In this document: positions 1 through 57,680 of the stretch, one piece after another
Layout of the letters: the number at the start of each line of letters is the position of its first letter
How positions within the stretch are numbered: the first letter of the stretch is position 1
From: Chloroflexota bacterium
GTDB lineage: Bacteria; Chloroflexota; Dehalococcoidia; Bin125
Direction: 5' to 3'
Assembly: GCA_028874365.1 (NCBI GenBank)
Contig: JAPPJZ010000072.1
Span: 1 to 57,680, forward strand
Length of the DNA stretch: 57,680 nt
Notes under the pieces: model-generated
Seen by the model: the letters and a program-made list of their open reading frames with translations, nothing else
Database searches by the model: none
Told to the model about the DNA's origin: nothing
Program-made: the position numbers and the translations under genes

Positions 1-47
1 GCGCAGGCGGGGCCCCACCCTGTGCCCATCGCAGACCCCCCACACGC

Positions 48-234
48 TCCCCATTCTGGTCCCCTCTCCCCCCGCGCAAGCGGGGGGAGATGCCGAAGGC
101 AGAGGGGGGCACCCTCCACACTGCGCTTCCCGCACCCCGAGCGAGATGGCTAGAGCCTGCCCCCGCGAAGGAGCGGGTGAGGCCCCTTCCCCATTCCGGT
201 CCCCTCTCCCCGAGGGAGAGGGTTAGGGTGAGGG
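48..234. repeat. Cluster of G/C-rich hairpin repeats (families A and B)
   Basis: This non-coding stretch holds two repeat units. Family A (about 61-110) is a perfect inverted repeat: 10-base arms 66-75 and 80-89 around a GCAA loop, followed by an ATGCCGAAGGCAGAGG-type tail. Family B (about 201-234) is CCCTCTCCC, a short loop, GGGAGAGGG, then TTAGGGTGAGGG. Both are preceded by a similar CCCCATTC-GGT lead-in. Related copies lie near 2569, 6881, 7033, 7068, 40062 and 56741. An open frame across this region is low-complexity and I do not believe it is a gene. I see nothing else in bases 1-261. Confidence 0.8.
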
Positions 235-261
235 CCCGCTCGCTCCCGATACTGACGAACC

Positions 262-726
262 TCAACCCCGCCGAGAACGCTCCAGATCAGCCGAATCGAT
301 CACGATCGTGAACGGCCCATCATTGACCAGCTCCACCGACATCATCGCTCCGAAAACGCCCGTCTCGACCGGAATCCCCTGCCGGCGCATCGCCTCGGCG
401 AAGTAGTCGCACAGCGGCTCCGCCACGTCAGGCCGGGCTGCCGCCGTGAACCCCGGTCGCCGACCCTTGCGCACATCCGCATGCAGCGTGAACTGGCTAA
501 CGACCAGCGCCGAGCCGCCGATGTCGAGCAGGCTCTCGTTGAACCGACCCTCGGCGTCCGCGAAGATCCGCAGAACCGCAACCTTGGCTGCCAGAGCGTC
601 GGCCTGCAACTCCGTGTCACCGTCCGCCACGCCGACCAGGATCAGTAGTCCCGGACCGATCGCTCCCACGACCTCTGCACCGACCGTCACGGATGCGCGG
701 GTGACGCGCTGCAGCACGACCCTCAT
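262..726 (-). CDS. dtd: D-aminoacyl-tRNA deacylase
   Basis: Cytosolic proofreading enzyme that hydrolyses D-amino acids wrongly esterified to tRNA. The 154-residue length is normal for the family. It begins [13 protein letters not shown], which is typical of Dtd. It has the conserved SQFTL segment in mid-protein and a late NDGPFT segment corresponding to the Gly-Pro motif that excludes L-aminoacyl substrates. It lies 45 bases downstream of the FmdB-type zinc ribbon gene on the same strand, so the two may be co-transcribed. No convincing Shine-Dalgarno sequence precedes the ATG. The assignment rests on recognisable family motifs and is firm. Confidence 0.95.
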
Positions 727-771
727 GGGGCAACGCCCAACGGCAAATCCCGCTTGAGAATGCTGGTGCCG

Positions 772-1077
772 CTAATCCGCCGTGGCGGCCGACGTCTCGC
801 GCTCGCTGGAACCGGTCCCGTTCGACGACGCGTCCTCGGATTCCGAGCCGCCGTCGCCCTCATCCGCCCGATCCTCGTCGCGGCGCGACTTCCAGTTGCT
901 CTTCTTGCTGTCGGTCGAGTACCAACCGGAGCCCTTGAACACGATCGCCGGAGCGCTGGGAATCCGCTGCAGCGTGTGATCGCACTCCGTGCACGGTTGT
1001 TGCGCCGGAGCGCTCCAGCCTTCCAGCTTCTCGACCGTGTGGCCGCACTCGAAACACTCATACACGTAGCGGGGCAC
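772..1077 (-). CDS. FmdB-family zinc-ribbon protein
   Basis: Small regulatory-type zinc ribbon of the FmdB/putative regulatory protein family; its molecular role is not established. From a GTG start it reads as 101 residues beginning (M)PRYVYEC. Cys8-x2-Cys11 and Cys29-x2-Cys32 form the zinc site, followed by the family hallmark FKGSGWYSTD. The C-terminal 40 residues are a charged, Ser/Glu/Asp-rich tail, probably disordered. I chose GTG at 1077 because GGAGGAA lies six bases upstream on the minus strand and family members start here. A longer frame from 1134 would add 19 unrelated residues. Confidence 0.85.
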   Translation of the reverse strand: MPRYVYECFECGHTVEKLEGWSAPAQQPCTECDHTLQRIPSAPAIVFKGSGWYSTDSKKSNWKSRRDEDRADEGDGGSESEDASSNGTGSSERETSAATAD

Positions 1078-1161
1078 GTACTTCCTCCGCGAAGAACAGC
1101 AGACAACACCACGTAAGCTATCACGAAGCCTCATTCAGTGCGCGTATCCGAAGCACACGCC

Positions 1162-1167
1162 TATACT
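1162..1167 (+). promoter_or_regulatory. Putative -10 box for the rpsB operon
   Basis: TATACT lies in the gap between the divergent FmdB-type gene and rpsB, 69 bases before the chosen rpsB start. It matches the TAnnnT pattern seen before other genes here. No good -35 hexamer is visible at the expected spacing. Confidence 0.45.
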
Positions 1168-1235
1168 CGATCCACAGACCCGCCATATGGGGCGGCTCTG
1201 CCGTGAGTGAACGCCTGAATCATCTGAGGAGCGGG

Positions 1236-1991
1236 ATGACGTCAACGATCTCAATGCGCGACCTGCTGGAGGCCGGAGTCCATTTCGGCCACCAGACCGG
1301 ACGCTGGAATCCAAAAATGGCGCCCTACATCTACGGCGCGCGCAACGGGGTCCACATCCTCGACCTCGCCCAGACCGTCACCAGGCTGCAGGATGCCACC
1401 TCGTTCGTCCAGGAACTCTCCTCCTCCGGACAACAGATCCTCTTCGTCGGCACCAAGCGACAGGCCCAGGACGTCATCCGCAATGAGGCCGACCGCGCCA
1501 ACATGCCCTACGTCGTCACTCGCTGGCTGGGCGGCACTCTGACCAACTTCCAGACCATTCGACAACGCGTCGACTACATGATCGAACTCGAACGCCGCGA
1601 AGAAGCCGGCCAACTCGACCTGCTGCCCAAGAAGGAAGCGCTCAAGCTGCGCGACAAACTCACCCGCCTGCATCGCTACCTGCGCGGCCTGCGCGACATG
1701 ACCTCGCTCCCCGGCGCACTGTTCGTCGTCGACGTCCCGCGCGAGCACATCGCCATCGCCGAAGCCCGCCGCCTGCAGATCCCCATCATCGCCGTCTGCG
1801 ACACCAACTCCGATCCGAATCTGACCGACTTCCCCATCCCCTCCAACGACGACGCGATCCGTGCCGTGAGACTGCTCACCTCGCAGATCGCCGACGCTTG
1901 CCAGGCCGGCGGGATGTTGCGTCAGAGCGCCGTCGAGGGCGACGACACCTACGAGGACGTCCCAGCCGCGGAGCCCGTCCCCGCGGACTGA
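1236..1991 (+). CDS. rpsB: 30S ribosomal protein uS2
   Basis: Structural protein of the small ribosomal subunit, 251 residues. The N-terminus MTSTISMRDLLEAGVHFGHQ and the following RWNPKM and IYGARNGVHILDL stretches are diagnostic of uS2. The mid-protein WLGGTLTNF and late PIIAVCDTNSDPNL motifs are also present. I place the start at ATG 1236 rather than the upstream in-frame GTG at 1203, because GAGGAG ends five bases before 1236 and the family normally begins here. It heads the gene string with tsf, pyrH, frr, uppS, cdsA, dxr and rseP on the plus strand. An acidic, Pro/Ala-rich tail follows the core fold. Confidence 0.97.
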   Translation: MTSTISMRDLLEAGVHFGHQTGRWNPKMAPYIYGARNGVHILDLAQTVTRLQDATSFVQELSSSGQQILFVGTKRQAQDVIRNEADRANMPYVVTRWLGGTLTNFQTIRQRVDYMIELERREEAGQLDLLPKKEALKLRDKLTRLHRYLRGLRDMTSLPGALFVVDVPREHIAIAEARRLQIPIIAVCDTNSDPNLTDFPIPSNDDAIRAVRLLTSQIADACQAGGMLRQSAVEGDDTYEDVPAAEPVPAD

Positions 1992-2051
1992 CCCGCTCGC
2001 CACATTGGCCAATCAACCACTGCCCGACCGACCATTAGAGGAGCAACCAAC

Positions 2052-2546
2052 GTGCCCGTAACGATTGATCAGATCAAGGAGCTGCGCGCCGAGACCGGCG
2101 CCGGCGTCATGGACTGCCGCCAGGCCCTCACCGAAGCCAACGGCGACATCGAACAGGCGCGCCTCGTCCTGCGCGAGAAGGGCATCGCCACCGCCAGCAA
2201 GCGCGCCGACCGCGCCACCGGCCAGGGCCTCATCCACAGTTACATCCACGGCGGCCGAATCGGCGTGCTCGTCGACCTCCGCTGCGAGACCGACTTCGTC
2301 GCCAAGACCGAACCCTTCCAGCAACTCGCTCACGACATCGCCATGCAGATCGCGTCAATGAATCCGGCCGCTGTCTCGTCCGACGATCTCCCCGACGACG
2401 CCGACCCCGATGCCGTCGCGCTGCTCGACCAGGAGTTCATCAAGGACGCCTCCCAGACCATCGCCGACCGAATCAACGACGTGATCGCCTCAATCGGAGA
2501 ACGAATCGAAGTCGCCCGCTTCACCCGCTACGAAATGGGCGAATAA
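2052..2546 (+). CDS. tsf: Elongation factor Ts, short form
   Basis: Guanine-nucleotide exchange factor for EF-Tu. The N-terminal UBA-like module carries the signature LRAETGAGVMDCRQAL and the core has the TDFVAKTEPF motif that inserts beside the EF-Tu nucleotide site. At 164 residues it lacks the second half of the core and the coiled coil of the roughly 280-residue E. coli protein. It resembles the minimal EF-Ts forms of Thermus and Dehalococcoidia. The start is GTG 2052, preceded by AGAGGAG at 2037-2043. It lies 60 bases downstream of rpsB, the usual pairing. Confidence 0.95.
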   Translation: MPVTIDQIKELRAETGAGVMDCRQALTEANGDIEQARLVLREKGIATASKRADRATGQGLIHSYIHGGRIGVLVDLRCETDFVAKTEPFQQLAHDIAMQIASMNPAAVSSDDLPDDADPDAVALLDQEFIKDASQTIADRINDVIASIGERIEVARFTRYEMGE

Positions 2547-2568
2547 CGGCCGACCGAGATACTCTCCT

Positions 2569-2636
2569 CTCCCCCCGCTCCGCGGGGGGAGATGCCGCAA
2601 GCCGGCCCCGCACTTGATGCGGGGGCAGAGGGGGGC
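2569..2636 (+). repeat. Family A hairpin repeat (long variant) before pyrH
   Basis: Inverted repeat with 10-base arms 2569-2578 and 2582-2591 around TCC, then an ATGCCGCAAG tail holding a second small hairpin (CCCCGCA with TGCGGGG). The ATG inside it opens a frame into pyrH and can mislead start prediction. Confidence 0.75.
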
Positions 2637-2669
2637 AAACGTAGTGCCGGTGGCAAACTGAGGCAACCC

Positions 2670-3428
2670 GTGAGCACCCAGGAATCCACACCCCGAGTCG
2701 TCCTCAAGGTCTCCGGCGAGTCGCTCCAGGGCCAGCGCGACTCCGGCATCGACTCCGCCTCGCTCAACGACATCGCACGCCAGATCGTCGAGTGCCGCAA
2801 CCGCGGCGTCGAAATCGGCGTCGTCGTGGGCGGTGGCAATCTCTTCCGCGGCAGACTCGCGAGCCAACTCGGCATGGCCGAGGCCACCGCCCACTACGCC
2901 GGCATGCTCGCCACCATCATCAACGGACTCGCCCTCCAGGACGCCATCGAGGCCGCCGGCGGCGAGGTGCGCACCATGTCCGCCCTGCAGGTCCGACAGG
3001 TCTCCGAAATCTTCATCCGCCGACGCGCCCTCCGCCACCTCGAGAAGGGCCGCATCGTGCTCTGCGTCGGCGGCACCGGCAATCCCTACGTCACCACCGA
3101 CACCGCCGCCGCCCTGCGCGGCATCGAGCTCGACGCCGACCAGCTCCTCATGGGCAAGCACGGCACCGACGGCGTCTACACCGCGGATCCCGCTACCCAT
3201 CCCGACGCCCGACGCTACGCCCGCCTCAACTATCGCGAGGCCTTGCAGCAAAATCTCGGCGTCCTCATGGACGCCTCCGCCCTCGCCCTCTGCGAGGAGC
3301 ATTCCCTGCCCATCGTCGTATTCAACATCGAGACGCCTGACGCTATCGTGAGCACTGTGATCGACGGCCCCAATCTGGAGCAGGCCGGCACCCGCGTCGA
3401 TCACGGAGACACCCTGCTCGCCGGTTGA
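2670..3428 (+). CDS. pyrH: Uridylate kinase (UMP kinase)
   Basis: Phosphorylates UMP to UDP with ATP, the committed step toward UTP and CTP. It belongs to the amino-acid-kinase fold. The N-terminal RVVLKVSGES strand and P-loop, GVVVGGGNLFRG and the C-terminal LPIVVFNIETPDAI are typical UMP kinase segments. The frame extends upstream to an ATG at 2592, but those 26 residues are translated from a family A repeat and are unlike any UMP kinase. GTG 2670 gives a normal 252-residue protein starting VSTQESTPRVV. It lies between tsf and frr, as in most bacteria. Confidence 0.94.
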   Translation: MSTQESTPRVVLKVSGESLQGQRDSGIDSASLNDIARQIVECRNRGVEIGVVVGGGNLFRGRLASQLGMAEATAHYAGMLATIINGLALQDAIEAAGGEVRTMSALQVRQVSEIFIRRRALRHLEKGRIVLCVGGTGNPYVTTDTAAALRGIELDADQLLMGKHGTDGVYTADPATHPDARRYARLNYREALQQNLGVLMDASALALCEEHSLPIVVFNIETPDAIVSTVIDGPNLEQAGTRVDHGDTLLAG

Positions 3429-3473
3429 CCCCGACTCCGGCATCTAGGTCCGGCGCCCAGTCAGGAGCACGAC

Positions 3474-4046
3474 ATGTCCGACAACGAGCTCCTCGACCTC
3501 GCCTTCGACGACGCCGATTCACGTATGAAGGGCGCAGTCAGCGCCCTCGAACGCGACCTCATGGCCATTCGCACCGGCCGCGCCCACACCTCGCTCGTTG
3601 ACCAGATGCGCGTCGACTACTACGGCACCACCATGGCCCTGAACCAACTGGCCACGATCTCCACCCCCGAGGCGCGCCTCATCGCCATCCAGCCCTGGGA
3701 CCGCAACGCGTTCGATCCCATCACCAAGGCCATTCAACAGTCCGACATCGGCATCAATCCCCAGTCCGACGGTATCCTCATCCGCCTCGCCCTGCCCGAA
3801 CTCACCGAGGAGCGCCGCCGCGACCTGGTTAAGGTCGTCCACCAGAAGACCGAGTCGGCCCGCGTCGCCATCCGCAACGTCCGACGCCACATCCACGACG
3901 ACCTCCGACACATGCAGCGCGACGGCGACCTCTCACAGGACGAAGAACGCCGCGCCGAAACACAACTCGACAATCTGACTAGCCAATTCATCGCTAAAGT
4001 TGATGCTGCGGGCAGTCAGAAGGAGCGAGAGCTCCTCGAGGTCTAG
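3474..4046 (+). CDS. frr: Ribosome recycling factor
   Basis: Splits post-termination ribosomes together with EF-G. The 190-residue length is standard. The sequence has the expected helical architecture: an N-terminal helix ending ALERDLMAIRTGRAHTSLVD, the beta-rich domain with RLIAIQPWDRNAFDPI, and long C-terminal helices with LPELTEERRRDLVKVV, the family signature. The ATG is preceded by AGGAG at 3462-3466. It is 45 bases downstream of pyrH, and uppS starts three bases after its stop codon. Confidence 0.97.
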   Translation: MSDNELLDLAFDDADSRMKGAVSALERDLMAIRTGRAHTSLVDQMRVDYYGTTMALNQLATISTPEARLIAIQPWDRNAFDPITKAIQQSDIGINPQSDGILIRLALPELTEERRRDLVKVVHQKTESARVAIRNVRRHIHDDLRHMQRDGDLSQDEERRAETQLDNLTSQFIAKVDAAGSQKERELLEV

Positions 4047-4049
4047 TAC

Positions 4050-4841
4050 GTGTCAACCCCACTCGTTTCCACTGTCTCAGCCCCAGCCCGACCGACCACG
4101 ATTCCCGCCGCAGCCAACGGCGTCCGTCCGCACCCTCCGGCGGAGGTTCCCCACCACGTCGCCGTGATCATGGACGGCAACGGTCGCTGGGCCGCCCAGC
4201 GCGGACTGCGACCCACCGACGGCCACCGCGCCGGCACCGAGAACATCCGCGCCGCCATCGAAGCCTTCGCCGAGCGCGGCGTCCGCTGCCTCACCCTATT
4301 CGCCTTCTCCACCGAGAACTGGAAGCGCCCTCGTCCCGAGGTCCGCGGCCTCATGCGCATCCTCTCCTCCACCATCGACCGCGAAGTCAAGCCCCTACAC
4401 GAAGCCGGAGTCAAGCTCCGCTACATCGGCCGCCTCGATGCCCTCGACGCCCGCCTCCGGCGAAAAATCGACGACGCCATCGCGCTCACCCGTCACAACG
4501 ACCGCATGACCGTCTGCGTCGCCTTCAACTACGGCTCGCGCGCCGAACTGGTCGACGCCGTCCGTCGAATCGTCGCCGACGGCGTCCACCCCGATCAGAT
4601 CACCGAGCGCATGCTCTCCGACTACCTCTACACCAGAGAGCTCCCCGATCCCGACCTGATCATCCGCACCGGCGGCGATCAGCGCGTCTCCAACTTCCTC
4701 CTCTGGCAGGCCGCCTACGCCGAGTACGTCTTCTCCGACACCTACTGGCCCGACTTCTGCGAGCGAGACGTCGACATAGCCCTCGCCGCCTACGCACAGC
4801 GAACCAGAAACTTCGGCGGACGCCCCGCCAATGGCGACTAG
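4050..4841 (+). CDS. uppS: Isoprenyl (undecaprenyl) diphosphate synthase
   Basis: cis-Prenyltransferase that adds isopentenyl units to farnesyl diphosphate to make the C55 lipid carrier. The active-site motif HHVAVIMDGNGRWA (catalytic Asp in MDGNGRW) and GHRAGTENIR lie within residues 30-70. ELPDPDLIIRTGGDQRVSNF and YAEYVFSDTYWPDF close the substrate tunnel. The roughly 30-residue Pro/Ala-rich N-terminal extension is longer than usual. It starts with GTG three bases after the frr stop, with GAGGTC as ribosome binding site. Its last 11 bases overlap cdsA. Confidence 0.95.
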   Translation: MSTPLVSTVSAPARPTTIPAAANGVRPHPPAEVPHHVAVIMDGNGRWAAQRGLRPTDGHRAGTENIRAAIEAFAERGVRCLTLFAFSTENWKRPRPEVRGLMRILSSTIDREVKPLHEAGVKLRYIGRLDALDARLRRKIDDAIALTRHNDRMTVCVAFNYGSRAELVDAVRRIVADGVHPDQITERMLSDYLYTRELPDPDLIIRTGGDQRVSNFLLWQAAYAEYVFSDTYWPDFCERDVDIALAAYAQRTRNFGGRPANGD

Positions 4842-5694
4842 CGCATCTCGTCGCGAACGGCTAATAGCCGGAGGCCTCGGACTCCGACTCGCCAGCGCCG
4901 CCGTCGGCATGCCAATCATCATCGCCGCCATCCTCGTCGGCGGACCCCTCTTCGCCGCCCTGATCGCACTCAGCCTCGCCATCGCTCTGGGCGAGATCGC
5001 CGTGATCGTCAAGCTCGATCTCCGCAGCCCGCTCTTCATCGTCGGCGTCGCTGCGGTTGGCGCGATCATCGGCGTCATCGCCTCAGACGCAAACATCCCC
5101 TTGCTCTGGCCCATCCTCGCTTCCGCCCTCGGCATCACAGGAGCAGCAACGCTCTCCGCAATCCGTTCCGTGCCCGACCCTGAACCGGCTCAACTCAAAC
5201 CAATCCTGATCGGCGGCCTGGCCATGCTTGCGGCAACCGCCTACCTCGCCATCCCCGGCACGACCTTCGTCGCCGTCCGAGCCTCCCATCAGGGCGCCGA
5301 CTGGGTCTTGCTCGCCGTCCTCGCCATCATGTCCGCCGACGCCGCCGCCTACGCCGGTGGACGCCTCCTCGGTCGACACCAACTCGCCCCCTCCGTCTCA
5401 CCCAACAAGACCCTCGAGGGCGCGCTATTCGGCTGGCTCGGAGGATTCGGCGCAACCATCGCCCTCGACCAGATCCTCAACCTCGACGTCGAAATCTGGC
5501 CCCTCGTCCTCCTCGCCCTCGTCTTGCCCGTCATCTCCCAGCTCGGCGACCTCGTCGAATCCCTCTTCAAGCGCGCCATGGACGTCAAGGACTCATCCAA
5601 CCTGATCCCCGGTCACGGCGGCGTCCTCGACCGGCTCGACTCCCTCCTCTTCGGATTGCCCGTCGTATATTTCTTCTTGCAATGGACGACCTGA
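4831..5694 (+). CDS. cdsA: Phosphatidate cytidylyltransferase
   Basis: Integral membrane enzyme that makes CDP-diacylglycerol from phosphatidate and CTP. The 287-residue protein is largely hydrophobic with multiple predicted membrane helices. The C-terminal family signature SLFKRAMDVKDSSNLIPGHG, followed by GVLDRLDS, is intact. It overlaps uppS by 11 bases and dxr by 13 bases, which points to translational coupling through this part of the operon. The uppS-cdsA-dxr order is conserved in many bacteria. Confidence 0.95.
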   Translation: MATSASRRERLIAGGLGLRLASAAVGMPIIIAAILVGGPLFAALIALSLAIALGEIAVIVKLDLRSPLFIVGVAAVGAIIGVIASDANIPLLWPILASALGITGAATLSAIRSVPDPEPAQLKPILIGGLAMLAATAYLAIPGTTFVAVRASHQGADWVLLAVLAIMSADAAAYAGGRLLGRHQLAPSVSPNKTLEGALFGWLGGFGATIALDQILNLDVEIWPLVLLALVLPVISQLGDLVESLFKRAMDVKDSSNLIPGHGGVLDRLDSLLFGLPVVYFFLQWTT

Positions 5695-6845
5695 ACGCCA
5701 AACCCATCAACCTCGTCCTGCTTGGCTCCACCGGCAGCATCGGCCGCCAGACGCTCGATGTCGTCCGCGCCATGCCCGACCGATTCAACATCCTCGGACT
5801 CGCCGCCGGACGCAACCTCGACGCCCTCGAATCCCAGGCCAACGAGTTCAAGCCGAAGTACATCTGGGCCGCCTCCGACGACGAATCCAGGTTGAATCGG
5901 ATCGGTCGTGACAGCGGCGCAGCCGTCACCCCGATGGACCACATGGCCGCCGATCCCGATGGCGACGTGCTCGTCGTCGGCACCGCCGGACGCGCCGGAC
6001 TCGAACCCACCCTCACCTCGCTCGAACGCGGCGGCGCGGTCGCCCTGGCCAACAAGGAAGTCGTCGTCATGGCCGGCCAGCTCGTCCGCGACGCCGTCGA
6101 CCGCGGCGGCGGACAACTCCGCCCCGTCGATTCCGAGCACTCCGCCATCTGGCAATGCCTCTGGGGCGAGGACGACCACGAAATCCGCCGCATCCTGCTC
6201 ACCGCCTCCGGCGGCGCGCTGCGTCATCTCCCCGCCGACCAACTCGCCGACGTCACACCCGAGCAGGCGCTCAACCATCCCACCTGGAACATGGGCGACA
6301 AGATCACGATTGACAGCGCCACGCTGATGAACAAGGGCATGGAGACGATCGAGGCCAAGTGGCTCTTCGACGTGCCCTACGAGCGCGTCGAAATCGTCCA
6401 GCACGCCGAGTCGATCGTCCACTCCCTCGTCGAGTTCGGCGACGGCTCGGTCAAGGCGCAGCTTGGCTATCCCGACATGAAGCTGCCCATCCAGCTCGCG
6501 CTGTCTTACCCGCAGCGGCTCGAACCCACCGTCGAGCCGCTCGACCTCGCCTCCGTCGGCACGCTCAACTTCTCCCGACCCGATCTCGACCGTTACCCCT
6601 GCCTCAAGCTCGCCCAGCAGGCCGGTCGAGCCGGCGGAACCTTCCCCGCCGTCATGGCCGCCGCCGACGAGGTCGCCGTCGAAGCATTCCTCGAACGCCG
6701 CATCGCCTTCACCGAGATCGCCGACTACGTCAATCAGGCCATGGACGCCCACCGCAACACCGCCGACCCCAACATCGAAGCCATCGACGCCGCCGACGCC
6801 TGGGCCCGAGGCTTCACCACCGGCCGAATCGCCGCCGCCGTCTAA
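5682..6845 (+). CDS. dxr: 1-deoxy-D-xylulose 5-phosphate reductoisomerase
   Basis: NADPH-dependent second enzyme of the MEP isoprenoid pathway, converting DXP to MEP. The N-terminal nucleotide motif LLGSTGSIGRQTLDVV is diagnostic. Mid-protein KEVVVMAG and VDSEHSAIWQCL contain the metal-binding Asp/Glu, and TASGGALRHLPADQL forms the substrate loop. WNMGDKITIDSATLMNKGME completes the active site. The 387-residue length is normal. The ATG lies inside the end of cdsA. Together with uppS this suggests isoprenoids made through MEP. Confidence 0.97.
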   Translation: MDDLNAKPINLVLLGSTGSIGRQTLDVVRAMPDRFNILGLAAGRNLDALESQANEFKPKYIWAASDDESRLNRIGRDSGAAVTPMDHMAADPDGDVLVVGTAGRAGLEPTLTSLERGGAVALANKEVVVMAGQLVRDAVDRGGGQLRPVDSEHSAIWQCLWGEDDHEIRRILLTASGGALRHLPADQLADVTPEQALNHPTWNMGDKITIDSATLMNKGMETIEAKWLFDVPYERVEIVQHAESIVHSLVEFGDGSVKAQLGYPDMKLPIQLALSYPQRLEPTVEPLDLASVGTLNFSRPDLDRYPCLKLAQQAGRAGGTFPAVMAAADEVAVEAFLERRIAFTEIADYVNQAMDAHRNTADPNIEAIDAADAWARGFTTGRIAAAV

Positions 6846-6880
6846 CCGCCCCAGCCATCCCCGCACTCCCCGCTCCTACT

Positions 6881-7101
6881 CTCCCCCAGGCATAAGCCGG
6901 GGGGAGATGCCGCAGGCAGAGGGGGGCACACACCCCCAAATCGCTCCTTCCCGCCACGGAAGACCTGCGCCCAGTCCCCAACCCAATCGCCCCGCCAGGC
7001 AAGACTGCAGCCGCCGTCTGATCCCCTCCGGTCCCCTCTCCCTCTGGGAGAGGGCTAGGGTGAGGGTCCCCTCTCCCTTTGGGAGAGGGCTAGGGTGAGG
7101 G
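6881..7101 (+). repeat. Hairpin repeat cluster between dxr and rseP
   Basis: The 302-base gap between dxr and rseP contains one degenerate family A copy (about 6881-6927) and two family B copies in direct tandem (7033-7066 and 7068-7101). The tandem copies differ by a single base in the loop (TCT versus TTT). I see no gene in this gap. The hairpins could attenuate transcription entering rseP, but no T-tract follows them. Confidence 0.75.
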
Positions 7102-7135
7102 TCCCCTTCCCCAATCCGTCCCCCCCCTCCGCTAG

Positions 7136-7141
7136 TACGCT
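7136..7141 (+). promoter_or_regulatory. Putative leaderless promoter -10 box of rseP
   Basis: TACGCT is followed by exactly six bases (GACCCC) and then the ATG of rseP. No Shine-Dalgarno sequence is present. The identical arrangement TACxCTGACCCCATGG precedes ccdA at 21776. Confidence 0.5.
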
Positions 7142-7147
7142 GACCCC

Positions 7148-8860
7148 ATGGTCCTCGTCGACACCATCCTCCCCTTCATCGGCGTGCTTCTCGGACTCGT
7201 CGTCCTGCACGAACTCGGACACTTCGTCGCCGCCAAGCTCGCCGGTGTCCGCGTCGAGGAATTCGGCGTCGGCCTACCGCCCAGGATCGGCAAAGGCTGG
7301 CAGTTCGGCGAAACCCTCTACTCCTTCAACTGGCTGCCCATCGGCGGCTTCGTCCGACTCACCGGAGAGGAAGCCTCCGGGCTCCTGATCACCGCTGTCG
7401 AAAAGGGCTCGCGCATGTCCGAGCACTTCGTCGCCGGCGACCGCATCCTCAAGGTCAACGGCAAGCGCGTCGTCAGCCCCGACCAGTTCCTCGACCGCAT
7501 CTTCCGCACCCACGGCGACCCGAAGCTCGTCTTCACCTACGACCACACCGAAATCGACGGTCGCAAAACCTCCTGGACACTCACCACCACACGCACCGAG
7601 GACCAGGACGAAGACCGACCGCCGCCGCGCGATCTCAAGACCACACCCGAGCAGCGTGCCCAGTTCATCAACGAGAAAGGCGAGGCGGAGATCTTCGGCC
7701 TCTCGGTGGGCATCGATCCACGCTCACTGGGCGCCAAGTCGAAACTGACCCGAATTCTCATCATGGCAGCCGGCGCAATCGTCAACGCCGTCCTGCCGCT
7801 CATCCTGTTTGCCGTCGGCGCGCTCATCCCCGACAACGTCTCCGCCGGCCCCGCGATCGTGACAAGCACGATCGAGCATGCGCCCGCCCACCAGGCCGGC
7901 ATCCGCGCCGGCGACCGCATCATCGCGATCGACGGCGAGCCCATCCAGAACGCCTCCGACTTGTCTCGCGCGATTCAGTTGAATCTGGGCGAAACGCTGC
8001 GCTTCACGGTCGAGCGGCCGCAGCAGCGGTCCCTGACGGACAGCCGCGCCACCGGGGAGCCGGAGGTGTTCGACGTCTCCGTCCACGCGAGGCTGGCGCC
8101 CAGGCCGCTCACCCACATCGTCCAGCCCGGTGACTCCGTCCACGACATCGCCGACAGGCTCGGCGTCTCCTCAGCCTCCGTCATCGCCGGATGGGGCATC
8201 GAGACGCAAGAACTCCAGCAGGGTCTCGATCTCCAGTTGCCCGGCGGCGTCTTCTACACCACCCAGGAAGACGACACGATGCTCAGTATCGCCGTCGAAG
8301 AACAGGTCCGCATGGCCGCCATCTACGCCGCCTTGGACATCGATCCGCTTCATCCTCCACCCGGCATCACAATAGAGGTCCCCCAGGGCGCCACCGGGAT
8401 CAGCATCGCCAACGGATCGTTGCTCGTCGCGCGTGACACCCCGTCCGTCGGCGAGTCAATCGCCGCCGGCTGGACGCAGACCCGCGACACATTCATCCTC
8501 GTCCGCAACCGCATCCGCTCCTGGATCGCCGGCGGCGAGGCGATTGAACTGTCCGGCCCGGTCGGCATCGCGCGCGTCACCGGTGAAGTCGTCGACCGCG
8601 CCGGTTGGACCCGCCTGATAGAGCTCGCCGCGCTGATTTCCCTCAACCTCGCCATCATCAACATCCTGCCCCTGCCGATGCTCGACGGCGGACGCATCAT
8701 GTTCGTCCTCATCGAGGTCGCCCGCCGAGGCAAGAAGATCAGCCCCGAGCGTGAGGGCCTCGTCCACATGGCCGGCTTCGCCGCTCTGCTCATCTTCATC
8801 GTCGTCATCAGCTACTTCGACATCATCAAGGCCGTCTCCGGCGAGCCCGTCATCCCCTGA
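7148..8860 (+). CDS. Site-2 (RseP/M50-type) membrane metalloprotease with LysM-like insertion
   Basis: Intramembrane zinc protease of the RseP/RasP family, 570 residues against roughly 350-450 in typical members. Zinc ligands are His21-Glu22-x2-His25 in the first membrane helix and Asp513 in LPMLDGGR. A PDZ-like segment precedes the second helix (about 204-228), and a clear PDZ domain follows at about 230-300. Residues about 321-366 and 369-414 look like two LysM repeats; the first begins HIVQPGDSVHDIADRLG. GPVGI and two further helices follow. It closes the rpsB-dxr string, the usual rseP location. It probably acts in envelope stress signalling or signal-peptide clearance; substrate unknown. 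Confidence 0.88.
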   Translation: MVLVDTILPFIGVLLGLVVLHELGHFVAAKLAGVRVEEFGVGLPPRIGKGWQFGETLYSFNWLPIGGFVRLTGEEASGLLITAVEKGSRMSEHFVAGDRILKVNGKRVVSPDQFLDRIFRTHGDPKLVFTYDHTEIDGRKTSWTLTTTRTEDQDEDRPPPRDLKTTPEQRAQFINEKGEAEIFGLSVGIDPRSLGAKSKLTRILIMAAGAIVNAVLPLILFAVGALIPDNVSAGPAIVTSTIEHAPAHQAGIRAGDRIIAIDGEPIQNASDLSRAIQLNLGETLRFTVERPQQRSLTDSRATGEPEVFDVSVHARLAPRPLTHIVQPGDSVHDIADRLGVSSASVIAGWGIETQELQQGLDLQLPGGVFYTTQEDDTMLSIAVEEQVRMAAIYAALDIDPLHPPPGITIEVPQGATGISIANGSLLVARDTPSVGESIAAGWTQTRDTFILVRNRIRSWIAGGEAIELSGPVGIARVTGEVVDRAGWTRLIELAALISLNLAIINILPLPMLDGGRIMFVLIEVARRGKKISPEREGLVHMAGFAALLIFIVVISYFDIIKAVSGEPVIP

Positions 8861-8916
8861 CGCGCTCACCCGTCCCCTCCGACAACCCCGACACAACAAC
8901 AGAACATACATACGTA

Positions 8917-8922
8917 TATGAT
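8917..8922 (+). promoter_or_regulatory. Putative -10 box for the small acidic protein gene
   Basis: TATGAT lies in an A/T-rich island (CATACATACGTATATG) after rseP, 32 bases before the ATG at 8955. The local base composition contrasts sharply with the surroundings. Confidence 0.4.
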
Positions 8923-8954
8923 CGACGATCCCCATTTCCCGAAAGGAAGAACAA

Positions 8955-9260
8955 ATGACCCGCGTAACAACCGTCGACCCGCAGGCTGTCATGCAAGAAC
9001 TCCATCGCAACGCCAACGAAGGACCGGAGTACGTCCGTCGTCACGCCGGTCGAATCCTCACCCGCATCTTCGGGCCCATCTGGAAGGACTGGCCCGTCCG
9101 ACCGCCGCACCTGCCCGACGCCGCCCTCACCCAGGAACAGCGCGAGTGGTTCCACCTCCATCCCACCGAACCCCTCCCCGCCGCCCCGACCGACACCGCG
9201 ACCGACGCCGACAGCTCCACCCCGGAGGACACCGCCGAGGACGACGACGACCCGTGGTAA
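8955..9260 (+). CDS. Small acidic hypothetical protein
   Basis: I do not recognise this 101-residue protein. The first 70 residues look folded and basic-to-neutral, with a helical start and an aromatic stretch IFGPIWKDWPVRPP. The last 30 residues are Asp/Glu/Thr/Ala-rich and probably disordered, ending DDDDPW. The ATG at 8955 has a good AAGGAAG ribosome binding site and an A/T-rich promoter region upstream, which support a real gene. It stands between rseP and the amidohydrolase pair with no obvious functional link. Confidence 0.55.
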   Translation: MTRVTTVDPQAVMQELHRNANEGPEYVRRHAGRILTRIFGPIWKDWPVRPPHLPDAALTQEQREWFHLHPTEPLPAAPTDTATDADSSTPEDTAEDDDDPW

Positions 9261-9283
9261 TCGCTTCCGTTTTCTTCTTGACC

Positions 9284-9300
9284 GCGCGATTTTTTCGCGC
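9284..9300 (+). other. Hairpin with oligo-T loop
   Basis: GCGCGA, five T, TCGCGC forms a perfect stem-loop 24 bases after the stop of the small acidic protein gene. The T residues sit in the loop rather than after the stem, so it does not fit a standard intrinsic terminator. Confidence 0.35.
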
Positions 9301-9372
9301 CGGCGCGAGCAATTCACGCCCGCCCGGTCCCTACCGTGCCCAACACCAGCCACGCTCCAATGTCGTCCCCGT

Positions 9373-9378
9373 TACACT
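9373..9378 (+). promoter_or_regulatory. Putative -10 box of the amidohydrolase operon
   Basis: TACACT lies 42 bases before the ATG of the first amidohydrolase. AAGGAG at 9408-9413 supplies the ribosome binding site. No clear -35 box is visible. Confidence 0.4.
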
Positions 9379-9419
9379 GTTCACATTCCCGATCCACGCC
9401 CTGAGTCAAAGGAGCACGC

Positions 9420-10619
9420 ATGGCGTTCGAGACCTTCATTGACGCCGACACACACATCACCGAACCCGCAGACCTCTGGACCTCTCGCGTCTCCTCCAAG
9501 TGGGGCGACATGGTCCTCCACGTCAAGCAGGACGACAAGGGAATCAATTCCTGGTTCGTCGGTGACCAAAAGGTGGCGGCCGCGCCCTCCGGCGTCTTCG
9601 CCGGTTGGAAAGGCAAGTTCCCCAGCTCACCGCCAACCTACGAAGAGGCCCACCCCGCATCCTTCGACGTCCACGAGCGACTCAAGCTGATGGACGGGAC
9701 CGGCGTCTACGCACAGGTGCTCTACCCCAACGTCGCCGGATTCGCCTCCCAGCGCTTCCTCTCGCTCAAGGACCCCGAGCTCATGCTCGAGTGCGTCCGC
9801 GCCTGGAACGACTTCCAGCTCGACTGGATCTCGGTCGCCCCGGAGCGCTTCGTCGCCAACATCTCGATCCCCTTCTGGGACGTCGAAGCCTCCGTCAAGG
9901 AGATCGAACGCGTCGCGCCGAAGGGGATGCGCGGCATCCTCTTCACCGGTGACCCGCAGTCGCACGGCGAGCCCTTCCTCGGCGACCACCACTGGGACCC
10001 GATCTGGAACGTCGCCTCCGACGCCGGCCTGCCGATCTCCTTCCACATCGGCTCCGGCGACTTCACCGACGGCTTCACCCCCGAGCGGCTCGCCGTCGAC
10101 GGCCCCGAGGTCACCTACGCGCGCACCTCCACCGTCCTCTTCATGGCCAACGGCCTGCAGATGACCGACCTGCTCCTCTCCGGTGTGCTGCCGCGCTTCC
10201 CCGACCTCAAGTTCATCTCGGTCGAGTCCGGCATCGGCTGGGTGCCGTTCTGCCTCGAAAGCTGCGACTACCACTTCATCGCCGCCGACGTGCGCAAGGC
10301 CCGGCCCGAGTTCGAGATGATGCCCTCCGACTACTTCCGCCGCCAGGTCTACGCCTGCTACTGGTTTGAGAAGGTCGCGCCGCGCAAGCTGATCGACGAC
10401 ATCGGCGCCGACAACATCCTCTTCGAGACCGACTTCCCCCACCCCACCTGCCTCTACGGCAACGTGCAGGAGACGATCGAAGACGGCCTCGAAGGCCAAT
10501 CGGAAGAGGTGCGACGCAAGATCCTCTGGGAGAACTCGGCCAAGCTCTACAACATCGACATCCCCGAGGTCATGCCCGCCGGCCTCGCCGCCGCAGCCGC
10601 CGCCGGCGGCGGTGGATAG
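9420..10619 (+). CDS. Amidohydrolase-family protein (amidohydro-rel/ACMSD-like), copy 1
   Basis: Probable metal-dependent hydrolase or decarboxylase of the ACMSD-like amidohydrolase_2 group; substrate unknown. The N-terminus FIDADTHITEP carries an Asp-x-x-His variant of the first metal motif. SFHIGSGDF supplies a mid-barrel His, and FETDFPHPT supplies the late Asp, both expected of the TIM-barrel site. It ends in a low-complexity Ala/Gly tail (AAAAAAGGGG). A homologue of identical length follows 45 bases later. The two are almost identical over the last 135 residues but clearly diverged earlier. Probably co-transcribed with copy 2 and the SDR. Confidence 0.82.
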   Translation: MAFETFIDADTHITEPADLWTSRVSSKWGDMVLHVKQDDKGINSWFVGDQKVAAAPSGVFAGWKGKFPSSPPTYEEAHPASFDVHERLKLMDGTGVYAQVLYPNVAGFASQRFLSLKDPELMLECVRAWNDFQLDWISVAPERFVANISIPFWDVEASVKEIERVAPKGMRGILFTGDPQSHGEPFLGDHHWDPIWNVASDAGLPISFHIGSGDFTDGFTPERLAVDGPEVTYARTSTVLFMANGLQMTDLLLSGVLPRFPDLKFISVESGIGWVPFCLESCDYHFIAADVRKARPEFEMMPSDYFRRQVYACYWFEKVAPRKLIDDIGADNILFETDFPHPTCLYGNVQETIEDGLEGQSEEVRRKILWENSAKLYNIDIPEVMPAGLAAAAAAGGGG

Positions 10620-10664
10620 CCACAGGGAAGGACCACTGCGCGCCTGAATCGCTCGGAAACCCCC

Positions 10665-11864
10665 ATGGCTTTCACAACCTTCATCGACGCCGACACCCAC
10701 ATCACCGAACCGGCCGACCTCTGGACGAGCCGAGTCTCTTCGAAATGGGGCGACCGCGTCCTCCACGTCAAGCAGGACAACGAAGGCGTCAACGCCTGGT
10801 TCATCGGCGACGAAAAGGTCGCCAATGCGCCATCAGGGGTCTTCGCCGGTTGGAAGGGCAAGTTCCCCTCCTCACCACCGAGCTACGAAGCAGCGCACCC
10901 TGCCTCATTCGATGTCCACGAACGGCTCAAGCTGATGGACGAGACCGGCGTCTACGCCCAGGTGCTCTACCCGAACGTCGCCGGCTTCGCCTCCCAGCGC
11001 TTCCTCCAGCTCGGCGAGCCCGAACTGATGATGGAATGCGTCCGCGCCTGGAACGACTTCCAGGCTGACTGGATTTCTCCTGCGCCGGAGCGCTTCGTGC
11101 CCAATGCATCGGTCCCCTTCTGGGACGTCGACAATGCTGCCGCCGAGATCTATCGGGCAAAGAACATCGGGCACGGAGGCATCCTCTTCACCGGCGACCC
11201 GCACTCGCACGGACAGCCGTTCCTCGGCGACCACCACTGGGACCCGATCTGGCACGCCGCCGTTGAAACCGATATGCCGATCGCCTTCCACGTCGGTTCC
11301 GGCGACTTCAACGACGGCTTCACGCCCGAGCGCCTGCGCGTCGATGGGCATGAGATCACCTACGCGCGGCTCTCGACGCAGCTGTTCATGACCAACGGAT
11401 TCCAGCTCACCGACCTGCTCCTCTCCGGCGTACTGGCGCGTTTCCCGACGCTCAAGTTCATCTCGGTCGAATCCGGTATCGGCTGGGTGCCGTTCTGCCT
11501 CGAGAGCTGCGACTACCACTTCCTGGCCGCCGACGTGCGCAAGGCCCGGCCCGAGTTCGAGATGATGCCCTCCGACTACTTCCGCCGCCAGGTCTACGCC
11601 TGCTACTGGTTCGAGAAGGTCGCCCCGCGCAAGCTGATCGACGACATCGGCGCCGACAACATCCTCTTCGAGACTGACTTCCCCCACCCGACCTGCCTCT
11701 ACGGCAACGTGCAGGAGACGATCGAAGACGGCCTCGAAGGCCAACCCGAAGAGGTCCGCCGCAAGATCCTCTGGGAGAACTCGGCCAGGCTCTACAACAT
11801 CGACATCCCCGACGTCATGCCCGCCGGCCTCGCCGCCGCAGCCGCCGCCGGCGGCGGTGGCTAG
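10665..11864 (+). CDS. Amidohydrolase-family protein (amidohydro-rel/ACMSD-like), copy 2
   Basis: Tandem homologue of the preceding gene, also 399 residues, with the same DADTHITEP, AFHVGSGDF and FETDFPHPT motifs and the same Ala/Gly tail. From about residue 263 to the end only four residues differ from copy 1. The region around residues 140-200 (for example NASVPFWDVDNAAAEIY) is much more divergent, suggesting different substrates or partners with a homogenised C-terminal half. Its stop codon is immediately followed, with no gap, by the ATG of the SDR gene. Substrate unknown. Confidence 0.82.
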   Translation: MAFTTFIDADTHITEPADLWTSRVSSKWGDRVLHVKQDNEGVNAWFIGDEKVANAPSGVFAGWKGKFPSSPPSYEAAHPASFDVHERLKLMDETGVYAQVLYPNVAGFASQRFLQLGEPELMMECVRAWNDFQADWISPAPERFVPNASVPFWDVDNAAAEIYRAKNIGHGGILFTGDPHSHGQPFLGDHHWDPIWHAAVETDMPIAFHVGSGDFNDGFTPERLRVDGHEITYARLSTQLFMTNGFQLTDLLLSGVLARFPTLKFISVESGIGWVPFCLESCDYHFLAADVRKARPEFEMMPSDYFRRQVYACYWFEKVAPRKLIDDIGADNILFETDFPHPTCLYGNVQETIEDGLEGQPEEVRRKILWENSARLYNIDIPDVMPAGLAAAAAAGGGG

Positions 11865-12626
11865 ATGGAGATCAACGGCAAGGTCGCGGTCGTCACCGGA
11901 TCCTCCTCAGGCGTCGGCGAGGCCACAGCGAAGCTGCTCGCCTCCCTCGGCGCGTCGGTCGTAGTCAACTACTTCCGCGGCGCCGACGCCGGGCAACGGG
12001 TCGTGGATGAAATCCAGGCCGCCGGCGGCTCCGCCATCGCCGTCCAGGCCGACACCCGCGCCGACGCCGACTGCCGCAAGCTGATCCAGGCCGCCGTCGA
12101 CGAGTACGGCCATCTGGAGATCCTCGTCAACAACGCCGGCATGACCCACTTCATCGCCCATGACGACCTCGAAGCCGTCACCGACGAAGTCTGGGACGAC
12201 ATCATCGGCGTCAACCTGCGCGGCGTATTCAGCTGCACCCGAGCCGCCGCGCCGCACATGAGGGCCGCTGGTGAGGGCGCAGTCGTCAACGTCAGCAGCG
12301 TCGCCGGCGCCGGTGGCGGCGGCTCCTGCATCCCCTACGCCGCCAGCAAGGCCGGCGTCAACGTGATCACCAAGTCGCTGGCCCGCGTCCTCGGCCCGGA
12401 GATCCGCATCAACACCATCGCCCCCGGCTTCATCGAAGGCCGCTGGCTCAGAGGCGGACTCGGTGAGGACACCTACGAAGCCGGCCGCAAACGCCTCGGG
12501 GAAACCGCCCCCCTCAGAGGCGTCGCCACACCCGAAACCTGCGCCGACGCCATCGTCGCCCTGATCGAACGAAACGTCTTCGTCACCGGCCAAACCATCA
12601 CCGTCGACGGCGGAGCAACGCTCTAG
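11865..12626 (+). CDS. Short-chain dehydrogenase/reductase
   Basis: NAD(P)-dependent oxidoreductase of the classical SDR type, 253 residues. VVTGSSSGVGEA is the dinucleotide-binding glycine motif, ILVNNAG the structural motif, and NVSSVAG with YAASKAG supplies the Ser-Tyr-Lys catalytic set. The late TVDGGATL tail is typical of the FabG-like branch. The ATG directly abuts the stop codon of the second amidohydrolase, so translation is probably coupled. The three genes may form a catabolic unit in which the SDR oxidises or reduces a product of the amidohydrolases. It converges on the P450 gene with 12 bases between stops. Confidence 0.9.
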   Translation: MEINGKVAVVTGSSSGVGEATAKLLASLGASVVVNYFRGADAGQRVVDEIQAAGGSAIAVQADTRADADCRKLIQAAVDEYGHLEILVNNAGMTHFIAHDDLEAVTDEVWDDIIGVNLRGVFSCTRAAAPHMRAAGEGAVVNVSSVAGAGGGGSCIPYAASKAGVNVITKSLARVLGPEIRINTIAPGFIEGRWLRGGLGEDTYEAGRKRLGETAPLRGVATPETCADAIVALIERNVFVTGQTITVDGGATL

Positions 12627-12638
12627 AGCAGGAGTGGT

Positions 12639-13910
12639 CTAGCGAGTGTCGTACGACACCGGCAACCGCTTGATCCCACCGATCAATCCCGACGACAGCC
12701 GCTCGACCTCGCCCTCAATCGCGAAGTCGTCCAGCTTCCCAATCAAGTGACGGAAGACCGATCGCATCTCCAACCTCGCCAGGTTCGCGCCCAGGCAGAA
12801 GTGCTCGCCAAACCCGCCGAAGGCAAGATGCTCATTCGGCGAGCGCCCGATGTCGAACGTATCCGGGTCCTCGAACACATCCTCGTCACGGTTGGCCGAC
12901 GGGTACCACATCGCCAGCGTCTCACCCGCCTTCATCGGCACGCCGCGCACTTCAGTGTCCTGGGTCACCGTCCGCGCGAAATGCACGACTGGTGACGTCC
13001 AGCGCAACATCTCCTCGACCGCGCTGTCGAGCAGCTCAGGCTGATCCCGCAGCCGCTCGAACTGCTCGGGATGCTCAATCAACGCCTGCATTCCGCCCGA
13101 GGTAGCGTTCCGCGTCGTCTCGTTACCGGCCAGGATCAGCAGGACAGCATAGGAGATGATCTGGTGCTCAGGCATCGGCTCGCCATCAATCTCGGCCTGA
13201 ACCAACGCCGTCATCACGCTCTTGTCGGGCTCACGCCGCTTGCGCTCAATGTGGCCCATGAAAAAGCCCTGAAGCCCGCGCATCCCCGATTGCCACGTCT
13301 CCCGCCGCGTGCGGCCTTGCTGGTACTCAGGATCTTCGGAGCCCAGGAACTCGTTCGTCCAGTGGAAGAGGTCGTCCCACGAATCGCGGTCAACCGCGAG
13401 CAGCTCGCAGATCGCTGCGAGTGGCATGCGCGCCGCGACGTCGCGCACAAAGTCGGCCTCGCGCCGATCGGTCAATCGATCGACGACATGCGCAGCGGCA
13501 TCGTCGACGACGTCTTCGGCAATCTCGTCAATCCGATCTTCCAGCAGCCGCATGCCGCGAGGCGAAAAGCGCCGGCTGGTCGCGTTGCGATACTTCCCGT
13601 GCTCCGGAGGATCCATGTTGATCAGATTGGGCACGGTCAGCGAGGGGTCGTTCGCGCCGCCGTCGCCCGATCCGGCCTCGCGGATGACCAGCCGTCGGCT
13701 ACTGATGAACGTCTCCGGATCCCGCGAGATCTGCTGGATGTCGTCGTACTTCGTGATCGCCCAAAACGGTGTAACTCCGGCCCGGTCGTACCAGTAGACA
13801 GGCGCTTCGCGGCGCAGCAGTGCCCACCCGTCCCATGGATAGCCCCGCTGCCCATAGAGCTCAGGAGTCACGAGGTCAATGTGATCGAGTCCGCTCGCCA
13901 TCGTCGTCAT
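12639..13910 (-). CDS. Cytochrome P450
   Basis: Haem-thiolate monooxygenase of the bacterial soluble class, 423 residues. The haem-binding loop FGGFGEHFCLGANLARLEM holds the thiolate Cys372. The I-helix oxygen-activation motif is AGNETTRN, and the ExxR motif appears as EEMLRW, with the Arg followed by WTSPVVHFAR. The frame stays open upstream, but ATG 13910 has an AAGGAGG ribosome binding site and gives a normal N-terminus (MTTMASGLDHIDLVTPE). It diverges from the CocE-type hydrolase across 95 bases. No ferredoxin gene is adjacent, so electron partners must lie elsewhere. Confidence 0.94.
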   Translation of the reverse strand: MTTMASGLDHIDLVTPELYGQRGYPWDGWALLRREAPVYWYDRAGVTPFWAITKYDDIQQISRDPETFISSRRLVIREAGSGDGGANDPSLTVPNLINMDPPEHGKYRNATSRRFSPRGMRLLEDRIDEIAEDVVDDAAAHVVDRLTDRREADFVRDVAARMPLAAICELLAVDRDSWDDLFHWTNEFLGSEDPEYQQGRTRRETWQSGMRGLQGFFMGHIERKRREPDKSVMTALVQAEIDGEPMPEHQIISYAVLLILAGNETTRNATSGGMQALIEHPEQFERLRDQPELLDSAVEEMLRWTSPVVHFARTVTQDTEVRGVPMKAGETLAMWYPSANRDEDVFEDPDTFDIGRSPNEHLAFGGFGEHFCLGANLARLEMRSVFRHLIGKLDDFAIEGEVERLSSGLIGGIKRLPVSYDTR

Positions 13911-14005
13911 CAGCGTCCTCCTTCGTCGCCGGCCGTCGCGTCGGTATCCTCTTGCTGAGCGTATCAATCCAAAACAGGGACGCACGCGCTGCGTCGAGGA
14001 GCGCC

Positions 14006-15898
14006 ATGAGCGACAAACGATCACTGCTGGGCGTCTACGAGGGATACACAGAGGAAGTAGCAGACGGATACGAGCGCGAGTCGCTCTATCTGCCGATGCG
14101 CGACGGATGCCGCATCGCGATCGACGTGCTGCATCCAACCAACAACGGGCACACACTCGAGGGCAAGACCCCGACCGTGCTGCACACCACGCCATATCGC
14201 AGATCCTTCGAAATCTCAGGCAGCGCAGGAACGGCAGCCCGATACGCCGAACAACTGCGCAGCATGGAGCCCGGCGAACTCGTCACGCAATACGAGGAGC
14301 GCCCGATCGCGCGCGACCTGATCCACCACGGCTACCGCTTCGTCTCTGTCGACATTCGTGGAACCGGCGCTTCGTTCGGCGCCGAGTACGGCGACTCTTG
14401 GCTGGCTGGGCAGGACATGGCCGCAGTGATCGACTGGATCTGCGAACAACCATGGTCGTCGGGACGCGTAGGGATGGTTGGCATCTCGTACGAGGGCATG
14501 ATGCAGTTCTTCACCGCCGCGCATCGACCCGCGGGACTCAGTTGCATCGCGCCGCAGTACCCCGGTCTGCCACACTGCTACGTCGACGGTGGTCTCGCAA
14601 TCAGCAGCTTCGCCCGAGTCTGGGAGTCATTGCACAAAGGCATGTCCGAGAACGAACCTGCGGCGCCGGTCGATGGGCCAAACGGGGATCGGCTGCGCGC
14701 AGAGGCCGAGTCGGAGCGTTCGCCGGATCGCTATCGCTGGGTCGAAACCTTCTCCGAGATGGATCCGCGCGATGTCACCCGAATGTCGTCCTTCGACGGA
14801 CTCCTGCGCAGGCGCCCACGTCCGGACTTGGGCCTCGGAGAGGTCGCGAGCGGCTGGTTCGATTCCTGCGATCTGATCAACCAGAGCGGCGTGCCGACCT
14901 ACATCGTCACCGGCTGGTGGGACCTGACCTTCCCCGGCTACCTGATCGACGCGTTCAATCGCCTCGATGTGCCGAAGAAGCTGATCGTCGGACCGTGGAA
15001 TCACGGACAGGGAGGCGACCCGGAGCTCCTGCGCTGGTTCGACTATTGGCTCAAGGACATCGACAACGGCGTGATGGACGAGCCGCCGGTCCACTACGGC
15101 GCGAGCAAGCCGTCGGGCGCGACCGTCTGGAAGTCCGCGCCACGACTACCGCTGCCGGAGGCCGGCAATCGCACGCACTGGCTAACGGCCGACGGTGGAT
15201 TGTCCGCTACACGAGTCGGCGATGCGCACTCGCTCTCCTACGAAGTCGACCACCGCGTTAGTCTCGGCGAGCTGAGTCGGCACAGCTACTACGTCGATGA
15301 CATGTACATCAACACTGTCGACCTCAACGCCCGAGCCGAGCGCTGCATCACCTTCACCACCGAACCACTGTCTCACGACATCGAAATCACCGGTTGGCCT
15401 GCGGTGAAGCTGGACGTGTCGACAACATCGGATCGCGGCGCGGTCGTCGTCACGCTCGAGCAGATCGGCAAGGACGGTTCAGCGGCCTACCTCTCGGAAG
15501 GATTCCTCAACTTCGAGCACCGCCACGTCCGCGACGACCCCGGCGGACACGAGGGCCCCGTCTGGCACAGTTGGAGCAAGGCCGACCTCGCGCGGGTCAA
15601 CTCGGGCGAAACGATGGACGTGCAGGTCGAGATGTATCCGATCTCCTGCATCGTGCGAACCGGCGACCGAATCCGCCTGACCATTGCCGCAGCCGACGCT
15701 GACAACCTGATCGTCCCGACTCAAGGGGACGAAGCGACTCTGAAGATCACCATCGGCGGAGAGCGCGGGTCGAAACTCCTGCTGCCGACCGTCAACCATG
15801 CATTGGCGGCGACCGCTCGCACAGTCGAAGGCGGCTTCAACGGGGAACCCGGAGGCTTCGCGTTCCGCCGCCCAGAGGACCCGCCGCTGGTCCGCTAG
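14006..15898 (+). CDS. CocE/NonD-family hydrolase
   Basis: Serine hydrolase of the cocaine-esterase / X-Pro dipeptidyl-peptidase group, 630 residues. The nucleophile is Ser161 in GISYEGM; Asp306 (TGWWDLTF) and His333 (GPWNHGQG) complete the triad. The cap-containing alpha/beta-hydrolase domain occupies about residues 1-370. The C-terminal jelly-roll domain (about 400-600) includes DIEITGWPAVKLDVST. The start is ATG 14006 with GAGGAG at 13996-14001. It diverges from the P450 gene and converges on the CoA-ester operon, with 12 bases between stop codons. Substrate unknown; ester or amide hydrolysis is expected. Confidence 0.88.
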   Translation: MSDKRSLLGVYEGYTEEVADGYERESLYLPMRDGCRIAIDVLHPTNNGHTLEGKTPTVLHTTPYRRSFEISGSAGTAARYAEQLRSMEPGELVTQYEERPIARDLIHHGYRFVSVDIRGTGASFGAEYGDSWLAGQDMAAVIDWICEQPWSSGRVGMVGISYEGMMQFFTAAHRPAGLSCIAPQYPGLPHCYVDGGLAISSFARVWESLHKGMSENEPAAPVDGPNGDRLRAEAESERSPDRYRWVETFSEMDPRDVTRMSSFDGLLRRRPRPDLGLGEVASGWFDSCDLINQSGVPTYIVTGWWDLTFPGYLIDAFNRLDVPKKLIVGPWNHGQGGDPELLRWFDYWLKDIDNGVMDEPPVHYGASKPSGATVWKSAPRLPLPEAGNRTHWLTADGGLSATRVGDAHSLSYEVDHRVSLGELSRHSYYVDDMYINTVDLNARAERCITFTTEPLSHDIEITGWPAVKLDVSTTSDRGAVVVTLEQIGKDGSAAYLSEGFLNFEHRHVRDDPGGHEGPVWHSWSKADLARVNSGETMDVQVEMYPISCIVRTGDRIRLTIAAADADNLIVPTQGDEATLKITIGGERGSKLLLPTVNHALAATARTVEGGFNGEPGGFAFRRPEDPPLVR

Positions 15899-15910
15899 AC
15901 GGAGGATTCG

Positions 15911-16672
15911 CTACTCCCCGGCGAACGCCGGCGGACGGCGCTCGAACAGGGCTCGGATGCCCTCCTTCGCGTCATTAGAGTTCCTCGCTGCGGCGACGAG
16001 CTCGTCCACGTCCGCGTGCGGGATGTGATCGCGGAAGTCCATCTCTCGGACGATGAGCGCCTTCATCGCGATCAGACTCAGCGGGGCGTTGTTGCTCAAC
16101 CGATCGATAACCCTCTCAGCCGCCTCTTCGAGCTCATCCGCGTTGGCCACACGAGCTATCACGCCCCACTCATGCATGCGCCAGGCGGGAATGCGATCGC
16201 CAAGCAACAGGATCTCGCGGGTTGCAACCGGACCGGCGACCTCCAGCAGCTTCTTCGTCAGGAACCACGACGGAGCAAGGCCAATCTGGGCCAGCGACAT
16301 ACCGAACTTCGCGTCAACGCTCGCGACGACGAAGTCGCAGTGCAGTGCGAGCTCGTTCCCGCCGGCGATCGCGTCGCCCTGGACCACGGCGACGACCGGC
16401 AGAGGCCAGTGTTGAATCGCGTCGAGCATCTGCTCGATCGAAACGTCGCCGCCGGGCAGCCCTTCTTCCCGCTCTCGCAGGTCAAGTCCCGCGCAGAACA
16501 CGGGGCCGTTGGCTCGAATCACCGCAACTCGTTCCTCCGAGGACGGTTCACCGTCGAAGGCCCCGTGCAACTCGGTAAGCATCTCGCTGTTCAGCGCGTT
16601 GCGCTTCTCCGGTCGATTCAGTGTCACGGTCCGAACGGCGCCGTCCGTTGATACCTCGATGATCTCGCTCAT
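15911..16672 (-). CDS. Enoyl-CoA hydratase/isomerase family protein
   Basis: Crotonase-fold enzyme, 253 residues, acting on CoA thioesters. NRPEKRNALNSEM is the N-terminal family motif. The oxyanion hole is formed by FCAGLDLRE and GDAIAGGNELALHCDF. It is the last gene of a minus-strand operon that runs from the CaiB/BaiF genes through acyl-CoA dehydrogenase, so hydration of the enoyl-CoA product is the natural role. ATG 16672 is chosen over a GTG one codon earlier because AGGAG sits six bases upstream of it. Confidence 0.9.
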   Translation of the reverse strand: MSEIIEVSTDGAVRTVTLNRPEKRNALNSEMLTELHGAFDGEPSSEERVAVIRANGPVFCAGLDLREREEGLPGGDVSIEQMLDAIQHWPLPVVAVVQGDAIAGGNELALHCDFVVASVDAKFGMSLAQIGLAPSWFLTKKLLEVAGPVATREILLLGDRIPAWRMHEWGVIARVANADELEEAAERVIDRLSNNAPLSLIAMKALIVREMDFRDHIPHADVDELVAAARNSNDAKEGIRALFERRPPAFAGE

Positions 16673-16708
16673 CACACACTCCTAGCCTGCTCCAGCATCC
16701 GAATCAGG

Positions 16709-17878
16709 CTACCCGCTGCTTCCGCGACCAAGCAGGTCGCGAGCCATGATGATGCGTTGGACCTCGGACGGTCCCTCACCGATTCGGCGGATTCGCATCT
16801 CCCGGTACCAGCGCTCAAGCGGCAGGTCCTTTGTCACGCCGATCCCGCCGTGAATCTGTATAGCGCGATCGACGACGCGGCTGGCCCCCTCGGTCGACGT
16901 GAGCTTGGCCATCGCCGCTTCGAATCGAAATGGCTCGCCCTGCTCGGCTTTTTCGGCCGCCGCCAGGTACATCATCCGACCGGTGCGGATATCGATCTCG
17001 TTGTCGACAATCATCCACTGGATCGCCTGCCTGGAGGCGAGCGCTGCGCCGAAGGTCTCGCGTTGTTGTGAGTAAGAGATCGCCATCTCCTGCGCAGCGA
17101 CCGCGATTCCCACGCAGGTCGCCGAATACGGAATCCGCTGACGCGTCAGGTTGTTGTTGGCCAGCGCGAATCCGCCGCCTTCTTCTCCGACCAGATTGGC
17201 CGCCGGTACGCGGACGTCATCAAAGGAGAGCTCGGTGCCGTAGTTGGCCGAACGCAAGGTGTGTACGACTCGTCGCACCTCGAAGCCGGGCGAATCAGTG
17301 TCCACGAGGAATGCGGAGATGCCGCGACGCCCTTTCTCAGGGTCGGTGCGAGCGAAGACCAGACCGAAGTCGGCGCGGTCGGCGCCAGAGCTGAACAGCT
17401 TCGAACCGTTGAGGATCCAATCGTCGCCGTCCTTGACCGCCTTCGTCTGGATCGCTCGAGCCGGGTCGGAGCCGCCGGACGGCTCGGTGAGCCCGAAGAA
17501 CGCCCGCTTCTCGCCCCGCAGCATCGGATGAAGGTAGCGATCCTTCTGGTCGTCCGAGGCGTCGTATAGCTGTGCCAGTCCCGCAGAGCCGAACGCGCCA
17601 TAACAGGGGAGGTACAGTCCGGCCCGGTGCTGCGACATCTCCTCGGCGACCAGTCCGCGCGTGGTCAGCGGCAGACCGGGACCGCCGTAATCCTCAGGCA
17701 CGTCGATGTGATAGAGCCCCATCTGCTGGACGATGGTCTTGAGTCGATCCAGTTCTCCCGGCGGTAGCTCGACCGCGTCCGGATCCAAGTCACGCTCCAG
17801 CGGCTGCACTTCCTCACGCACAAACCGCTTGACGGCCTGGGTGATCATTCGCTGCTCTTCAGACATCAGGATGTCCAT
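16709..17878 (-). CDS. Acyl-CoA dehydrogenase
   Basis: FAD-dependent alpha,beta-dehydrogenase of acyl-CoA, 389 residues. The N-terminal helical domain leads into FGLTEPSGGSDPARAI, which contacts FAD and substrate. The C-terminal IQIHGGIGVTKDLPLERWYR and IGEGPSEVQRI contain the FAD-binding and catalytic-base region; the Glu in GEGPSE aligns with the usual catalytic Glu. GAGGAG lies upstream of the ATG. It is 36 bases upstream of the enoyl-CoA hydratase gene, and together they give two consecutive beta-oxidation steps. It would need ETF, which is not encoded here. Confidence 0.93.
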   Translation of the reverse strand: MDILMSEEQRMITQAVKRFVREEVQPLERDLDPDAVELPPGELDRLKTIVQQMGLYHIDVPEDYGGPGLPLTTRGLVAEEMSQHRAGLYLPCYGAFGSAGLAQLYDASDDQKDRYLHPMLRGEKRAFFGLTEPSGGSDPARAIQTKAVKDGDDWILNGSKLFSSGADRADFGLVFARTDPEKGRRGISAFLVDTDSPGFEVRRVVHTLRSANYGTELSFDDVRVPAANLVGEEGGGFALANNNLTRQRIPYSATCVGIAVAAQEMAISYSQQRETFGAALASRQAIQWMIVDNEIDIRTGRMMYLAAAEKAEQGEPFRFEAAMAKLTSTEGASRVVDRAIQIHGGIGVTKDLPLERWYREMRIRRIGEGPSEVQRIIMARDLLGRGSSG

Positions 17879-17900
17879 GACATGGCTCCTCTGCCGTCCT

Positions 17901-18287
17901 CTAACCGTTCGCCGGTTCGACCGGTTGCGACCGGCGCAGCCGGCCGAGCTGGGGTGTGTCGCGCCAATCGCCAGCCGGATGGGCCGGCGGCCACTCGATA
18001 CCTTCGTCGCGCTGGAACTGCATCAGCATCTCCAGCCTCTTGGTCGTGTACTGCTGATTCGCCTCCCAGCGAAACTGGGCCGCTCGTTCGCGCAGTACTG
18101 CGTTCGGATCGTCGCCGCCGAAGTGCAGCGCAATCCGAGTGCGCAGACCAAACGGCTCGCGACCGCCGGCCTGTCCGATGTAGAGCAGGTTGCCCTCCGC
18201 ATCGGCGATCTCATACACGCCAACGACTGCGGGAATCGCGCGAATCGACTCGGGCGACGGCTGAATCCATGGCTTGCGGATAGGCAT
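17901..18287 (-). CDS. GIY-YIG-like domain protein
   Basis: 128-residue protein whose core resembles the GIY-YIG nuclease fold. Gly23-Val24-Tyr25 and Tyr36-Ile37-Gly38 give the paired motifs, and GLRTRIALHF (Arg49) resembles the conserved Arg helix. A plausible acidic residue lies in the following helix around EANQQYTTKRLEML. I infer the fold from motif spacing only; nuclease activity is uncertain. It sits between the CoA-transferase and acyl-CoA dehydrogenase genes, an unexpected place for a nuclease, with GAGGA as ribosome binding site. Confidence 0.6.
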   Translation of the reverse strand: MPIRKPWIQPSPESIRAIPAVVGVYEIADAEGNLLYIGQAGGREPFGLRTRIALHFGGDDPNAVLRERAAQFRWEANQQYTTKRLEMLMQFQRDEGIEWPPAHPAGDWRDTPQLGRLRRSQPVEPANG

Positions 18288-18311
18288 CGAGTCCTCGCTC
18301 TCAAGAGGTAG

Positions 18312-19598
18312 CTAACGCGGACGTAGCCGGTCGCTCGCGGCTCCCGAGTCGATCAGCCCGAGAATGCGCTCGTCTGAGTATCCCAAGATCTCACGCATGA
18401 CGGGCACAGTATCGGCAGCAAACAACGGGGCGGCGTTCTTTGGCGGCGACGGGGTCTCGGACAGGCGAAACGCGGCCTGCGGTGCCGGCGACAGACCGAG
18501 CTGGAGGTGATGTAACCCGCCAACCGATTGCCTGGCCAACACCTGTTCGTCGCGTAGCAATGTCCGCGCCCCCATGACCGGTGAGACGGGGACGCCGGCG
18601 TCCTGCAGCCGAGAGGAGAGCTCGAACGGATCGAATCTGAGCGTCCATGCCCCGAGTAGCTCGTCGAGTTCCACCCGATGATGCCAGCGGCGTAGACCAG
18701 TTCTGAACCGGCGGTTGGCACAGACGGCCTCATCCTGCCAAACCTCCAACAGCCCTTGCCACTCCGTGTCGTCGCGGCAGGCGATCGCAATCCAGGAGTC
18801 GGGTTCACCGAGTGATTCTTGTGTTGGATAGACGCCGTGCGGCGCCGCCGACGAGTGCTCGTTGCCGATGCGCGTCGGCTCCCTCCCGGACAGTTGCTGG
18901 CCAACCATCGCCTCGCCGATCAGCTGGAGTTCGCCTTCCAGCATCGCGAGTTCGACCGTCTGGCCGCCGACGCGGCAGCGGGCCATCAGCGCCGCCACGG
19001 CTGACAGAGCCGCGCTGAGTCCCGCGTTCTGGTCGCAGTAGAAGTTGCCCGGCTTGAGCGGGGAGCCGTCCACATAGCCGGTCAGCCAGGACATGCCGCT
19101 CATCGCGTCGATGCCGGGGCCGTACGAGATTCGGTCGCGCCAGGGACCGGACTTGCCGAACGCAGGCATCGACACATAGATGATCTGCGGATTGCGTCTG
19201 CTCAACTCGTTCCATTCGAGCCCAAAGTTGCCCATCACCCGGGGCGAGTAGTTCTCCAGAACGACGTCCGACTGCTCGACCAAGTCGAGGAACACATCGC
19301 GCCCGGCCTCAGTGGTGAGGTCGAGTGCCATCGAGCGTTTGCTGTTCGCCAGCTCGTTCTGCCGCGGCTCACGGTTCCAGGGTTCGTCGGGACCTTCTCC
19401 GCGATGCGGCAGCGCCGAAGCGGGCTGAGCCGGCCGAGCCCACGGTGTCTCAATCCTGATGACCTCGGCGCCCAAGACGCCGAGCAGTACGGTCGCCGTT
19501 GGCCCTGCAACGGCCGTCGTCAAATCAAGGACCCGAATCCCGTCCAGTGGGCGATCGCTCGAGCGCGGGTACGGCACAAGGTGCGGCTCAGGCAACAC
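18312..19598 (-). CDS. CaiB/BaiF (type III) CoA-transferase, second of pair
   Basis: Transfers CoA between acids without a covalent enzyme-CoA thioester. The N-terminal LDGIRVLDLTTAVAGPTATV and LGAEVIRIETPW are family hallmarks. VVLENYSPRVMGNFGLEW carries the GxGxD-region equivalent and the Asn-Tyr-Ser-Pro loop. I use GTG 19598, which has GGAGG seven bases upstream and gives an 11-base overlap with the upstream CaiB gene. The longer frame from 19658 would add 20 non-family residues. With its upstream homologue it may form a heteromeric transferase that activates the operon substrate. Confidence 0.88.
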   Translation of the reverse strand: MLPEPHLVPYPRSSDRPLDGIRVLDLTTAVAGPTATVLLGVLGAEVIRIETPWARPAQPASALPHRGEGPDEPWNREPRQNELANSKRSMALDLTTEAGRDVFLDLVEQSDVVLENYSPRVMGNFGLEWNELSRRNPQIIYVSMPAFGKSGPWRDRISYGPGIDAMSGMSWLTGYVDGSPLKPGNFYCDQNAGLSAALSAVAALMARCRVGGQTVELAMLEGELQLIGEAMVGQQLSGREPTRIGNEHSSAAPHGVYPTQESLGEPDSWIAIACRDDTEWQGLLEVWQDEAVCANRRFRTGLRRWHHRVELDELLGAWTLRFDPFELSSRLQDAGVPVSPVMGARTLLRDEQVLARQSVGGLHHLQLGLSPAPQAAFRLSETPSPPKNAAPLFAADTVPVMREILGYSDERILGLIDSGAASDRLRPR

Positions 19599-20790
19599 CG
19601 GCGCGCCTCCAGCGAACCCGTTCCTTCTGAGTACCGAGAGCGGCGTTGTCGGCCCCAAGCCACGGCGCAGGGCCGTCCCCCCATGGCGTTGCGCCGAACC
19701 GTACCGCCGGGCCTGGCGCCCGGTAGTCGCCTCCGCGAGGATGCGACGTGGACTGCCAGAAGTCGCGGGATGCGTGATGACCGTCGGCGTCGGACACTAC
19801 TTCAGAGGGCATCAACACCTCAGTGAACGGAACTCGCAGCTCCTGCGCTCGTCTCACCACCTCACGACGTGGGGTCTTCATCAGCATCGGAGCCATCAGC
19901 TCATCGACCTCGTCGGCATGGCCCATCAGTGTCGCCAATAGCTCGGGTTCAGCCAGCCGCGGTTGATCGAACAGCACCGCCATCGCTTCGGGATAGCGGT
20001 TGTTGCAATGAGCGTGGACCCAGCCATCGGCGCAAGGTCGGATCGTGGACGGGTACAGATGGCCGGGGCCGAACCCGACCAGGCGGGCGCCGTTTCTGAC
20101 CGGTTCACGATCGGAGAACCACGCGTGTTGATAGCCCCCGCCCAGCAAAAACGCCAATGCCTCGCACACAGCGGTATCGATTATCTGGCCGCCCCTGCGC
20201 GAGTAGATCGCCGACAGCACACCTAGCGCGGCGTGGAGGCCGGCCTGCAGATGCCCCTGCTCGCCCCATGCCTTGACCGGTTCCCTATCCGGCTCGCCCC
20301 CAATCCGTAGGTAGCCGCCGGCCGCGTAGAGCGTAAGCTCTGAGCCGAACCACTCTGACTTCGGGCCTGCCGTCCCGTACGGAGTGATCGTGCAAACCTG
20401 AAGATCAAAGTGCTGACTGCGGATTGCGGTCGGCTCCAGTCCGAGTTCGGTCCAATGGCGCCGGTCGAGGTCGACGATCAGTACGTCGGACTCGCACAGC
20501 ATCTGGTGCAACAGTCGACGGCCGGCTGCGCTGCCCACCTCCAGTCGGACCGACCTCTTTCGTCGGTTCAGATGGAGATGCGTCGCGCCGCCCTCGACGT
20601 CGGGCCGGTCGTCGCGAAACGGGCCCCGGCGTCTCAGGGGAGTGCCCGACGACGGCTCGACCATGGTGACGGTCGCCCCGAATCCAGCCAACAATCGACC
20701 GCAGTACGCGCCCGCAGGAGTCTCGGAGACCTCCACGACCTGGATCCCGTTCAGCGGTCCTGAGTCAGGAGCGGGTTCTTGGTCAGTCAC
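19588..20790 (-). CDS. CaiB/BaiF (type III) CoA-transferase, first of pair
   Basis: Divergent homologue of the next gene, 400 residues. It begins GPLNGIQVVEVSETPAGAYC after a short leader and has FGATVTMVEPSSGTPLRRRG in the Rossmann-like first domain. The catalytic-Asp region typical of active CaiB enzymes is hard to place here, so it could be a non-catalytic partner. The frame is open further upstream, but GTG 20790 is preceded at exactly six bases by TATCCT, matching the leaderless promoters of rseP, ccdA and metH. It is the first gene of the minus-strand operon. Confidence 0.82.
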   Translation of the reverse strand: MTDQEPAPDSGPLNGIQVVEVSETPAGAYCGRLLAGFGATVTMVEPSSGTPLRRRGPFRDDRPDVEGGATHLHLNRRKRSVRLEVGSAAGRRLLHQMLCESDVLIVDLDRRHWTELGLEPTAIRSQHFDLQVCTITPYGTAGPKSEWFGSELTLYAAGGYLRIGGEPDREPVKAWGEQGHLQAGLHAALGVLSAIYSRRGGQIIDTAVCEALAFLLGGGYQHAWFSDREPVRNGARLVGFGPGHLYPSTIRPCADGWVHAHCNNRYPEAMAVLFDQPRLAEPELLATLMGHADEVDELMAPMLMKTPRREVVRRAQELRVPFTEVLMPSEVVSDADGHHASRDFWQSTSHPRGGDYRAPGPAVRFGATPWGDGPAPWLGADNAALGTQKERVRWRRAGVA

Positions 20791-20796
20791 CGAGGC

Positions 20797-20802
20797 AGGA
20801 TA
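20797..20802 (-). promoter_or_regulatory. Putative leaderless promoter -10 box of the CoA-ester operon
   Basis: Read on the minus strand, TATCCT is followed by GCCTCG and then the GTG start at 20790. No ribosome binding site is present between them. Confidence 0.45.
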
Positions 20803-20863
20803 CCGCTGGATCGGCGTTACCCTGCCCGTCACACCGTTCCCATCATTCATCCAGGAGCAGACC

Positions 20864-21742
20864 ATGACGGATGTTGGCTTCATCGGCGTTGGCAAGATCG
20901 GCAACCCCATGTGCGCGAACGTGATCAAGGGCGGTCACCGAGTCGTCGTCCACGACCTGGTCGAAGAGCACGCGGCGAACCTGATTGAGCTTGGCGCTGT
21001 GTGGGCCGAGTCCCCCGCCGACGTCGCGTCCCAGAGCGAGGTCGTATTGACTTCGTTGCCGGGACCCCCGGAGGTGACGGCGGTGCTGCGCGGCGCAGAC
21101 GGCATCCTTGCGGGCGCTGAGCCCGGGCTGGTCTGCTTCGACCTCTCGACCAACCTGCCCTCGACGGTCGAGCTGCTCGCTGAGCGCGCCGCCGAGCACG
21201 GTGTGATCTTCCACGATTCCCCTGTCTCAAACGGCGTTCAGGGGGCAATCGATGCCACGCTGGCGGTCATGGTCGGCGGCGACCAGGCATCGTTCGAGCG
21301 GTACAAGCCGGTGCTGCAGTGCATCGGCAGCAACGTCTTCTACATGGGCGAGTTGGGCATGGGCGCCCTGACCAAGATCATCAACAACATGGTCGGCATC
21401 ACCTCGATGCAGGTGCTGATCGAGGCAACCGTGATCGCGGAAGCCGCCGGGCTCGACCCGCATCGCGCGCACGAGGTGATGAGCGTCGCTTCGGCGCAGC
21501 ACTATGTCGGCAATATGCCAGCATTACTTCAGCGTGAGTTCGACGATCCGTCGTTCTTCCTCAAGTGGGCGGCCAAGGATGTCTCGCTGGCCGTGCAGGT
21601 CGCGCGGGAAACCGGCATCCCCGCGCCGATCGCCTCAGCGGCCAGCGACATGTTGATGCGGGCGAAGAATCGTGGTCACGACATGAAGGCGGTCACGGCA
21701 ACGCTGCTGTCGGCTGAAGAAGACGCCGGCGTGTCTCAATAG
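20864..21742 (+). CDS. 3-hydroxyisobutyrate dehydrogenase-like NAD(P)-dependent oxidoreductase
   Basis: Beta-hydroxyacid dehydrogenase family, 292 residues. GFIGVGKIGNPMCANV is the Rossmann glycine motif; DSPVSNGVQGA is the substrate-binding Ser-Asn-Gly segment, and the Lys in GALTKIINNM is the catalytic residue. The typical all-helical C-terminal domain follows. The start is ATG 20864 with AGGAG at 20853-20857; a long upstream extension of the frame has no family similarity. It is divergent from the CoA-transferase operon and might oxidise a related hydroxyacid. A TACCCT box at 20818-20823 is a possible promoter element. Confidence 0.92.
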   Translation: MTDVGFIGVGKIGNPMCANVIKGGHRVVVHDLVEEHAANLIELGAVWAESPADVASQSEVVLTSLPGPPEVTAVLRGADGILAGAEPGLVCFDLSTNLPSTVELLAERAAEHGVIFHDSPVSNGVQGAIDATLAVMVGGDQASFERYKPVLQCIGSNVFYMGELGMGALTKIINNMVGITSMQVLIEATVIAEAAGLDPHRAHEVMSVASAQHYVGNMPALLQREFDDPSFFLKWAAKDVSLAVQVARETGIPAPIASAASDMLMRAKNRGHDMKAVTATLLSAEEDAGVSQ

Positions 21743-21775
21743 GCCGGGGGTGTCTCTGGCGGCCCATGGTTGACG

Positions 21776-21781
21776 TACACT
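21776..21781 (+). promoter_or_regulatory. Putative leaderless promoter -10 box of the CcdA-like gene
   Basis: TACACT plus six bases (GACCCC) and the ATG at 21788; the same 12-base pattern, one base different, precedes rseP. Confidence 0.5.
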
Positions 21782-21787
21782 GACCCC

Positions 21788-22624
21788 ATGGCGATCGCAA
21801 CCGGCACGGCAGTGGGCGGCCAAGCAACGGCACGGCGAGTCGTCTTCCTCCACGCTGCAGCATTTGTGCTCGGTTTCAGCGTCGTGTTCGTCGCATTGGG
21901 TGCCCTGCTCGGTGCCCTGGGCTCCGCGTTCCAGAACGAGCTGATCTGGTTCCAGCGCGTCGCGGGCGCGATGCTCGTCGTGCTTGGCCTGCATTTGGCC
22001 GAAGTGATCACGATCCCCTTCCTCTATCGCAGCTTCCAGGTCGGGGCTCCGGGCAGTTCCACCGCAGTGCAGCCGGCGGAGGGAGCGTCCCGAGCGCGTG
22101 CCGCCGCCGACTATGGACGCTCCCTGGTGGTCGGCGTTGCGTTTTCCGTGGGCTGGACGCCGTGCGTCGGACCGATACTGGCCGGCATTCTGGTGCTTGC
22201 GCTCGACTCCGCTTCGCTTTTCCAGGCGGTGATACTGCTCATTTGCTACGCGGCCGGACTCGGGATCCCGTTTCTGCTGGTCGGGGCCACCTTCGGCGCA
22301 TCAACCAAGTTCTTGCGCAAGCTCAACCGCTGGATGCCACTCATCGGCGTCGTCTCGGGAGTACTGCTGGTCTTCGTCGGTATGTTGATCGCGCTGGACA
22401 GGGTCGTCGTCCTGAACGAGGCGTTGGGCAGCTTCGGAGTGGATATCGTCGCCGGGTCGGACGGCTCTTCGACCGAGATGCTGGACCTCAACGCCGGCTC
22501 GGCCGCGATCGCCTTCGTCGGGGGCTTCGTGAGCTTCATCAGCCCCTGTGTCTTGCCGCTCGTCCCGATCTACCTCGGCCACCTGGCCGGGATCGGCTCC
22601 GAGCAGACGATGCGCTCCGCCTAG
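21788..22624 (+). CDS. CcdA/DsbD-type thiol-disulfide transporter, apparently circularly permuted
   Basis: CcdA-family proteins pass reducing power from cytosolic thioredoxin across the membrane for cytochrome c assembly. This 278-residue protein has six hydrophobic segments and both family cysteine motifs, but in unusual order. It opens with what is normally the second helix (VVFLHAAAFVLGFSVVF). GWTPCVGPILAGI comes in the third segment, and it ends with FVSFISPCVLPLVPIYLGHL, normally the first helix. The last residues would join naturally to the first. No helix-1 coding sequence exists between this gene and the upstream stop at 21742. Its stop shares a CTAG with the convergent antiporter stop. 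Confidence 0.75.
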   Translation: MAIATGTAVGGQATARRVVFLHAAAFVLGFSVVFVALGALLGALGSAFQNELIWFQRVAGAMLVVLGLHLAEVITIPFLYRSFQVGAPGSSTAVQPAEGASRARAAADYGRSLVVGVAFSVGWTPCVGPILAGILVLALDSASLFQAVILLICYAAGLGIPFLLVGATFGASTKFLRKLNRWMPLIGVVSGVLLVFVGMLIALDRVVVLNEALGSFGVDIVAGSDGSSTEMLDLNAGSAAIAFVGGFVSFISPCVLPLVPIYLGHLAGIGSEQTMRSA

Positions 22625-24555
22625 AACTCCGTCTCAAACTTCCGCGTTGTACGCACATCGACGAACCACCGATTCCGCTTGCGCTCCTGAAGTCGGTTCC
22701 CCATCAATGCGACGGCGGCGGGCTCTCCGGCCAGTGTCAGGCGGTCGTGCAGGAAGATCGTCGTGTCGCCCGCCGCGACGCTGGACTCACCTTCGCGCAT
22801 GACGACCAGTACGCGGACATCACCTTCGAAGTCAATCTCGTGGAGCGCCCGTCCATCAAACTCGCTATTGAGCACCTCGACTTCGATCAGCCCCGACTCG
22901 GGGTCGCTCCGGGCCGCGTGCAACCCCGGTCGCAGGACCGCTTCTTCGAGCGCCAGAGCCGTCACGTCCGACAATGAGTACGTCTCGATACCCAGTTGCT
23001 CAAGTTGTACATCGTGCTCCGAGACCCACGTCACGACCCTGAGCGTGGGATGTATCCGACGCATCGACTGGGCGTACTCGGCCACATGCTCGGTGCGCTC
23101 CTCATCGACGATCACGGCGACCTCAGTCTGCAACAGGCGAACGCTGATCAGGGTCAAGGCGTCGAGCGGGTCTCCGACTACGCTCTCAACCCCTCGCGGT
23201 CGCCAGCGCTCCGCCGCGTTCGGATCGCGATCCAGGACGATCACGCGCCGACCGCCGGCCATAAGCCGGTCGGCCAGGGTGGTGGCGAGATTTCCGCCGC
23301 CGACGATCAGCGTGTGACCGTCCTCCTGTTCAGGCGCTCGGCCGGCAATAGTCGAGAACATCAGCGGCGCGAGGACGGTCGTGAGCAAGGCCATGAGCAG
23401 TAGCGCACCGTGCAGACCCTCGTCGATTACTCCGAGGTCGGCCGCGATCGCTCCGGCCGCCAGGACCAGGGACAGATTGGCGCTCAATAGCGAGCCCCCG
23501 GCGAGACCCGGCCGAATGCCCCACGCCGGGACCAATCCCAGTAGCGACGGCGCCATCTTCGCTCCGAACGCGACCAACAGCAGTACCGGCACCAGGATCA
23601 ACGATTCGGTGGAGTCGAATACCGCGCCCAGGTCGAGCGTCGCGCCAGCGTGGATGAAGAAGATGGGCACAAAGAATCCATAGCCCAGCGCATCCAGCTT
23701 TCCGCGAAGCGACGAGCCGTGCCGCGGTGACACCACAGTGACTGCTAGACCTGCGACGAATGCGCCCAGCACCATCTCGGTGCCTGCCACCTGAGACAAC
23801 GCGACAAAGACGACGAGCAAGGCCAGCGATGCGCGAATTTTGAGCTGAGACGACGTCTGTGCCAGTTCATGCATGGTTCGGGGAATGATTGGAAAGCGTC
23901 CGCTGCCGTATCTCGACAGCCAAACCATCAGAACAAGTGCTGCGGGCACAGCAAGGATCAGGAAGATCTTCCAGCTAACCCCTTCGCGCTCGAGCGCCGC
24001 TACCACACCGACGCCGACAATCGCGACGAATTCGAGCAGGAAGCCGCCGACCAGCAGCGACTGCCCCATTCGGCCGAGATCCGGTCGGTCTTTCAGCACC
24101 GGAACGACGACGCCGACCGCGGTGGCGATCAGGATGAAGAGCAGCATCGGAATCTGATTTGACTCGATCAGGCCGACCTGGCGCATCAAGTGCAACGCGA
24201 TGAACGTGAACGCGACCACCATGCCAAGCAACACCGCTCCCGAGATCAACGGGTGACGAAGCGCCACTTTGGGCACGAACCAGCGTTTGCCTGGTGATTG
24301 GCCGAGCAGACTGAGGTTGATCTCCAGACCAGAGAGGAACATCAGATAGGCGAACCCGAACAGGGCGAGGAATGTCAGCCAGACGTGGTCTCGGTTGATG
24401 ATGCCGAGCAACGGTTCGCCGAAGATGATCCCGACCAGTACTTCGCCAACCACCGCTGGTACCAGGCCACCCGTCAGCCGCCAGGCGACGAACGGCACCA
24501 GTACCGCCATCACACTGACCAGTAGCAGAGGGGTGAAATCTACCGATTCTTCCAC
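22621..24555 (-). CDS. CPA2-family monovalent cation:proton antiporter with RCK (TrkA) domains
   Basis: Kef/CPA2-like exchanger, probably K+ or Na+ against H+. About the first 400 of 644 residues are membrane helices, including EINLSLLG near the conserved unwound region and VVFVALSQVAGTEMVLGAF. A Rossmann-type TrkA-N domain follows, beginning HTLIVGGGNLATTLADRL. A TrkA-C-like domain (about 570-640) includes FEGDVRVLVVMREGE, TTIFLHDRLTLAG. The start is a GTG preceded by GAGG. It is 26 bases downstream of the alpha/beta hydrolase gene. Confidence 0.9.
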   Translation of the reverse strand: MEESVDFTPLLLVSVMAVLVPFVAWRLTGGLVPAVVGEVLVGIIFGEPLLGIINRDHVWLTFLALFGFAYLMFLSGLEINLSLLGQSPGKRWFVPKVALRHPLISGAVLLGMVVAFTFIALHLMRQVGLIESNQIPMLLFILIATAVGVVVPVLKDRPDLGRMGQSLLVGGFLLEFVAIVGVGVVAALEREGVSWKIFLILAVPAALVLMVWLSRYGSGRFPIIPRTMHELAQTSSQLKIRASLALLVVFVALSQVAGTEMVLGAFVAGLAVTVVSPRHGSSLRGKLDALGYGFFVPIFFIHAGATLDLGAVFDSTESLILVPVLLLVAFGAKMAPSLLGLVPAWGIRPGLAGGSLLSANLSLVLAAGAIAADLGVIDEGLHGALLLMALLTTVLAPLMFSTIAGRAPEQEDGHTLIVGGGNLATTLADRLMAGGRRVIVLDRDPNAAERWRPRGVESVVGDPLDALTLISVRLLQTEVAVIVDEERTEHVAEYAQSMRRIHPTLRVVTWVSEHDVQLEQLGIETYSLSDVTALALEEAVLRPGLHAARSDPESGLIEVEVLNSEFDGRALHEIDFEGDVRVLVVMREGESSVAAGDTTIFLHDRLTLAGEPAAVALMGNRLQERKRNRWFVDVRTTRKFETEF

Positions 24556-24581
24556 AAATCCATCCTCACCCCCGCGGCTGG

Positions 24582-25376
24582 TTACATGTACTCCGCCAAA
24601 AACTGTAACGAGATTCTATTGAAATCCTCAGCGGCACTGATGTTGACAGCATGCGTCGCCGACACTCGCGCGACCCGGAAGTTGGCGGCGTTGGTCTCGA
24701 CCCACTCGCGTGCCGGCGTGAACGCCTCTTCGCGGTCGCCGGCGATCAACAGGGTGTCGACCGGGTTGGTCGGCAATCGATGCCTAAGCGGCGTGTGTGG
24801 AGACGTGTACATCATGGTGCGAGCGATGCCTACCGGGGTGCTCAGCAACATCGCGTCATCGAACTCGGCACGATGCGCGTGATCGAAGGCTCGCGCTCGC
24901 CGAGGATTGAGCGGATGCCGCATGACCGCGTCGATTCCGCCGTCGATCATCATTTGCGCGCGTTCGCGAGCGGCCTCCGGGTTGCGAATTCGTTCCAGTT
25001 CGCCGAAGGCCGAATGGGAGTTGGTGACGACATGCGCGATCACCTCGTCCGGGCGTGACATGGCGTAGTTGAGCGTCAGGGCGGCGCCCAACGACTGACC
25101 GACGACGAACCAACGCTCGGCATCGACCAGGTTGCGGAGCGCACTGAACTGCTCCGAGTATCGATCCGGGTGATAGGCGGCTTCCTCCTCCGGAGCTGGA
25201 GACGAGCCGTGCCCGAAGAGTTCAACCGTGATGCTGCGGAACCCGGCGTCGTGAAAGGCCGGGAGGTTGAGCAGCCAGTGCGCCCGACAGGTGAGGATGC
25301 CGTGGACGAACAGCACAGGGCGACCATCGGACGGGCCGTCGATGACGTAGTTGAGGTCGATCTCAGGCGCGGTCAC
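24582..25376 (-). CDS. Alpha/beta hydrolase
   Basis: Cytosolic serine hydrolase of the classical fold, 264 residues. LFVHGILTCRAHW is the oxyanion-loop HG motif, Ser95 in GQSLGAA is the nucleophile, and SATHAVNISA carries the catalytic His near the C-terminus. The likely acid is in LLIAGDREEAF. The GTG start lacks a strong ribosome binding site, so the exact N-terminus is uncertain. It lies between the ferritin-like pair and the antiporter on the same strand. Substrate unknown. Confidence 0.87.
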   Translation of the reverse strand: MTAPEIDLNYVIDGPSDGRPVLFVHGILTCRAHWLLNLPAFHDAGFRSITVELFGHGSSPAPEEEAAYHPDRYSEQFSALRNLVDAERWFVVGQSLGAALTLNYAMSRPDEVIAHVVTNSHSAFGELERIRNPEAARERAQMMIDGGIDAVMRHPLNPRRARAFDHAHRAEFDDAMLLSTPVGIARTMMYTSPHTPLRHRLPTNPVDTLLIAGDREEAFTPAREWVETNAANFRVARVSATHAVNISAAEDFNRISLQFLAEYM

Positions 25377-25425
25377 AGCGAAATCGACGAGCGAAGCATC
25401 ACGCGGGCCGGCTGGCGCAGCTCGG

Positions 25426-26700
25426 CTAATCGCGGTCGGTCGCGGTGGTCCCTGCGGCAGCGCCCTCAGTCAGCGCCTCGGGGTTAAGCGCCTTGAGCAG
25501 CGGGTCCTGGGTCACCATGCCCAGGATGCTGGCCGTCTGTCCGATGCGGTCGAAGCCGTGCTCGTGCAAACGATGCAGGTAGTCGTGATACTGCTTCTCT
25601 CTCAGCTTGCGCAGCGCTTCGACGCCGGCGTCCAGTCGCTCGACGCCGTCGCCGTACAGCACTGCCAGCGCTTCACGCTCGAGTGGCGACTGGGCCAACT
25701 CGGAGGAGAGGCCGCCTTCGGCCTTGATGAAGAAGATCGGCAGCTCGAGCTCAGCGCGCTCGGCGTAGCGGTTGTACCACTCCAGGTGCTTGAGGCCGTA
25801 CTCGAGATGTCGCTTGCTGTCTTCAGCCAAGCGAGCGAACAGGTCGCGGTCGAAGTCTGACCGTGCCCAATCCGTTGCGCACTCAAACGTGGTCAGCTCG
25901 TACGACTTGTAGACCACATCGAGCGCGATGATCATGTCGGTGAAGGTGAGTGCCGAGTACCAGGATTCGGAAACGTCGGACAGCGGCGCTTTGCCGATGG
26001 TCCCCGAGCCATGCAGAGCCCGCTTGCGCAGCGCCTCGACCTTGCGTCCGGCATCGTAGACCTGGGTGGCCAGGAAGAGCTTGACTTCGTGGAAGCCGTA
26101 GGAGATCTCTTCCAGCCATTTGGAGATGATTTTCTGCTCGGCGATGCCGTATGTGGAGTAGACGGCGCAGAGCTGGCCAGTTGCACGCTCGACCTCCGGG
26201 GACAACTCCTCGCGATTCTCCCAGTCGAGGTCGGTGGCGGGAATCCAGCGGTCGCGGATCGCGTCTTCATAAAGATCGGCGACGCCATCGGCCCAGACCT
26301 CGGTGCGGTCGTAGATCGCGTAGCCGGCGGGCATGTACATGCCGGGCACCGGGCGAGTCCCGCGAGGGAGGTCGTTGCGGTAGTTCCAGATGTCGGGCAC
26401 GTACCCGTACGAGCCGATGTCGACGTCGCTGAGACGCATGCCGTCCTCAGACGGGGTCGGCTTCAGCCCCGTCTCTCCGCCGTCTTCGAACATGATGAAC
26501 TGCGCCTTGGCGGAGGGATGATCCGGGTTCGACTCGATGAATTCGAGCCATTTGGCAATCCGGTCTGGTTCGATCGACACGTTGAGGATGTTGTCGATCT
26601 GCTTGCCGGAGGCGCCCGACTGTTCGGCGCGCTCGATCAGGTCGGTAGACCAACCGCGGACCTGTGCGCGCATTTTCTGGGCGGGAGAGAATGTCGGCAT
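25426..26700 (-). CDS. Ferritin-like superfamily protein with degenerate diiron site
   Basis: 424-residue homologue of the gene just upstream. Shared signatures include LYEDAIRDRW, the KLFLATQV-to-RKRALH stretch and EALAVLYGDGVERLDAGVEAL near the C-terminus. Where the homologue has Glu161-x2-His164, Glu207 and Glu237-x2-His240, this protein has Ala217-x2-Lys220, Lys265 and Ser295-x2-His298. Only Glu188 and His298 of the six expected ligands remain. It probably cannot bind a diiron centre and may be a structural or regulatory partner. A 120-residue N-terminal extension is unique to it. The ATG has only a weak GGGAA ribosome binding site, and the leader contains phased 10-base repeats. Confidence 0.75.
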   Translation of the reverse strand: MPTFSPAQKMRAQVRGWSTDLIERAEQSGASGKQIDNILNVSIEPDRIAKWLEFIESNPDHPSAKAQFIMFEDGGETGLKPTPSEDGMRLSDVDIGSYGYVPDIWNYRNDLPRGTRPVPGMYMPAGYAIYDRTEVWADGVADLYEDAIRDRWIPATDLDWENREELSPEVERATGQLCAVYSTYGIAEQKIISKWLEEISYGFHEVKLFLATQVYDAGRKVEALRKRALHGSGTIGKAPLSDVSESWYSALTFTDMIIALDVVYKSYELTTFECATDWARSDFDRDLFARLAEDSKRHLEYGLKHLEWYNRYAERAELELPIFFIKAEGGLSSELAQSPLEREALAVLYGDGVERLDAGVEALRKLREKQYHDYLHRLHEHGFDRIGQTASILGMVTQDPLLKALNPEALTEGAAAGTTATDRD

Positions 26701-26750
26701 CAGAATTTCCCGTGTTTCTCAGGGCGAACGGCTTCTTGACGGCTCAGAAT

Positions 26751-26840
26751 TGTCCGAAACGGTCCAGTTTTGTCCAGATTTGTCCGAATCTGTCCATGTC
26801 CGAGCAGGTGAGTGCAGACCAGTTCAGCCAGATCCAGTTC
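26751..26840 (-). promoter_or_regulatory. Phased 10-base direct repeats in the leader of the degenerate ferritin-like gene
   Basis: Plus-strand bases 26751-26800 form five consecutive 10-base units: TGTCCGAAAC, GGTCCAGTTT, TGTCCAGATT, TGTCCGAATC, TGTCCATGTC. Three looser CCAG(T/A)TC units follow at 26819, 26828 and 26834. The exact helical phasing suggests cooperative binding of a regulator. On the minus strand, the sense of the flanking genes, the same units read GGACA repeats. The rest of the 149-base gap shows no gene. Confidence 0.6.
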
Positions 26841-26849
26841 GTTTCCCCG

Positions 26850-27884
26850 CTAGACCGTGATCAGTTCCCGCAGGTCGGGCGCCATGCGGTCGAGCCGGTC
26901 ACCGAGGCCGACCACCTGGAGCCGGTGGTAGTACTCGTTGATCTGCTTCTTGCGCATCAGCATGAGCAGGTTGTAGCCCTCGTCGAGGTACTCGATGCCG
27001 CCGCCGGCCAGCACGGCCAGCGCTTCGCCGGTGATCGGGTTGGTGGTCAGTCCGGCCTGGGTGTTCTGCACGGTCTCGTTAATGTCGAGGTAGTGGTGGA
27101 GTTCTTCCTTGCGCCAGGGCTGGGTCTCGACGGTGTACTTGGTGTGCGTGACCCCGAAGGCCAAGTGGCGCGACTCGTCCTGGGCCGAGAGGCGGAACAT
27201 GCGCTTCTCGGCCTCGTTTTGACCGATGAGCTCGCCCATGCGGAAGAGCGACTGGACCAGACCCTCGGCGAAGAGGTGAAGGATGGCGGTCATCTCGGTG
27301 AAGTCGTCGATGGCGAGCAAACCAACCGCGCCCAGGCCTGCCGGCGACATGCCGCCACCATTGACGAGCACGCGCTTGCGGAAGACGTCGAGGTGCCGCG
27401 CTTCGTCCATGAGCTGGGTACCGAGGAAGAGCTGCGACTCGAAGAAATCGGGATGAACCGACTCGAGGAAGCGGCCGGGCACATCCCCGGCAATGAACTC
27501 GACCTGGGTGAGGAATGTGCAGAGCGTGCACATCGCCTTTTCGATGTCGTCGGGCTGGTCGCCGATGGTGTCCCACGGGATGTCGCGGGCCGAGGACCAC
27601 TGGCGTTGCAGGGCTTCCTCGTAGAGCAGCATCGCCGACTCGGACCAGACATCGCCCTTGTCGCGGTACTGTCGCGCGTGCGCGTTGGAGCGCGGGTCGG
27701 CCTCGATGCCGCGAGGCGCAAACGAGCGTGCATCGGCCTGGTCGACGCCTTCGACCCCGGCCATGCGTTGATTGATCGACTGCAGGGTCACACCTTTGCG
27801 GCCGACCTTGATGTCGAACTCGTCGTCGGTCTCCAGGTTCAGCCAATCGAGGTTGAGTCCTGGATTCTCAATCGCGGTGACCAT
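26850..27884 (-). CDS. Ferritin-like superfamily diiron protein
   Basis: 344-residue helical protein resembling ribonucleotide-reductase R2-like and related diiron oxidases. Candidate ligands have classical spacing: Glu129, Glu161-x2-His164 (DEARH), Glu207, Glu237-x2-His240 (DESRH), with 32 and 30 residues between the members of each half. Other conserved blocks are LYEEALQRQW and EALAVLAGGGIEYLDEGYNL. The reaction is unknown; an oxygen-dependent oxidase or oxygenase, or a ligand-binding oxidase, is possible. I chose ATG 27884 (with AGGAACG upstream) over ATG 27908. Its degenerate homologue follows on the same strand, suggesting a heteromer. Confidence 0.8.
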   Translation of the reverse strand: MVTAIENPGLNLDWLNLETDDEFDIKVGRKGVTLQSINQRMAGVEGVDQADARSFAPRGIEADPRSNAHARQYRDKGDVWSESAMLLYEEALQRQWSSARDIPWDTIGDQPDDIEKAMCTLCTFLTQVEFIAGDVPGRFLESVHPDFFESQLFLGTQLMDEARHLDVFRKRVLVNGGGMSPAGLGAVGLLAIDDFTEMTAILHLFAEGLVQSLFRMGELIGQNEAEKRMFRLSAQDESRHLAFGVTHTKYTVETQPWRKEELHHYLDINETVQNTQAGLTTNPITGEALAVLAGGGIEYLDEGYNLLMLMRKKQINEYYHRLQVVGLGDRLDRMAPDLRELITV

Positions 27885-28075
27885 GTTGCGTTCCTGTCTT
27901 GCGCCCATCGCCGTGGATCAGGTTCAGCGTATCAGGGGGACAGGGCTGATTGGCCAATGCTTCGGGTTCCGGAATGTTTTCGGAGTTGGCCGAGCGATCT
28001 CTGCTACTCCGTAACACTTCCGTCCCTGGGTGGGGCTGAGCTCCGCTGCGCCCTGGAGACGCAGTCGCTGACGCG

Positions 28076-30274
28076 CTACTGCGCGCCGAGAGGGTCGAAG
28101 TTGGCGCGCAGGAAGTTGACCAGGTCCCAGCGTTCCTGGTCGGACAACTGGGGCGACCATCCGGGCATTCCCGTGCCGCGAATGCCGTCGGTGATCCAGG
28201 CGAAGAGCACGCCGTCGGGATGAAACGGGACATGAACGGTGAAGTTGGCCGGTGGGGCGGGCAACGAGTCGGCCAGGGGCCCGTCGCCGGCTCCGGTGTC
28301 TCCGTGGCAGGAAACACAGTTGGCCGCGAACAGGGCGGAGCCGCGTTCGACCGACTCCGCCGTGAACGCGACCGGATTGGCCAACGTTCGTCCGGGCTCG
28401 ACGTGCAGCCCGGTCAGTAGGACAACCGCCACGATCAAGCCCAACACGGCGCTGACGAACGCGCCGTCCGCGACGCGAGGGCCGAAGCGGTCCCTGAGGT
28501 TGGGGCGATTGATCCAGGCCAGGCCACCAAGGATGAGCGCCCAGAGCGCGCCGACGCCGTTCCAGTCCATCTGGGTCAAGGGGAGAGCAAGCGCGCCCCC
28601 GCGATCGGCGGCGAACGGTGACGCCTGGTAGCCGGACTCGACGCTCGTCCGCACTGCCGCAACGAGGTCGTCGCCCGACGTACGGCGGAGTTCCGTCTCG
28701 ACGGTCCAGTCCCCGGGTAACCCGAAGTATGCGCCCTCAAGCTGGAAGCGACCGTCCCCGAGTTTGGTCGTCATGACAGTTACTGGACCCACGGCCGCAT
28801 CCTGATAGCGGAAACGCAACAGCAGATCCTCCACCGGATTGTCCGCAGGCGCGTCGACGGTCGCCGTCCAGGTGCTAAAGCCAACCAGATTCGGCGAAAT
28901 CTCCAGCGACACCACGACGTCGCCTCGCACGACCGTCTCGACCACCGTGTTGTCCTTCTGTTCAATCTCTGGTTGGGCGCTGGCTGGCGAGGGCAACTGG
29001 GTCAGCACAGCGGAGACGACGATCACAACCAGTCCCAGGACTGCTTCGATGCGCATGAAGCGGCGGAAGCGGCGAGCAAGATCCTCGTCCTGGCCATCGG
29101 CGTCGGCGTCACGAGGACGAAGCAGGAACGCGTTTGTCGCGGCAGCGGAGAACAGCGCCAGGAGAACGATGATTTTGGCGATGAAGATCAGGCCCCAGTC
29201 GGTGTCGACGAGTCCGTCGACATCGGGGATCTGAATCAGCGCCGACAGCAATCCGGCGGCGAGTAGCACAGGCACCGAGGCGGCCGCCACGATCGAAAAG
29301 CGCCTGACCGCTTCAACACGCGCTCCTGGCGTGTCTTTCAGCGCCACGATCAGGCTCGCCAGACCACCAATCCAAACCGCGACCAGCGAGAGGTGCAAGG
29401 CATCGAACAGCGTTCCCCAGATCCAACCGGAGCCGATCGCGGCGCCATGCGAGACAGCCGAGGTCGACGCCAGCCAGGCCAACGCGAGCACCGCCAACAG
29501 GCGAAGCAACACGCGATGGTCGACGACTCGAGGCCACATCAGGCGAACGCCGAGCACGAGCGCCGCCAGGATCAGCGCGTACCAGCGTTGCTGCAGCCAG
29601 AGGCCGTTGCGCGAATCGAACAACACGTCGCCAAGGAAGCCGATATCGCCCAGGCGCATTGCGCCGGCAATCGATTCGTAGGCCGTCCCCGCAATCGCGA
29701 TCACGAGCGCTCCCGCCATGAGCGGCAGCAGCGTTGGCAGCGGCGACGGTCGCAGCAGCCAACTGATCAGCACCGCGCCGACAAACAGCACCAGCGCGGC
29801 GAGGCCAATCGCTTTCACCGCCGCGTCCGCTGCGATCGGGGGACCTGGACGATCGAGGTCGATGGCGATCCCGATGCCAGACGGCGCGGAGCCGTCCTCG
29901 TTCAGCACCGAGAAGACATAGGAGCCGGTCCAGGTGTGACCGTCAACCTCTGACAACGTTTCCCATACGACCGTGTAGACGCCGGGCTCGAGTCTGAGTA
30001 CGCGGACGCCCATCTGGGTCGGGACCTCGTCCGAGAACTCCGTTTCGCCGATATCGCGCCGCTGTCCCCCGCTGTCGAGCACCTGGACCGAACTGTGCGT
30101 GCGCTGCAGCTGTTCGGTCATGAACAGCGTCACCCTCGTTGGCGACTCGCGCAGCGAGGCATTGACAGGAGGGTCGGCGCGGGCCAACAGCGCGTGCGCA
30201 TCAACGCTCTGCGGCCAGAACCCGACCGCGAGTACGGCAGCCACGCCGAGCAGCACGACAACCGCGCGCTTCAT
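28076..30274 (-). CDS. CopC-CopD-YtkA-like-cytochrome c fusion protein
   Basis: Multi-domain membrane protein of 732 residues. A signal peptide (residues 1-26) exposes His27, the N-terminal copper ligand of CopC; Asp111-Gly-His113 gives the remaining Cu(II)-site residues. A CopD-type multi-helix domain follows (about 150-430), then a YtkA/FixH-like beta domain (about 440-550, with GAYFGLPGDWTVE), two more helices, and a C-terminal cytochrome c. The haem motif is Cys653-x2-Cys656-His657, with Met in GTGMPGW as likely distal ligand. It could couple copper acquisition to electron transfer at the outer membrane face. ATG 30274 overlaps the upstream stop as ATGA. Confidence 0.85.
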   Translation of the reverse strand: MKRAVVVLLGVAAVLAVGFWPQSVDAHALLARADPPVNASLRESPTRVTLFMTEQLQRTHSSVQVLDSGGQRRDIGETEFSDEVPTQMGVRVLRLEPGVYTVVWETLSEVDGHTWTGSYVFSVLNEDGSAPSGIGIAIDLDRPGPPIAADAAVKAIGLAALVLFVGAVLISWLLRPSPLPTLLPLMAGALVIAIAGTAYESIAGAMRLGDIGFLGDVLFDSRNGLWLQQRWYALILAALVLGVRLMWPRVVDHRVLLRLLAVLALAWLASTSAVSHGAAIGSGWIWGTLFDALHLSLVAVWIGGLASLIVALKDTPGARVEAVRRFSIVAAASVPVLLAAGLLSALIQIPDVDGLVDTDWGLIFIAKIIVLLALFSAAATNAFLLRPRDADADGQDEDLARRFRRFMRIEAVLGLVVIVVSAVLTQLPSPASAQPEIEQKDNTVVETVVRGDVVVSLEISPNLVGFSTWTATVDAPADNPVEDLLLRFRYQDAAVGPVTVMTTKLGDGRFQLEGAYFGLPGDWTVETELRRTSGDDLVAAVRTSVESGYQASPFAADRGGALALPLTQMDWNGVGALWALILGGLAWINRPNLRDRFGPRVADGAFVSAVLGLIVAVVLLTGLHVEPGRTLANPVAFTAESVERGSALFAANCVSCHGDTGAGDGPLADSLPAPPANFTVHVPFHPDGVLFAWITDGIRGTGMPGWSPQLSDQERWDLVNFLRANFDPLGAQ

Positions 30275-31287
30275 TGCGCGCCGTCCGGCAGCTCGAAGAC
30301 CGACTCGCGAATCGTCTGCCACTCGTGGTCGGAGATATTGCCGGTCCAGTCGATACCACCATGGAACTCGCCTGGGGCGATCGCATAGGGGGGATCCCGG
30401 GGCACGGCCTCAACCAGGTACATGCCGAATGCGCCCATGATCAAGACGTGTCGGCCGTCATCAGAGATGGCGAAGTCGGGCTGATCCTCGCCGATCGCGG
30501 CGAGCTGGGTCAGCACGCCCGTTGTGAGTTGGTAGCTCCAGATGTCTTCCGGCCCGTTGAGGCCCATCACACGCGCGGAGACCTGCGGCAAGAACTGTCC
30601 CCCCGAGAACACGACGGATTCGCCGTCGGGAGCGAACCGAGGCAGCCGCACCGGCATCGGCGGCCATTCCCGTTCGGGGTCGAGAACAGTTTCCGATCCG
30701 TCGGACAGGTTCCGCACCACGAGGTGTGGATCGCCGCTATAGGGGGTGTTGACGAATACGATGCGCGCGCCATCGGGAGATACGTCGGCGTCACGAGCGT
30801 CTTCGCGCACGACTTCAGCTTCGCGCCGCTGAAGATCGAGGCGGACGACGCGAATCGTGAGCTCGCCCGGCTCGTGGGTGAAGATCAGAGACTGGCCGTC
30901 TGGTGTCCAGCGTGGACTCCAGACGAACTCCGCCTGCCTGGTATGCCGGACGACAATCTCCTGTTGGGGATCATCCAGGCTTGCAACGGCGAGGTCCGTG
31001 CCGATCGACGTACCCTCGGCGTTGGTGAGCTGGAAGACCACATAGGCGACACGCTCGCCGTCCGGCGAGATCGCCGGTTGAAGCAACTGTTGATCCTGTC
31101 CGGCCTGAATCAGTGGGCGCGCACCCTGATCGTCCTGAATCCAGAGGTCGACGCCGACGGTGAAGACCAATAGACCGGAAACCGGAATCCGACGTTCGGC
31201 ATCGGCCAGGCCATCGGAACCGCTACCGCAGGCGACGAACGCCCACGCGAGCACCAGTAACGCCAACCCGCGCCGGCGAAGCATCAT
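30271..31287 (-). CDS. Beta-propeller (TolB/PD40-like) lipoprotein
   Basis: 338-residue secreted protein with an N-terminal signal ending in a lipobox-like FVAC at Cys20. Repeated PD40-type blades are visible, each with a Ser-Pro-Asp-Gly or Pro-Asp-Gly turn: AISPDGERVAYV, RWTPDGQSLIF, DVSPDGARIVFV, RFAPDGESVVFSG, AISDDGRHVLIM. It therefore folds as a WD40/TolB-like propeller anchored to the membrane. It is coupled by ATGA overlaps to both the CopC-like gene upstream and the CopCD fusion downstream. That implies a scaffold or sensor role in the same envelope complex; the function is unknown. Confidence 0.82.
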   Translation of the reverse strand: MMLRRRGLALLVLAWAFVACGSGSDGLADAERRIPVSGLLVFTVGVDLWIQDDQGARPLIQAGQDQQLLQPAISPDGERVAYVVFQLTNAEGTSIGTDLAVASLDDPQQEIVVRHTRQAEFVWSPRWTPDGQSLIFTHEPGELTIRVVRLDLQRREAEVVREDARDADVSPDGARIVFVNTPYSGDPHLVVRNLSDGSETVLDPEREWPPMPVRLPRFAPDGESVVFSGGQFLPQVSARVMGLNGPEDIWSYQLTTGVLTQLAAIGEDQPDFAISDDGRHVLIMGAFGMYLVEAVPRDPPYAIAPGEFHGGIDWTGNISDHEWQTIRESVFELPDGAQ

Positions 31288-31955
31288 CGTCGCCCCTGTC
31301 CACGTCCAAGGTGGAATCCGAGCGAACCGACCAGGATCAACGCTGCCACAATGCCAACGACCAGCCAGATGATTGGGCCGACTCCGAGGCTCGCGCTGTC
31401 TGAAGATTCCGAGCGGACGACGGTCGGCGTGCGTTGTGCCGTCGCCTCCTGTTCGCCGGAGGCTTGTGCCTCGTCGCCCGGATAGACGATCAGCAGGTCG
31501 GCGGCGTTCAGGCGGTCCTCCTCTTCTTCGGTTGGAGTCGGGCTGCGTCCGACGTAGAACGGATACGACCCGGAATCGGAATCGCCGTCTTCTGCAGAGA
31601 GATTGGTCCAGGAGACCACGTAGCGGCCTGGTTCCAACTCTTCATCAACGGACGCCGTCATCACGTGCCGGTCATCGTTGTCGATCAGCGGATCACCGAG
31701 ACGCACGTCGTTTCCGCCGTCCAGGTGTGTCAGCGTGATCCCATTGGCGCCTTCGCGACGAAAAAGCTCCTGCGTAAAGCGAATCCGAATCTCGCTCGGT
31801 GGTTCGCTGAGCACTTCGGCAAACTCCGGGCTCGACGAGTCATACGCGGCGTGCGCGGACGCATCGGAGAAGACGAGCCAGCAGGCCGTCGCGCCCAGCG
31901 CGAGCGCCAGCAGCAGTTGCCACTTACTCGCCGTGACCACCGTGACCACCGTCAT
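31284..31955 (-). CDS. CopC-like domain protein with C-terminal membrane anchor
   Basis: 223-residue envelope protein. A signal peptide ends near Ala34, leaving His35 as mature N-terminus, as in CopC. The beta-sandwich follows, with FAEVLSEPPSEIRIRFTQEL and LEPGRYVVSWTNLSAEDGD. At the position of the CopC Asp-x-His pair it has Asp123-Gly-Asp125, so the Cu(II) site is altered. A Glu/Ser/Thr-rich linker leads to one membrane helix (PIIWLVVGIVAALILVG). ATG 31955 lies within the end of the upstream gene (overlap about 32 bases); in-frame GTG codons at 31949 and 31940 are alternatives. Confidence 0.75.
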   Translation of the reverse strand: MTVVTVVTASKWQLLLALALGATACWLVFSDASAHAAYDSSSPEFAEVLSEPPSEIRIRFTQELFRREGANGITLTHLDGGNDVRLGDPLIDNDDRHVMTASVDEELEPGRYVVSWTNLSAEDGDSDSGSYPFYVGRSPTPTEEEEDRLNAADLLIVYPGDEAQASGEQEATAQRTPTVVRSESSDSASLGVGPIIWLVVGIVAALILVGSLGFHLGRGQGRR

Positions 31956-32445
31956 CGTGCGTCGGAGGTTCCAGGCCCGCCAGTTGCGGCACGGCGGGCA
32001 GCGATTCATTGTCCAGCCATGCTTCCAGCGTCGCCTCAAACGTATGCGCCAGCGCATGGACAATCTTCGACGGCTCGGCCGCCGCGTGAGCATCGTCGTT
32101 GCGGAATGCGGCTAGCAGCGAATCGAGCCATTCGCCGTATTGGTCGACGTGACCGCTGAGCTCAAGCGGCCAGTCGACCCAGTCCAGCACTTCGCGGGCC
32201 CGCGTGGCCCATACCACGGCATCGGCCGGGATTCGGTGCTCGTCGCGCACTACCGCATCGAGGTGGTGATAGCGCAACGGATCCAGCGGTTCGAGAGCGG
32301 CAAGGACTTGCGCACGTTGAGCGGCCTCCTGTGCTCGCGCTGCCTCGACTTGGATGTCATCAATGTCGTTGACGTTCGGCACACTGCACGCGCTGAGTGC
32401 AGAGGCCAACACGACCAGAACGACGAGAGACAAAAGAACCTTCAC
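31924..32445 (-). CDS. His-rich helical lipoprotein
   Basis: 173-residue protein with a lipoprotein signal (ALSAC, lipidated Cys about residue 20). The mature part is predicted mainly helical and unusually rich in His, including RYHHLDAVV, VRDEHR, SGHVDQ, DDAHAAA and IVHALAHTFEA. It ends in HDDGGHGGHGE, a plausible metal-binding tail. I do not recognise a named family. It is the second gene of the copper-type operon, between a small secreted protein and the CopC-like gene, so surface metal capture is a reasonable but unproven idea. Confidence 0.7.
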   Translation of the reverse strand: MKVLLSLVVLVVLASALSACSVPNVNDIDDIQVEAARAQEAAQRAQVLAALEPLDPLRYHHLDAVVRDEHRIPADAVVWATRAREVLDWVDWPLELSGHVDQYGEWLDSLLAAFRNDDAHAAAEPSKIVHALAHTFEATLEAWLDNESLPAVPQLAGLEPPTHDDGGHGGHGE

Positions 32446-32499
32446 AACACCACCTTCTCACTGCGCGAACGTCCGCGCATACTCCGCCTCAGCGGACGA

Positions 32500-32871
32500 T
32501 CAGGAGATTCGTGGCGAAGGCGGAGGCCGAATGGTGTCGCGGGAGGAGTCCACCGGCGATCCCGGCGGCCCGAATTCGAGTTCAGGGAAGAGTGCGAGGC
32601 TGCATTCGTCGGCCTGGAACGAAACGGCGAGGTCAACGGAGTTGGCGGGCGTGGGCGGAAACAGTTGCGCAGCCTCGTACGTGGCCAGGCTCGGCGCGCT
32701 CTCCGTGCCAATCGTGCAACTGTCGAGCGCAGCCTCCGAGACGAGCGAGCCTTCGAACCCTGCCTGGTCATCGGCCGCGACAGGTTCTACGTCTGATGTC
32801 GCAGAGCGGAGGAGCACCGCGATCGCGACTGCGCAGGTCAAAGCGGTGAGTAGCAGGAGTCGGCGCCTCAT
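32500..32871 (-). CDS. Small secreted hypothetical protein
   Basis: 123-residue protein with a signal peptide or N-terminal anchor (MRRRLLLLTALTCAVAIAVL). The mature part has two cysteines (in DSCTIG and ADECSL) that could form a disulfide, and a Pro/Ser-rich C-terminus. I do not recognise it. It is the first gene of the copper-type operon, 54 bases upstream of the His-rich lipoprotein. Its ATG follows immediately after a perfect 13-base palindrome shared with the divergent haem monooxygenase gene. No ribosome binding site is visible, so initiation could be leaderless. Confidence 0.55.
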   Translation of the reverse strand: MRRRLLLLTALTCAVAIAVLLRSATSDVEPVAADDQAGFEGSLVSEAALDSCTIGTESAPSLATYEAAQLFPPTPANSVDLAVSFQADECSLALFPELEFGPPGSPVDSSRDTIRPPPSPRIS

Positions 32872-32872
32872 C

Positions 32873-32885
32873 TAGACTCAGTCTA
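32873..32885. promoter_or_regulatory. Perfect palindrome between divergent genes
   Basis: TAGACT-C-AGTCTA is a 6-base-arm palindrome that presents a TAnnnT box on each strand. It ends one base before the start codon of the minus-strand operon and lies 64 bases before the plus-strand monooxygenase gene. It may be an operator, a bidirectional -10 element, or both. Confidence 0.45.
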
Positions 32886-32949
32886 TGCGCCGGTCGCCTG
32901 GGCGGTGCGGCGTGAATGACGTGTCTACCAACTGAATGCGAGACGCACC

Positions 32950-33309
32950 ATGTATCTGGCCATGAACCGCTTCAGTGTCAATGTCGAACGCGAAGCCGAG
33001 TGGGAAGAGATCTGGAGAAATCGCGAGACCTATCTGCAGGAGGTGCCCGGTTTCGTCCAGTTCATGCTGCTCCGAGGCGCGGAGCCGGGCGACTACATCT
33101 CCTATTCGGTCTGGGAAGATCAGGCCGCATTCCATGCCTGGACGCAGTCCGAGGCGTTCCGCAGGGGTCACGCCCAGGGAACGGTGGCCGGCGTGCTGAC
33201 AGGCCCGCCCCAGTTGGGTCTGTATGAACCGGTGATCAACGAGACAGCGACCAGCAGAGAGCTGATTGACACGGCGCCGGACCCCAATCGTCGAGGTCCG
33301 CGGCACTAA
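32950..33309 (+). CDS. IsdG/ABM-type haem-degrading monooxygenase
   Basis: 119-residue dimeric alpha+beta-barrel domain protein. Asn6, Trp64 and His74 occupy the same spacing as the catalytic Asn-Trp-His set of IsdG-type haem monooxygenases. YISYSVWEDQAAFHAW and FRRGHAQG are the surrounding motifs. The C-terminal 20 residues (after LGLYEPVINE) are an extra polar tail. It is divergent from the operon encoding a cytochrome c fusion and copper proteins, so a link to haem or iron recycling is plausible. A quinol-monooxygenase role cannot be excluded. Confidence 0.78.
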   Translation: MYLAMNRFSVNVEREAEWEEIWRNRETYLQEVPGFVQFMLLRGAEPGDYISYSVWEDQAAFHAWTQSEAFRRGHAQGTVAGVLTGPPQLGLYEPVINETATSRELIDTAPDPNRRGPRH

Positions 33310-33323
33310 GTCCGCATTGCGAG

Positions 33324-33339
33324 CTCCCTGCTGAGGGAG
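33324..33339 (+). terminator. Weak terminator-like hairpin after the haem monooxygenase gene
   Basis: CTCCCT-GCTG-AGGGAG stem-loop 14 bases after the stop codon, followed by GTCTTGG rather than a proper T-tract. Confidence 0.35.
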
Positions 33340-33344
33340 GTCTT

Positions 33345-33378
33345 GGCTATCAGAAGCTAGCAACCCGCGGTGATAGCC
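33345..33378. promoter_or_regulatory. Inverted repeat upstream of the tandem SDR operon
   Basis: GGCTATCA and TGATAGCC form perfect 8-base arms separated by 18 bases, with a central GCTAGC palindrome. It lies 68 bases before the first SDR start, a suitable place for an operator. Confidence 0.45.
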
Positions 33379-33446
33379 TGTGCCCACCTGTGAAAATTTT
33401 CCCGCACGCCTGACGTGACGGTGCTGTGGGCTGAGAGGACAGACAC

Positions 33447-34352
33447 ATGGGAATGCTTGATGGCCGAGTGGCGATCGTCACCGGCGCGGGACGTGGGATC
33501 GGGGCCGAGACGGCCAAGCTGTTCGCCTCGGAGGGCGCCAGGGTCGTAGTCAATGACCTCGGCGGCGCAGTCGACGGCAGCGGAGCAGCTGCGGCGCCGG
33601 CCGATGAGGTCGTCGCGGCGATCCGCGACGCCGGCGGCGAAGCGGTCGCCAACTATTCGTCGGTGGCCGACTACGACGCCGCCGAAGGCATCGTCAAGGA
33701 CGCGCTGGAGAACTTCGGCGACCTCGACATCGTCGTCAACACGGCCGGCATCCTACGTGACCGCATGGTCTTCAACATGACCGAAGCGGAGTGGGACGCG
33801 GTGCTCGACGTCCACCTCAAGGGGCACTTCAACCTGACCAAGTACGCCTCGATCCACTGGCGCTCGGAGCGCAAGGGCCACTACCGACTGATCAACTTCT
33901 CCTCGGTCTCCGGCATCTTCGGCGCACCCGGCCAACCCAACTACGCCGCAGCCAAGATGGGCATCGTCGGCTTTACCTACAGCTGCGCGAACGCGCTGGG
34001 ACGCTACGGCGCGACCGCCAACGCGATCTCGCCGGGCGCCTCGACACGGATGACGGACACCGTTCCGGAAGAGCGACGCCGCGCAGGCAGCGACATCGGT
34101 GACTCGTCGGAAGAGGATCCCCAGCGCTCACCGGCCAACGTCGCCGTGCCGCTGGTCTACATCGCCTCCGAGCAGTCCGACTGGCTGAACGGCCAGATCG
34201 TCGGCGCGTCGGGCTACGAGCTGCAGCTCTTCAACAAGCCCGCTGTGATCCGCCAGGTGCGCGGAACCGAGCGCTGGACGACCGAGGGCGCGGCCCAGCA
34301 GATCGAAGAACTGTTCAAGCCAGCCGTCGGCGGCGGCGGGTTCTACGGCTAG
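33447..34352 (+). CDS. SDR-family 3-hydroxyacyl-CoA dehydrogenase-like protein, copy 1
   Basis: 301-residue SDR of the MFE-2-like branch. VAIVTGAGRGIGAETAKLFA and VVVNDLGG are the cofactor motifs; the NDLGG type suggests NAD specificity. The catalytic set is Ser in NFSSVSG with Tyr and Lys in PNYAAAKMG. A C-terminal extension of about 60 residues (from PAVIRQVRG) is longer than in classical SDRs. A near-equal-length homologue follows 24 bases later. It probably oxidises 3-hydroxyacyl-type substrates. ATG 33447 is preceded by GAGAGGAC. Confidence 0.88.
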   Translation: MGMLDGRVAIVTGAGRGIGAETAKLFASEGARVVVNDLGGAVDGSGAAAAPADEVVAAIRDAGGEAVANYSSVADYDAAEGIVKDALENFGDLDIVVNTAGILRDRMVFNMTEAEWDAVLDVHLKGHFNLTKYASIHWRSERKGHYRLINFSSVSGIFGAPGQPNYAAAKMGIVGFTYSCANALGRYGATANAISPGASTRMTDTVPEERRRAGSDIGDSSEEDPQRSPANVAVPLVYIASEQSDWLNGQIVGASGYELQLFNKPAVIRQVRGTERWTTEGAAQQIEELFKPAVGGGGFYG

Positions 34353-34376
34353 TCGACTCCGAGAGGGAGAGACATC

Positions 34377-35282
34377 ATGGGAATGCTTGACAATCGCGTC
34401 GCGATCGTGACCGGCGCAGGACGCGGAATCGGTTCCGAGGTGGCCAAGCTGTTCGCGGCCAACGGCGCCAGTGTCGTGGTCAACGACCTGGGCGGCGCAG
34501 TCGACGGTACAGGCGGCGAGGCCGGTCCGGCCGACGAGACCGTCGCGACCATCCGCGACGCTGGCGGCAACGCAGTCGCCAACTACACGTCGGTCGCCGA
34601 CTACGACGGCGCCGAGGGCATCATCCAGCAGGCGCTGGACGAATACGGCCGACTGGACATCCTGGTCAACGTGGCGGGCAACCTGCGCGACCGGATGGTC
34701 TTCAATATGACCGAAGAGGAATGGGACGCGGTCGTCGCGGTGCACATGAAGGGCACCTTCAATACGACCAAGTACGCCTCGATCTACTGGCGCGCCAACC
34801 GCGAGGGTCACTACCGGCTGATCAACTTCACGTCCGGCTCCGGCCTGCACGGCGCCCCGGGGCAGCCCAACTACGCGGCGGCCAAGCTCGGCATCGTTGG
34901 ATTCACCTATAGCTGCGCGAACGCACTGGGGCGCTACGGCGTGACGTCCAACGCAATCGGACCGGGCGCCTCTACCCGGATGACCGACACCGTTCCAACG
35001 GATCGACGCTCCCGCGGATTCGATGAGGACTCGGAGACCACGGTCGACCCACGCCGCTCGCCGGCCAACGTCGCCGTGCCGATCGTCTACATCGCCTCCG
35101 AGGCCTCGGACTGGCTCAACGGCCAGGTGATCCAGGCAATGGGCTACGACATCGGGCTGTACAACCAGTACGAGATCATCCGTAACCTCTCCAGTAACGA
35201 AGGCTGGAGCGTCGAGCGCGCAGCCGAGGAGATCGAGCGGGTCTTCAAGCCAGCGATCGAAGGCAGCCGCCTCTTCGGCTGA
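34377..35282 (+). CDS. SDR-family 3-hydroxyacyl-CoA dehydrogenase-like protein, copy 2
   Basis: Tandem homologue of the preceding gene, also 301 residues and opening with the same first bases (ATGGGAATGCTTGA). VAIVTGAGRGIGSEVAKLF, NDLGG and PNYAAAKLG are conserved; NFTSGSGLHG replaces NFSSVSGIFG beside the catalytic Ser, a difference that could tune substrate choice. The C-terminal extension (from YEIIRNLSS) has diverged. A strong hairpin terminator follows 29 bases after the stop, so the two SDRs form one transcription unit. Confidence 0.88.
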   Translation: MGMLDNRVAIVTGAGRGIGSEVAKLFAANGASVVVNDLGGAVDGTGGEAGPADETVATIRDAGGNAVANYTSVADYDGAEGIIQQALDEYGRLDILVNVAGNLRDRMVFNMTEEEWDAVVAVHMKGTFNTTKYASIYWRANREGHYRLINFTSGSGLHGAPGQPNYAAAKLGIVGFTYSCANALGRYGVTSNAIGPGASTRMTDTVPTDRRSRGFDEDSETTVDPRRSPANVAVPIVYIASEASDWLNGQVIQAMGYDIGLYNQYEIIRNLSSNEGWSVERAAEEIERVFKPAIEGSRLFG

Positions 35283-35311
35283 TCCTCCTGTCCCGGTTCA
35301 CATACGCTGAC

Positions 35312-35336
35312 GGCGGACCCACGGGTCCGCCGTTTT
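35312..35336 (+). terminator. Intrinsic terminator of the SDR pair
   Basis: GGCGGACCC-AC-GGGTCCGCC is a perfect 9-base-arm hairpin followed by GTTTT. It is the clearest intrinsic terminator in the window. Confidence 0.75.
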
Positions 35337-35349
35337 GCGCTCTCTTTCC

Positions 35350-35883
35350 ATGGACGAAACCATGACCGACGACCTGACGATTCGCCCTGCCCATGATGCC
35401 GACATCCCCCAGCTCACCGACCTGTACAACCACTACATCCTGACCAGCCCGGCCACCTTCGATACGGAGCCGCATACGGTCGACGCGAAGCGCGAGTGGT
35501 TCTCGAAGTACTCGGATTCGGGACCGTTCCGCGTCATGGTCGCCGCAGAGCCCGACGGCACGATCGTGGGGCACTCCTACTCCAGCGCCCTCTATCCCAA
35601 GGCCGCCTACGACAGCAGCGTCGCGACCAGCGTGTATCTGCTGCCGGGCGAGGTTGGCCGCGGCGTCGGCACGCGCCTTTGGTACGCGCTCTATGACGAG
35701 TTAGTGAAGGTCGATGAGCTGCATCAGCTCTTCGCTCTCATCACCCTGCCTAACGACGCCTCGATTGCGATGACCGAGAAGGTCGGCTACACGCTCTCGG
35801 GTGTCTGGAAAGAGTGCGGGCGCAAGTTCGATCAGTACTGGGATGTGGGAATCTGGCAACGGGCGATGCGTGTCGCGGAGTAG
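35350..35883 (+). CDS. GNAT-family N-acetyltransferase (phosphinothricin acetyltransferase-like)
   Basis: Acetyl-CoA-dependent transferase, about 177 residues. LTIRPAHDADIPQLTDLYNH opens the fold. YLLPGEVGRGVGTRLW is the acetyl-CoA pyrophosphate-binding motif A (RGVGTRL). LPNDASIAMTEKVGY and GRKFDQYWDVGIWQR match the Pat/MnaT-like subgroup that acetylates small amines such as phosphinothricin or methionine sulfoximine. The start is uncertain: ATG 35350 or ATG 35362, neither with a good ribosome binding site, just after a terminator. Confidence 0.82.
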   Translation: MDETMTDDLTIRPAHDADIPQLTDLYNHYILTSPATFDTEPHTVDAKREWFSKYSDSGPFRVMVAAEPDGTIVGHSYSSALYPKAAYDSSVATSVYLLPGEVGRGVGTRLWYALYDELVKVDELHQLFALITLPNDASIAMTEKVGYTLSGVWKECGRKFDQYWDVGIWQRAMRVAE

Positions 35884-35907
35884 CATTCGCTGCACTGGAG
35901 GTGGCCG

Positions 35908-36552
35908 ATGGAGCACCAGCCCGACGCGTATCCGGCACGGCTAGAGATCGACTACCCAGAATCGCGTGACCGACTCAGCACCCTGCTGCGCATCCCGTTC
36001 GCCATACCGATCGTAATCCTCTCGTACCTGTTACCGGTGGCGCCCCTCCTGGCTATCAGCCTCGCCGTTGAAGGAATGATCGACGACTCCGGCTCCGGCT
36101 GGTTTGCGGCCGCATTCTTCCTGCCGCTAATTCTGATGCTCCTCTTCCGCCGGAAGTACCCGCACTGGTGGTTCGACTTTCTGCTCAACCTGAGTCGCTT
36201 TCAGTACCGCATCTCGGCCTATATCAGTCTGCTGACGGATCAGTATCCGTCCACGGATGAGGAGCAGAGCGTTCACCTTGAGCTGGACTACCCGGATGCC
36301 GACCAACTCAACCAGTTCCTCCCGATCGTCAAATGGCTCCTGCTGATCCCGCACTACATCGCGCTGGTGATTCTCGGCATCCTGGCATTCCTGGCAACGA
36401 TCGTCGCCTGGTTCTCGATCCTGATCACCGGGAAGCATCCGAGACCTCTGTTCGATTTCGCGGTCGGCGTGGGCCGCTACTGGTTGCGGATCGAGGCATA
36501 CGGCTTCCTGCTGATCACCGACCGCTACCCGCCGTTTAGGCTGAGTGCATAG
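35908..36552 (+). CDS. DUF4389 membrane protein
   Basis: 214-residue membrane protein of the DUF4389 family; function unknown. It contains two versions of the same unit, each starting with an acidic-aromatic strand (LEIDYPESRDR and LELDYPDADQL) followed by paired membrane helices. Each ends with an amphipathic segment and ITDRYP or LTDQYP. The terminal DRYPPFRL is a family hallmark. The ATG has GGAGG upstream. It lies 24 bases after the acetyltransferase gene and 28 bases before the LLM oxidoreductase, so the three may be one operon. Confidence 0.82.
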   Translation: MEHQPDAYPARLEIDYPESRDRLSTLLRIPFAIPIVILSYLLPVAPLLAISLAVEGMIDDSGSGWFAAAFFLPLILMLLFRRKYPHWWFDFLLNLSRFQYRISAYISLLTDQYPSTDEEQSVHLELDYPDADQLNQFLPIVKWLLLIPHYIALVILGILAFLATIVAWFSILITGKHPRPLFDFAVGVGRYWLRIEAYGFLLITDRYPPFRLSA

Positions 36553-36580
36553 ACGACGACGCTAACTGGAGGAACCGAAG

Positions 36581-37504
36581 ATGAGCGACCGGATCGGCAT
36601 GGGACTGGCCAATTTTCCGTTTTCCGACGTGGACACCATGTGGCGCTGGATCGACCTCTGTGAGGAGCACGATGTCGACTCCATCTGGCAGACCGATCGG
36701 CTGATCTCGCGGGAACCGATCCTTGAGTCGATGACCTTCATGGCGGCGCTCGCTGCCCGCACGGAGAAGTTGAAGTTCGGCATGAATGTGGTCGTCGTTG
36801 GCTTCCGCGATCCGCTCGTCCTGGCCAAGCAGTGCGCCACGATCGACTTCCTCTCCAATGGCCGAATGCTGCCCGCCTTCGGCGTCGGCGGCGGATTCGC
36901 GCCCGAGTGGAACGTGACCAATCGTCAACTGCGGGGCCGCGCGCCAATCGCCGACGAGATGCTGGACATCATCAACGGCTTGTGGAACGAGGAGTCGTTC
37001 ACCTATCACGGCGAGCATTTCACCTACGACAACGCCACCATCTCTCCGCGCCCGGTGCAAGACCCGCTGCCGCTCTGGATCGGCGGTCACAGCAAGGCCG
37101 CGATCCGGCGCACCGCGCGGATCGGAACCGGGTGGGTCGCCGGAATCCAGTCCGCCCACGAGGTCGGGCCGATCATCCAGCAGATCCGCGCCGCGCTGGC
37201 CGAGGCTGGACGCACCGACTACGAGCCCGACCACTTCGGCGCCGGATTCGGCTACCACTTCGGCTCGTGGGACGACGAAGACGTTCAGATGACCATCAAG
37301 GGAATCAAGGCGCGACTCCCTGAGATCAATCCCGACACCTACTTCGCAGTCGGTGACGCCGACGAGATTCTGAGGCGCGTGAACGCGTACCGAGCCGCCG
37401 GCGTCAGCAAGTTCATCATGCGTCCCATGGCCCGCGGCGACGACGCGATCATGTACCAGTCACAGCGTCTGTTCGACGAGGTGCTGCCGGTCGTCCACGC
37501 CTGA
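36581..37504 (+). CDS. LLM-class flavin-dependent oxidoreductase
   Basis: Luciferase-like TIM-barrel enzyme using FMN or F420, 307 residues. DSIWQTDRLI, FGMNVVVVGFRDPLVLAKQ and DFLSNGRMLPAFGVGGG are typical family stretches. PLPLWIGGHSKAAIRRTAR is the conserved strand and loop near the cofactor phosphate. GGAGG precedes the ATG. The substrate cannot be predicted. A second member of the family, truncated by the window end, lies at 57463. Confidence 0.88.
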   Translation: MSDRIGMGLANFPFSDVDTMWRWIDLCEEHDVDSIWQTDRLISREPILESMTFMAALAARTEKLKFGMNVVVVGFRDPLVLAKQCATIDFLSNGRMLPAFGVGGGFAPEWNVTNRQLRGRAPIADEMLDIINGLWNEESFTYHGEHFTYDNATISPRPVQDPLPLWIGGHSKAAIRRTARIGTGWVAGIQSAHEVGPIIQQIRAALAEAGRTDYEPDHFGAGFGYHFGSWDDEDVQMTIKGIKARLPEINPDTYFAVGDADEILRRVNAYRAAGVSKFIMRPMARGDDAIMYQSQRLFDEVLPVVHA

Positions 37505-37517
37505 CCGAGGCCAGAGT

Positions 37518-38498
37518 CTAGGGATACGACGGCAGCGGCAGGTTCGGGAACGCTCTCTTGACGCTCTTCACCGCCGCACGCTTCGCCGTCGCGGCGACGC
37601 TCTGCTCGCGCTTCAGGTCCGAGGCTGAACTGGGCAGCACGGCAGCGTCGCCGGCGACCAATGGATCACTCCAGGCGCGTAGCTTGGACATCGTGACCGG
37701 GCCTTCGACGCGGTCGCAGAAGTGCGTAAACGGCCGCCATCCCGCATCTGCTCGGCGCGGCTTCGTGTAGACCGCTCGGCCGGCGGCGATGCACAGAGCC
37801 ACCCCGCCGGCAACGTCCCAGATTCGCGAGCCGTCAAACAACGCCATCTGTACCGAACCCTCGGCCGCGAGGGCCAGTTCGGTCGCCGTGCTGCCGAAGG
37901 TGCGGGCAATCCCAAATCGGCGGCCCGCCGGTCCCGTCACGCCGCCGGTTCCGGCCGGCACGGTGCTCAATCGAGAGGCGGCCTGCAACGCAGGGGCGCC
38001 GCAGTCGACTTCCTCGCCGTTGAACATCAGGCCACTCCCCCCTCGCGCGTGGTAGACACCGGGCGTGAGAAACCGATTGGACGGCAGCCACATCGCGCCC
38101 GCAATCGGCGTGCCTCGATGGAGAATGCCAATCGAACAAGCGAACATGCCAATCCCGTTGATGAAATTTGAGGTGCCGTCGAGCGGATCGATCACCCACA
38201 CGATGTCCGCATCGATGGGACCGCCGTTCTCCCGTTCCTCCCCGAGAACGCCATGCTCCGGGAAACTGTCGTGCACCTCAGCCCGAATCAGGTCTTCGAT
38301 TGCGTGGTCAACCTCGGTGACAGGATCATGAGCGTTCTGCCCCTTGAACGAGATTTCTATCGTCGCGTGGAAGCGATCCATGAGGATGTCGCCGCCGCGT
38401 TGAGCGAGCGCACGTGCTGCATTGGCAAGTTCGTCCAGTTCGCCATCCGATACGTCGAATAAGCCCGACGGATCCGTCGAGCCTGAATGTTGAGTCAT
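37518..38498 (-). CDS. Inositol monophosphatase-family protein
   Basis: Mg-dependent, Li-sensitive-type phosphatase fold, 326 residues. The metal site motifs are all present: DPVTEVDHAIEDLI, GVLGEER (Glu-Glu), WVIDPLDGTSNFINGI and RIWDVAGGVAL. Substrates in the family range from inositol phosphate to histidinol phosphate and fructose bisphosphate; the neighbours do not decide. ATG 38498 has AGGGAG upstream. A C-terminal basic tail of about 40 residues is extra. It diverges from the FIST gene over 65 bases. Confidence 0.88.
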   Translation of the reverse strand: MTQHSGSTDPSGLFDVSDGELDELANAARALAQRGGDILMDRFHATIEISFKGQNAHDPVTEVDHAIEDLIRAEVHDSFPEHGVLGEERENGGPIDADIVWVIDPLDGTSNFINGIGMFACSIGILHRGTPIAGAMWLPSNRFLTPGVYHARGGSGLMFNGEEVDCGAPALQAASRLSTVPAGTGGVTGPAGRRFGIARTFGSTATELALAAEGSVQMALFDGSRIWDVAGGVALCIAAGRAVYTKPRRADAGWRPFTHFCDRVEGPVTMSKLRAWSDPLVAGDAAVLPSSASDLKREQSVAATAKRAAVKSVKRAFPNLPLPSYP

Positions 38499-38563
38499 TT
38501 GCTCCCTGTTCAACGGCTACCCTTTGGAATGCTAACCGCAAAGCGGGTGAACGGAGTGTTCAA

Positions 38564-39793
38564 ATGGCAAACCACGGGTCAACAACCGAGAACACAATCC
38601 GTCGCTCGAGCGGCCCGGGTCACGCGACCGTCGAGACCAGCACAGCCAGAGCATCCGCAGCGGTGGCGTTCGAGGCGGAGTGGGAGTCCGCCTGCGAATC
38701 TGCCCTCCGCGGTATGGACCTCGCTACCTCACCCGACCTGCTGCTGGTCTTCATCGACTCCCGCTACGCGGAACACTACGCCGAGATCATCCAACAACTG
38801 AGAGAATCGACCGGCGCTCGCCACCTGATTGGCGCATCGGGACAGAGCGTCATCGGCTCTTCGCTGGAAGCCCAGGAAGGGTCCGCAATCGCAGTGCTCG
38901 GCGTCTCGCTGCCCGAGGCAGAATTCAAGCCGCTGGCGATTGACCCGGAATCAATGACAGACGACGTCTTCGAACCAATCCAGGACGGTCCGGAAGTCTG
39001 GTTGATGTTCAGCAACCCATTCACGTTAATGACCGATCGGCTCGTCGGCCACTTGCAACAGTTGCGTCCCGAGATCGTGCTGCTCGGCGGCATGGCCTCC
39101 TCCCATCGACAGCAGGACGGCTGCGGCGTATTCATCGACGATCAGGCGCTCAAGAGCGGCGCCGTGATGATGGGTCTCACTGGCGTCTCCGTGCGTCCCA
39201 TCGTGGCACAGGGCGCGGAGCCGCTGGGCCAACCGTGGATCGTGACCGACTGCGAGAACAACACGGTCAAAACGCTGGGCTCACGGCCTGCACTCGAGGT
39301 CCTGCAGGAAACCTTGATGGAACTCGACGACGAGACGCGCGACCGAGCGGCGCGAAACCTGCTGGTCGGGCTCGCAATGAACGAGTACAAGGAGACCCAC
39401 GAGCGCGGCGACTTCCTGATCCGCAATGTGATGGGCGCCGACCGTGAATCAGGAATCGTGGCGATCAACGCAATTCCGAGGGTCGGGCAGACGTTCCAGT
39501 TCCAGTTCCGCGACGCGCAGGCCGCCGATGACGATTTGCGTACCCGCCTCACCGACCTCCGAGACGCCCTGGAACCCGAAGAAGAGGTCGTCGGAGCGCT
39601 GCTCTGTTCCTGCAACGGACGCGGTCGCGGCCTGTTCGGGGAGCCCGACCACGACGCCGCCGCGCTCTCGGAGATCTTCGGCCCGGTGCCGACCGCAGGA
39701 TTCTTCTGCAACGGAGAGATCGGCCCCGTCGGAGGCGAAAACTACCTCCACGGCTTCACCGCCTCAATCGCGGTGCTGACTTCGGGACAATAA
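38564..39793 (+). CDS. FIST N/C-domain protein
   Basis: 409-residue protein with a FIST N domain (about 40-230, including HLIGASGQSVIG and PEIVLLGGMASS) and a FIST C domain (about 240-400, with LLVGLAMNEYKE, LCSCNGRGRGLFG and TAGFFCNGEIGPVGG). FIST domains are thought to sense small ligands such as amino acids and are usually joined to signalling modules; none is attached here. GGAG precedes ATG 38564; the upstream open frame overlaps the divergent gene and is rejected. Confidence 0.88.
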   Translation: MANHGSTTENTIRRSSGPGHATVETSTARASAAVAFEAEWESACESALRGMDLATSPDLLLVFIDSRYAEHYAEIIQQLRESTGARHLIGASGQSVIGSSLEAQEGSAIAVLGVSLPEAEFKPLAIDPESMTDDVFEPIQDGPEVWLMFSNPFTLMTDRLVGHLQQLRPEIVLLGGMASSHRQQDGCGVFIDDQALKSGAVMMGLTGVSVRPIVAQGAEPLGQPWIVTDCENNTVKTLGSRPALEVLQETLMELDDETRDRAARNLLVGLAMNEYKETHERGDFLIRNVMGADRESGIVAINAIPRVGQTFQFQFRDAQAADDDLRTRLTDLRDALEPEEEVVGALLCSCNGRGRGLFGEPDHDAAALSEIFGPVPTAGFFCNGEIGPVGGENYLHGFTASIAVLTSGQ

Positions 39794-39798
39794 CGGCA

Positions 39799-40062
39799 CT
39801 AGCCTCCGCTGATCTGCGGCACAATCGCGATCTCTGCGCCCTCGGGCACCCTCGTGATCAGGCCCGTCGAGACCACATCTCCATTGATCGCCAACGAGAT
39901 GCCTCGGCCGATCTTGCCTTCGTTGACCAGGCGGTCGGCCAGTTCGGGATAGCGCGGCGCGAGGTCTCTGATGACCGCCCGTATGTTGTGACCCTCCGCC
40001 GTCAGTACCGGCTCACCATTGGTGAGGGTCCTGAGCGGTTGAGGGATCAGGACGGTGACCAT
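39799..40062 (-). CDS. MoaD/ThiS-family sulfur carrier
   Basis: 87-residue ubiquitin-like protein ending in the essential Gly-Gly (VPQISGG). Central features are EGHNIRAVIRDLAPRYP and GRGISLAINGDVV with EGAEIAIVP before the tail. MoaD carries thiocarboxylate sulfur for molybdopterin; its position directly downstream of the molybdenum hydroxylase subunits fits that role. ATG 40062 has GAGGG seven bases upstream, and that sequence is the end of a family B repeat. The alternative start at 40074 would remove this spacing. Confidence 0.82.
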   Translation of the reverse strand: MVTVLIPQPLRTLTNGEPVLTAEGHNIRAVIRDLAPRYPELADRLVNEGKIGRGISLAINGDVVSTGLITRVPEGAEIAIVPQISGG

Positions 40063-40110
40063 GAGTGCCCTCACCGAATCCCTCTCCCAGAGGGAGAGGG
40101 ATTGAGAGGT
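40062..40110 (-). repeat. Family B hairpin repeat before the MoaD-like gene
   Basis: Minus-strand copy containing CCCTCTCCCTCTGGGAGAGGG followed by a variant TTCGGTGAGGG end. The terminal GTGAGGG doubles as the ribosome binding site of the sulfur-carrier gene. It lies between the Mo-subunit stop and that gene. Confidence 0.65.
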
Positions 40111-40117
40111 AGACGCC

Positions 40118-42409
40118 TCAGTCCCCCGACGGAAGCGTCGCGTCGAGAATGGCGCGCGGCGACATCGGCAGCTCGTTCATGTGCACACCGATCGCGTTTG
40201 CGATCGCCGCCCGCACGGCCGGTGCCGGCGGGATAATCGGCACCTCGCCGACCCCACGCACACCATAGGGGTGGCCCGGGTTCGGGACCTCGACGATGTT
40301 GGTCTCGATCATCGGCAGGTCCAGCGCAGTCGGCATCCGGTAATCGAGCAGGCTGGCGTTCTTCAGATCGCCGGACTCGTCGTAGTAGTACTCCTCGTTC
40401 AGCGCCATGCCGACGCCCTGGGCGACGCCGCCCTGCATCTGTCCCTCGACGTATGCCGGGTGGATCGCCGTGCCGGCGTCCTGGACCGCCGTGTAGCGAA
40501 GAATGTCGACCTTGCCGGTGTCGGGGTCGACCTCGACATCGACGATGTGCGTCGCGAACGCAGGTCCGCTGGATGTCTTGTTCACGTCCGCGCGGCCGAC
40601 AATGTGGCCACCCGAGGTGACCAGCTGACCGGCGAGCTCCTTGAAGCTGAACTGCTGGTCGTTGCCGTCTTCGTCAGCGGGTCCGCGGATGATGGCGTCG
40701 TCGCCGTAGGTGACGTCGGCTGCGTCGCACTCCCAGATCTGCGCGGCGCGCTCCTCCATCTGGCGGCGAATGTCCATCGCACACTCGTAGGCGGCCCAAC
40801 CGCCGGCGAACGTCGTCCGGCTGCCGCCGGTGACCTGCGTGTAGCCGACCGAGTTGGTGTCGACCACGTGCGGGTGCACTTCCTCGGCAGAGATGCCGAG
40901 CGTCTCCGCGAGCTGCATGGCGATCGAAGCGCGGGTGCCGCCGATGTCGGTCGAACCGAGCACCAGCGGAACCGTGCCGTCACCGTTGACCTGGGCGTAC
41001 GCCGAAGACTCGAAGCCGATGTTGAACCAGAAGCCCTGGGCGATGCCGCGGCCCCGGTTCGGTCCCTGCAACTCCGACTGCCAGTGCGGCGATTCCTGCG
41101 CGGCCTCGAGGCACTCAACGTTGCCGATGATGCCGTACGTGAAACCGTCGGCGCGCTGGGCACCCTCGACGCAGGCGTTCTGCAGCCGCATCTCGAGCGG
41201 GTCGAGACCCAGCTCCTCGGCGAGCTCGTTCAACACGGACTCGGTCGCGAACTCCGACTGTGGAGCTCCGGGAGCACGGTAGGCGGCGGTCTTGGGCTTG
41301 TTGACGACAACGTCGTAACCGTCGATCCGCTGATTGGGAATGTCGTATGGAGCGAGGGCGCACATCGCGCCGGCGCCGACGGGCGAGCCGGGGTACGCGC
41401 CTGCCTCGAAGGCGAGGTGTACGTCGGCGGCAGTGATCGTGCCGTCCCGCTTCGCCCCCATCCGCACGCGCATGTACGTACCGGAGGTCGGACCGGTCGC
41501 GAGCAGCACTTCCTCGCGGTTCATGGTCAGCTTGACCGGTCGGCCGGTCTTCTGCGAAAGCAGCGCCGCCAGCGGCTCCAGGTAAACCGGAATCTTGCCG
41601 CCGAAGCCGCCGCCGATCTCCATCGGCGTGACCTTCACCTGTGACGGCGAGAGCTGCAGCAGTGGCGCGACCGAGTCGCGAACCACGAACGCGCCCTGGG
41701 TCGAAGTCCAGATGTCGAGCGTACCGTCGGCGCGGTAGTAGGCGGTGCCGTTGTGCGGCTCGATGTAGCCCTGGTGGGCCATCGAAGTCTCGAACTCGCG
41801 CTCGAGCACAACGTCAGCGTCGGCGAACCCGGCGTCGAGGTCGCCCTTGGTGAACTGCAGGTGCGAGGCAGTGTTGCTGGGATTGTCGCTCTTCGAGCCG
41901 TCCATGGCTGCCGTGTGCAAGCCGTCGTGAAGCAGCGGCGAGCCGTCCACCATGGCGTCGCGGACATCGAGTACCGGCGTCAGCAACTCGTACTCAACCT
42001 CAATCAGTTCGAGCGCGTCCTCGGCGATGTGGTGGTCGGCGGCGGCCACTGCGGCGACAGCGTGACCCTTGTAGAGCACCTTGTCCGATGCGATCACGTT
42101 GTCCAGCACCCATTTGAGGTTGGCGGTGCCTTCACCGGTGTCGATCTCCTCGTCGCCCGCGCGCGGGAAGTCGGCATTGGTGATCACGGCCTGCACGCCG
42201 TCCAGCGCTTCCGCCTTGGACGTGTCGATGCTGACAATCCTGGCGTGTGCGTGAGGGCTGCGCAGGACTCGGCCGGCGAGCATCCCCGGCAGATTCAGGT
42301 CCGCACCGTATTGCGCAGCGCCGGTGACTTTGTCCACGCCGTCATGACGAATCGGACGTGTGCCGATGACGTTGTACTGTTCGGTTTCCTTCGACTGAGC
42401 GGTGACCAT
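40118..42409 (-). CDS. Xanthine/CO-dehydrogenase-type molybdopterin-binding subunit
   Basis: Large catalytic subunit of a molybdenum hydroxylase, 763 residues, binding Mo-pterin cytosine dinucleotide. TRPIRHDGVDKVTGAAQYGA begins the N-terminal domain. EIGGGFGGKIPVYLEP and AYRAPGAPQSEFATESVLNE are conserved Mo-cofactor loops. YTQVTGGSRTTFAGG and RGVGEVPIIPPAPAVRAAIA close the active site; the last contains the conserved Glu (GVGE). The cox-type AYRGAGR active-site loop is not evident, so a CO dehydrogenase role is unlikely. ATG 42409 is chosen at family homology. Confidence 0.93.
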   Translation of the reverse strand: MVTAQSKETEQYNVIGTRPIRHDGVDKVTGAAQYGADLNLPGMLAGRVLRSPHAHARIVSIDTSKAEALDGVQAVITNADFPRAGDEEIDTGEGTANLKWVLDNVIASDKVLYKGHAVAAVAAADHHIAEDALELIEVEYELLTPVLDVRDAMVDGSPLLHDGLHTAAMDGSKSDNPSNTASHLQFTKGDLDAGFADADVVLEREFETSMAHQGYIEPHNGTAYYRADGTLDIWTSTQGAFVVRDSVAPLLQLSPSQVKVTPMEIGGGFGGKIPVYLEPLAALLSQKTGRPVKLTMNREEVLLATGPTSGTYMRVRMGAKRDGTITAADVHLAFEAGAYPGSPVGAGAMCALAPYDIPNQRIDGYDVVVNKPKTAAYRAPGAPQSEFATESVLNELAEELGLDPLEMRLQNACVEGAQRADGFTYGIIGNVECLEAAQESPHWQSELQGPNRGRGIAQGFWFNIGFESSAYAQVNGDGTVPLVLGSTDIGGTRASIAMQLAETLGISAEEVHPHVVDTNSVGYTQVTGGSRTTFAGGWAAYECAMDIRRQMEERAAQIWECDAADVTYGDDAIIRGPADEDGNDQQFSFKELAGQLVTSGGHIVGRADVNKTSSGPAFATHIVDVEVDPDTGKVDILRYTAVQDAGTAIHPAYVEGQMQGGVAQGVGMALNEEYYYDESGDLKNASLLDYRMPTALDLPMIETNIVEVPNPGHPYGVRGVGEVPIIPPAPAVRAAIANAIGVHMNELPMSPRAILDATLPSGD

Positions 42410-42455
42410 GACGGTTGTCCCTTCTATCAGCGTGAGATCAGCGTGACGGGTGTGG

Positions 42456-42935
42456 TTAGACGACGCTCTGCCCAGCGGCCTGCTGGACGGCCTTGATGAT
42501 CTTGTCGTAGCCGGTGCAGCGGCAGAGGTTGCCGGCCAGCCAGTAGCGAATCTCGTGCTCGCTGGGATCGGGATTCTGCTCCAGCAGCGCCTCGGCGGCA
42601 ACGAGGAAGCCGGGCGTGCAGATGCCGCACTGCAGTGCAGCCTGCTCAAGGAATGCGTTCTGCAGCGGCGAGAGTTGGTCGCCGTCGGCCAACCCTTCGA
42701 CCGTGCGAATCTCGGCGCCTTCGCACTCGGCCGCCATGACGAGGCAGCTGTTGACGATTCGGCCGTCCATGTTGACGCAGCAGGCGCCGCAGTTGCCGTT
42801 GTTGCAGCCCTCCTTGGCGCCGGTCAGTCCGATCCGGTCGCGCAGCGCTTCGAGCAGCGAGTCCCGCTCGTTCGCCAGGAACACCTGCTGTTCCCCGTTG
42901 ATCGTGCAGTTGACGACGATGTGTTCGGTTGCCAT
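42456..42935 (-). CDS. 2Fe-2S subunit of the molybdenum hydroxylase
   Basis: Small electron-transfer subunit, 159 residues. The plant-ferredoxin-like domain has EGCNNGNCGACCVNMDG with a distal Cys in NSCLVMAAE. The helical domain binds the second cluster through LQCGICTPGF and GNLCRCTGYDKI. It passes electrons from the Mo centre to the FAD subunit. It starts 39 bases after the FAD-subunit gene and ends 46 bases before the Mo-subunit gene, the common medium-small-large order. Confidence 0.95.
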   Translation of the reverse strand: MATEHIVVNCTINGEQQVFLANERDSLLEALRDRIGLTGAKEGCNNGNCGACCVNMDGRIVNSCLVMAAECEGAEIRTVEGLADGDQLSPLQNAFLEQAALQCGICTPGFLVAAEALLEQNPDPSEHEIRYWLAGNLCRCTGYDKIIKAVQQAAGQSVV

Positions 42936-42974
42936 GAAGTACCTGTCCTTTGTCGTTGTTTCAATCGTGCTCGA

Positions 42975-43841
42975 TCAGCCGGCGCGCTCGGCAGCCTGGC
43001 GAATGGTCCGCTCGGTCAGCACACCGGCCAGGTGAACCCGTTGCCGGATGCTGCCGCGCATGTCGGTGATTGGATTGGCGGCGGCGCTCGACGCAGCCGC
43101 GGCGGCGGCGATCGACGCTTCACTCAGCGGCTGGCCAACAATCGCGTCGGCGGCTCCGCCGACAAGCAGCGGTGTCGGCGCGATCGCTCCGACCGACACG
43201 CGCGCCCAGGTCACATTGCCGTCACCGTCGAGTCGCACCGCCGAGGCCGCATTGGCCACCGCGATGTCCATCTCGTTGCGAGGAATGAAGCGCAGGAAGC
43301 GTGCGCCCGACCGCTCGGCCGGCGCCGGGAAGTGAAGCTTGACCACGAATTCCCCGTCGCCCAGGACGTTCTGTCCGGGACCGGTGCAGAAGTCCTCTAC
43401 GGCCACTGTGCGACGTCCGTTCGGCCCCGCAATCTCCACCTGGCCCTCAAGGACGATCAGCGAAGGGATCCCGTCCGCAGCGGGAGAAGAGTTGCACAGG
43501 TTCCCCCCCAGCGAAGCCCGACCCTGGATCGCCGTCCCGCCGATCAGCGAGCACGAATCCACCAGAACCGGGTACTTCTCAGCGATCGTGTCGTCGCCAT
43601 AGATCTCATAGCAGGGGGTCGCTGCACCGATGGTCAGACTGCCGTCTGTGCCGTGCTCGATGCCGATCACCTCCGGTATGTGCTTGATGTCGACGAACAG
43701 GTCGATATCGCGCGTTCGCTCTCGCGCCTGCACGATCACGTCCGTGCCACCTGCTAGCGGGCGCGCGCCATCGCCGCCGTCCTGCAGTAGGCTGACTGCC
43801 TCTTCCACGCTCTCGGCGCGGGCATATTTCACCGCTTGCAC
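42975..43841 (-). CDS. FAD-binding subunit of the molybdenum hydroxylase
   Basis: Medium subunit, 288 residues, of the CoxM/XdhB type. PLAGGTDVIVQARERTRDID and TIGAATPCYEI are FAD-binding segments, and GRASLGGNLCNSSPAADGIP is the family signature. The start is GTG 43841, with GAGGAGG nine bases upstream, giving VQAVKYARAESVEEAV as N-terminus; the longer frame adds Arg-rich non-homologous sequence. It is the first gene of the four-gene molybdenum hydroxylase cluster. The substrate is likely an aromatic heterocycle or aldehyde but cannot be read from sequence. Confidence 0.93.
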   Translation of the reverse strand: MQAVKYARAESVEEAVSLLQDGGDGARPLAGGTDVIVQARERTRDIDLFVDIKHIPEVIGIEHGTDGSLTIGAATPCYEIYGDDTIAEKYPVLVDSCSLIGGTAIQGRASLGGNLCNSSPAADGIPSLIVLEGQVEIAGPNGRRTVAVEDFCTGPGQNVLGDGEFVVKLHFPAPAERSGARFLRFIPRNEMDIAVANAASAVRLDGDGNVTWARVSVGAIAPTPLLVGGAADAIVGQPLSEASIAAAAAASSAAANPITDMRGSIRQRVHLAGVLTERTIRQAAERAG

Positions 43842-43982
43842 GTAGTCCGCCTCCTCGTAATCAGCGCCCTCAGGCGCTCGCGCTCGATCATTGGAACGAT
43901 GCCACCGCCGCGCTTCGGCACGATAGCCCGCACGGCGGCTAGCCGTGCAAAGTGTAACGCACCAGCGAACGGGCAAGAAACG

Positions 43983-45335
43983 TCAGAAGCGCGGTCTCAC
44001 GGCGCGCAGCACTGCGAATCCGAGCACCGCGGCGACGATCGACGCCGCGAAGATCCCGATCTTCGCGCCTTCCAGCAAATCGGCTTGACCTGCGCCGAAG
44101 CTGAGATTGGCGATGAAGATGGCCACCGTGAACCCGATCCCGGCCAGCAGGGCCGCTCCACCCAGATGCGACCACTGCAACTGTTGCGGCTTGAATGCGA
44201 TCCCCAGCCGGATCGCGAGCGCCGAAGCCCCGACGATCCCGAAGAACTTGCCGATCAGAAGGCCCAGGAAAATGCCCCACGCGATGTTCGACCCCAGAGC
44301 GGCGTCGATGCTCTCACCGGTGATGTGAATTCCCGCGTTGGCGAGGGCGAAGAGCGGGACAACGACAAACGCCGAGATGGGGGCGATGTCTTCCTCCAGG
44401 CGCTCAAGCGGACTCACTCCTTCGCGGGCGACGTGCTCGATGTTGCGCAACGCTTCATGAGAGTCGTGCTCGCGAACCGCGGGGTCGGGGTCCTCCTGTA
44501 CATATCGCAGGCGTTGCAGCAGGTAGTCGATCCGCCGAGTGATGCCTCTGTCGTCGTAGAGCGCGTCGGCCGGAACGATCAGGCCCAGCATCACTCCAGC
44601 CAGCGTCGCATGCACACCTGCCTCCCACAGTGTGAGCCAGAGGAAGACCCCACCGATCGCATGTATGCCGATGTGGCGGAATCCCGCGCGCTTGAGCAAT
44701 AGCAGGAAGGCGATCGCCCCAACCATGCCCAGGATCCACTCAACCTGGATCGAGTCGGAGTAGAAGATCGCAATGATCAGGATGCCGCCGACATCGTCGG
44801 CCACGGCAAGCGTGAGCAAGAACACCTTCAGTTGAACCGGGACGCCTTTGCCGACCAGCGCCAGCACGCCCAGCGCAAACGCGATATCGGTGGCGACCGG
44901 GATACCCCAGCCGGAGCTGCCTTCGCCACCCGCGTTGAGCGCGGCGTAGAGCGCCGCAGGAACCAGCATCCCGCCGAGCGCGGCGAAAATCGGCAGTGCC
45001 GCCTGGCGTGGATCGCGCAACTCCCCGTGGGTCACTTCGCGCTTGATCTCGGCGCCCACGACCAGGAAGAAGACCACCATCAACACGTCGTTGACGACGT
45101 GCTGCAACGATTGGTCAAACGACCAGATCCCCAGATCGAGCTCGATATGGCTGTGCCAGAACGAGTCGTATGAACCAATGTCGAGATTGGCCCAGATCAG
45201 CGCGATCGCGGCCGCAATCACCAGTACGATCCCGCCCGCCGCCTCGATCTCCATGAACCGCAACGTCGTCTGCACGACGATCCGTCGGAACGGATCGTTG
45301 CCCTCGCGCCAGCGTGGTCGGAAGAGATCAGCCAT
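43983..45335 (-). CDS. nhaA: NhaA-family Na+/H+ antiporter
   Basis: Integral membrane exchanger, 450 residues. VGAEIKREVTHGELRDPR, ATDIAFALGVLALVG and LAVADDVGGILIIAIFY are hallmark sequences; Asp180-Asp181 correspond to the ion-binding aspartate pair. The protein is longer than E. coli NhaA (388) because of a hydrophilic loop around DALYDDRGITRRIDYLLQ. AGGGG precedes the ATG. It is a single gene with no partner of obvious relevance, and it suggests life in sodium-containing, perhaps marine, surroundings. Confidence 0.95.
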   Translation of the reverse strand: MADLFRPRWREGNDPFRRIVVQTTLRFMEIEAAGGIVLVIAAAIALIWANLDIGSYDSFWHSHIELDLGIWSFDQSLQHVVNDVLMVVFFLVVGAEIKREVTHGELRDPRQAALPIFAALGGMLVPAALYAALNAGGEGSSGWGIPVATDIAFALGVLALVGKGVPVQLKVFLLTLAVADDVGGILIIAIFYSDSIQVEWILGMVGAIAFLLLLKRAGFRHIGIHAIGGVFLWLTLWEAGVHATLAGVMLGLIVPADALYDDRGITRRIDYLLQRLRYVQEDPDPAVREHDSHEALRNIEHVAREGVSPLERLEEDIAPISAFVVVPLFALANAGIHITGESIDAALGSNIAWGIFLGLLIGKFFGIVGASALAIRLGIAFKPQQLQWSHLGGAALLAGIGFTVAIFIANLSFGAGQADLLEGAKIGIFAASIVAAVLGFAVLRAVRPRF

Positions 45336-45430
45336 GCCGCCCCTGCGACTTCACCGGTCGGTCCCTCTTCGCTTCGAGTGAGTCGACGTCAACCGAACGC
45401 AGCCTACCGCGCTCCACGCCTAGATTCCGA

Positions 45431-48400
45431 TCAAACGCTGAAGTAACGAGCCTCGGGATGGTGCACGATCAGCGCCGAGGTCGACTGTTCCGGATGCATC
45501 TGGAACTCTTCGCTCAGCCTGACGCCGATCCGTTCCGGCTGCAGCAACTGCCAGAGCAACGCCTGATCTTCAAGATTGGGACACGCGGGATAGCCGAATG
45601 AATAACGGGCGCCCTGGTAGTTGGTCTTGAACAGTTCCTCCGGAGTCGCGCCGTCTGAGCCGTCGATCCTGAGCTCCTGTCGAATCCGGCGGTGCCAGTA
45701 CTCGGCCAGCGCTTCCGCAATCTCAACGCCAAACCCGTGCCAGTAGAGATAGTCCTGGTAACGATTGTCCGCGTACAGCTCCTGCGCGTATTCACCAACC
45801 TGGGAACCCATCGTCACGACGTGGAAGCCGATGACATCCATCTCGCCGGAGTCGACCGAGCGGAAGTAATCGGCCAGGCAGAGCCCCTGTTTGCCCTGCT
45901 GTCGCGGGAACGTGAACCGCGCGGCCTCAGTCCGCGAATCGTCCGGCGCGTAGACGATGAGGTCGTCGCCCTCGGACTGCGCCGGGAAGTAGCCGTAGAC
46001 GACCGCCGGTTCCAACACGCCATCGCGGAGCGCCTGTTGCTGAATTTCCGACAGCGCCAGTTCGGCCCGAGTGGCCGTCTCCGCGTCCCGACCCTTGAAC
46101 CCCCACTGGCCTCGCAACAACGCATTGCGATTGATGTACGGGAACACATCGGTCAGCGGTAGTCCGCGCACGACGCGAGAACCATGAAACGGAGCAACCG
46201 GTATCGACGCCGCGGGGGCAAGCGTCGGCCGAGCCGCGGTAGCCGTCGCACTCGATGCTCTCGCGGTCGGAGCCGGCGCCGGTTCGACCGGGGCAGCGTT
46301 CAACTCGACGCCGTCGCTAAGCGCATTCATGATTCGCAAACCGTCGAACGCATCCTGGCCGTAGAACACATCGCCGTGGAACGTGTTTCTCAGGTCCCAC
46401 TCGACAAATTTGCGAGTCAGCGCGGCGCCACCGAGCAACACCGGCCAACGACCCGACAGTTCGCGTCGATTCAACTCCTCAAGGTCTTCCTTCATCACCA
46501 GCGTCGACTTGACCAGCAAACCGGAGAGCCCGATCGCGTCGGCGTTATGCTCAAGCGCCGCTTCGATCACATTCGCGATCGGCTGCTTGATCCCCAGATT
46601 GATCGTCGTGAAGCCGTTGTTCGAGAGGATGATCTCGACCAGGTTCTTGCCAATGTCGTGCACGTCGCCACGCACCGTGGCGAGCACGATCGAGCCCTTG
46701 CTGGTCGATTCCAGCCGGTCCATGTGCGGCTCGAGATACGCAACGGCTTTCTTCATCGTCTCAGCCGACTGAAGCACAAACGGCAGCTGCATGTCGCCAG
46801 CGCCAAACAGGTCGCCGACCTCCTGCATCGCGGGCAGGAGCAGATCGTTGATGATCGGAATCGCCTCGCGTCGCACGAGCGCCTTGTCCAGATCACGTTC
46901 GAGGCCTTCGCGCTGTCCGTCCACGATTCGTCGATGCAGGCGCTCTTCGAGTGGGAGGTCCGACAGGCTTCCACGCTGTTGCGTCGTCGCCTGTTGGTCC
47001 TCGAACAACGCCATGAAGGCGGGCAGGGGATCGACCGGATCGACCGGACCGTCCGGTCCCTCGGCCCACTCGTCCAGAATCAACCGCCGAGCCGCCGCAA
47101 GCTGCTCGTCCGGAATCCGGTTAATCGGGAGAATCTGAGCCGCATGCACGATGGCCGCCTTGAGCCCGCGCTCCACCGCGTCGTGCAGGAACACGGAGTT
47201 CAGCACCTGCCGAGCCGCCGGATTGAGGCCGAAGGAGATGTTCGATATGCCCAGAATCGTCTGCGCGCGCGGGAACTCCCGCGTAATCGCCTCAACGGCA
47301 TCGAGCGTTTCCAGTCCGTCGCGGCGCAAATCTTCCTGGCCGGTGCTGACGGGCAAGGTCAGCGCGTCGAAGAACAGATCTTCAGGCGCGAGGCCGTAGT
47401 CCTCCGTAGCGATCCGATAGAGCCGTCGGGCAATCTCGAGCTTACGCTCACAGGTGCGGGCTTGACCTTCCTCGTCGATCACCAATGCCACCACGCCGGC
47501 ACCGAAGCGGATGGCCGACGAGAGCGTCTCATCGAGCCGCTGGCCGCCGTCCTCGAGGTTGATCGAGTTGACGATCGCCTTACCGCCGAGTTGCTTCAGG
47601 CCCGCCTCCAGCACGGCCGGTTCCGTCGAGTCGAGCATCAGCGGCAGGGTCGAGAGCCCTCGGGCGCGGCGCACCAGTTCCGCCATGTCGGGGGTGCCGT
47701 CGCGGCCGACGAAGTCAACGCAGACATCGGCGATGTGCGCGCCCTCGGAGGCCTGGTCGCGGATGACGTTCGCCATCTGCTCCCACTCTTCGTTCTGCAA
47801 GAGGCGTTTGAAGCGCCGCGAACCGTTGGCGTTGGCTCGCTCGCCGACGATCAGGAACGAAGCATCCTGCCGGTATGGCGTCGACACGAACAGCGACGCC
47901 GCCGACGCTTCAGGCTCGGGACTCCGCTTGGCCGCCCGCATCCCATTCATGGCTTCACGCATGGCGCGGACGTGATCCGGAGTCGTGCCGCAGCATCCGC
48001 CGACGATGCCGACGCCGTACTCGCTGACGAATGTGCGATGCGCATCCGCCAGTTCGGACGGCTGCAGGTCGTAAACCATCTGCCCGTCTTCGGTGCGTGG
48101 CAGGCCCGCATTGGGCGAACACAGCAGAGTCGTCTGGGCGTTGCCCGAGAGGTAACGCAGCGGCTCGTGCATCAAATCGGGCCCGGTCGCGCAGTTCAGC
48201 CCGATCCCGTCCAGACCCAGCGCCGATAACGCTGTGAATGCCGCGCCAATCTCGCTGCCAACCAGCATCTGGCCGGTGGTCTCAATCGTCACCGTCGCGT
48301 ACAGCGGGGTATTGCTCTTCAACTCCGCCAACGCATCCTTGCACGCGAGGATCGCCGCCTTGCCCTGGAGCAGGTCGTAAACCGTCTCGACCAGCAGCGC

Positions 48401-48862
48401 ATCGACGCCACCTTCCAGAAGGCCCCGTGCCTGCTCCAGGTAGGCGGCGTGCAACTCGTCGAACCCAACATGGCCAAGAGACGGCAGCTTGGTACCGGGA
48501 CCCAGCGAGCCGAGCACGAACCGCGGCCGATTCGATGTCGAGAACCGCTCGGCGACCTCCACGGCGATTCTTGCCGACGCGCGGTTGATCTCCCGCGTGC
48601 GCTCGGAGAGGTCGTACTCACCGAGGGTGATCGACGAACCGCCGAAGGTGTTGGTCAGGACTGCGTCCGCACCGGCCTCAAGATAGGACTCGTGCAACGA
48701 TGCGACCGCGTCGGGACGCGAGACGTTCAGGACCTCGTTGCAGCCCTCGAGTCCGTCGAAGTCGGATAGCGAGAGGTCGAGCAACTGCAGGCCGGTGCCT
48801 GTCGCGCCGTCGAGCACGATCACTCGCTCAGCAGCAGCCGCGCGCAAGTCGGGACGTTGCAT
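45431..48862 (-). CDS. metH: Cobalamin-dependent methionine synthase
   Basis: Methylates homocysteine to methionine using methyltetrahydrofolate, 1143 residues against about 1230 in E. coli. Domains: homocysteine/zinc (1-310; Cys224, Cys290 and Cys291), folate (about 330-590, with ERANANGSRRFK), B12 cap (about 620-710), B12-binding (about 720-860; Asp733-x-His735-x2-Gly738, His735 being the lower cobalt ligand) and the AdoMet reactivation domain (about 890-1143). No cobalamin riboswitch is visible in the 67-base gap upstream. The ATG is preceded at six bases by a TACGAT box, suggesting a leaderless mRNA. Confidence 0.97.
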   Translation of the reverse strand: MQRPDLRAAAAERVIVLDGATGTGLQLLDLSLSDFDGLEGCNEVLNVSRPDAVASLHESYLEAGADAVLTNTFGGSSITLGEYDLSERTREINRASARIAVEVAERFSTSNRPRFVLGSLGPGTKLPSLGHVGFDELHAAYLEQARGLLEGGVDALLVETVYDLLQGKAAILACKDALAELKSNTPLYATVTIETTGQMLVGSEIGAAFTALSALGLDGIGLNCATGPDLMHEPLRYLSGNAQTTLLCSPNAGLPRTEDGQMVYDLQPSELADAHRTFVSEYGVGIVGGCCGTTPDHVRAMREAMNGMRAAKRSPEPEASAASLFVSTPYRQDASFLIVGERANANGSRRFKRLLQNEEWEQMANVIRDQASEGAHIADVCVDFVGRDGTPDMAELVRRARGLSTLPLMLDSTEPAVLEAGLKQLGGKAIVNSINLEDGGQRLDETLSSAIRFGAGVVALVIDEEGQARTCERKLEIARRLYRIATEDYGLAPEDLFFDALTLPVSTGQEDLRRDGLETLDAVEAITREFPRAQTILGISNISFGLNPAARQVLNSVFLHDAVERGLKAAIVHAAQILPINRIPDEQLAAARRLILDEWAEGPDGPVDPVDPLPAFMALFEDQQATTQQRGSLSDLPLEERLHRRIVDGQREGLERDLDKALVRREAIPIINDLLLPAMQEVGDLFGAGDMQLPFVLQSAETMKKAVAYLEPHMDRLESTSKGSIVLATVRGDVHDIGKNLVEIILSNNGFTTINLGIKQPIANVIEAALEHNADAIGLSGLLVKSTLVMKEDLEELNRRELSGRWPVLLGGAALTRKFVEWDLRNTFHGDVFYGQDAFDGLRIMNALSDGVELNAAPVEPAPAPTARASSATATAARPTLAPAASIPVAPFHGSRVVRGLPLTDVFPYINRNALLRGQWGFKGRDAETATRAELALSEIQQQALRDGVLEPAVVYGYFPAQSEGDDLIVYAPDDSRTEAARFTFPRQQGKQGLCLADYFRSVDSGEMDVIGFHVVTMGSQVGEYAQELYADNRYQDYLYWHGFGVEIAEALAEYWHRRIRQELRIDGSDGATPEELFKTNYQGARYSFGYPACPNLEDQALLWQLLQPERIGVRLSEEFQMHPEQSTSALIVHHPEARYFSV

Positions 48863-48868
48863 CCGTTG

Positions 48869-48874
48869 ATCGTA
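48869..48874 (-). promoter_or_regulatory. Putative leaderless promoter -10 box of metH
   Basis: On the minus strand TACGAT, six bases (CAACGG), then ATG. No Shine-Dalgarno sequence lies between. Confidence 0.4.
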
Positions 48875-48929
48875 TCCAGCAAACGAAGGCGTGGCAGTAT
48901 CGCGCGAACAGTCCGTCTCGGCGAGAGAC

Positions 48930-49556
48930 CTATCCGCGAATACGACGTCGCAGCGCGCCGCCGATGCCTGCGCTCGCCGCCTCCAGCTCCGACTCTAGCT
49001 GCTGCACCTGCTTCTGCAGCCGCTCGTTCTCGCGGCTCAGCCGGTTGCGCTCCTGGCGAAACTCTTCGTGCCGGGCGTCAAGCGTCGATTGCAACTCCGA
49101 CGCCTTGTGCTCCGCCTCGGTCTGAGCCGCGGACGCAGCGGCCAGCGAGGATGACGCTTCCTTGGCCGCCTGCTCGTAGAACGTCGACTTCTCCGTCAGC
49201 GCCTGTTGTTCGTTCCGAAGTCGATCGCGTTCCTGCTCCGCCGATTCAGCTCTTGCCTGCAGTTCGGCAACTTGCGCGCCGGCCGCATCCGCGGATGATC
49301 TGGAGGACTCCGCCGTCTGTCGAAGAGATTCCAGCTCGCTCTTGGCGTCGCGCAGTTCATTGCGCAGCGGCTCGACCTCCTCACCCGACTTCGACAACCG
49401 GTCCGCCAGCCGATCAAGATGCGCGCGAAGCTCGCGCGACTGTTTCTCCGCTCGCTTGGCGCGATCTTCGAGAGAGTTGGCGCGCTCGACGGCGGCCTTG
49501 CGGCCCGCCTCGGCACGCTCCGCCCGAGCTCGCTCGACTCGAACCGAGTCCGCCAT
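48930..49556 (-). CDS. Coiled-coil protein
   Basis: 208-residue protein composed almost entirely of heptad-like Ala/Glu/Arg/Leu sequence (for example LEDRAKRAEKQSRELRAHLD and LSRENERLQKQVQQLESELE), indicating a long coiled coil. It ends in a short Gly/Arg-rich tail GIGGALRRRIRG. No other domain, signal peptide or membrane helix is visible. The function is unknown. It lies between the isocitrate-dehydrogenase-like gene (eight bases downstream of its stop) and metH on the same strand. Because coiled coils produce spurious similarity, homology-based naming would be unreliable. Confidence 0.7.
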   Translation of the reverse strand: MADSVRVERARAERAEAGRKAAVERANSLEDRAKRAEKQSRELRAHLDRLADRLSKSGEEVEPLRNELRDAKSELESLRQTAESSRSSADAAGAQVAELQARAESAEQERDRLRNEQQALTEKSTFYEQAAKEASSSLAAASAAQTEAEHKASELQSTLDARHEEFRQERNRLSRENERLQKQVQQLESELEAASAGIGGALRRRIRG

Positions 49557-49564
49557 GTGTCGAC

Positions 49565-50779
49565 CTACAACCCGGCGCGCACGGCCTCGATTGCCGTCGT
49601 CCAGCGGTCATCCAGCGTGGAATCGTTGACCGTCGCCAGCACGTAGTCCCCGAACGCCGCCGTGGTCGCCCCTGTGTCGCGGCCGGTCATCACGAGTTCC
49701 TTCTCGTACTGGCCACATAGGTCCATCGCCTTGTCGAGCTTGCCGCCCAGTTCCGGGAAGCCGATGTGCGAGAGCATCATCGCGCCTGCTCGCAGCATCG
49801 ACGATGGGTCGGCGTAAATGTCGCGTCCCTCGCGCACCATACGCGGCGCCGAGCCGTGAATCGCCTCGAACATCGCGGTCTTCGTGCCGATGTTGCCCGC
49901 ACCGGCGGTACCGACGCCGCCCTGGAACTCGGCCGCCTCGTCAGTGAGGATGTCGCCATAGAGGTTGGGCAGCGCGAACACCTGGAAGTTGGTCCGCCGC
50001 TTGGGGTCGACCAGCTTCGCCGTCATGATGTCGATGTACCAGCCCTCCCACTCGATCCCCTCGTAGTCCTCCGCCACCTTGCGCGCCGCGTCGAGGAAGG
50101 CCCCGTCGGTCGTCTTGACCACGTTCGCCTTGGTCACGATCGTGACCGAGTCCTTGCCGTTCGTCTTCGCGTATTCGAACGCCGCGCGGATGATCCGTTC
50201 CGAGCCCGGATTGGAGAGGATCTTGAAGTCGATGTTCAGGTCGCCCAGCGAGAAGCCCTCGGAACCCACCGCGTACAAATCCTCGGTGTTCTCGCGGAAG
50301 AACGTCCAGTCGATACCCTCCGCCGGTACGCGAACCGGCCGCACGTTGGCGTACAGGTCGAGCACCTTGCGCATCGCCACGTTGGCCGATTCGATGTTCG
50401 GCCAGCCGTCGCCCTGTTCCGGCGTCGTGGTCGGACCTTTCAGGGTGACGTCACACTCGTGGATTTCCTTGAGCACGCCCTCCGGAATCGCGGCCATCTC
50501 TTCGGCGCGGCGCTCAATCGTGAGGCCGTCAATGGTGCGGAAACTGACCCGGCCAGAGGCAACCTGATCCTCGAGCAGCGCTTCGAGCACCCGTTGTGAT
50601 TCATGAGCGATCGACGGGCCAATCCCGTCGCCGCCCAGCACGCCGATCTCGATGTGATCGAGTGTCGTGAAGTCGGTTGGTTCGCCCTCTGCCTTGATCG
50701 CGTCCACGCGCGTCTGTTGAGCCTCGAGCAGTTCACCAAAGCGCTGCTTGGCCTGCTCGATAGAGCCAATGTTGGGCAT
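49565..50779 (-). CDS. Isocitrate/isopropylmalate dehydrogenase family protein
   Basis: Beta-decarboxylating dehydrogenase, 404 residues. ESANVAMRKVLDLYANVRPV contains the Ser-x-Asn-x3-Arg substrate motif of isocitrate dehydrogenase; ENTEDLYAV, TIVTKANVVKTTDG and LPNLYGDILTDEAAEFQGGV provide the catalytic Tyr, Lys and Asp. EAIHGSAPRM is the nucleotide-binding loop. Isocitrate is the most likely substrate (TCA cycle), NAD or NADP preference unclear. ATG 50779 has AGGAGAAAG upstream; the longer frame is not family-like. About 60 extra N-terminal residues precede the conserved core. Confidence 0.88.
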   Translation of the reverse strand: MPNIGSIEQAKQRFGELLEAQQTRVDAIKAEGEPTDFTTLDHIEIGVLGGDGIGPSIAHESQRVLEALLEDQVASGRVSFRTIDGLTIERRAEEMAAIPEGVLKEIHECDVTLKGPTTTPEQGDGWPNIESANVAMRKVLDLYANVRPVRVPAEGIDWTFFRENTEDLYAVGSEGFSLGDLNIDFKILSNPGSERIIRAAFEYAKTNGKDSVTIVTKANVVKTTDGAFLDAARKVAEDYEGIEWEGWYIDIMTAKLVDPKRRTNFQVFALPNLYGDILTDEAAEFQGGVGTAGAGNIGTKTAMFEAIHGSAPRMVREGRDIYADPSSMLRAGAMMLSHIGFPELGGKLDKAMDLCGQYEKELVMTGRDTGATTAAFGDYVLATVNDSTLDDRWTTAIEAVRAGL

Positions 50780-50873
50780 GTTCTTTCTCCTCGGCGAAAC
50801 AACCGCGTCGCAGTTCCTCCGGCAGTCTACCTGCTGCACCGATCCGCGTAGAACCAGATTCGCGCGGACGAGA

Positions 50874-52853
50874 TTACGTCGTGAGCCCCAGCTCGCGCAG
50901 GAATGCGTCGGCATTCGGCTCCCGCCCGAGGAAGCGAACGATCAGCTGATCCGCATCCGCCGTGCCGCCCGGCTCGAGGATGTGTTGGCGATACTCCGCA
51001 CCCACCCTCGACACGGACGCGCCCGGCGCCTCGAAGCGTGTGAACATGTCGTCGCCGAAGACGCGCGACCACAGATAGCCGTAGTAGCCGGCGTCGTAGC
51101 CGAAGAGATGCCCGAACCCGGCCTGGAAATGCGTGTCCTCGGGGAACGGGAATCCCGTGATCGGATGCAGCTCGCGCGCAATCTCGTCGGTGCTCCGACC
51201 GGACTCGGAGTGATAGGCGAGATCAAGCCGGGAGAAGTACACCTGGCGCAACGTCGCGATCGCAGATGACGTGTGTTTCGCTTCGATCATCCGGTTAATC
51301 AGCGAAGTCGGCAATGGGTCGCCGGTCTCGTAGTGACGACTGAAGCTGCTCAACATGTCCGGCTGCCAGCACCAGTGCTCCAGCATCTGCGAGGGCGCTT
51401 CGACGAAATCGCGCTCGACCCGCGTTCCGCTGAACCGCGTATAGCGCGAAGTCGTCAGCGTCTGGTGCAGGATGTGTCCGAACTCGTGGAACAGCGTCAC
51501 CACTTCCGTATGCCGAAGAAGCGAGGGCGACGACTCGGTCGGCTTGGTGAAGTTGGCCACGATCGCCGAGATCGGCCGTTGATATCCATCATCGCTGAGC
51601 CGTCGTCCGCCGCGCACGGTGAACGCCGCCGCGTGACCAAACTTCCCCGTCCGCGGATACAGGTCCATGTAGAACCGCGCCAGCGCCTCGCCGCTGTTTG
51701 GATCAACGATGTCAAACGGCTGAGCATCGTCGTGCCACGCAGACCCTGCGACATCGGAACGGCGAACAAACTTGACCCCGACCAGTTCTTCATAGATGCG
51801 GAACATGCCGTCCAGCACCGCATCGAGCGGGAAGTAGGCCGCCACGTCAAACGGATCGACCTGATACTGCTCTTGGACAACCTGGTTTGTGTAGTAGCGC
51901 CAGTCGGAGATGCCGATCGGACCCGCAATACCGGTGCGCCGCTCCTGCTGCTCACTCAGACGCGTCAGATCGCTCGCCAGCTTCGACTGCAGTCGCTCTT
52001 CCAGATCCTCGAGGAACCCCAGCACCGCGTCGGCCTGCTTGGCCATCTTGATCTCCAGCGCATACGCGGCCCAGGACTCGAAGCCGAGCAGCGTCGCCAT
52101 CGACCCCCGCACGCCCAGTGCCTCTTCAAGAATGTCGATGTTCGTATCTGCCGCCTTGTTGTGATTCTTGTGGAACAGTTCGCGGCGGAGCTCACCATCG
52201 TGGGCGCTGTCCAGAAACGGATGCAACTCGGGGTAGTCCAGCCCAACCCGGTAGCGAATCGCGCCATCGACCTCGACCGTGCGCAGACGGTCGACGTATG
52301 AGTCAGGCAAGCCGTCTAACTCCCCGCGGCTGACCTCGATGTGGTCCTCGTAATCGTCAATGTTCTTGCGGAACTGGATGCCCAGACCGACCAGCCGCTC
52401 CTGCAACGACTGCAGTTCGTCGCGCGTTTCCTTGTCCAGGTCAAGCCCGTTGCGCCGATAATCCCGCAACGCAAACTCCAGCAGCCGACGGGCGTCGTCC
52501 GGCAGTGCCTCAAGCTCGGCCCGAGAGGCATACGCCTTGAGCGCCCGGTCGATGTCCTCACGAAATCCAAGCCCGGCCGCAAACACACTCAACCGCTCTT
52601 CTTGCCGATGCGCCACCTCGCGCAACGTCTCGTCGGCCGACACCTGCGAGAGGAAGCCGTACCGACCCGACGCCTGCGTAAACACGTCGCCGATCTCGTC
52701 CAGAGGCAGCACCGTGTTCTCAAAGCTCCGCCGTCCGTCCGGCACCGACACCAGCTCGTCGGCCAGCCGCTCGACAGTCCGCATCGCCTCGTCGACGCCA
52801 CTCTCGATGTCGTCGGCGGTAGTCGTGCCCCAGTTCGGTGTCTCGATCGTCAT
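50874..52853 (-). CDS. M3-family oligopeptidase
   Basis: Zinc oligopeptidase of the thimet/PrpF type, 659 residues, cytosolic. His456-Glu457-Phe-Gly-His460 is the zinc motif and the Glu in EAPSQMLEHW the third ligand. GYFGYLWSR-like text near the C-terminus (YDAGYYGYLWSRVF) is the substrate-binding Gly/Tyr loop. Two ATGs lie close together; I choose 52853 because AGGAG is seven bases from it but only one base from ATG 52859. It diverges from the epoxide hydrolase gene over 109 bases. Likely role: degradation of short peptides. Confidence 0.93.
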   Translation of the reverse strand: MTIETPNWGTTTADDIESGVDEAMRTVERLADELVSVPDGRRSFENTVLPLDEIGDVFTQASGRYGFLSQVSADETLREVAHRQEERLSVFAAGLGFREDIDRALKAYASRAELEALPDDARRLLEFALRDYRRNGLDLDKETRDELQSLQERLVGLGIQFRKNIDDYEDHIEVSRGELDGLPDSYVDRLRTVEVDGAIRYRVGLDYPELHPFLDSAHDGELRRELFHKNHNKAADTNIDILEEALGVRGSMATLLGFESWAAYALEIKMAKQADAVLGFLEDLEERLQSKLASDLTRLSEQQERRTGIAGPIGISDWRYYTNQVVQEQYQVDPFDVAAYFPLDAVLDGMFRIYEELVGVKFVRRSDVAGSAWHDDAQPFDIVDPNSGEALARFYMDLYPRTGKFGHAAAFTVRGGRRLSDDGYQRPISAIVANFTKPTESSPSLLRHTEVVTLFHEFGHILHQTLTTSRYTRFSGTRVERDFVEAPSQMLEHWCWQPDMLSSFSRHYETGDPLPTSLINRMIEAKHTSSAIATLRQVYFSRLDLAYHSESGRSTDEIARELHPITGFPFPEDTHFQAGFGHLFGYDAGYYGYLWSRVFGDDMFTRFEAPGASVSRVGAEYRQHILEPGGTADADQLIVRFLGREPNADAFLRELGLTT

Positions 52854-52962
52854 CGTCATGCTCCTGTCGGAGCTACGGTATCCGCAGTTGCAGCTTCTGC
52901 GTATGATCGTGCGAGCGTGGAGCCCCGCTCCGCCGCTTCAAATCCAATCGCAAGGGCGCCAA

Positions 52963-53916
52963 ATGACCGACATCACTCACTCCCAGATCAACCTCTCCAC
53001 CGGAATCAACATGCACATCGCCGAGGCCGGCGACGGCCCGGCAGTCGTCTTCTGCCACGGCTTTCCCGAGCTCTGGTACTCCTGGCGCCACCAGCTACCG
53101 GTGGTCGCCGAGGCCGGCTTCCGCGCGATCGCACCGGACATGCGCGGCTACGGCGAGACCGACGCCCCGCCCAACGCCGAGGACTACACCCAGGAGCTCA
53201 TCTGCGCGGACATGGTCGCGCTGCTCGACGCGCTCGCCATTGACGACGCCGTCTTCGTCGGCCACGACTGGGGCGGGGCCGTCGTCTGGAACATGGCTCA
53301 ACATCACCCCTCGCGTTGCAATGCCGTCGCCGGGATCAACACGCCCGCCGGTCGCCGACCGCCAATCAACCCGCTCGACGCGATGAAAATGGATCCCGGC
53401 CGCTTCGACTATCAGCTCTACTTCCAGGACGAAGGCGTCGCCGAAGCCGAACTCGCAGGCAACGTGCGTCGCACCATGACCCTGATGCTGCGCACGTCCA
53501 AGCCCGAAGATCGTCTCGACGTGATCGGCATGACCTCGGGCGTCCGCGCCCGCGGCGGCCTGTTGGTCGGTCTGCCCGACGACGCAGAACGCTCGATCAT
53601 GCTGACCGAGGAGGATCTCGACACCTTTGTCAGCGCCTTCGAGCAGACCGGCTTCCGCGGCGGACTCAACTGGTACCGCAACCACGGCCGCAACTGGGAA
53701 TGGGGCGCCGCCGTCGACGGACAAGACATCTCTCAGCCCGCACTGATGGTCACCGCCGGCAAGGACGGCGTCCTCCTACCATCGATGAGCGAAGGCATGG
53801 AGGACTGGATTCCCAACCTCAGCCGCGGCCACATCGAAGACTGCGGCCACTGGACGCAGCAGGAAGAGCCGGAAGAGCTCAACCGCATCCTCATCGACTG
53901 GTTGAAGACTCTCTGA
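52963..53916 (+). CDS. Epoxide hydrolase-like alpha/beta hydrolase
   Basis: Soluble epoxide hydrolase family, 317 residues. HGFPELWYSWRHQ is the oxyanion motif. Asp102 in GHDWGGAV is the nucleophile (Asp rather than Ser marks epoxide hydrolases or dehalogenases), Asp268 (AGKDGVLLP) and His296 (CGHWTQQE) complete the triad, and the cap Tyr in LNWYRN would polarise the epoxide. AAGGGC precedes ATG 52963. It may detoxify or metabolise epoxides, perhaps products of oxygenases such as the P450, but the genes are 39 kb apart. Confidence 0.9.
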   Translation: MTDITHSQINLSTGINMHIAEAGDGPAVVFCHGFPELWYSWRHQLPVVAEAGFRAIAPDMRGYGETDAPPNAEDYTQELICADMVALLDALAIDDAVFVGHDWGGAVVWNMAQHHPSRCNAVAGINTPAGRRPPINPLDAMKMDPGRFDYQLYFQDEGVAEAELAGNVRRTMTLMLRTSKPEDRLDVIGMTSGVRARGGLLVGLPDDAERSIMLTEEDLDTFVSAFEQTGFRGGLNWYRNHGRNWEWGAAVDGQDISQPALMVTAGKDGVLLPSMSEGMEDWIPNLSRGHIEDCGHWTQQEEPEELNRILIDWLKTL

Positions 53917-53933
53917 CTCGCCAACTCCCCGAT

Positions 53934-54857
53934 TCAGGAGGGAAAGCGCTCCCAGCCGAGGCCCTTGTGCCGACGCTCGTCGAGATCGGGATTGATGATC
54001 TCGGCAATGATCTCAAGCGTCTCAACAACCCGCGGACCCGGTCGATTGACGTACTGGTTGCCATCGATCAGCGCGACACGACCCTGTTCGACCGCGCGAA
54101 GCGCTCGCCAGTCCTCGCGAGCGTCCAGCAGCGCCGCGTCTCCGCGCGTTCGCTCGAGGTCGTAACCGCACGGCGAGATGATGATGATGTCCGGGTCGGC
54201 GGCGGCAAGGTCGGACATCTCGAAGTGCAGCGACGGACCCTTCGGCGCTCCGATCACTGGCACACCGCCCGCGCGCTCCACCAGCTCCATCGTCCAGTGA
54301 CCCGCCGTCATCAGCGGATCGGCCCACTCGACGACTGCAACCCGAGGCGCGCTAAGCGTCCGGGGCACATCATCGATCCGGCGCTGCAGTTCGGCGACGA
54401 GCGCCCTCCCGCGATATCCGATACCCAGCGCCTGGGCGGTGCGCTGAATGTCGTCCCAGATGTCTTCGAGCGAGTTTGGCGCGAGCGGCACAAGCTTCGT
54501 ATCGAACCCGGTGAGCTGCTCGACCGCCCGCTCCACGTCGCGCAAGCTGACCGCACAGACCTCGCACTGGGTCTGAGTGACGATATGTGTCGGCGCAAGT
54601 CCTTGCAGCAGATCCATTTCAATCGCATACACGCCCAACGCATCCTCAGCCCGAGCTTGCAGCGCCAGCTCGCGTACCTGCCGATCGATCTCTCCGCTGG
54701 TGGTGGCGGGTAGGAATCGTGGACTGGTCAACACCGGCAATTTCTGAGCTTCGGGTGGGTAGTCGCACTCGTGCGAGCGGCCCACCAGGTCCTCGCCTGC
54801 GCCGAGCGCAGAGACGATTTCGGTCGCGCTGGGCAATAGCGAGACGATCCGCGCCAT
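53934..54857 (-). CDS. BtuF-like periplasmic-binding-fold protein without signal peptide
   Basis: 307-residue helical-backbone binding protein of the cobalamin/iron type (PF01497-like). RIVSLLPSATEIVSALGAGE is the family N-terminus and starts at residue 3, with no signal sequence or lipobox before it. HIVTQTQCEVCAVS, VVEWADPLMTAGHWTMELVE and DPDIIIISPCGYD are conserved. Such leaderless members occur in several phyla and are annotated as cobalamin-binding; whether they act in the cytosol is not known. No ABC transporter gene is adjacent. AGGGG precedes the ATG. Confidence 0.82.
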   Translation of the reverse strand: MARIVSLLPSATEIVSALGAGEDLVGRSHECDYPPEAQKLPVLTSPRFLPATTSGEIDRQVRELALQARAEDALGVYAIEMDLLQGLAPTHIVTQTQCEVCAVSLRDVERAVEQLTGFDTKLVPLAPNSLEDIWDDIQRTAQALGIGYRGRALVAELQRRIDDVPRTLSAPRVAVVEWADPLMTAGHWTMELVERAGGVPVIGAPKGPSLHFEMSDLAAADPDIIIISPCGYDLERTRGDAALLDAREDWRALRAVEQGRVALIDGNQYVNRPGPRVVETLEIIAEIINPDLDERRHKGLGWERFPS

Positions 54858-54866
54858 CCGTAGCCC

Positions 54867-55907
54867 CTACTCCGTCAGCGGCTCAATCTCACGGCTCTGA
54901 CCGCTGTTCCACGACTCCCACACCGCGTCGGTGAAACGCATGTAGCGGACGCCGTCTGCGAAGTTGGTCAGCGTAACGGGAGCGCCGTCTCGGACCGAGC
55001 TAATGAAGTCTGCCTCGACCTGCCAGTCGTGAGCGGTTCCCGTGTCGGGTTGGATTGCCTGCACGTCCTCGCCGTGCTTGCCCCACTCGCCGGTGTCGCC
55101 GAACCGCCAGTGCAGCCGGCCCTCGGAGCCGTAGATGTCGATACTCGGCGGCTGCGGCGCCCCCTCCGTCACCGCGCTCACCCGATAGGTGCAGCGCGCG
55201 CCGTTCGCCATGTCGGCGAAGATGCCCAGGCTGTCGGGGATCACGATGTCGTAGCGCTCGCCGGTTTCTCCGTCCACTCGCGAAGGCACGAACGTCCGCG
55301 CATGGGCGGTCACCCGGGACGTGTCCCCCAGCCAGCGCTGGATCGTCTCGTTGAAGATGCCCAGTTGCATCATGTTATGTCCGGAGTAGTCGCTTCGGTG
55401 ACGCCAGTGCAGCGCTCCCGACGCGTCCAGACCCGATCCACTGAGCAGCGTCAGGTGAACCTCGATGATGCTGCCCAGCGAGCCATCCTCACAGAGCCGC
55501 TTGATCGTTTTGCCCAGGCGGAAGTCGAACGGAGCCGGCACAAGCTGGGCGACCAGCTCGGGATGCTGCTGGCTGATCGCCAGCATCGCCTCGGCCTCGG
55601 TCGCATTCGAGGCCATGCGCGCCTCGCAGAGCACGTGCTTCCCCGCCTCCAGCGCCGCCCGCGTGTACTCGAGATGCTTGTACGGCCAGGTACCAATGCT
55701 GACCGCGTCCACGTCGGGGTCCGAGAGCAGTTCCTCCACCGACTCCGAGACTCTGGGAATCTCCCATTCCGAGGCCACCCGCTCACTCGATGCCCGCGAA
55801 CGGTTGACCACGTTGACGACCTCGACGTCGTCGATCTCGCGAAAGCCGGGGATGTGGCGCAGCTTCTGATTGCCGCCCGCTCCGATCAGTCCAATACCAA
55901 ATGCCAT
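54867..55907 (-). CDS. Gfo/Idh/MocA-family oxidoreductase
   Basis: NAD(P)-dependent sugar-type oxidoreductase, 346 residues. GIGLIGAGGNQKLRHIPGF is the Rossmann motif and DVDAVSIGTWPYKHLEYTRA the following family stretch. Where most members have Glu-Lys-Pro, this has CEARMA, so the usual catalytic Lys is replaced by Arg. The C-terminal beta domain contains GALHWRHRSDYSGHN. GGAGGAG precedes the ATG. It is nine bases upstream of the BtuF-like gene, likely in one unit. Substrate unknown. Confidence 0.87.
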   Translation of the reverse strand: MAFGIGLIGAGGNQKLRHIPGFREIDDVEVVNVVNRSRASSERVASEWEIPRVSESVEELLSDPDVDAVSIGTWPYKHLEYTRAALEAGKHVLCEARMASNATEAEAMLAISQQHPELVAQLVPAPFDFRLGKTIKRLCEDGSLGSIIEVHLTLLSGSGLDASGALHWRHRSDYSGHNMMQLGIFNETIQRWLGDTSRVTAHARTFVPSRVDGETGERYDIVIPDSLGIFADMANGARCTYRVSAVTEGAPQPPSIDIYGSEGRLHWRFGDTGEWGKHGEDVQAIQPDTGTAHDWQVEADFISSVRDGAPVTLTNFADGVRYMRFTDAVWESWNSGQSREIEPLTE

Positions 55908-55982
55908 GTCCTGCTCCTCCGTCTACCCAGAGGTCATCGTGAAGGTCTGAGGCTGTTGGCTCAGGGTAGTCCGAGCCTGTCC

Positions 55983-55988
55983 TATGCT
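55983..55988 (+). promoter_or_regulatory. Putative -10 box of the DinB-like gene
   Basis: TATGCT in the divergent gap, 44 bases before ATG 56033, which also has AAGGAG. No -35 box is recognisable. Confidence 0.4.
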
Positions 55989-56032
55989 GCTTGAGAACGA
56001 CCCGAACACAACCCAACCAAGGAGTACTCAAC

Positions 56033-56479
56033 ATGCCGACTGCTGACGAACTGCGCTCCGGGATCGATGGCGGGCGCGCGGCACTGCGCCTGGCGATCCA
56101 GAGCGCTGAGGACAGCTGGGACGTCGCCAAAGGCACCGAGGAGGAAGGCGAAGCCGGCTGGTCACCGCGCCAGACCGCCGAGCACGTGATTCCCTCCGAG
56201 ATCATGTTCGCCAACATGATCTGCGCCGCATGCGGCTACGACGGTCCGGAGGATCCGGTGGGCGAGAACCCGCAGTTTGCGACCGCAGCCGAAGCCGTCG
56301 CCGCGCTGGACGCAGTGGTCGAAGCATCGAACAGCAAGATCAAATACGTGCAGGATCACGAGCTGGGCAAATCGGCCGGCGGCGAAGGCTTTGGCGCCGC
56401 GCCGGCCGGGATGCTGATGCACGCCGCGGTCTGGCACCTGGCCGATCACGCTGCGCAGATCAGCAGGCCAGCGTTCTAG
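56033..56479 (+). CDS. DinB-family protein
   Basis: 148-residue four-helix protein of the DinB/YfiT type, commonly metal-dependent thiol transferases. His residues in TAEHVIPSE and in MLMHAAVWHLADHAAQI form a plausible three-His metal site. SPRQTAEHVIPSE is the conserved family segment. The start is ATG 56033 with a good AAGGAG ribosome binding site; the open frame extends upstream to 55991 without support. It precedes a small membrane protein gene by 18 bases. Confidence 0.82.
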   Translation: MPTADELRSGIDGGRAALRLAIQSAEDSWDVAKGTEEEGEAGWSPRQTAEHVIPSEIMFANMICAACGYDGPEDPVGENPQFATAAEAVAALDAVVEASNSKIKYVQDHELGKSAGGEGFGAAPAGMLMHAAVWHLADHAAQISRPAF

Positions 56480-56497
56480 CTCAGGATCGCATCGACC

Positions 56498-56695
56498 ATG
56501 CTGCGCACACTGACCCTGGCCGCTGCTCTGATCGCCGCCGTCCTGCTGGGCGGCGCGGCGATGGCTGCCGGCGAGGGCGGCGGAGGCGGGCTGCACGCCG
56601 GTCAGATCGTCGCCATCGTGATCGGAATCGCGATGGCCGCCATTCTGCTCGGCCTTTCAGCCGCCTACATCCTGCCCAAACCGCCCAAGTTCTAG
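56498..56695 (+). CDS. Small two-helix membrane protein
   Basis: 65-residue protein with an N-terminal signal or helix (LTLAAALIAAVLLGGAAMA), a Gly-rich spacer, and a second helix (IVAIVIGIAMAAILLGLSAA) ending KPPKF. I do not recognise a family. It follows the DinB-like gene closely and is followed by a family A repeat. AGGA upstream of the ATG is weak. Confidence 0.55.
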   Translation: MLRTLTLAAALIAAVLLGGAAMAAGEGGGGGLHAGQIVAIVIGIAMAAILLGLSAAYILPKPPKF

Positions 56696-56740
56696 CCTCT
56701 CCCTGGCCTCGCTGGGGGCGAGCTGCCACAACATCGTCTC

Positions 56741-56783
56741 CCTCCCCCCGCTCGGCGGGGGGAGGTGCCGCAGGTGGAGGGTG
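56741..56783 (+). repeat. Family A hairpin repeat before the methyltransferase gene
   Basis: CCTCCCCCCGCT-CGGCGGGGGGAGG hairpin followed by TGCCGCAGGTGGAGGG, a variant tail. Its GGAGGG can act as ribosome binding site for the gene that starts at 56790. Confidence 0.7.
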
Positions 56784-56789
56784 GCTCCC

Positions 56790-57434
56790 GTGCCCGACCA
56801 ACCCGCCGATCCACCCTTCGAAGACGCCCACTTCCGGCGTGCCGACGAGTCCGACGACGCCAACTTCTACGTCCAGCCTCGCCTCGTCACCCACATCGAC
56901 GACGCAGCCATCGGCGCGCTCCGCGAGCACTACTCCAGGTTCCTCCCGAAACAGGGCCGGCTGCTCGACCTGATGTCATCGTGGGTCTCGCACTACCCGG
57001 ACGACCTGGAGTCCGAACGCGTCGCTGGCCTCGGGATGAACGCCGATGAGCTGGCCGAAAACCCGCAACTCACCGAATGGGTCGTCCACGACCTCAACGC
57101 TGACCCCGTCCTGCCCTACGGAGACGACGAGTTCGATGTCGTCACAATCGCGGTCTCGGTCCAGTACCTGACCCGCCCCCTGGAGGTTTTCCGCGAGATC
57201 GGCCGAGTCCTCCGACCAGGCGGAGGCTGCATCGTCTCGTTCTCAAACCGTTGCTTCCCGACCAAGGCGGTCTGGCTCTGGCAAGGAATGGGAGACGAAG
57301 GCCACATTCAGCTCGTCGGAGCCTACTTCCACTACTCCAACGCCTTCGACCCACCCCAATGGCACGACATCTCCCCCGCCAAAGGCCGGAGCGACCCAAT
57401 GTACGTAGTCCAGTCGCGCACGCCGTCGGAGTGA
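56790..57434 (+). CDS. Class I SAM-dependent methyltransferase-like protein
   Basis: About 214 residues with a Rossmann-like methyltransferase core. LLDLMSSWVSHYPDD replaces the usual motif I GxGxG, VVHDLNADPVLPYGDDEFD is the acidic-to-motif II region, and EIGRVLRPGGGCIVSFSNRC is the hallmark LRPGG motif. The weak motif I makes the function less certain. I choose GTG 56790, eight bases after GGAGGG; GTG 56781 is an alternative three codons earlier. It converges on the truncated LLM gene. Confidence 0.75.
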   Translation: MPDQPADPPFEDAHFRRADESDDANFYVQPRLVTHIDDAAIGALREHYSRFLPKQGRLLDLMSSWVSHYPDDLESERVAGLGMNADELAENPQLTEWVVHDLNADPVLPYGDDEFDVVTIAVSVQYLTRPLEVFREIGRVLRPGGGCIVSFSNRCFPTKAVWLWQGMGDEGHIQLVGAYFHYSNAFDPPQWHDISPAKGRSDPMYVVQSRTPSE

Positions 57435-57462
57435 ACGCTGAGCGTCGCGGCGCTTCTCACCG

Positions 57463-57680
57463 TTAGCGGAACTCGGGGATCACCGTCTCCGCGAACATCT
57501 GGGCCGGTTCGATCGTGTCTCGGCCGAAGAACTCGATCATGAACATGTCGCAGCCGCGCTCCATGTGGCGGTTGATTCGCTCTTTGATCATGTCCGGGGT
57601 TCCGGTCAGGGCCATGTCGCCGGCGGGGTTGCCCATGTGACCTCCGAAGATCTTCTGGGCTCGCTCGACCATGGGCTGGA
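57463..57680 (-). CDS. LLM-class oxidoreductase, C-terminal part (cut by window end)
   Basis: About 72 codons of the 3' end are present and the frame continues past the window edge, so no start is visible. LTGTPDMIKERINRHMERGC and DMFMIEFFGRD match the C-terminal end of luciferase-like flavin or F420 oxidoreductases, where the Gly-Thr-Pro-Asp turn is conserved. Identification from so short a piece is tentative. Confidence 0.6.
   Translation of the reverse strand, partial: QPMVERAQKIFGGHMGNPAGDMALTGTPDMIKERINRHMERGCDMFMIEFFGRDTIEPAQMFAETVIPEFR

Follow-up and report, generated by a model that had tools for sequence, protein, structure and literature searches.

The open reading frame at positions 21788 to 22624 of the window, by which we mean the whole stretch of 57,680 nucleotides of Chloroflexota DNA that was analysed, was confirmed by sequence comparison to encode a CcdA (DsbD_TM) protein with circularly permuted transmembrane helices. 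We put the probability that it is a working, naturally circularly permuted CcdA at about 0.9; the fold and the cysteines Cys126 and Cys254 are kept, whereas the function is inferred and no biochemical data are available. The features of the gene are the following:

21776 to 21781, plus strand: -10-like box TACACT (leaderless promoter), 6 nt 5' of the ATG
21788 to 22624, plus strand: gene for the permuted CcdA of 278 aa, with stop codon; helices ordered 2-3-4-5-6-1
21818 to 21922, plus strand: canonical helix 2, first in the chain (HMM, model)
21932 to 21997, plus strand: canonical helix 3 (HMM, model)
22088 to 22207, plus strand: canonical helix 4 with the TPCVGP motif; redox Cys126 at 22163-22165
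22217 to 22294, plus strand: canonical helix 5 (HMM, model)
22304 to 22393, plus strand: canonical helix 6 (HMM, model)
22394 to 22486, plus strand: 6-1 linker, acidic, predicted non-cytoplasmic, connecting the former C- and N-termini
22487 to 22618, plus strand: canonical helix 1 with the SPCVLPLVP motif, C-terminal; redox Cys254 at 22547-22549

The first helix of the chain is preceded by a new N-terminal tail, MAIATGTAVGGQATARR, whose counterpart in the alignment is the old loop between helices 1 and 2, and the C-terminal helix 1 segment finishes with a new C-terminal tail. The initial annotation had placed the SPCVLPLVP helix last and the start of the chain at helix 2, and matches to Pfam, to the CcdA structure 5vkv and in a rotation test all bore this out. 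The Pfam profile DsbD_TM (PF02683; 59.2 bits for the whole protein, curated cut-off 27.1) matched twice in one frame, with profile positions 33-214 first and 7-44 thereafter. It was the only profile to exceed its cut-off, and the Pfam models of DsbB and VKOR gave no match above theirs. In a phmmer comparison with 5vkv, the only clearly related solved structure, residues 239-269 of the window protein aligned with 5-35, 19-70 with 39-90 and 112-210 with 113-207, which is the pattern of a circular permutation. Compared with a normal-order CcdA from the same class (L067), residues 6-217 matched 38-255 at 40% identity and residues 241-272 matched 11-42 at 53% identity.

The rotation test used an HMM built solely from 46 normal-order CcdAs. 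The native chain gave two separate matches of 203.6 bits (profile 37-235) and 48.1 bits (profile 4-41), and the chain rotated at the 6-1 linker gave a single match of 253-254 bits that spanned profile positions 5-235. When rotations were scanned, the top-scoring ones began inside this linker without exception. The same gain was obtained for 57/59 proteins with the window order (type A) and for 29/29 proteins with the order 4-5-6-1-2-3 (type B); the two type A proteins without a gain are partial sequences. The protein thus has six transmembrane helices homologous to CcdA helices 1 to 6, each present once as originally claimed and with both redox cysteines kept, in a permuted variant of the canonical order 1-2-3-4-5-6 with its N-terminal helix 1. 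The two cysteines, which belong to the PC motifs of helices 4 and 1, and their surroundings were invariant in 29 type A proteins.

Conservation of the gene and of its start

Each of the 15 genus genomes (87-97% identity) and all five genera of the family (57-81% identity) carry the permuted gene at full length and in the same order. A normal order or a helix 1 segment upstream was sought in these 20 genus and family genomes and was not found. Homologues in related genomes thus share the order, a check that the initial annotation had proposed, and together with the rotation test this upheld the reading of the gene as a permutation and not a truncation. Within the genus, pN/pS was 0.05-0.14 for the whole gene and 0.00-0.04 for the relocated helix 1. 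Purifying selection is therefore strong, most of all in this C-terminal helix, which indicates that it is translated and required.

The reading frame opens just past the stop codon of the upstream gene, about 45 bases before the ATG, and no helix 1 segment lies 5' of the gene. The ATG is the start of the open reading frame, with an alternative in-frame TTG 18 bases upstream. A leaderless promoter at the new start, as suggested by the initial annotation, gained support from the family, where 19/19 genes have a TANNNT box 6-7 nt 5' of the ATG. With a spacing of 5-7 nt, such a box preceded 19/19 family genes versus 3/44 large open reading frames of the window, and the -10 site at window positions 21776-21790 was conserved at the matching position in 18 relatives. 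The gene is monocistronic and no gene for a redox partner adjoins it. Elsewhere in the window, two tandem open reading frames resembling CoA transferases of the CaiB/BaiF type lie on the minus strand at 18312-20928, upstream of a dehydrogenase gene.

Two readings would deny that such a protein exists or is permuted, and we give almost no credence to either. The first, a tandem ccdA array that was wrongly assembled or binned (the initial annotation had kept a rearrangement or assembly error in such an array as its alternative), could be entertained because the genome is a draft of 82 contigs. It is ruled out by the identical order in 20 independently assembled family genomes, several of them with the gene on contigs of more than 400 kb, and the low pN/pS and the 66 permuted single open reading frames from a separate genome collection also speak against it; the order in relatives likewise excludes a truncation. 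The other reading is that helices 1-3 resemble helices 4-6 closely enough for a normal protein to be misread as permuted. CcdA does consist of two inverted repeats (PMC7329351), and short cross-matches between the halves occur. However, when a type B protein (G087) was compared with a normal-order protein (G128) of the same family, f50, the swapped halves matched with 149 and 137 bits at 61% and 65% identity, while the in-order cross-match reached 23 bits. Rotation, moreover, added about 50 bits for type A and doubled the score for type B against the normal-order HMM. These segment-by-segment scores exclude a confusion by pseudo-symmetry.

Topology, structure and function

In the permuted protein the loops between helices 3 and 4 and between helices 5 and 6 are positively charged and the 6-1 linker is acidic, consistent with unchanged helix orientations and cytoplasmic termini. 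As the former termini would share the extracytoplasmic side, each helix would keep its orientation and the new termini would lie in the cytoplasm. A cytoplasmic position of both termini fits the loop charges and the positions of the break-points, although it is inferred without topology data. An AlphaFold2 model computed from a 71-row alignment had a pLDDT of 77.4, a pTM of 0.71 and the helices as expected, and is of moderate quality. Foldseek ranked 5vkv first with a probability of 1.00 and an E-value of 0.12 (probability 0.97 with the first model). VIA-align paired model residues 14-227 with 5vkv residues 36-224 over 174 residues with an rmsd of 4.2 Å and a Z of 6.3, a modest value for a helical bundle, though the 5vkv row outranked the following rows. 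In the model, helices 2 to 6 thus appear to be in register with 5vkv; helix 1 cannot be superposed by sequential aligners, which keep the chain order.

The genome of the window has no DsbD_TM gene besides the permuted ccdA, and it also encodes one CcsA and one ResB. CcsA and ResB form the cytochrome c maturation system that is usually served by CcdA. Among relatives of the gene, one directly follows ccmB-ccmC (L106), another adjoins a further PF01578 gene (L083) and three lie upstream of a TlpA/redoxin-type gene (L110, L117 and L128), so that co-occurrence with cytochrome c maturation genes is seen both in this genome and in the neighbourhoods of relatives. The neighbours in relatives support an unchanged function, which we infer to be electron transfer in cytochrome c maturation. 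The permuted protein would receive electrons from thioredoxin in the cytoplasm and hand them to a TlpA/ResA-type protein outside, which would keep apocytochrome c reduced for the CcsA-ResB system. Helices 1 and 4 are the proposed elevator helices of CcdA; in the permuted chain, helix 1 would be made last and would be tethered by the outer linker only.

Further neighbours were noted in other genomes. In two Micrarchaeota loci (L110:2729-3808 and L117:2209-2694), the permuted ccdA abuts or overlaps the gene of the TlpA/redoxin-like protein; in these tiny archaeal genomes the two look like an operon of two genes. In two Anaerolineae loci (L136:1069-1848 and L145:2268-3080), DUF2085 membrane proteins, one of them fused to a glutaredoxin-like domain, are encoded downstream of the permuted ccdA and might be a redox partner.

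A genuine protein that has kept the fold and works with another cargo or partner than normal CcdA is improbable in our view. Such a change could follow from the different termini and the different attachment of helix 1, and would agree with the coexistence of normal and permuted copies in Nitrospira and Trueperaceae genomes and with the lack of a redox neighbour in the window. Set against this are the invariance of the cysteines and their surroundings in the 29 permuted proteins, the status of the gene as the sole DsbD_TM gene in a genome with CcsA and ResB, and the ccm and TlpA neighbours in relatives. We therefore favour a working CcdA with the usual role.

Distribution and origin of the permuted orders

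In a survey of 393 genomes of the class, type A was found in the whole family of the window and in one other genome (G024, L059). Type B was common in the class; by direct reading it was established in family f2, and f31 and f50 also have members with it. Among the matches listed in this survey, 36 cross the 6-1 junction without helices 2-3; they include six genomes of family f66, for which the order rests on the listed match alone. A pattern scan of a collection with one genome per species, limited to a single proline codon (CCG) and hence a lower bound, gave 68 hits, 66 of which were permuted single open reading frames (44 of type A, relatives of the window among them, and 22 of type B). The remaining two were a chance match beside a normal gene (L095) and a frameshifted gene (L141). 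Type A occurred in Anaerolineae, Thermoflexales, Caldilineales, Eremiobacterota, Trueperaceae, Nitrospira and Micrarchaeota, and in one MAG labelled Pyrinomonadaceae.

Several sequences in these sets deviate in other ways. The frameshift in L141, a Nitrospira lenta MAG, lies just before helix 1 (minus strand, ∼2456-2842) and reflects either a pseudogene or a sequencing error. Three type A proteins (L101, L106 and L128) are extended between helices 3 and 4 by about 100 residues that are mostly hydrophobic, and four normal-order CcdAs of family f33 (L069-L072) have a hydrophobic insert at this place together with an additional helix at the N-terminus. Two DsbD_TM-like proteins from Eremiobacterota (L179 and L180) have the helix 1 motif SPSSVPR, without the redox cysteine.

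Trees were built from un-permuted sequences. The three orders required 9-11 changes on them versus ∼38-49 with shuffled labels, and none of the bootstrap trees of the careful run grouped any order as a single clade. On the careful tree, the AU test rejected a single origin both of type A (p = 1.7e-5) and of the two types combined (p = 6e-38). For type B as one clade, p was 0.012 on the careful tree and 0.32 on the quick tree; the quick search had once missed a better tree. From these sequences, there seem to have been several order-change events. We do not claim a number, because the deep parts of the trees are poorly supported and genes have probably moved between lineages. Gains cannot be distinguished from reversions.

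The break-points seen lie only in loops 1-2 and 3-4, which are cytoplasmic. Downstream of the point where the helix 1 motif begins, complete type A proteins have 24-40 residues and type B proteins ∼100-112, with no values in between, so no break in the extracytoplasmic loop 2-3 was found among the permuted open reading frames; a break in loop 5-6 would be invisible to the pattern. In normal CcdA, the stretch from the helix 4 motif to the C-terminus and that from the N-terminus to the helix 1 motif add up to a median of 121 aa. The same stretch, internal in the permuted proteins, has a median of 125 aa in type A and 129 aa in type B. The linker thus corresponds to the old C-tail plus the old N-tail, as expected from a trimmed, in-frame head-to-tail fusion. 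The most likely route, which is inferred, is tandem duplication and fusion: two head-to-tail ccdA copies would fuse in frame, and the outer helices would then be lost as a new start and a new stop arose within a cytoplasmic loop. No ccdA-ccdA fusion that could represent the intermediate was found. We think it probable, with less confidence than for the window gene itself, that CcdA is a natural permutation hotspot that was rethreaded repeatedly in Bacteria and Archaea, with a cytoplasmic loop opened each time and the forms alternating among close relatives, as in family f50.

Relation to known systems

With canonical CcdA (5vkv) the window protein shares the six helices, the PC motifs of helices 1 and 4 and homology in every segment, and it differs in its C-terminal helix 1, its predicted cytoplasmic termini and its new 6-1 linker. 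DsbD has the same kind of transmembrane domain and electron-carrying cysteine pair, but there the domain is flanked by a soluble domain on either side and its helices follow the normal order, whereas the permuted protein, at 278 aa, consists of the transmembrane domain only. DsbB and VKOR are likewise thiol-redox membrane proteins, and theirs is the one published proposal of a circular permutation between families of helical membrane proteins, again via duplication and deletion. Theirs, however, is a four-helix fold with very low identity and would be one ancient event between families, unlike the repeated events inside one family described here.

DsbB/VKOR was proposed in 2015 as the first membrane-protein case, at very low identity (PMC4555120), and a review from 2020 stated that no circular permutation of a membrane protein had been observed (PMC7162841). 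We found no published permuted CcdA or DsbD in the open-licence literature, to which the search was confined, and an earlier notice is not excluded. Profile tools give only partial matches for permuted genes, which are therefore easily mistaken for fragments. Hardly any natural circular permutation has been reported for helical membrane proteins, and the evidence in CcdA is direct, at 40-65% identity, and recurrent. If CcdA is indeed a permutation hotspot, it would be the clearest and first recurrent circular permutation in a polytopic membrane protein. With the permuted CcdAs it becomes possible to test how much depends on the order in which helices enter the membrane, on which side the termini lie and on how the moving helices are tethered.
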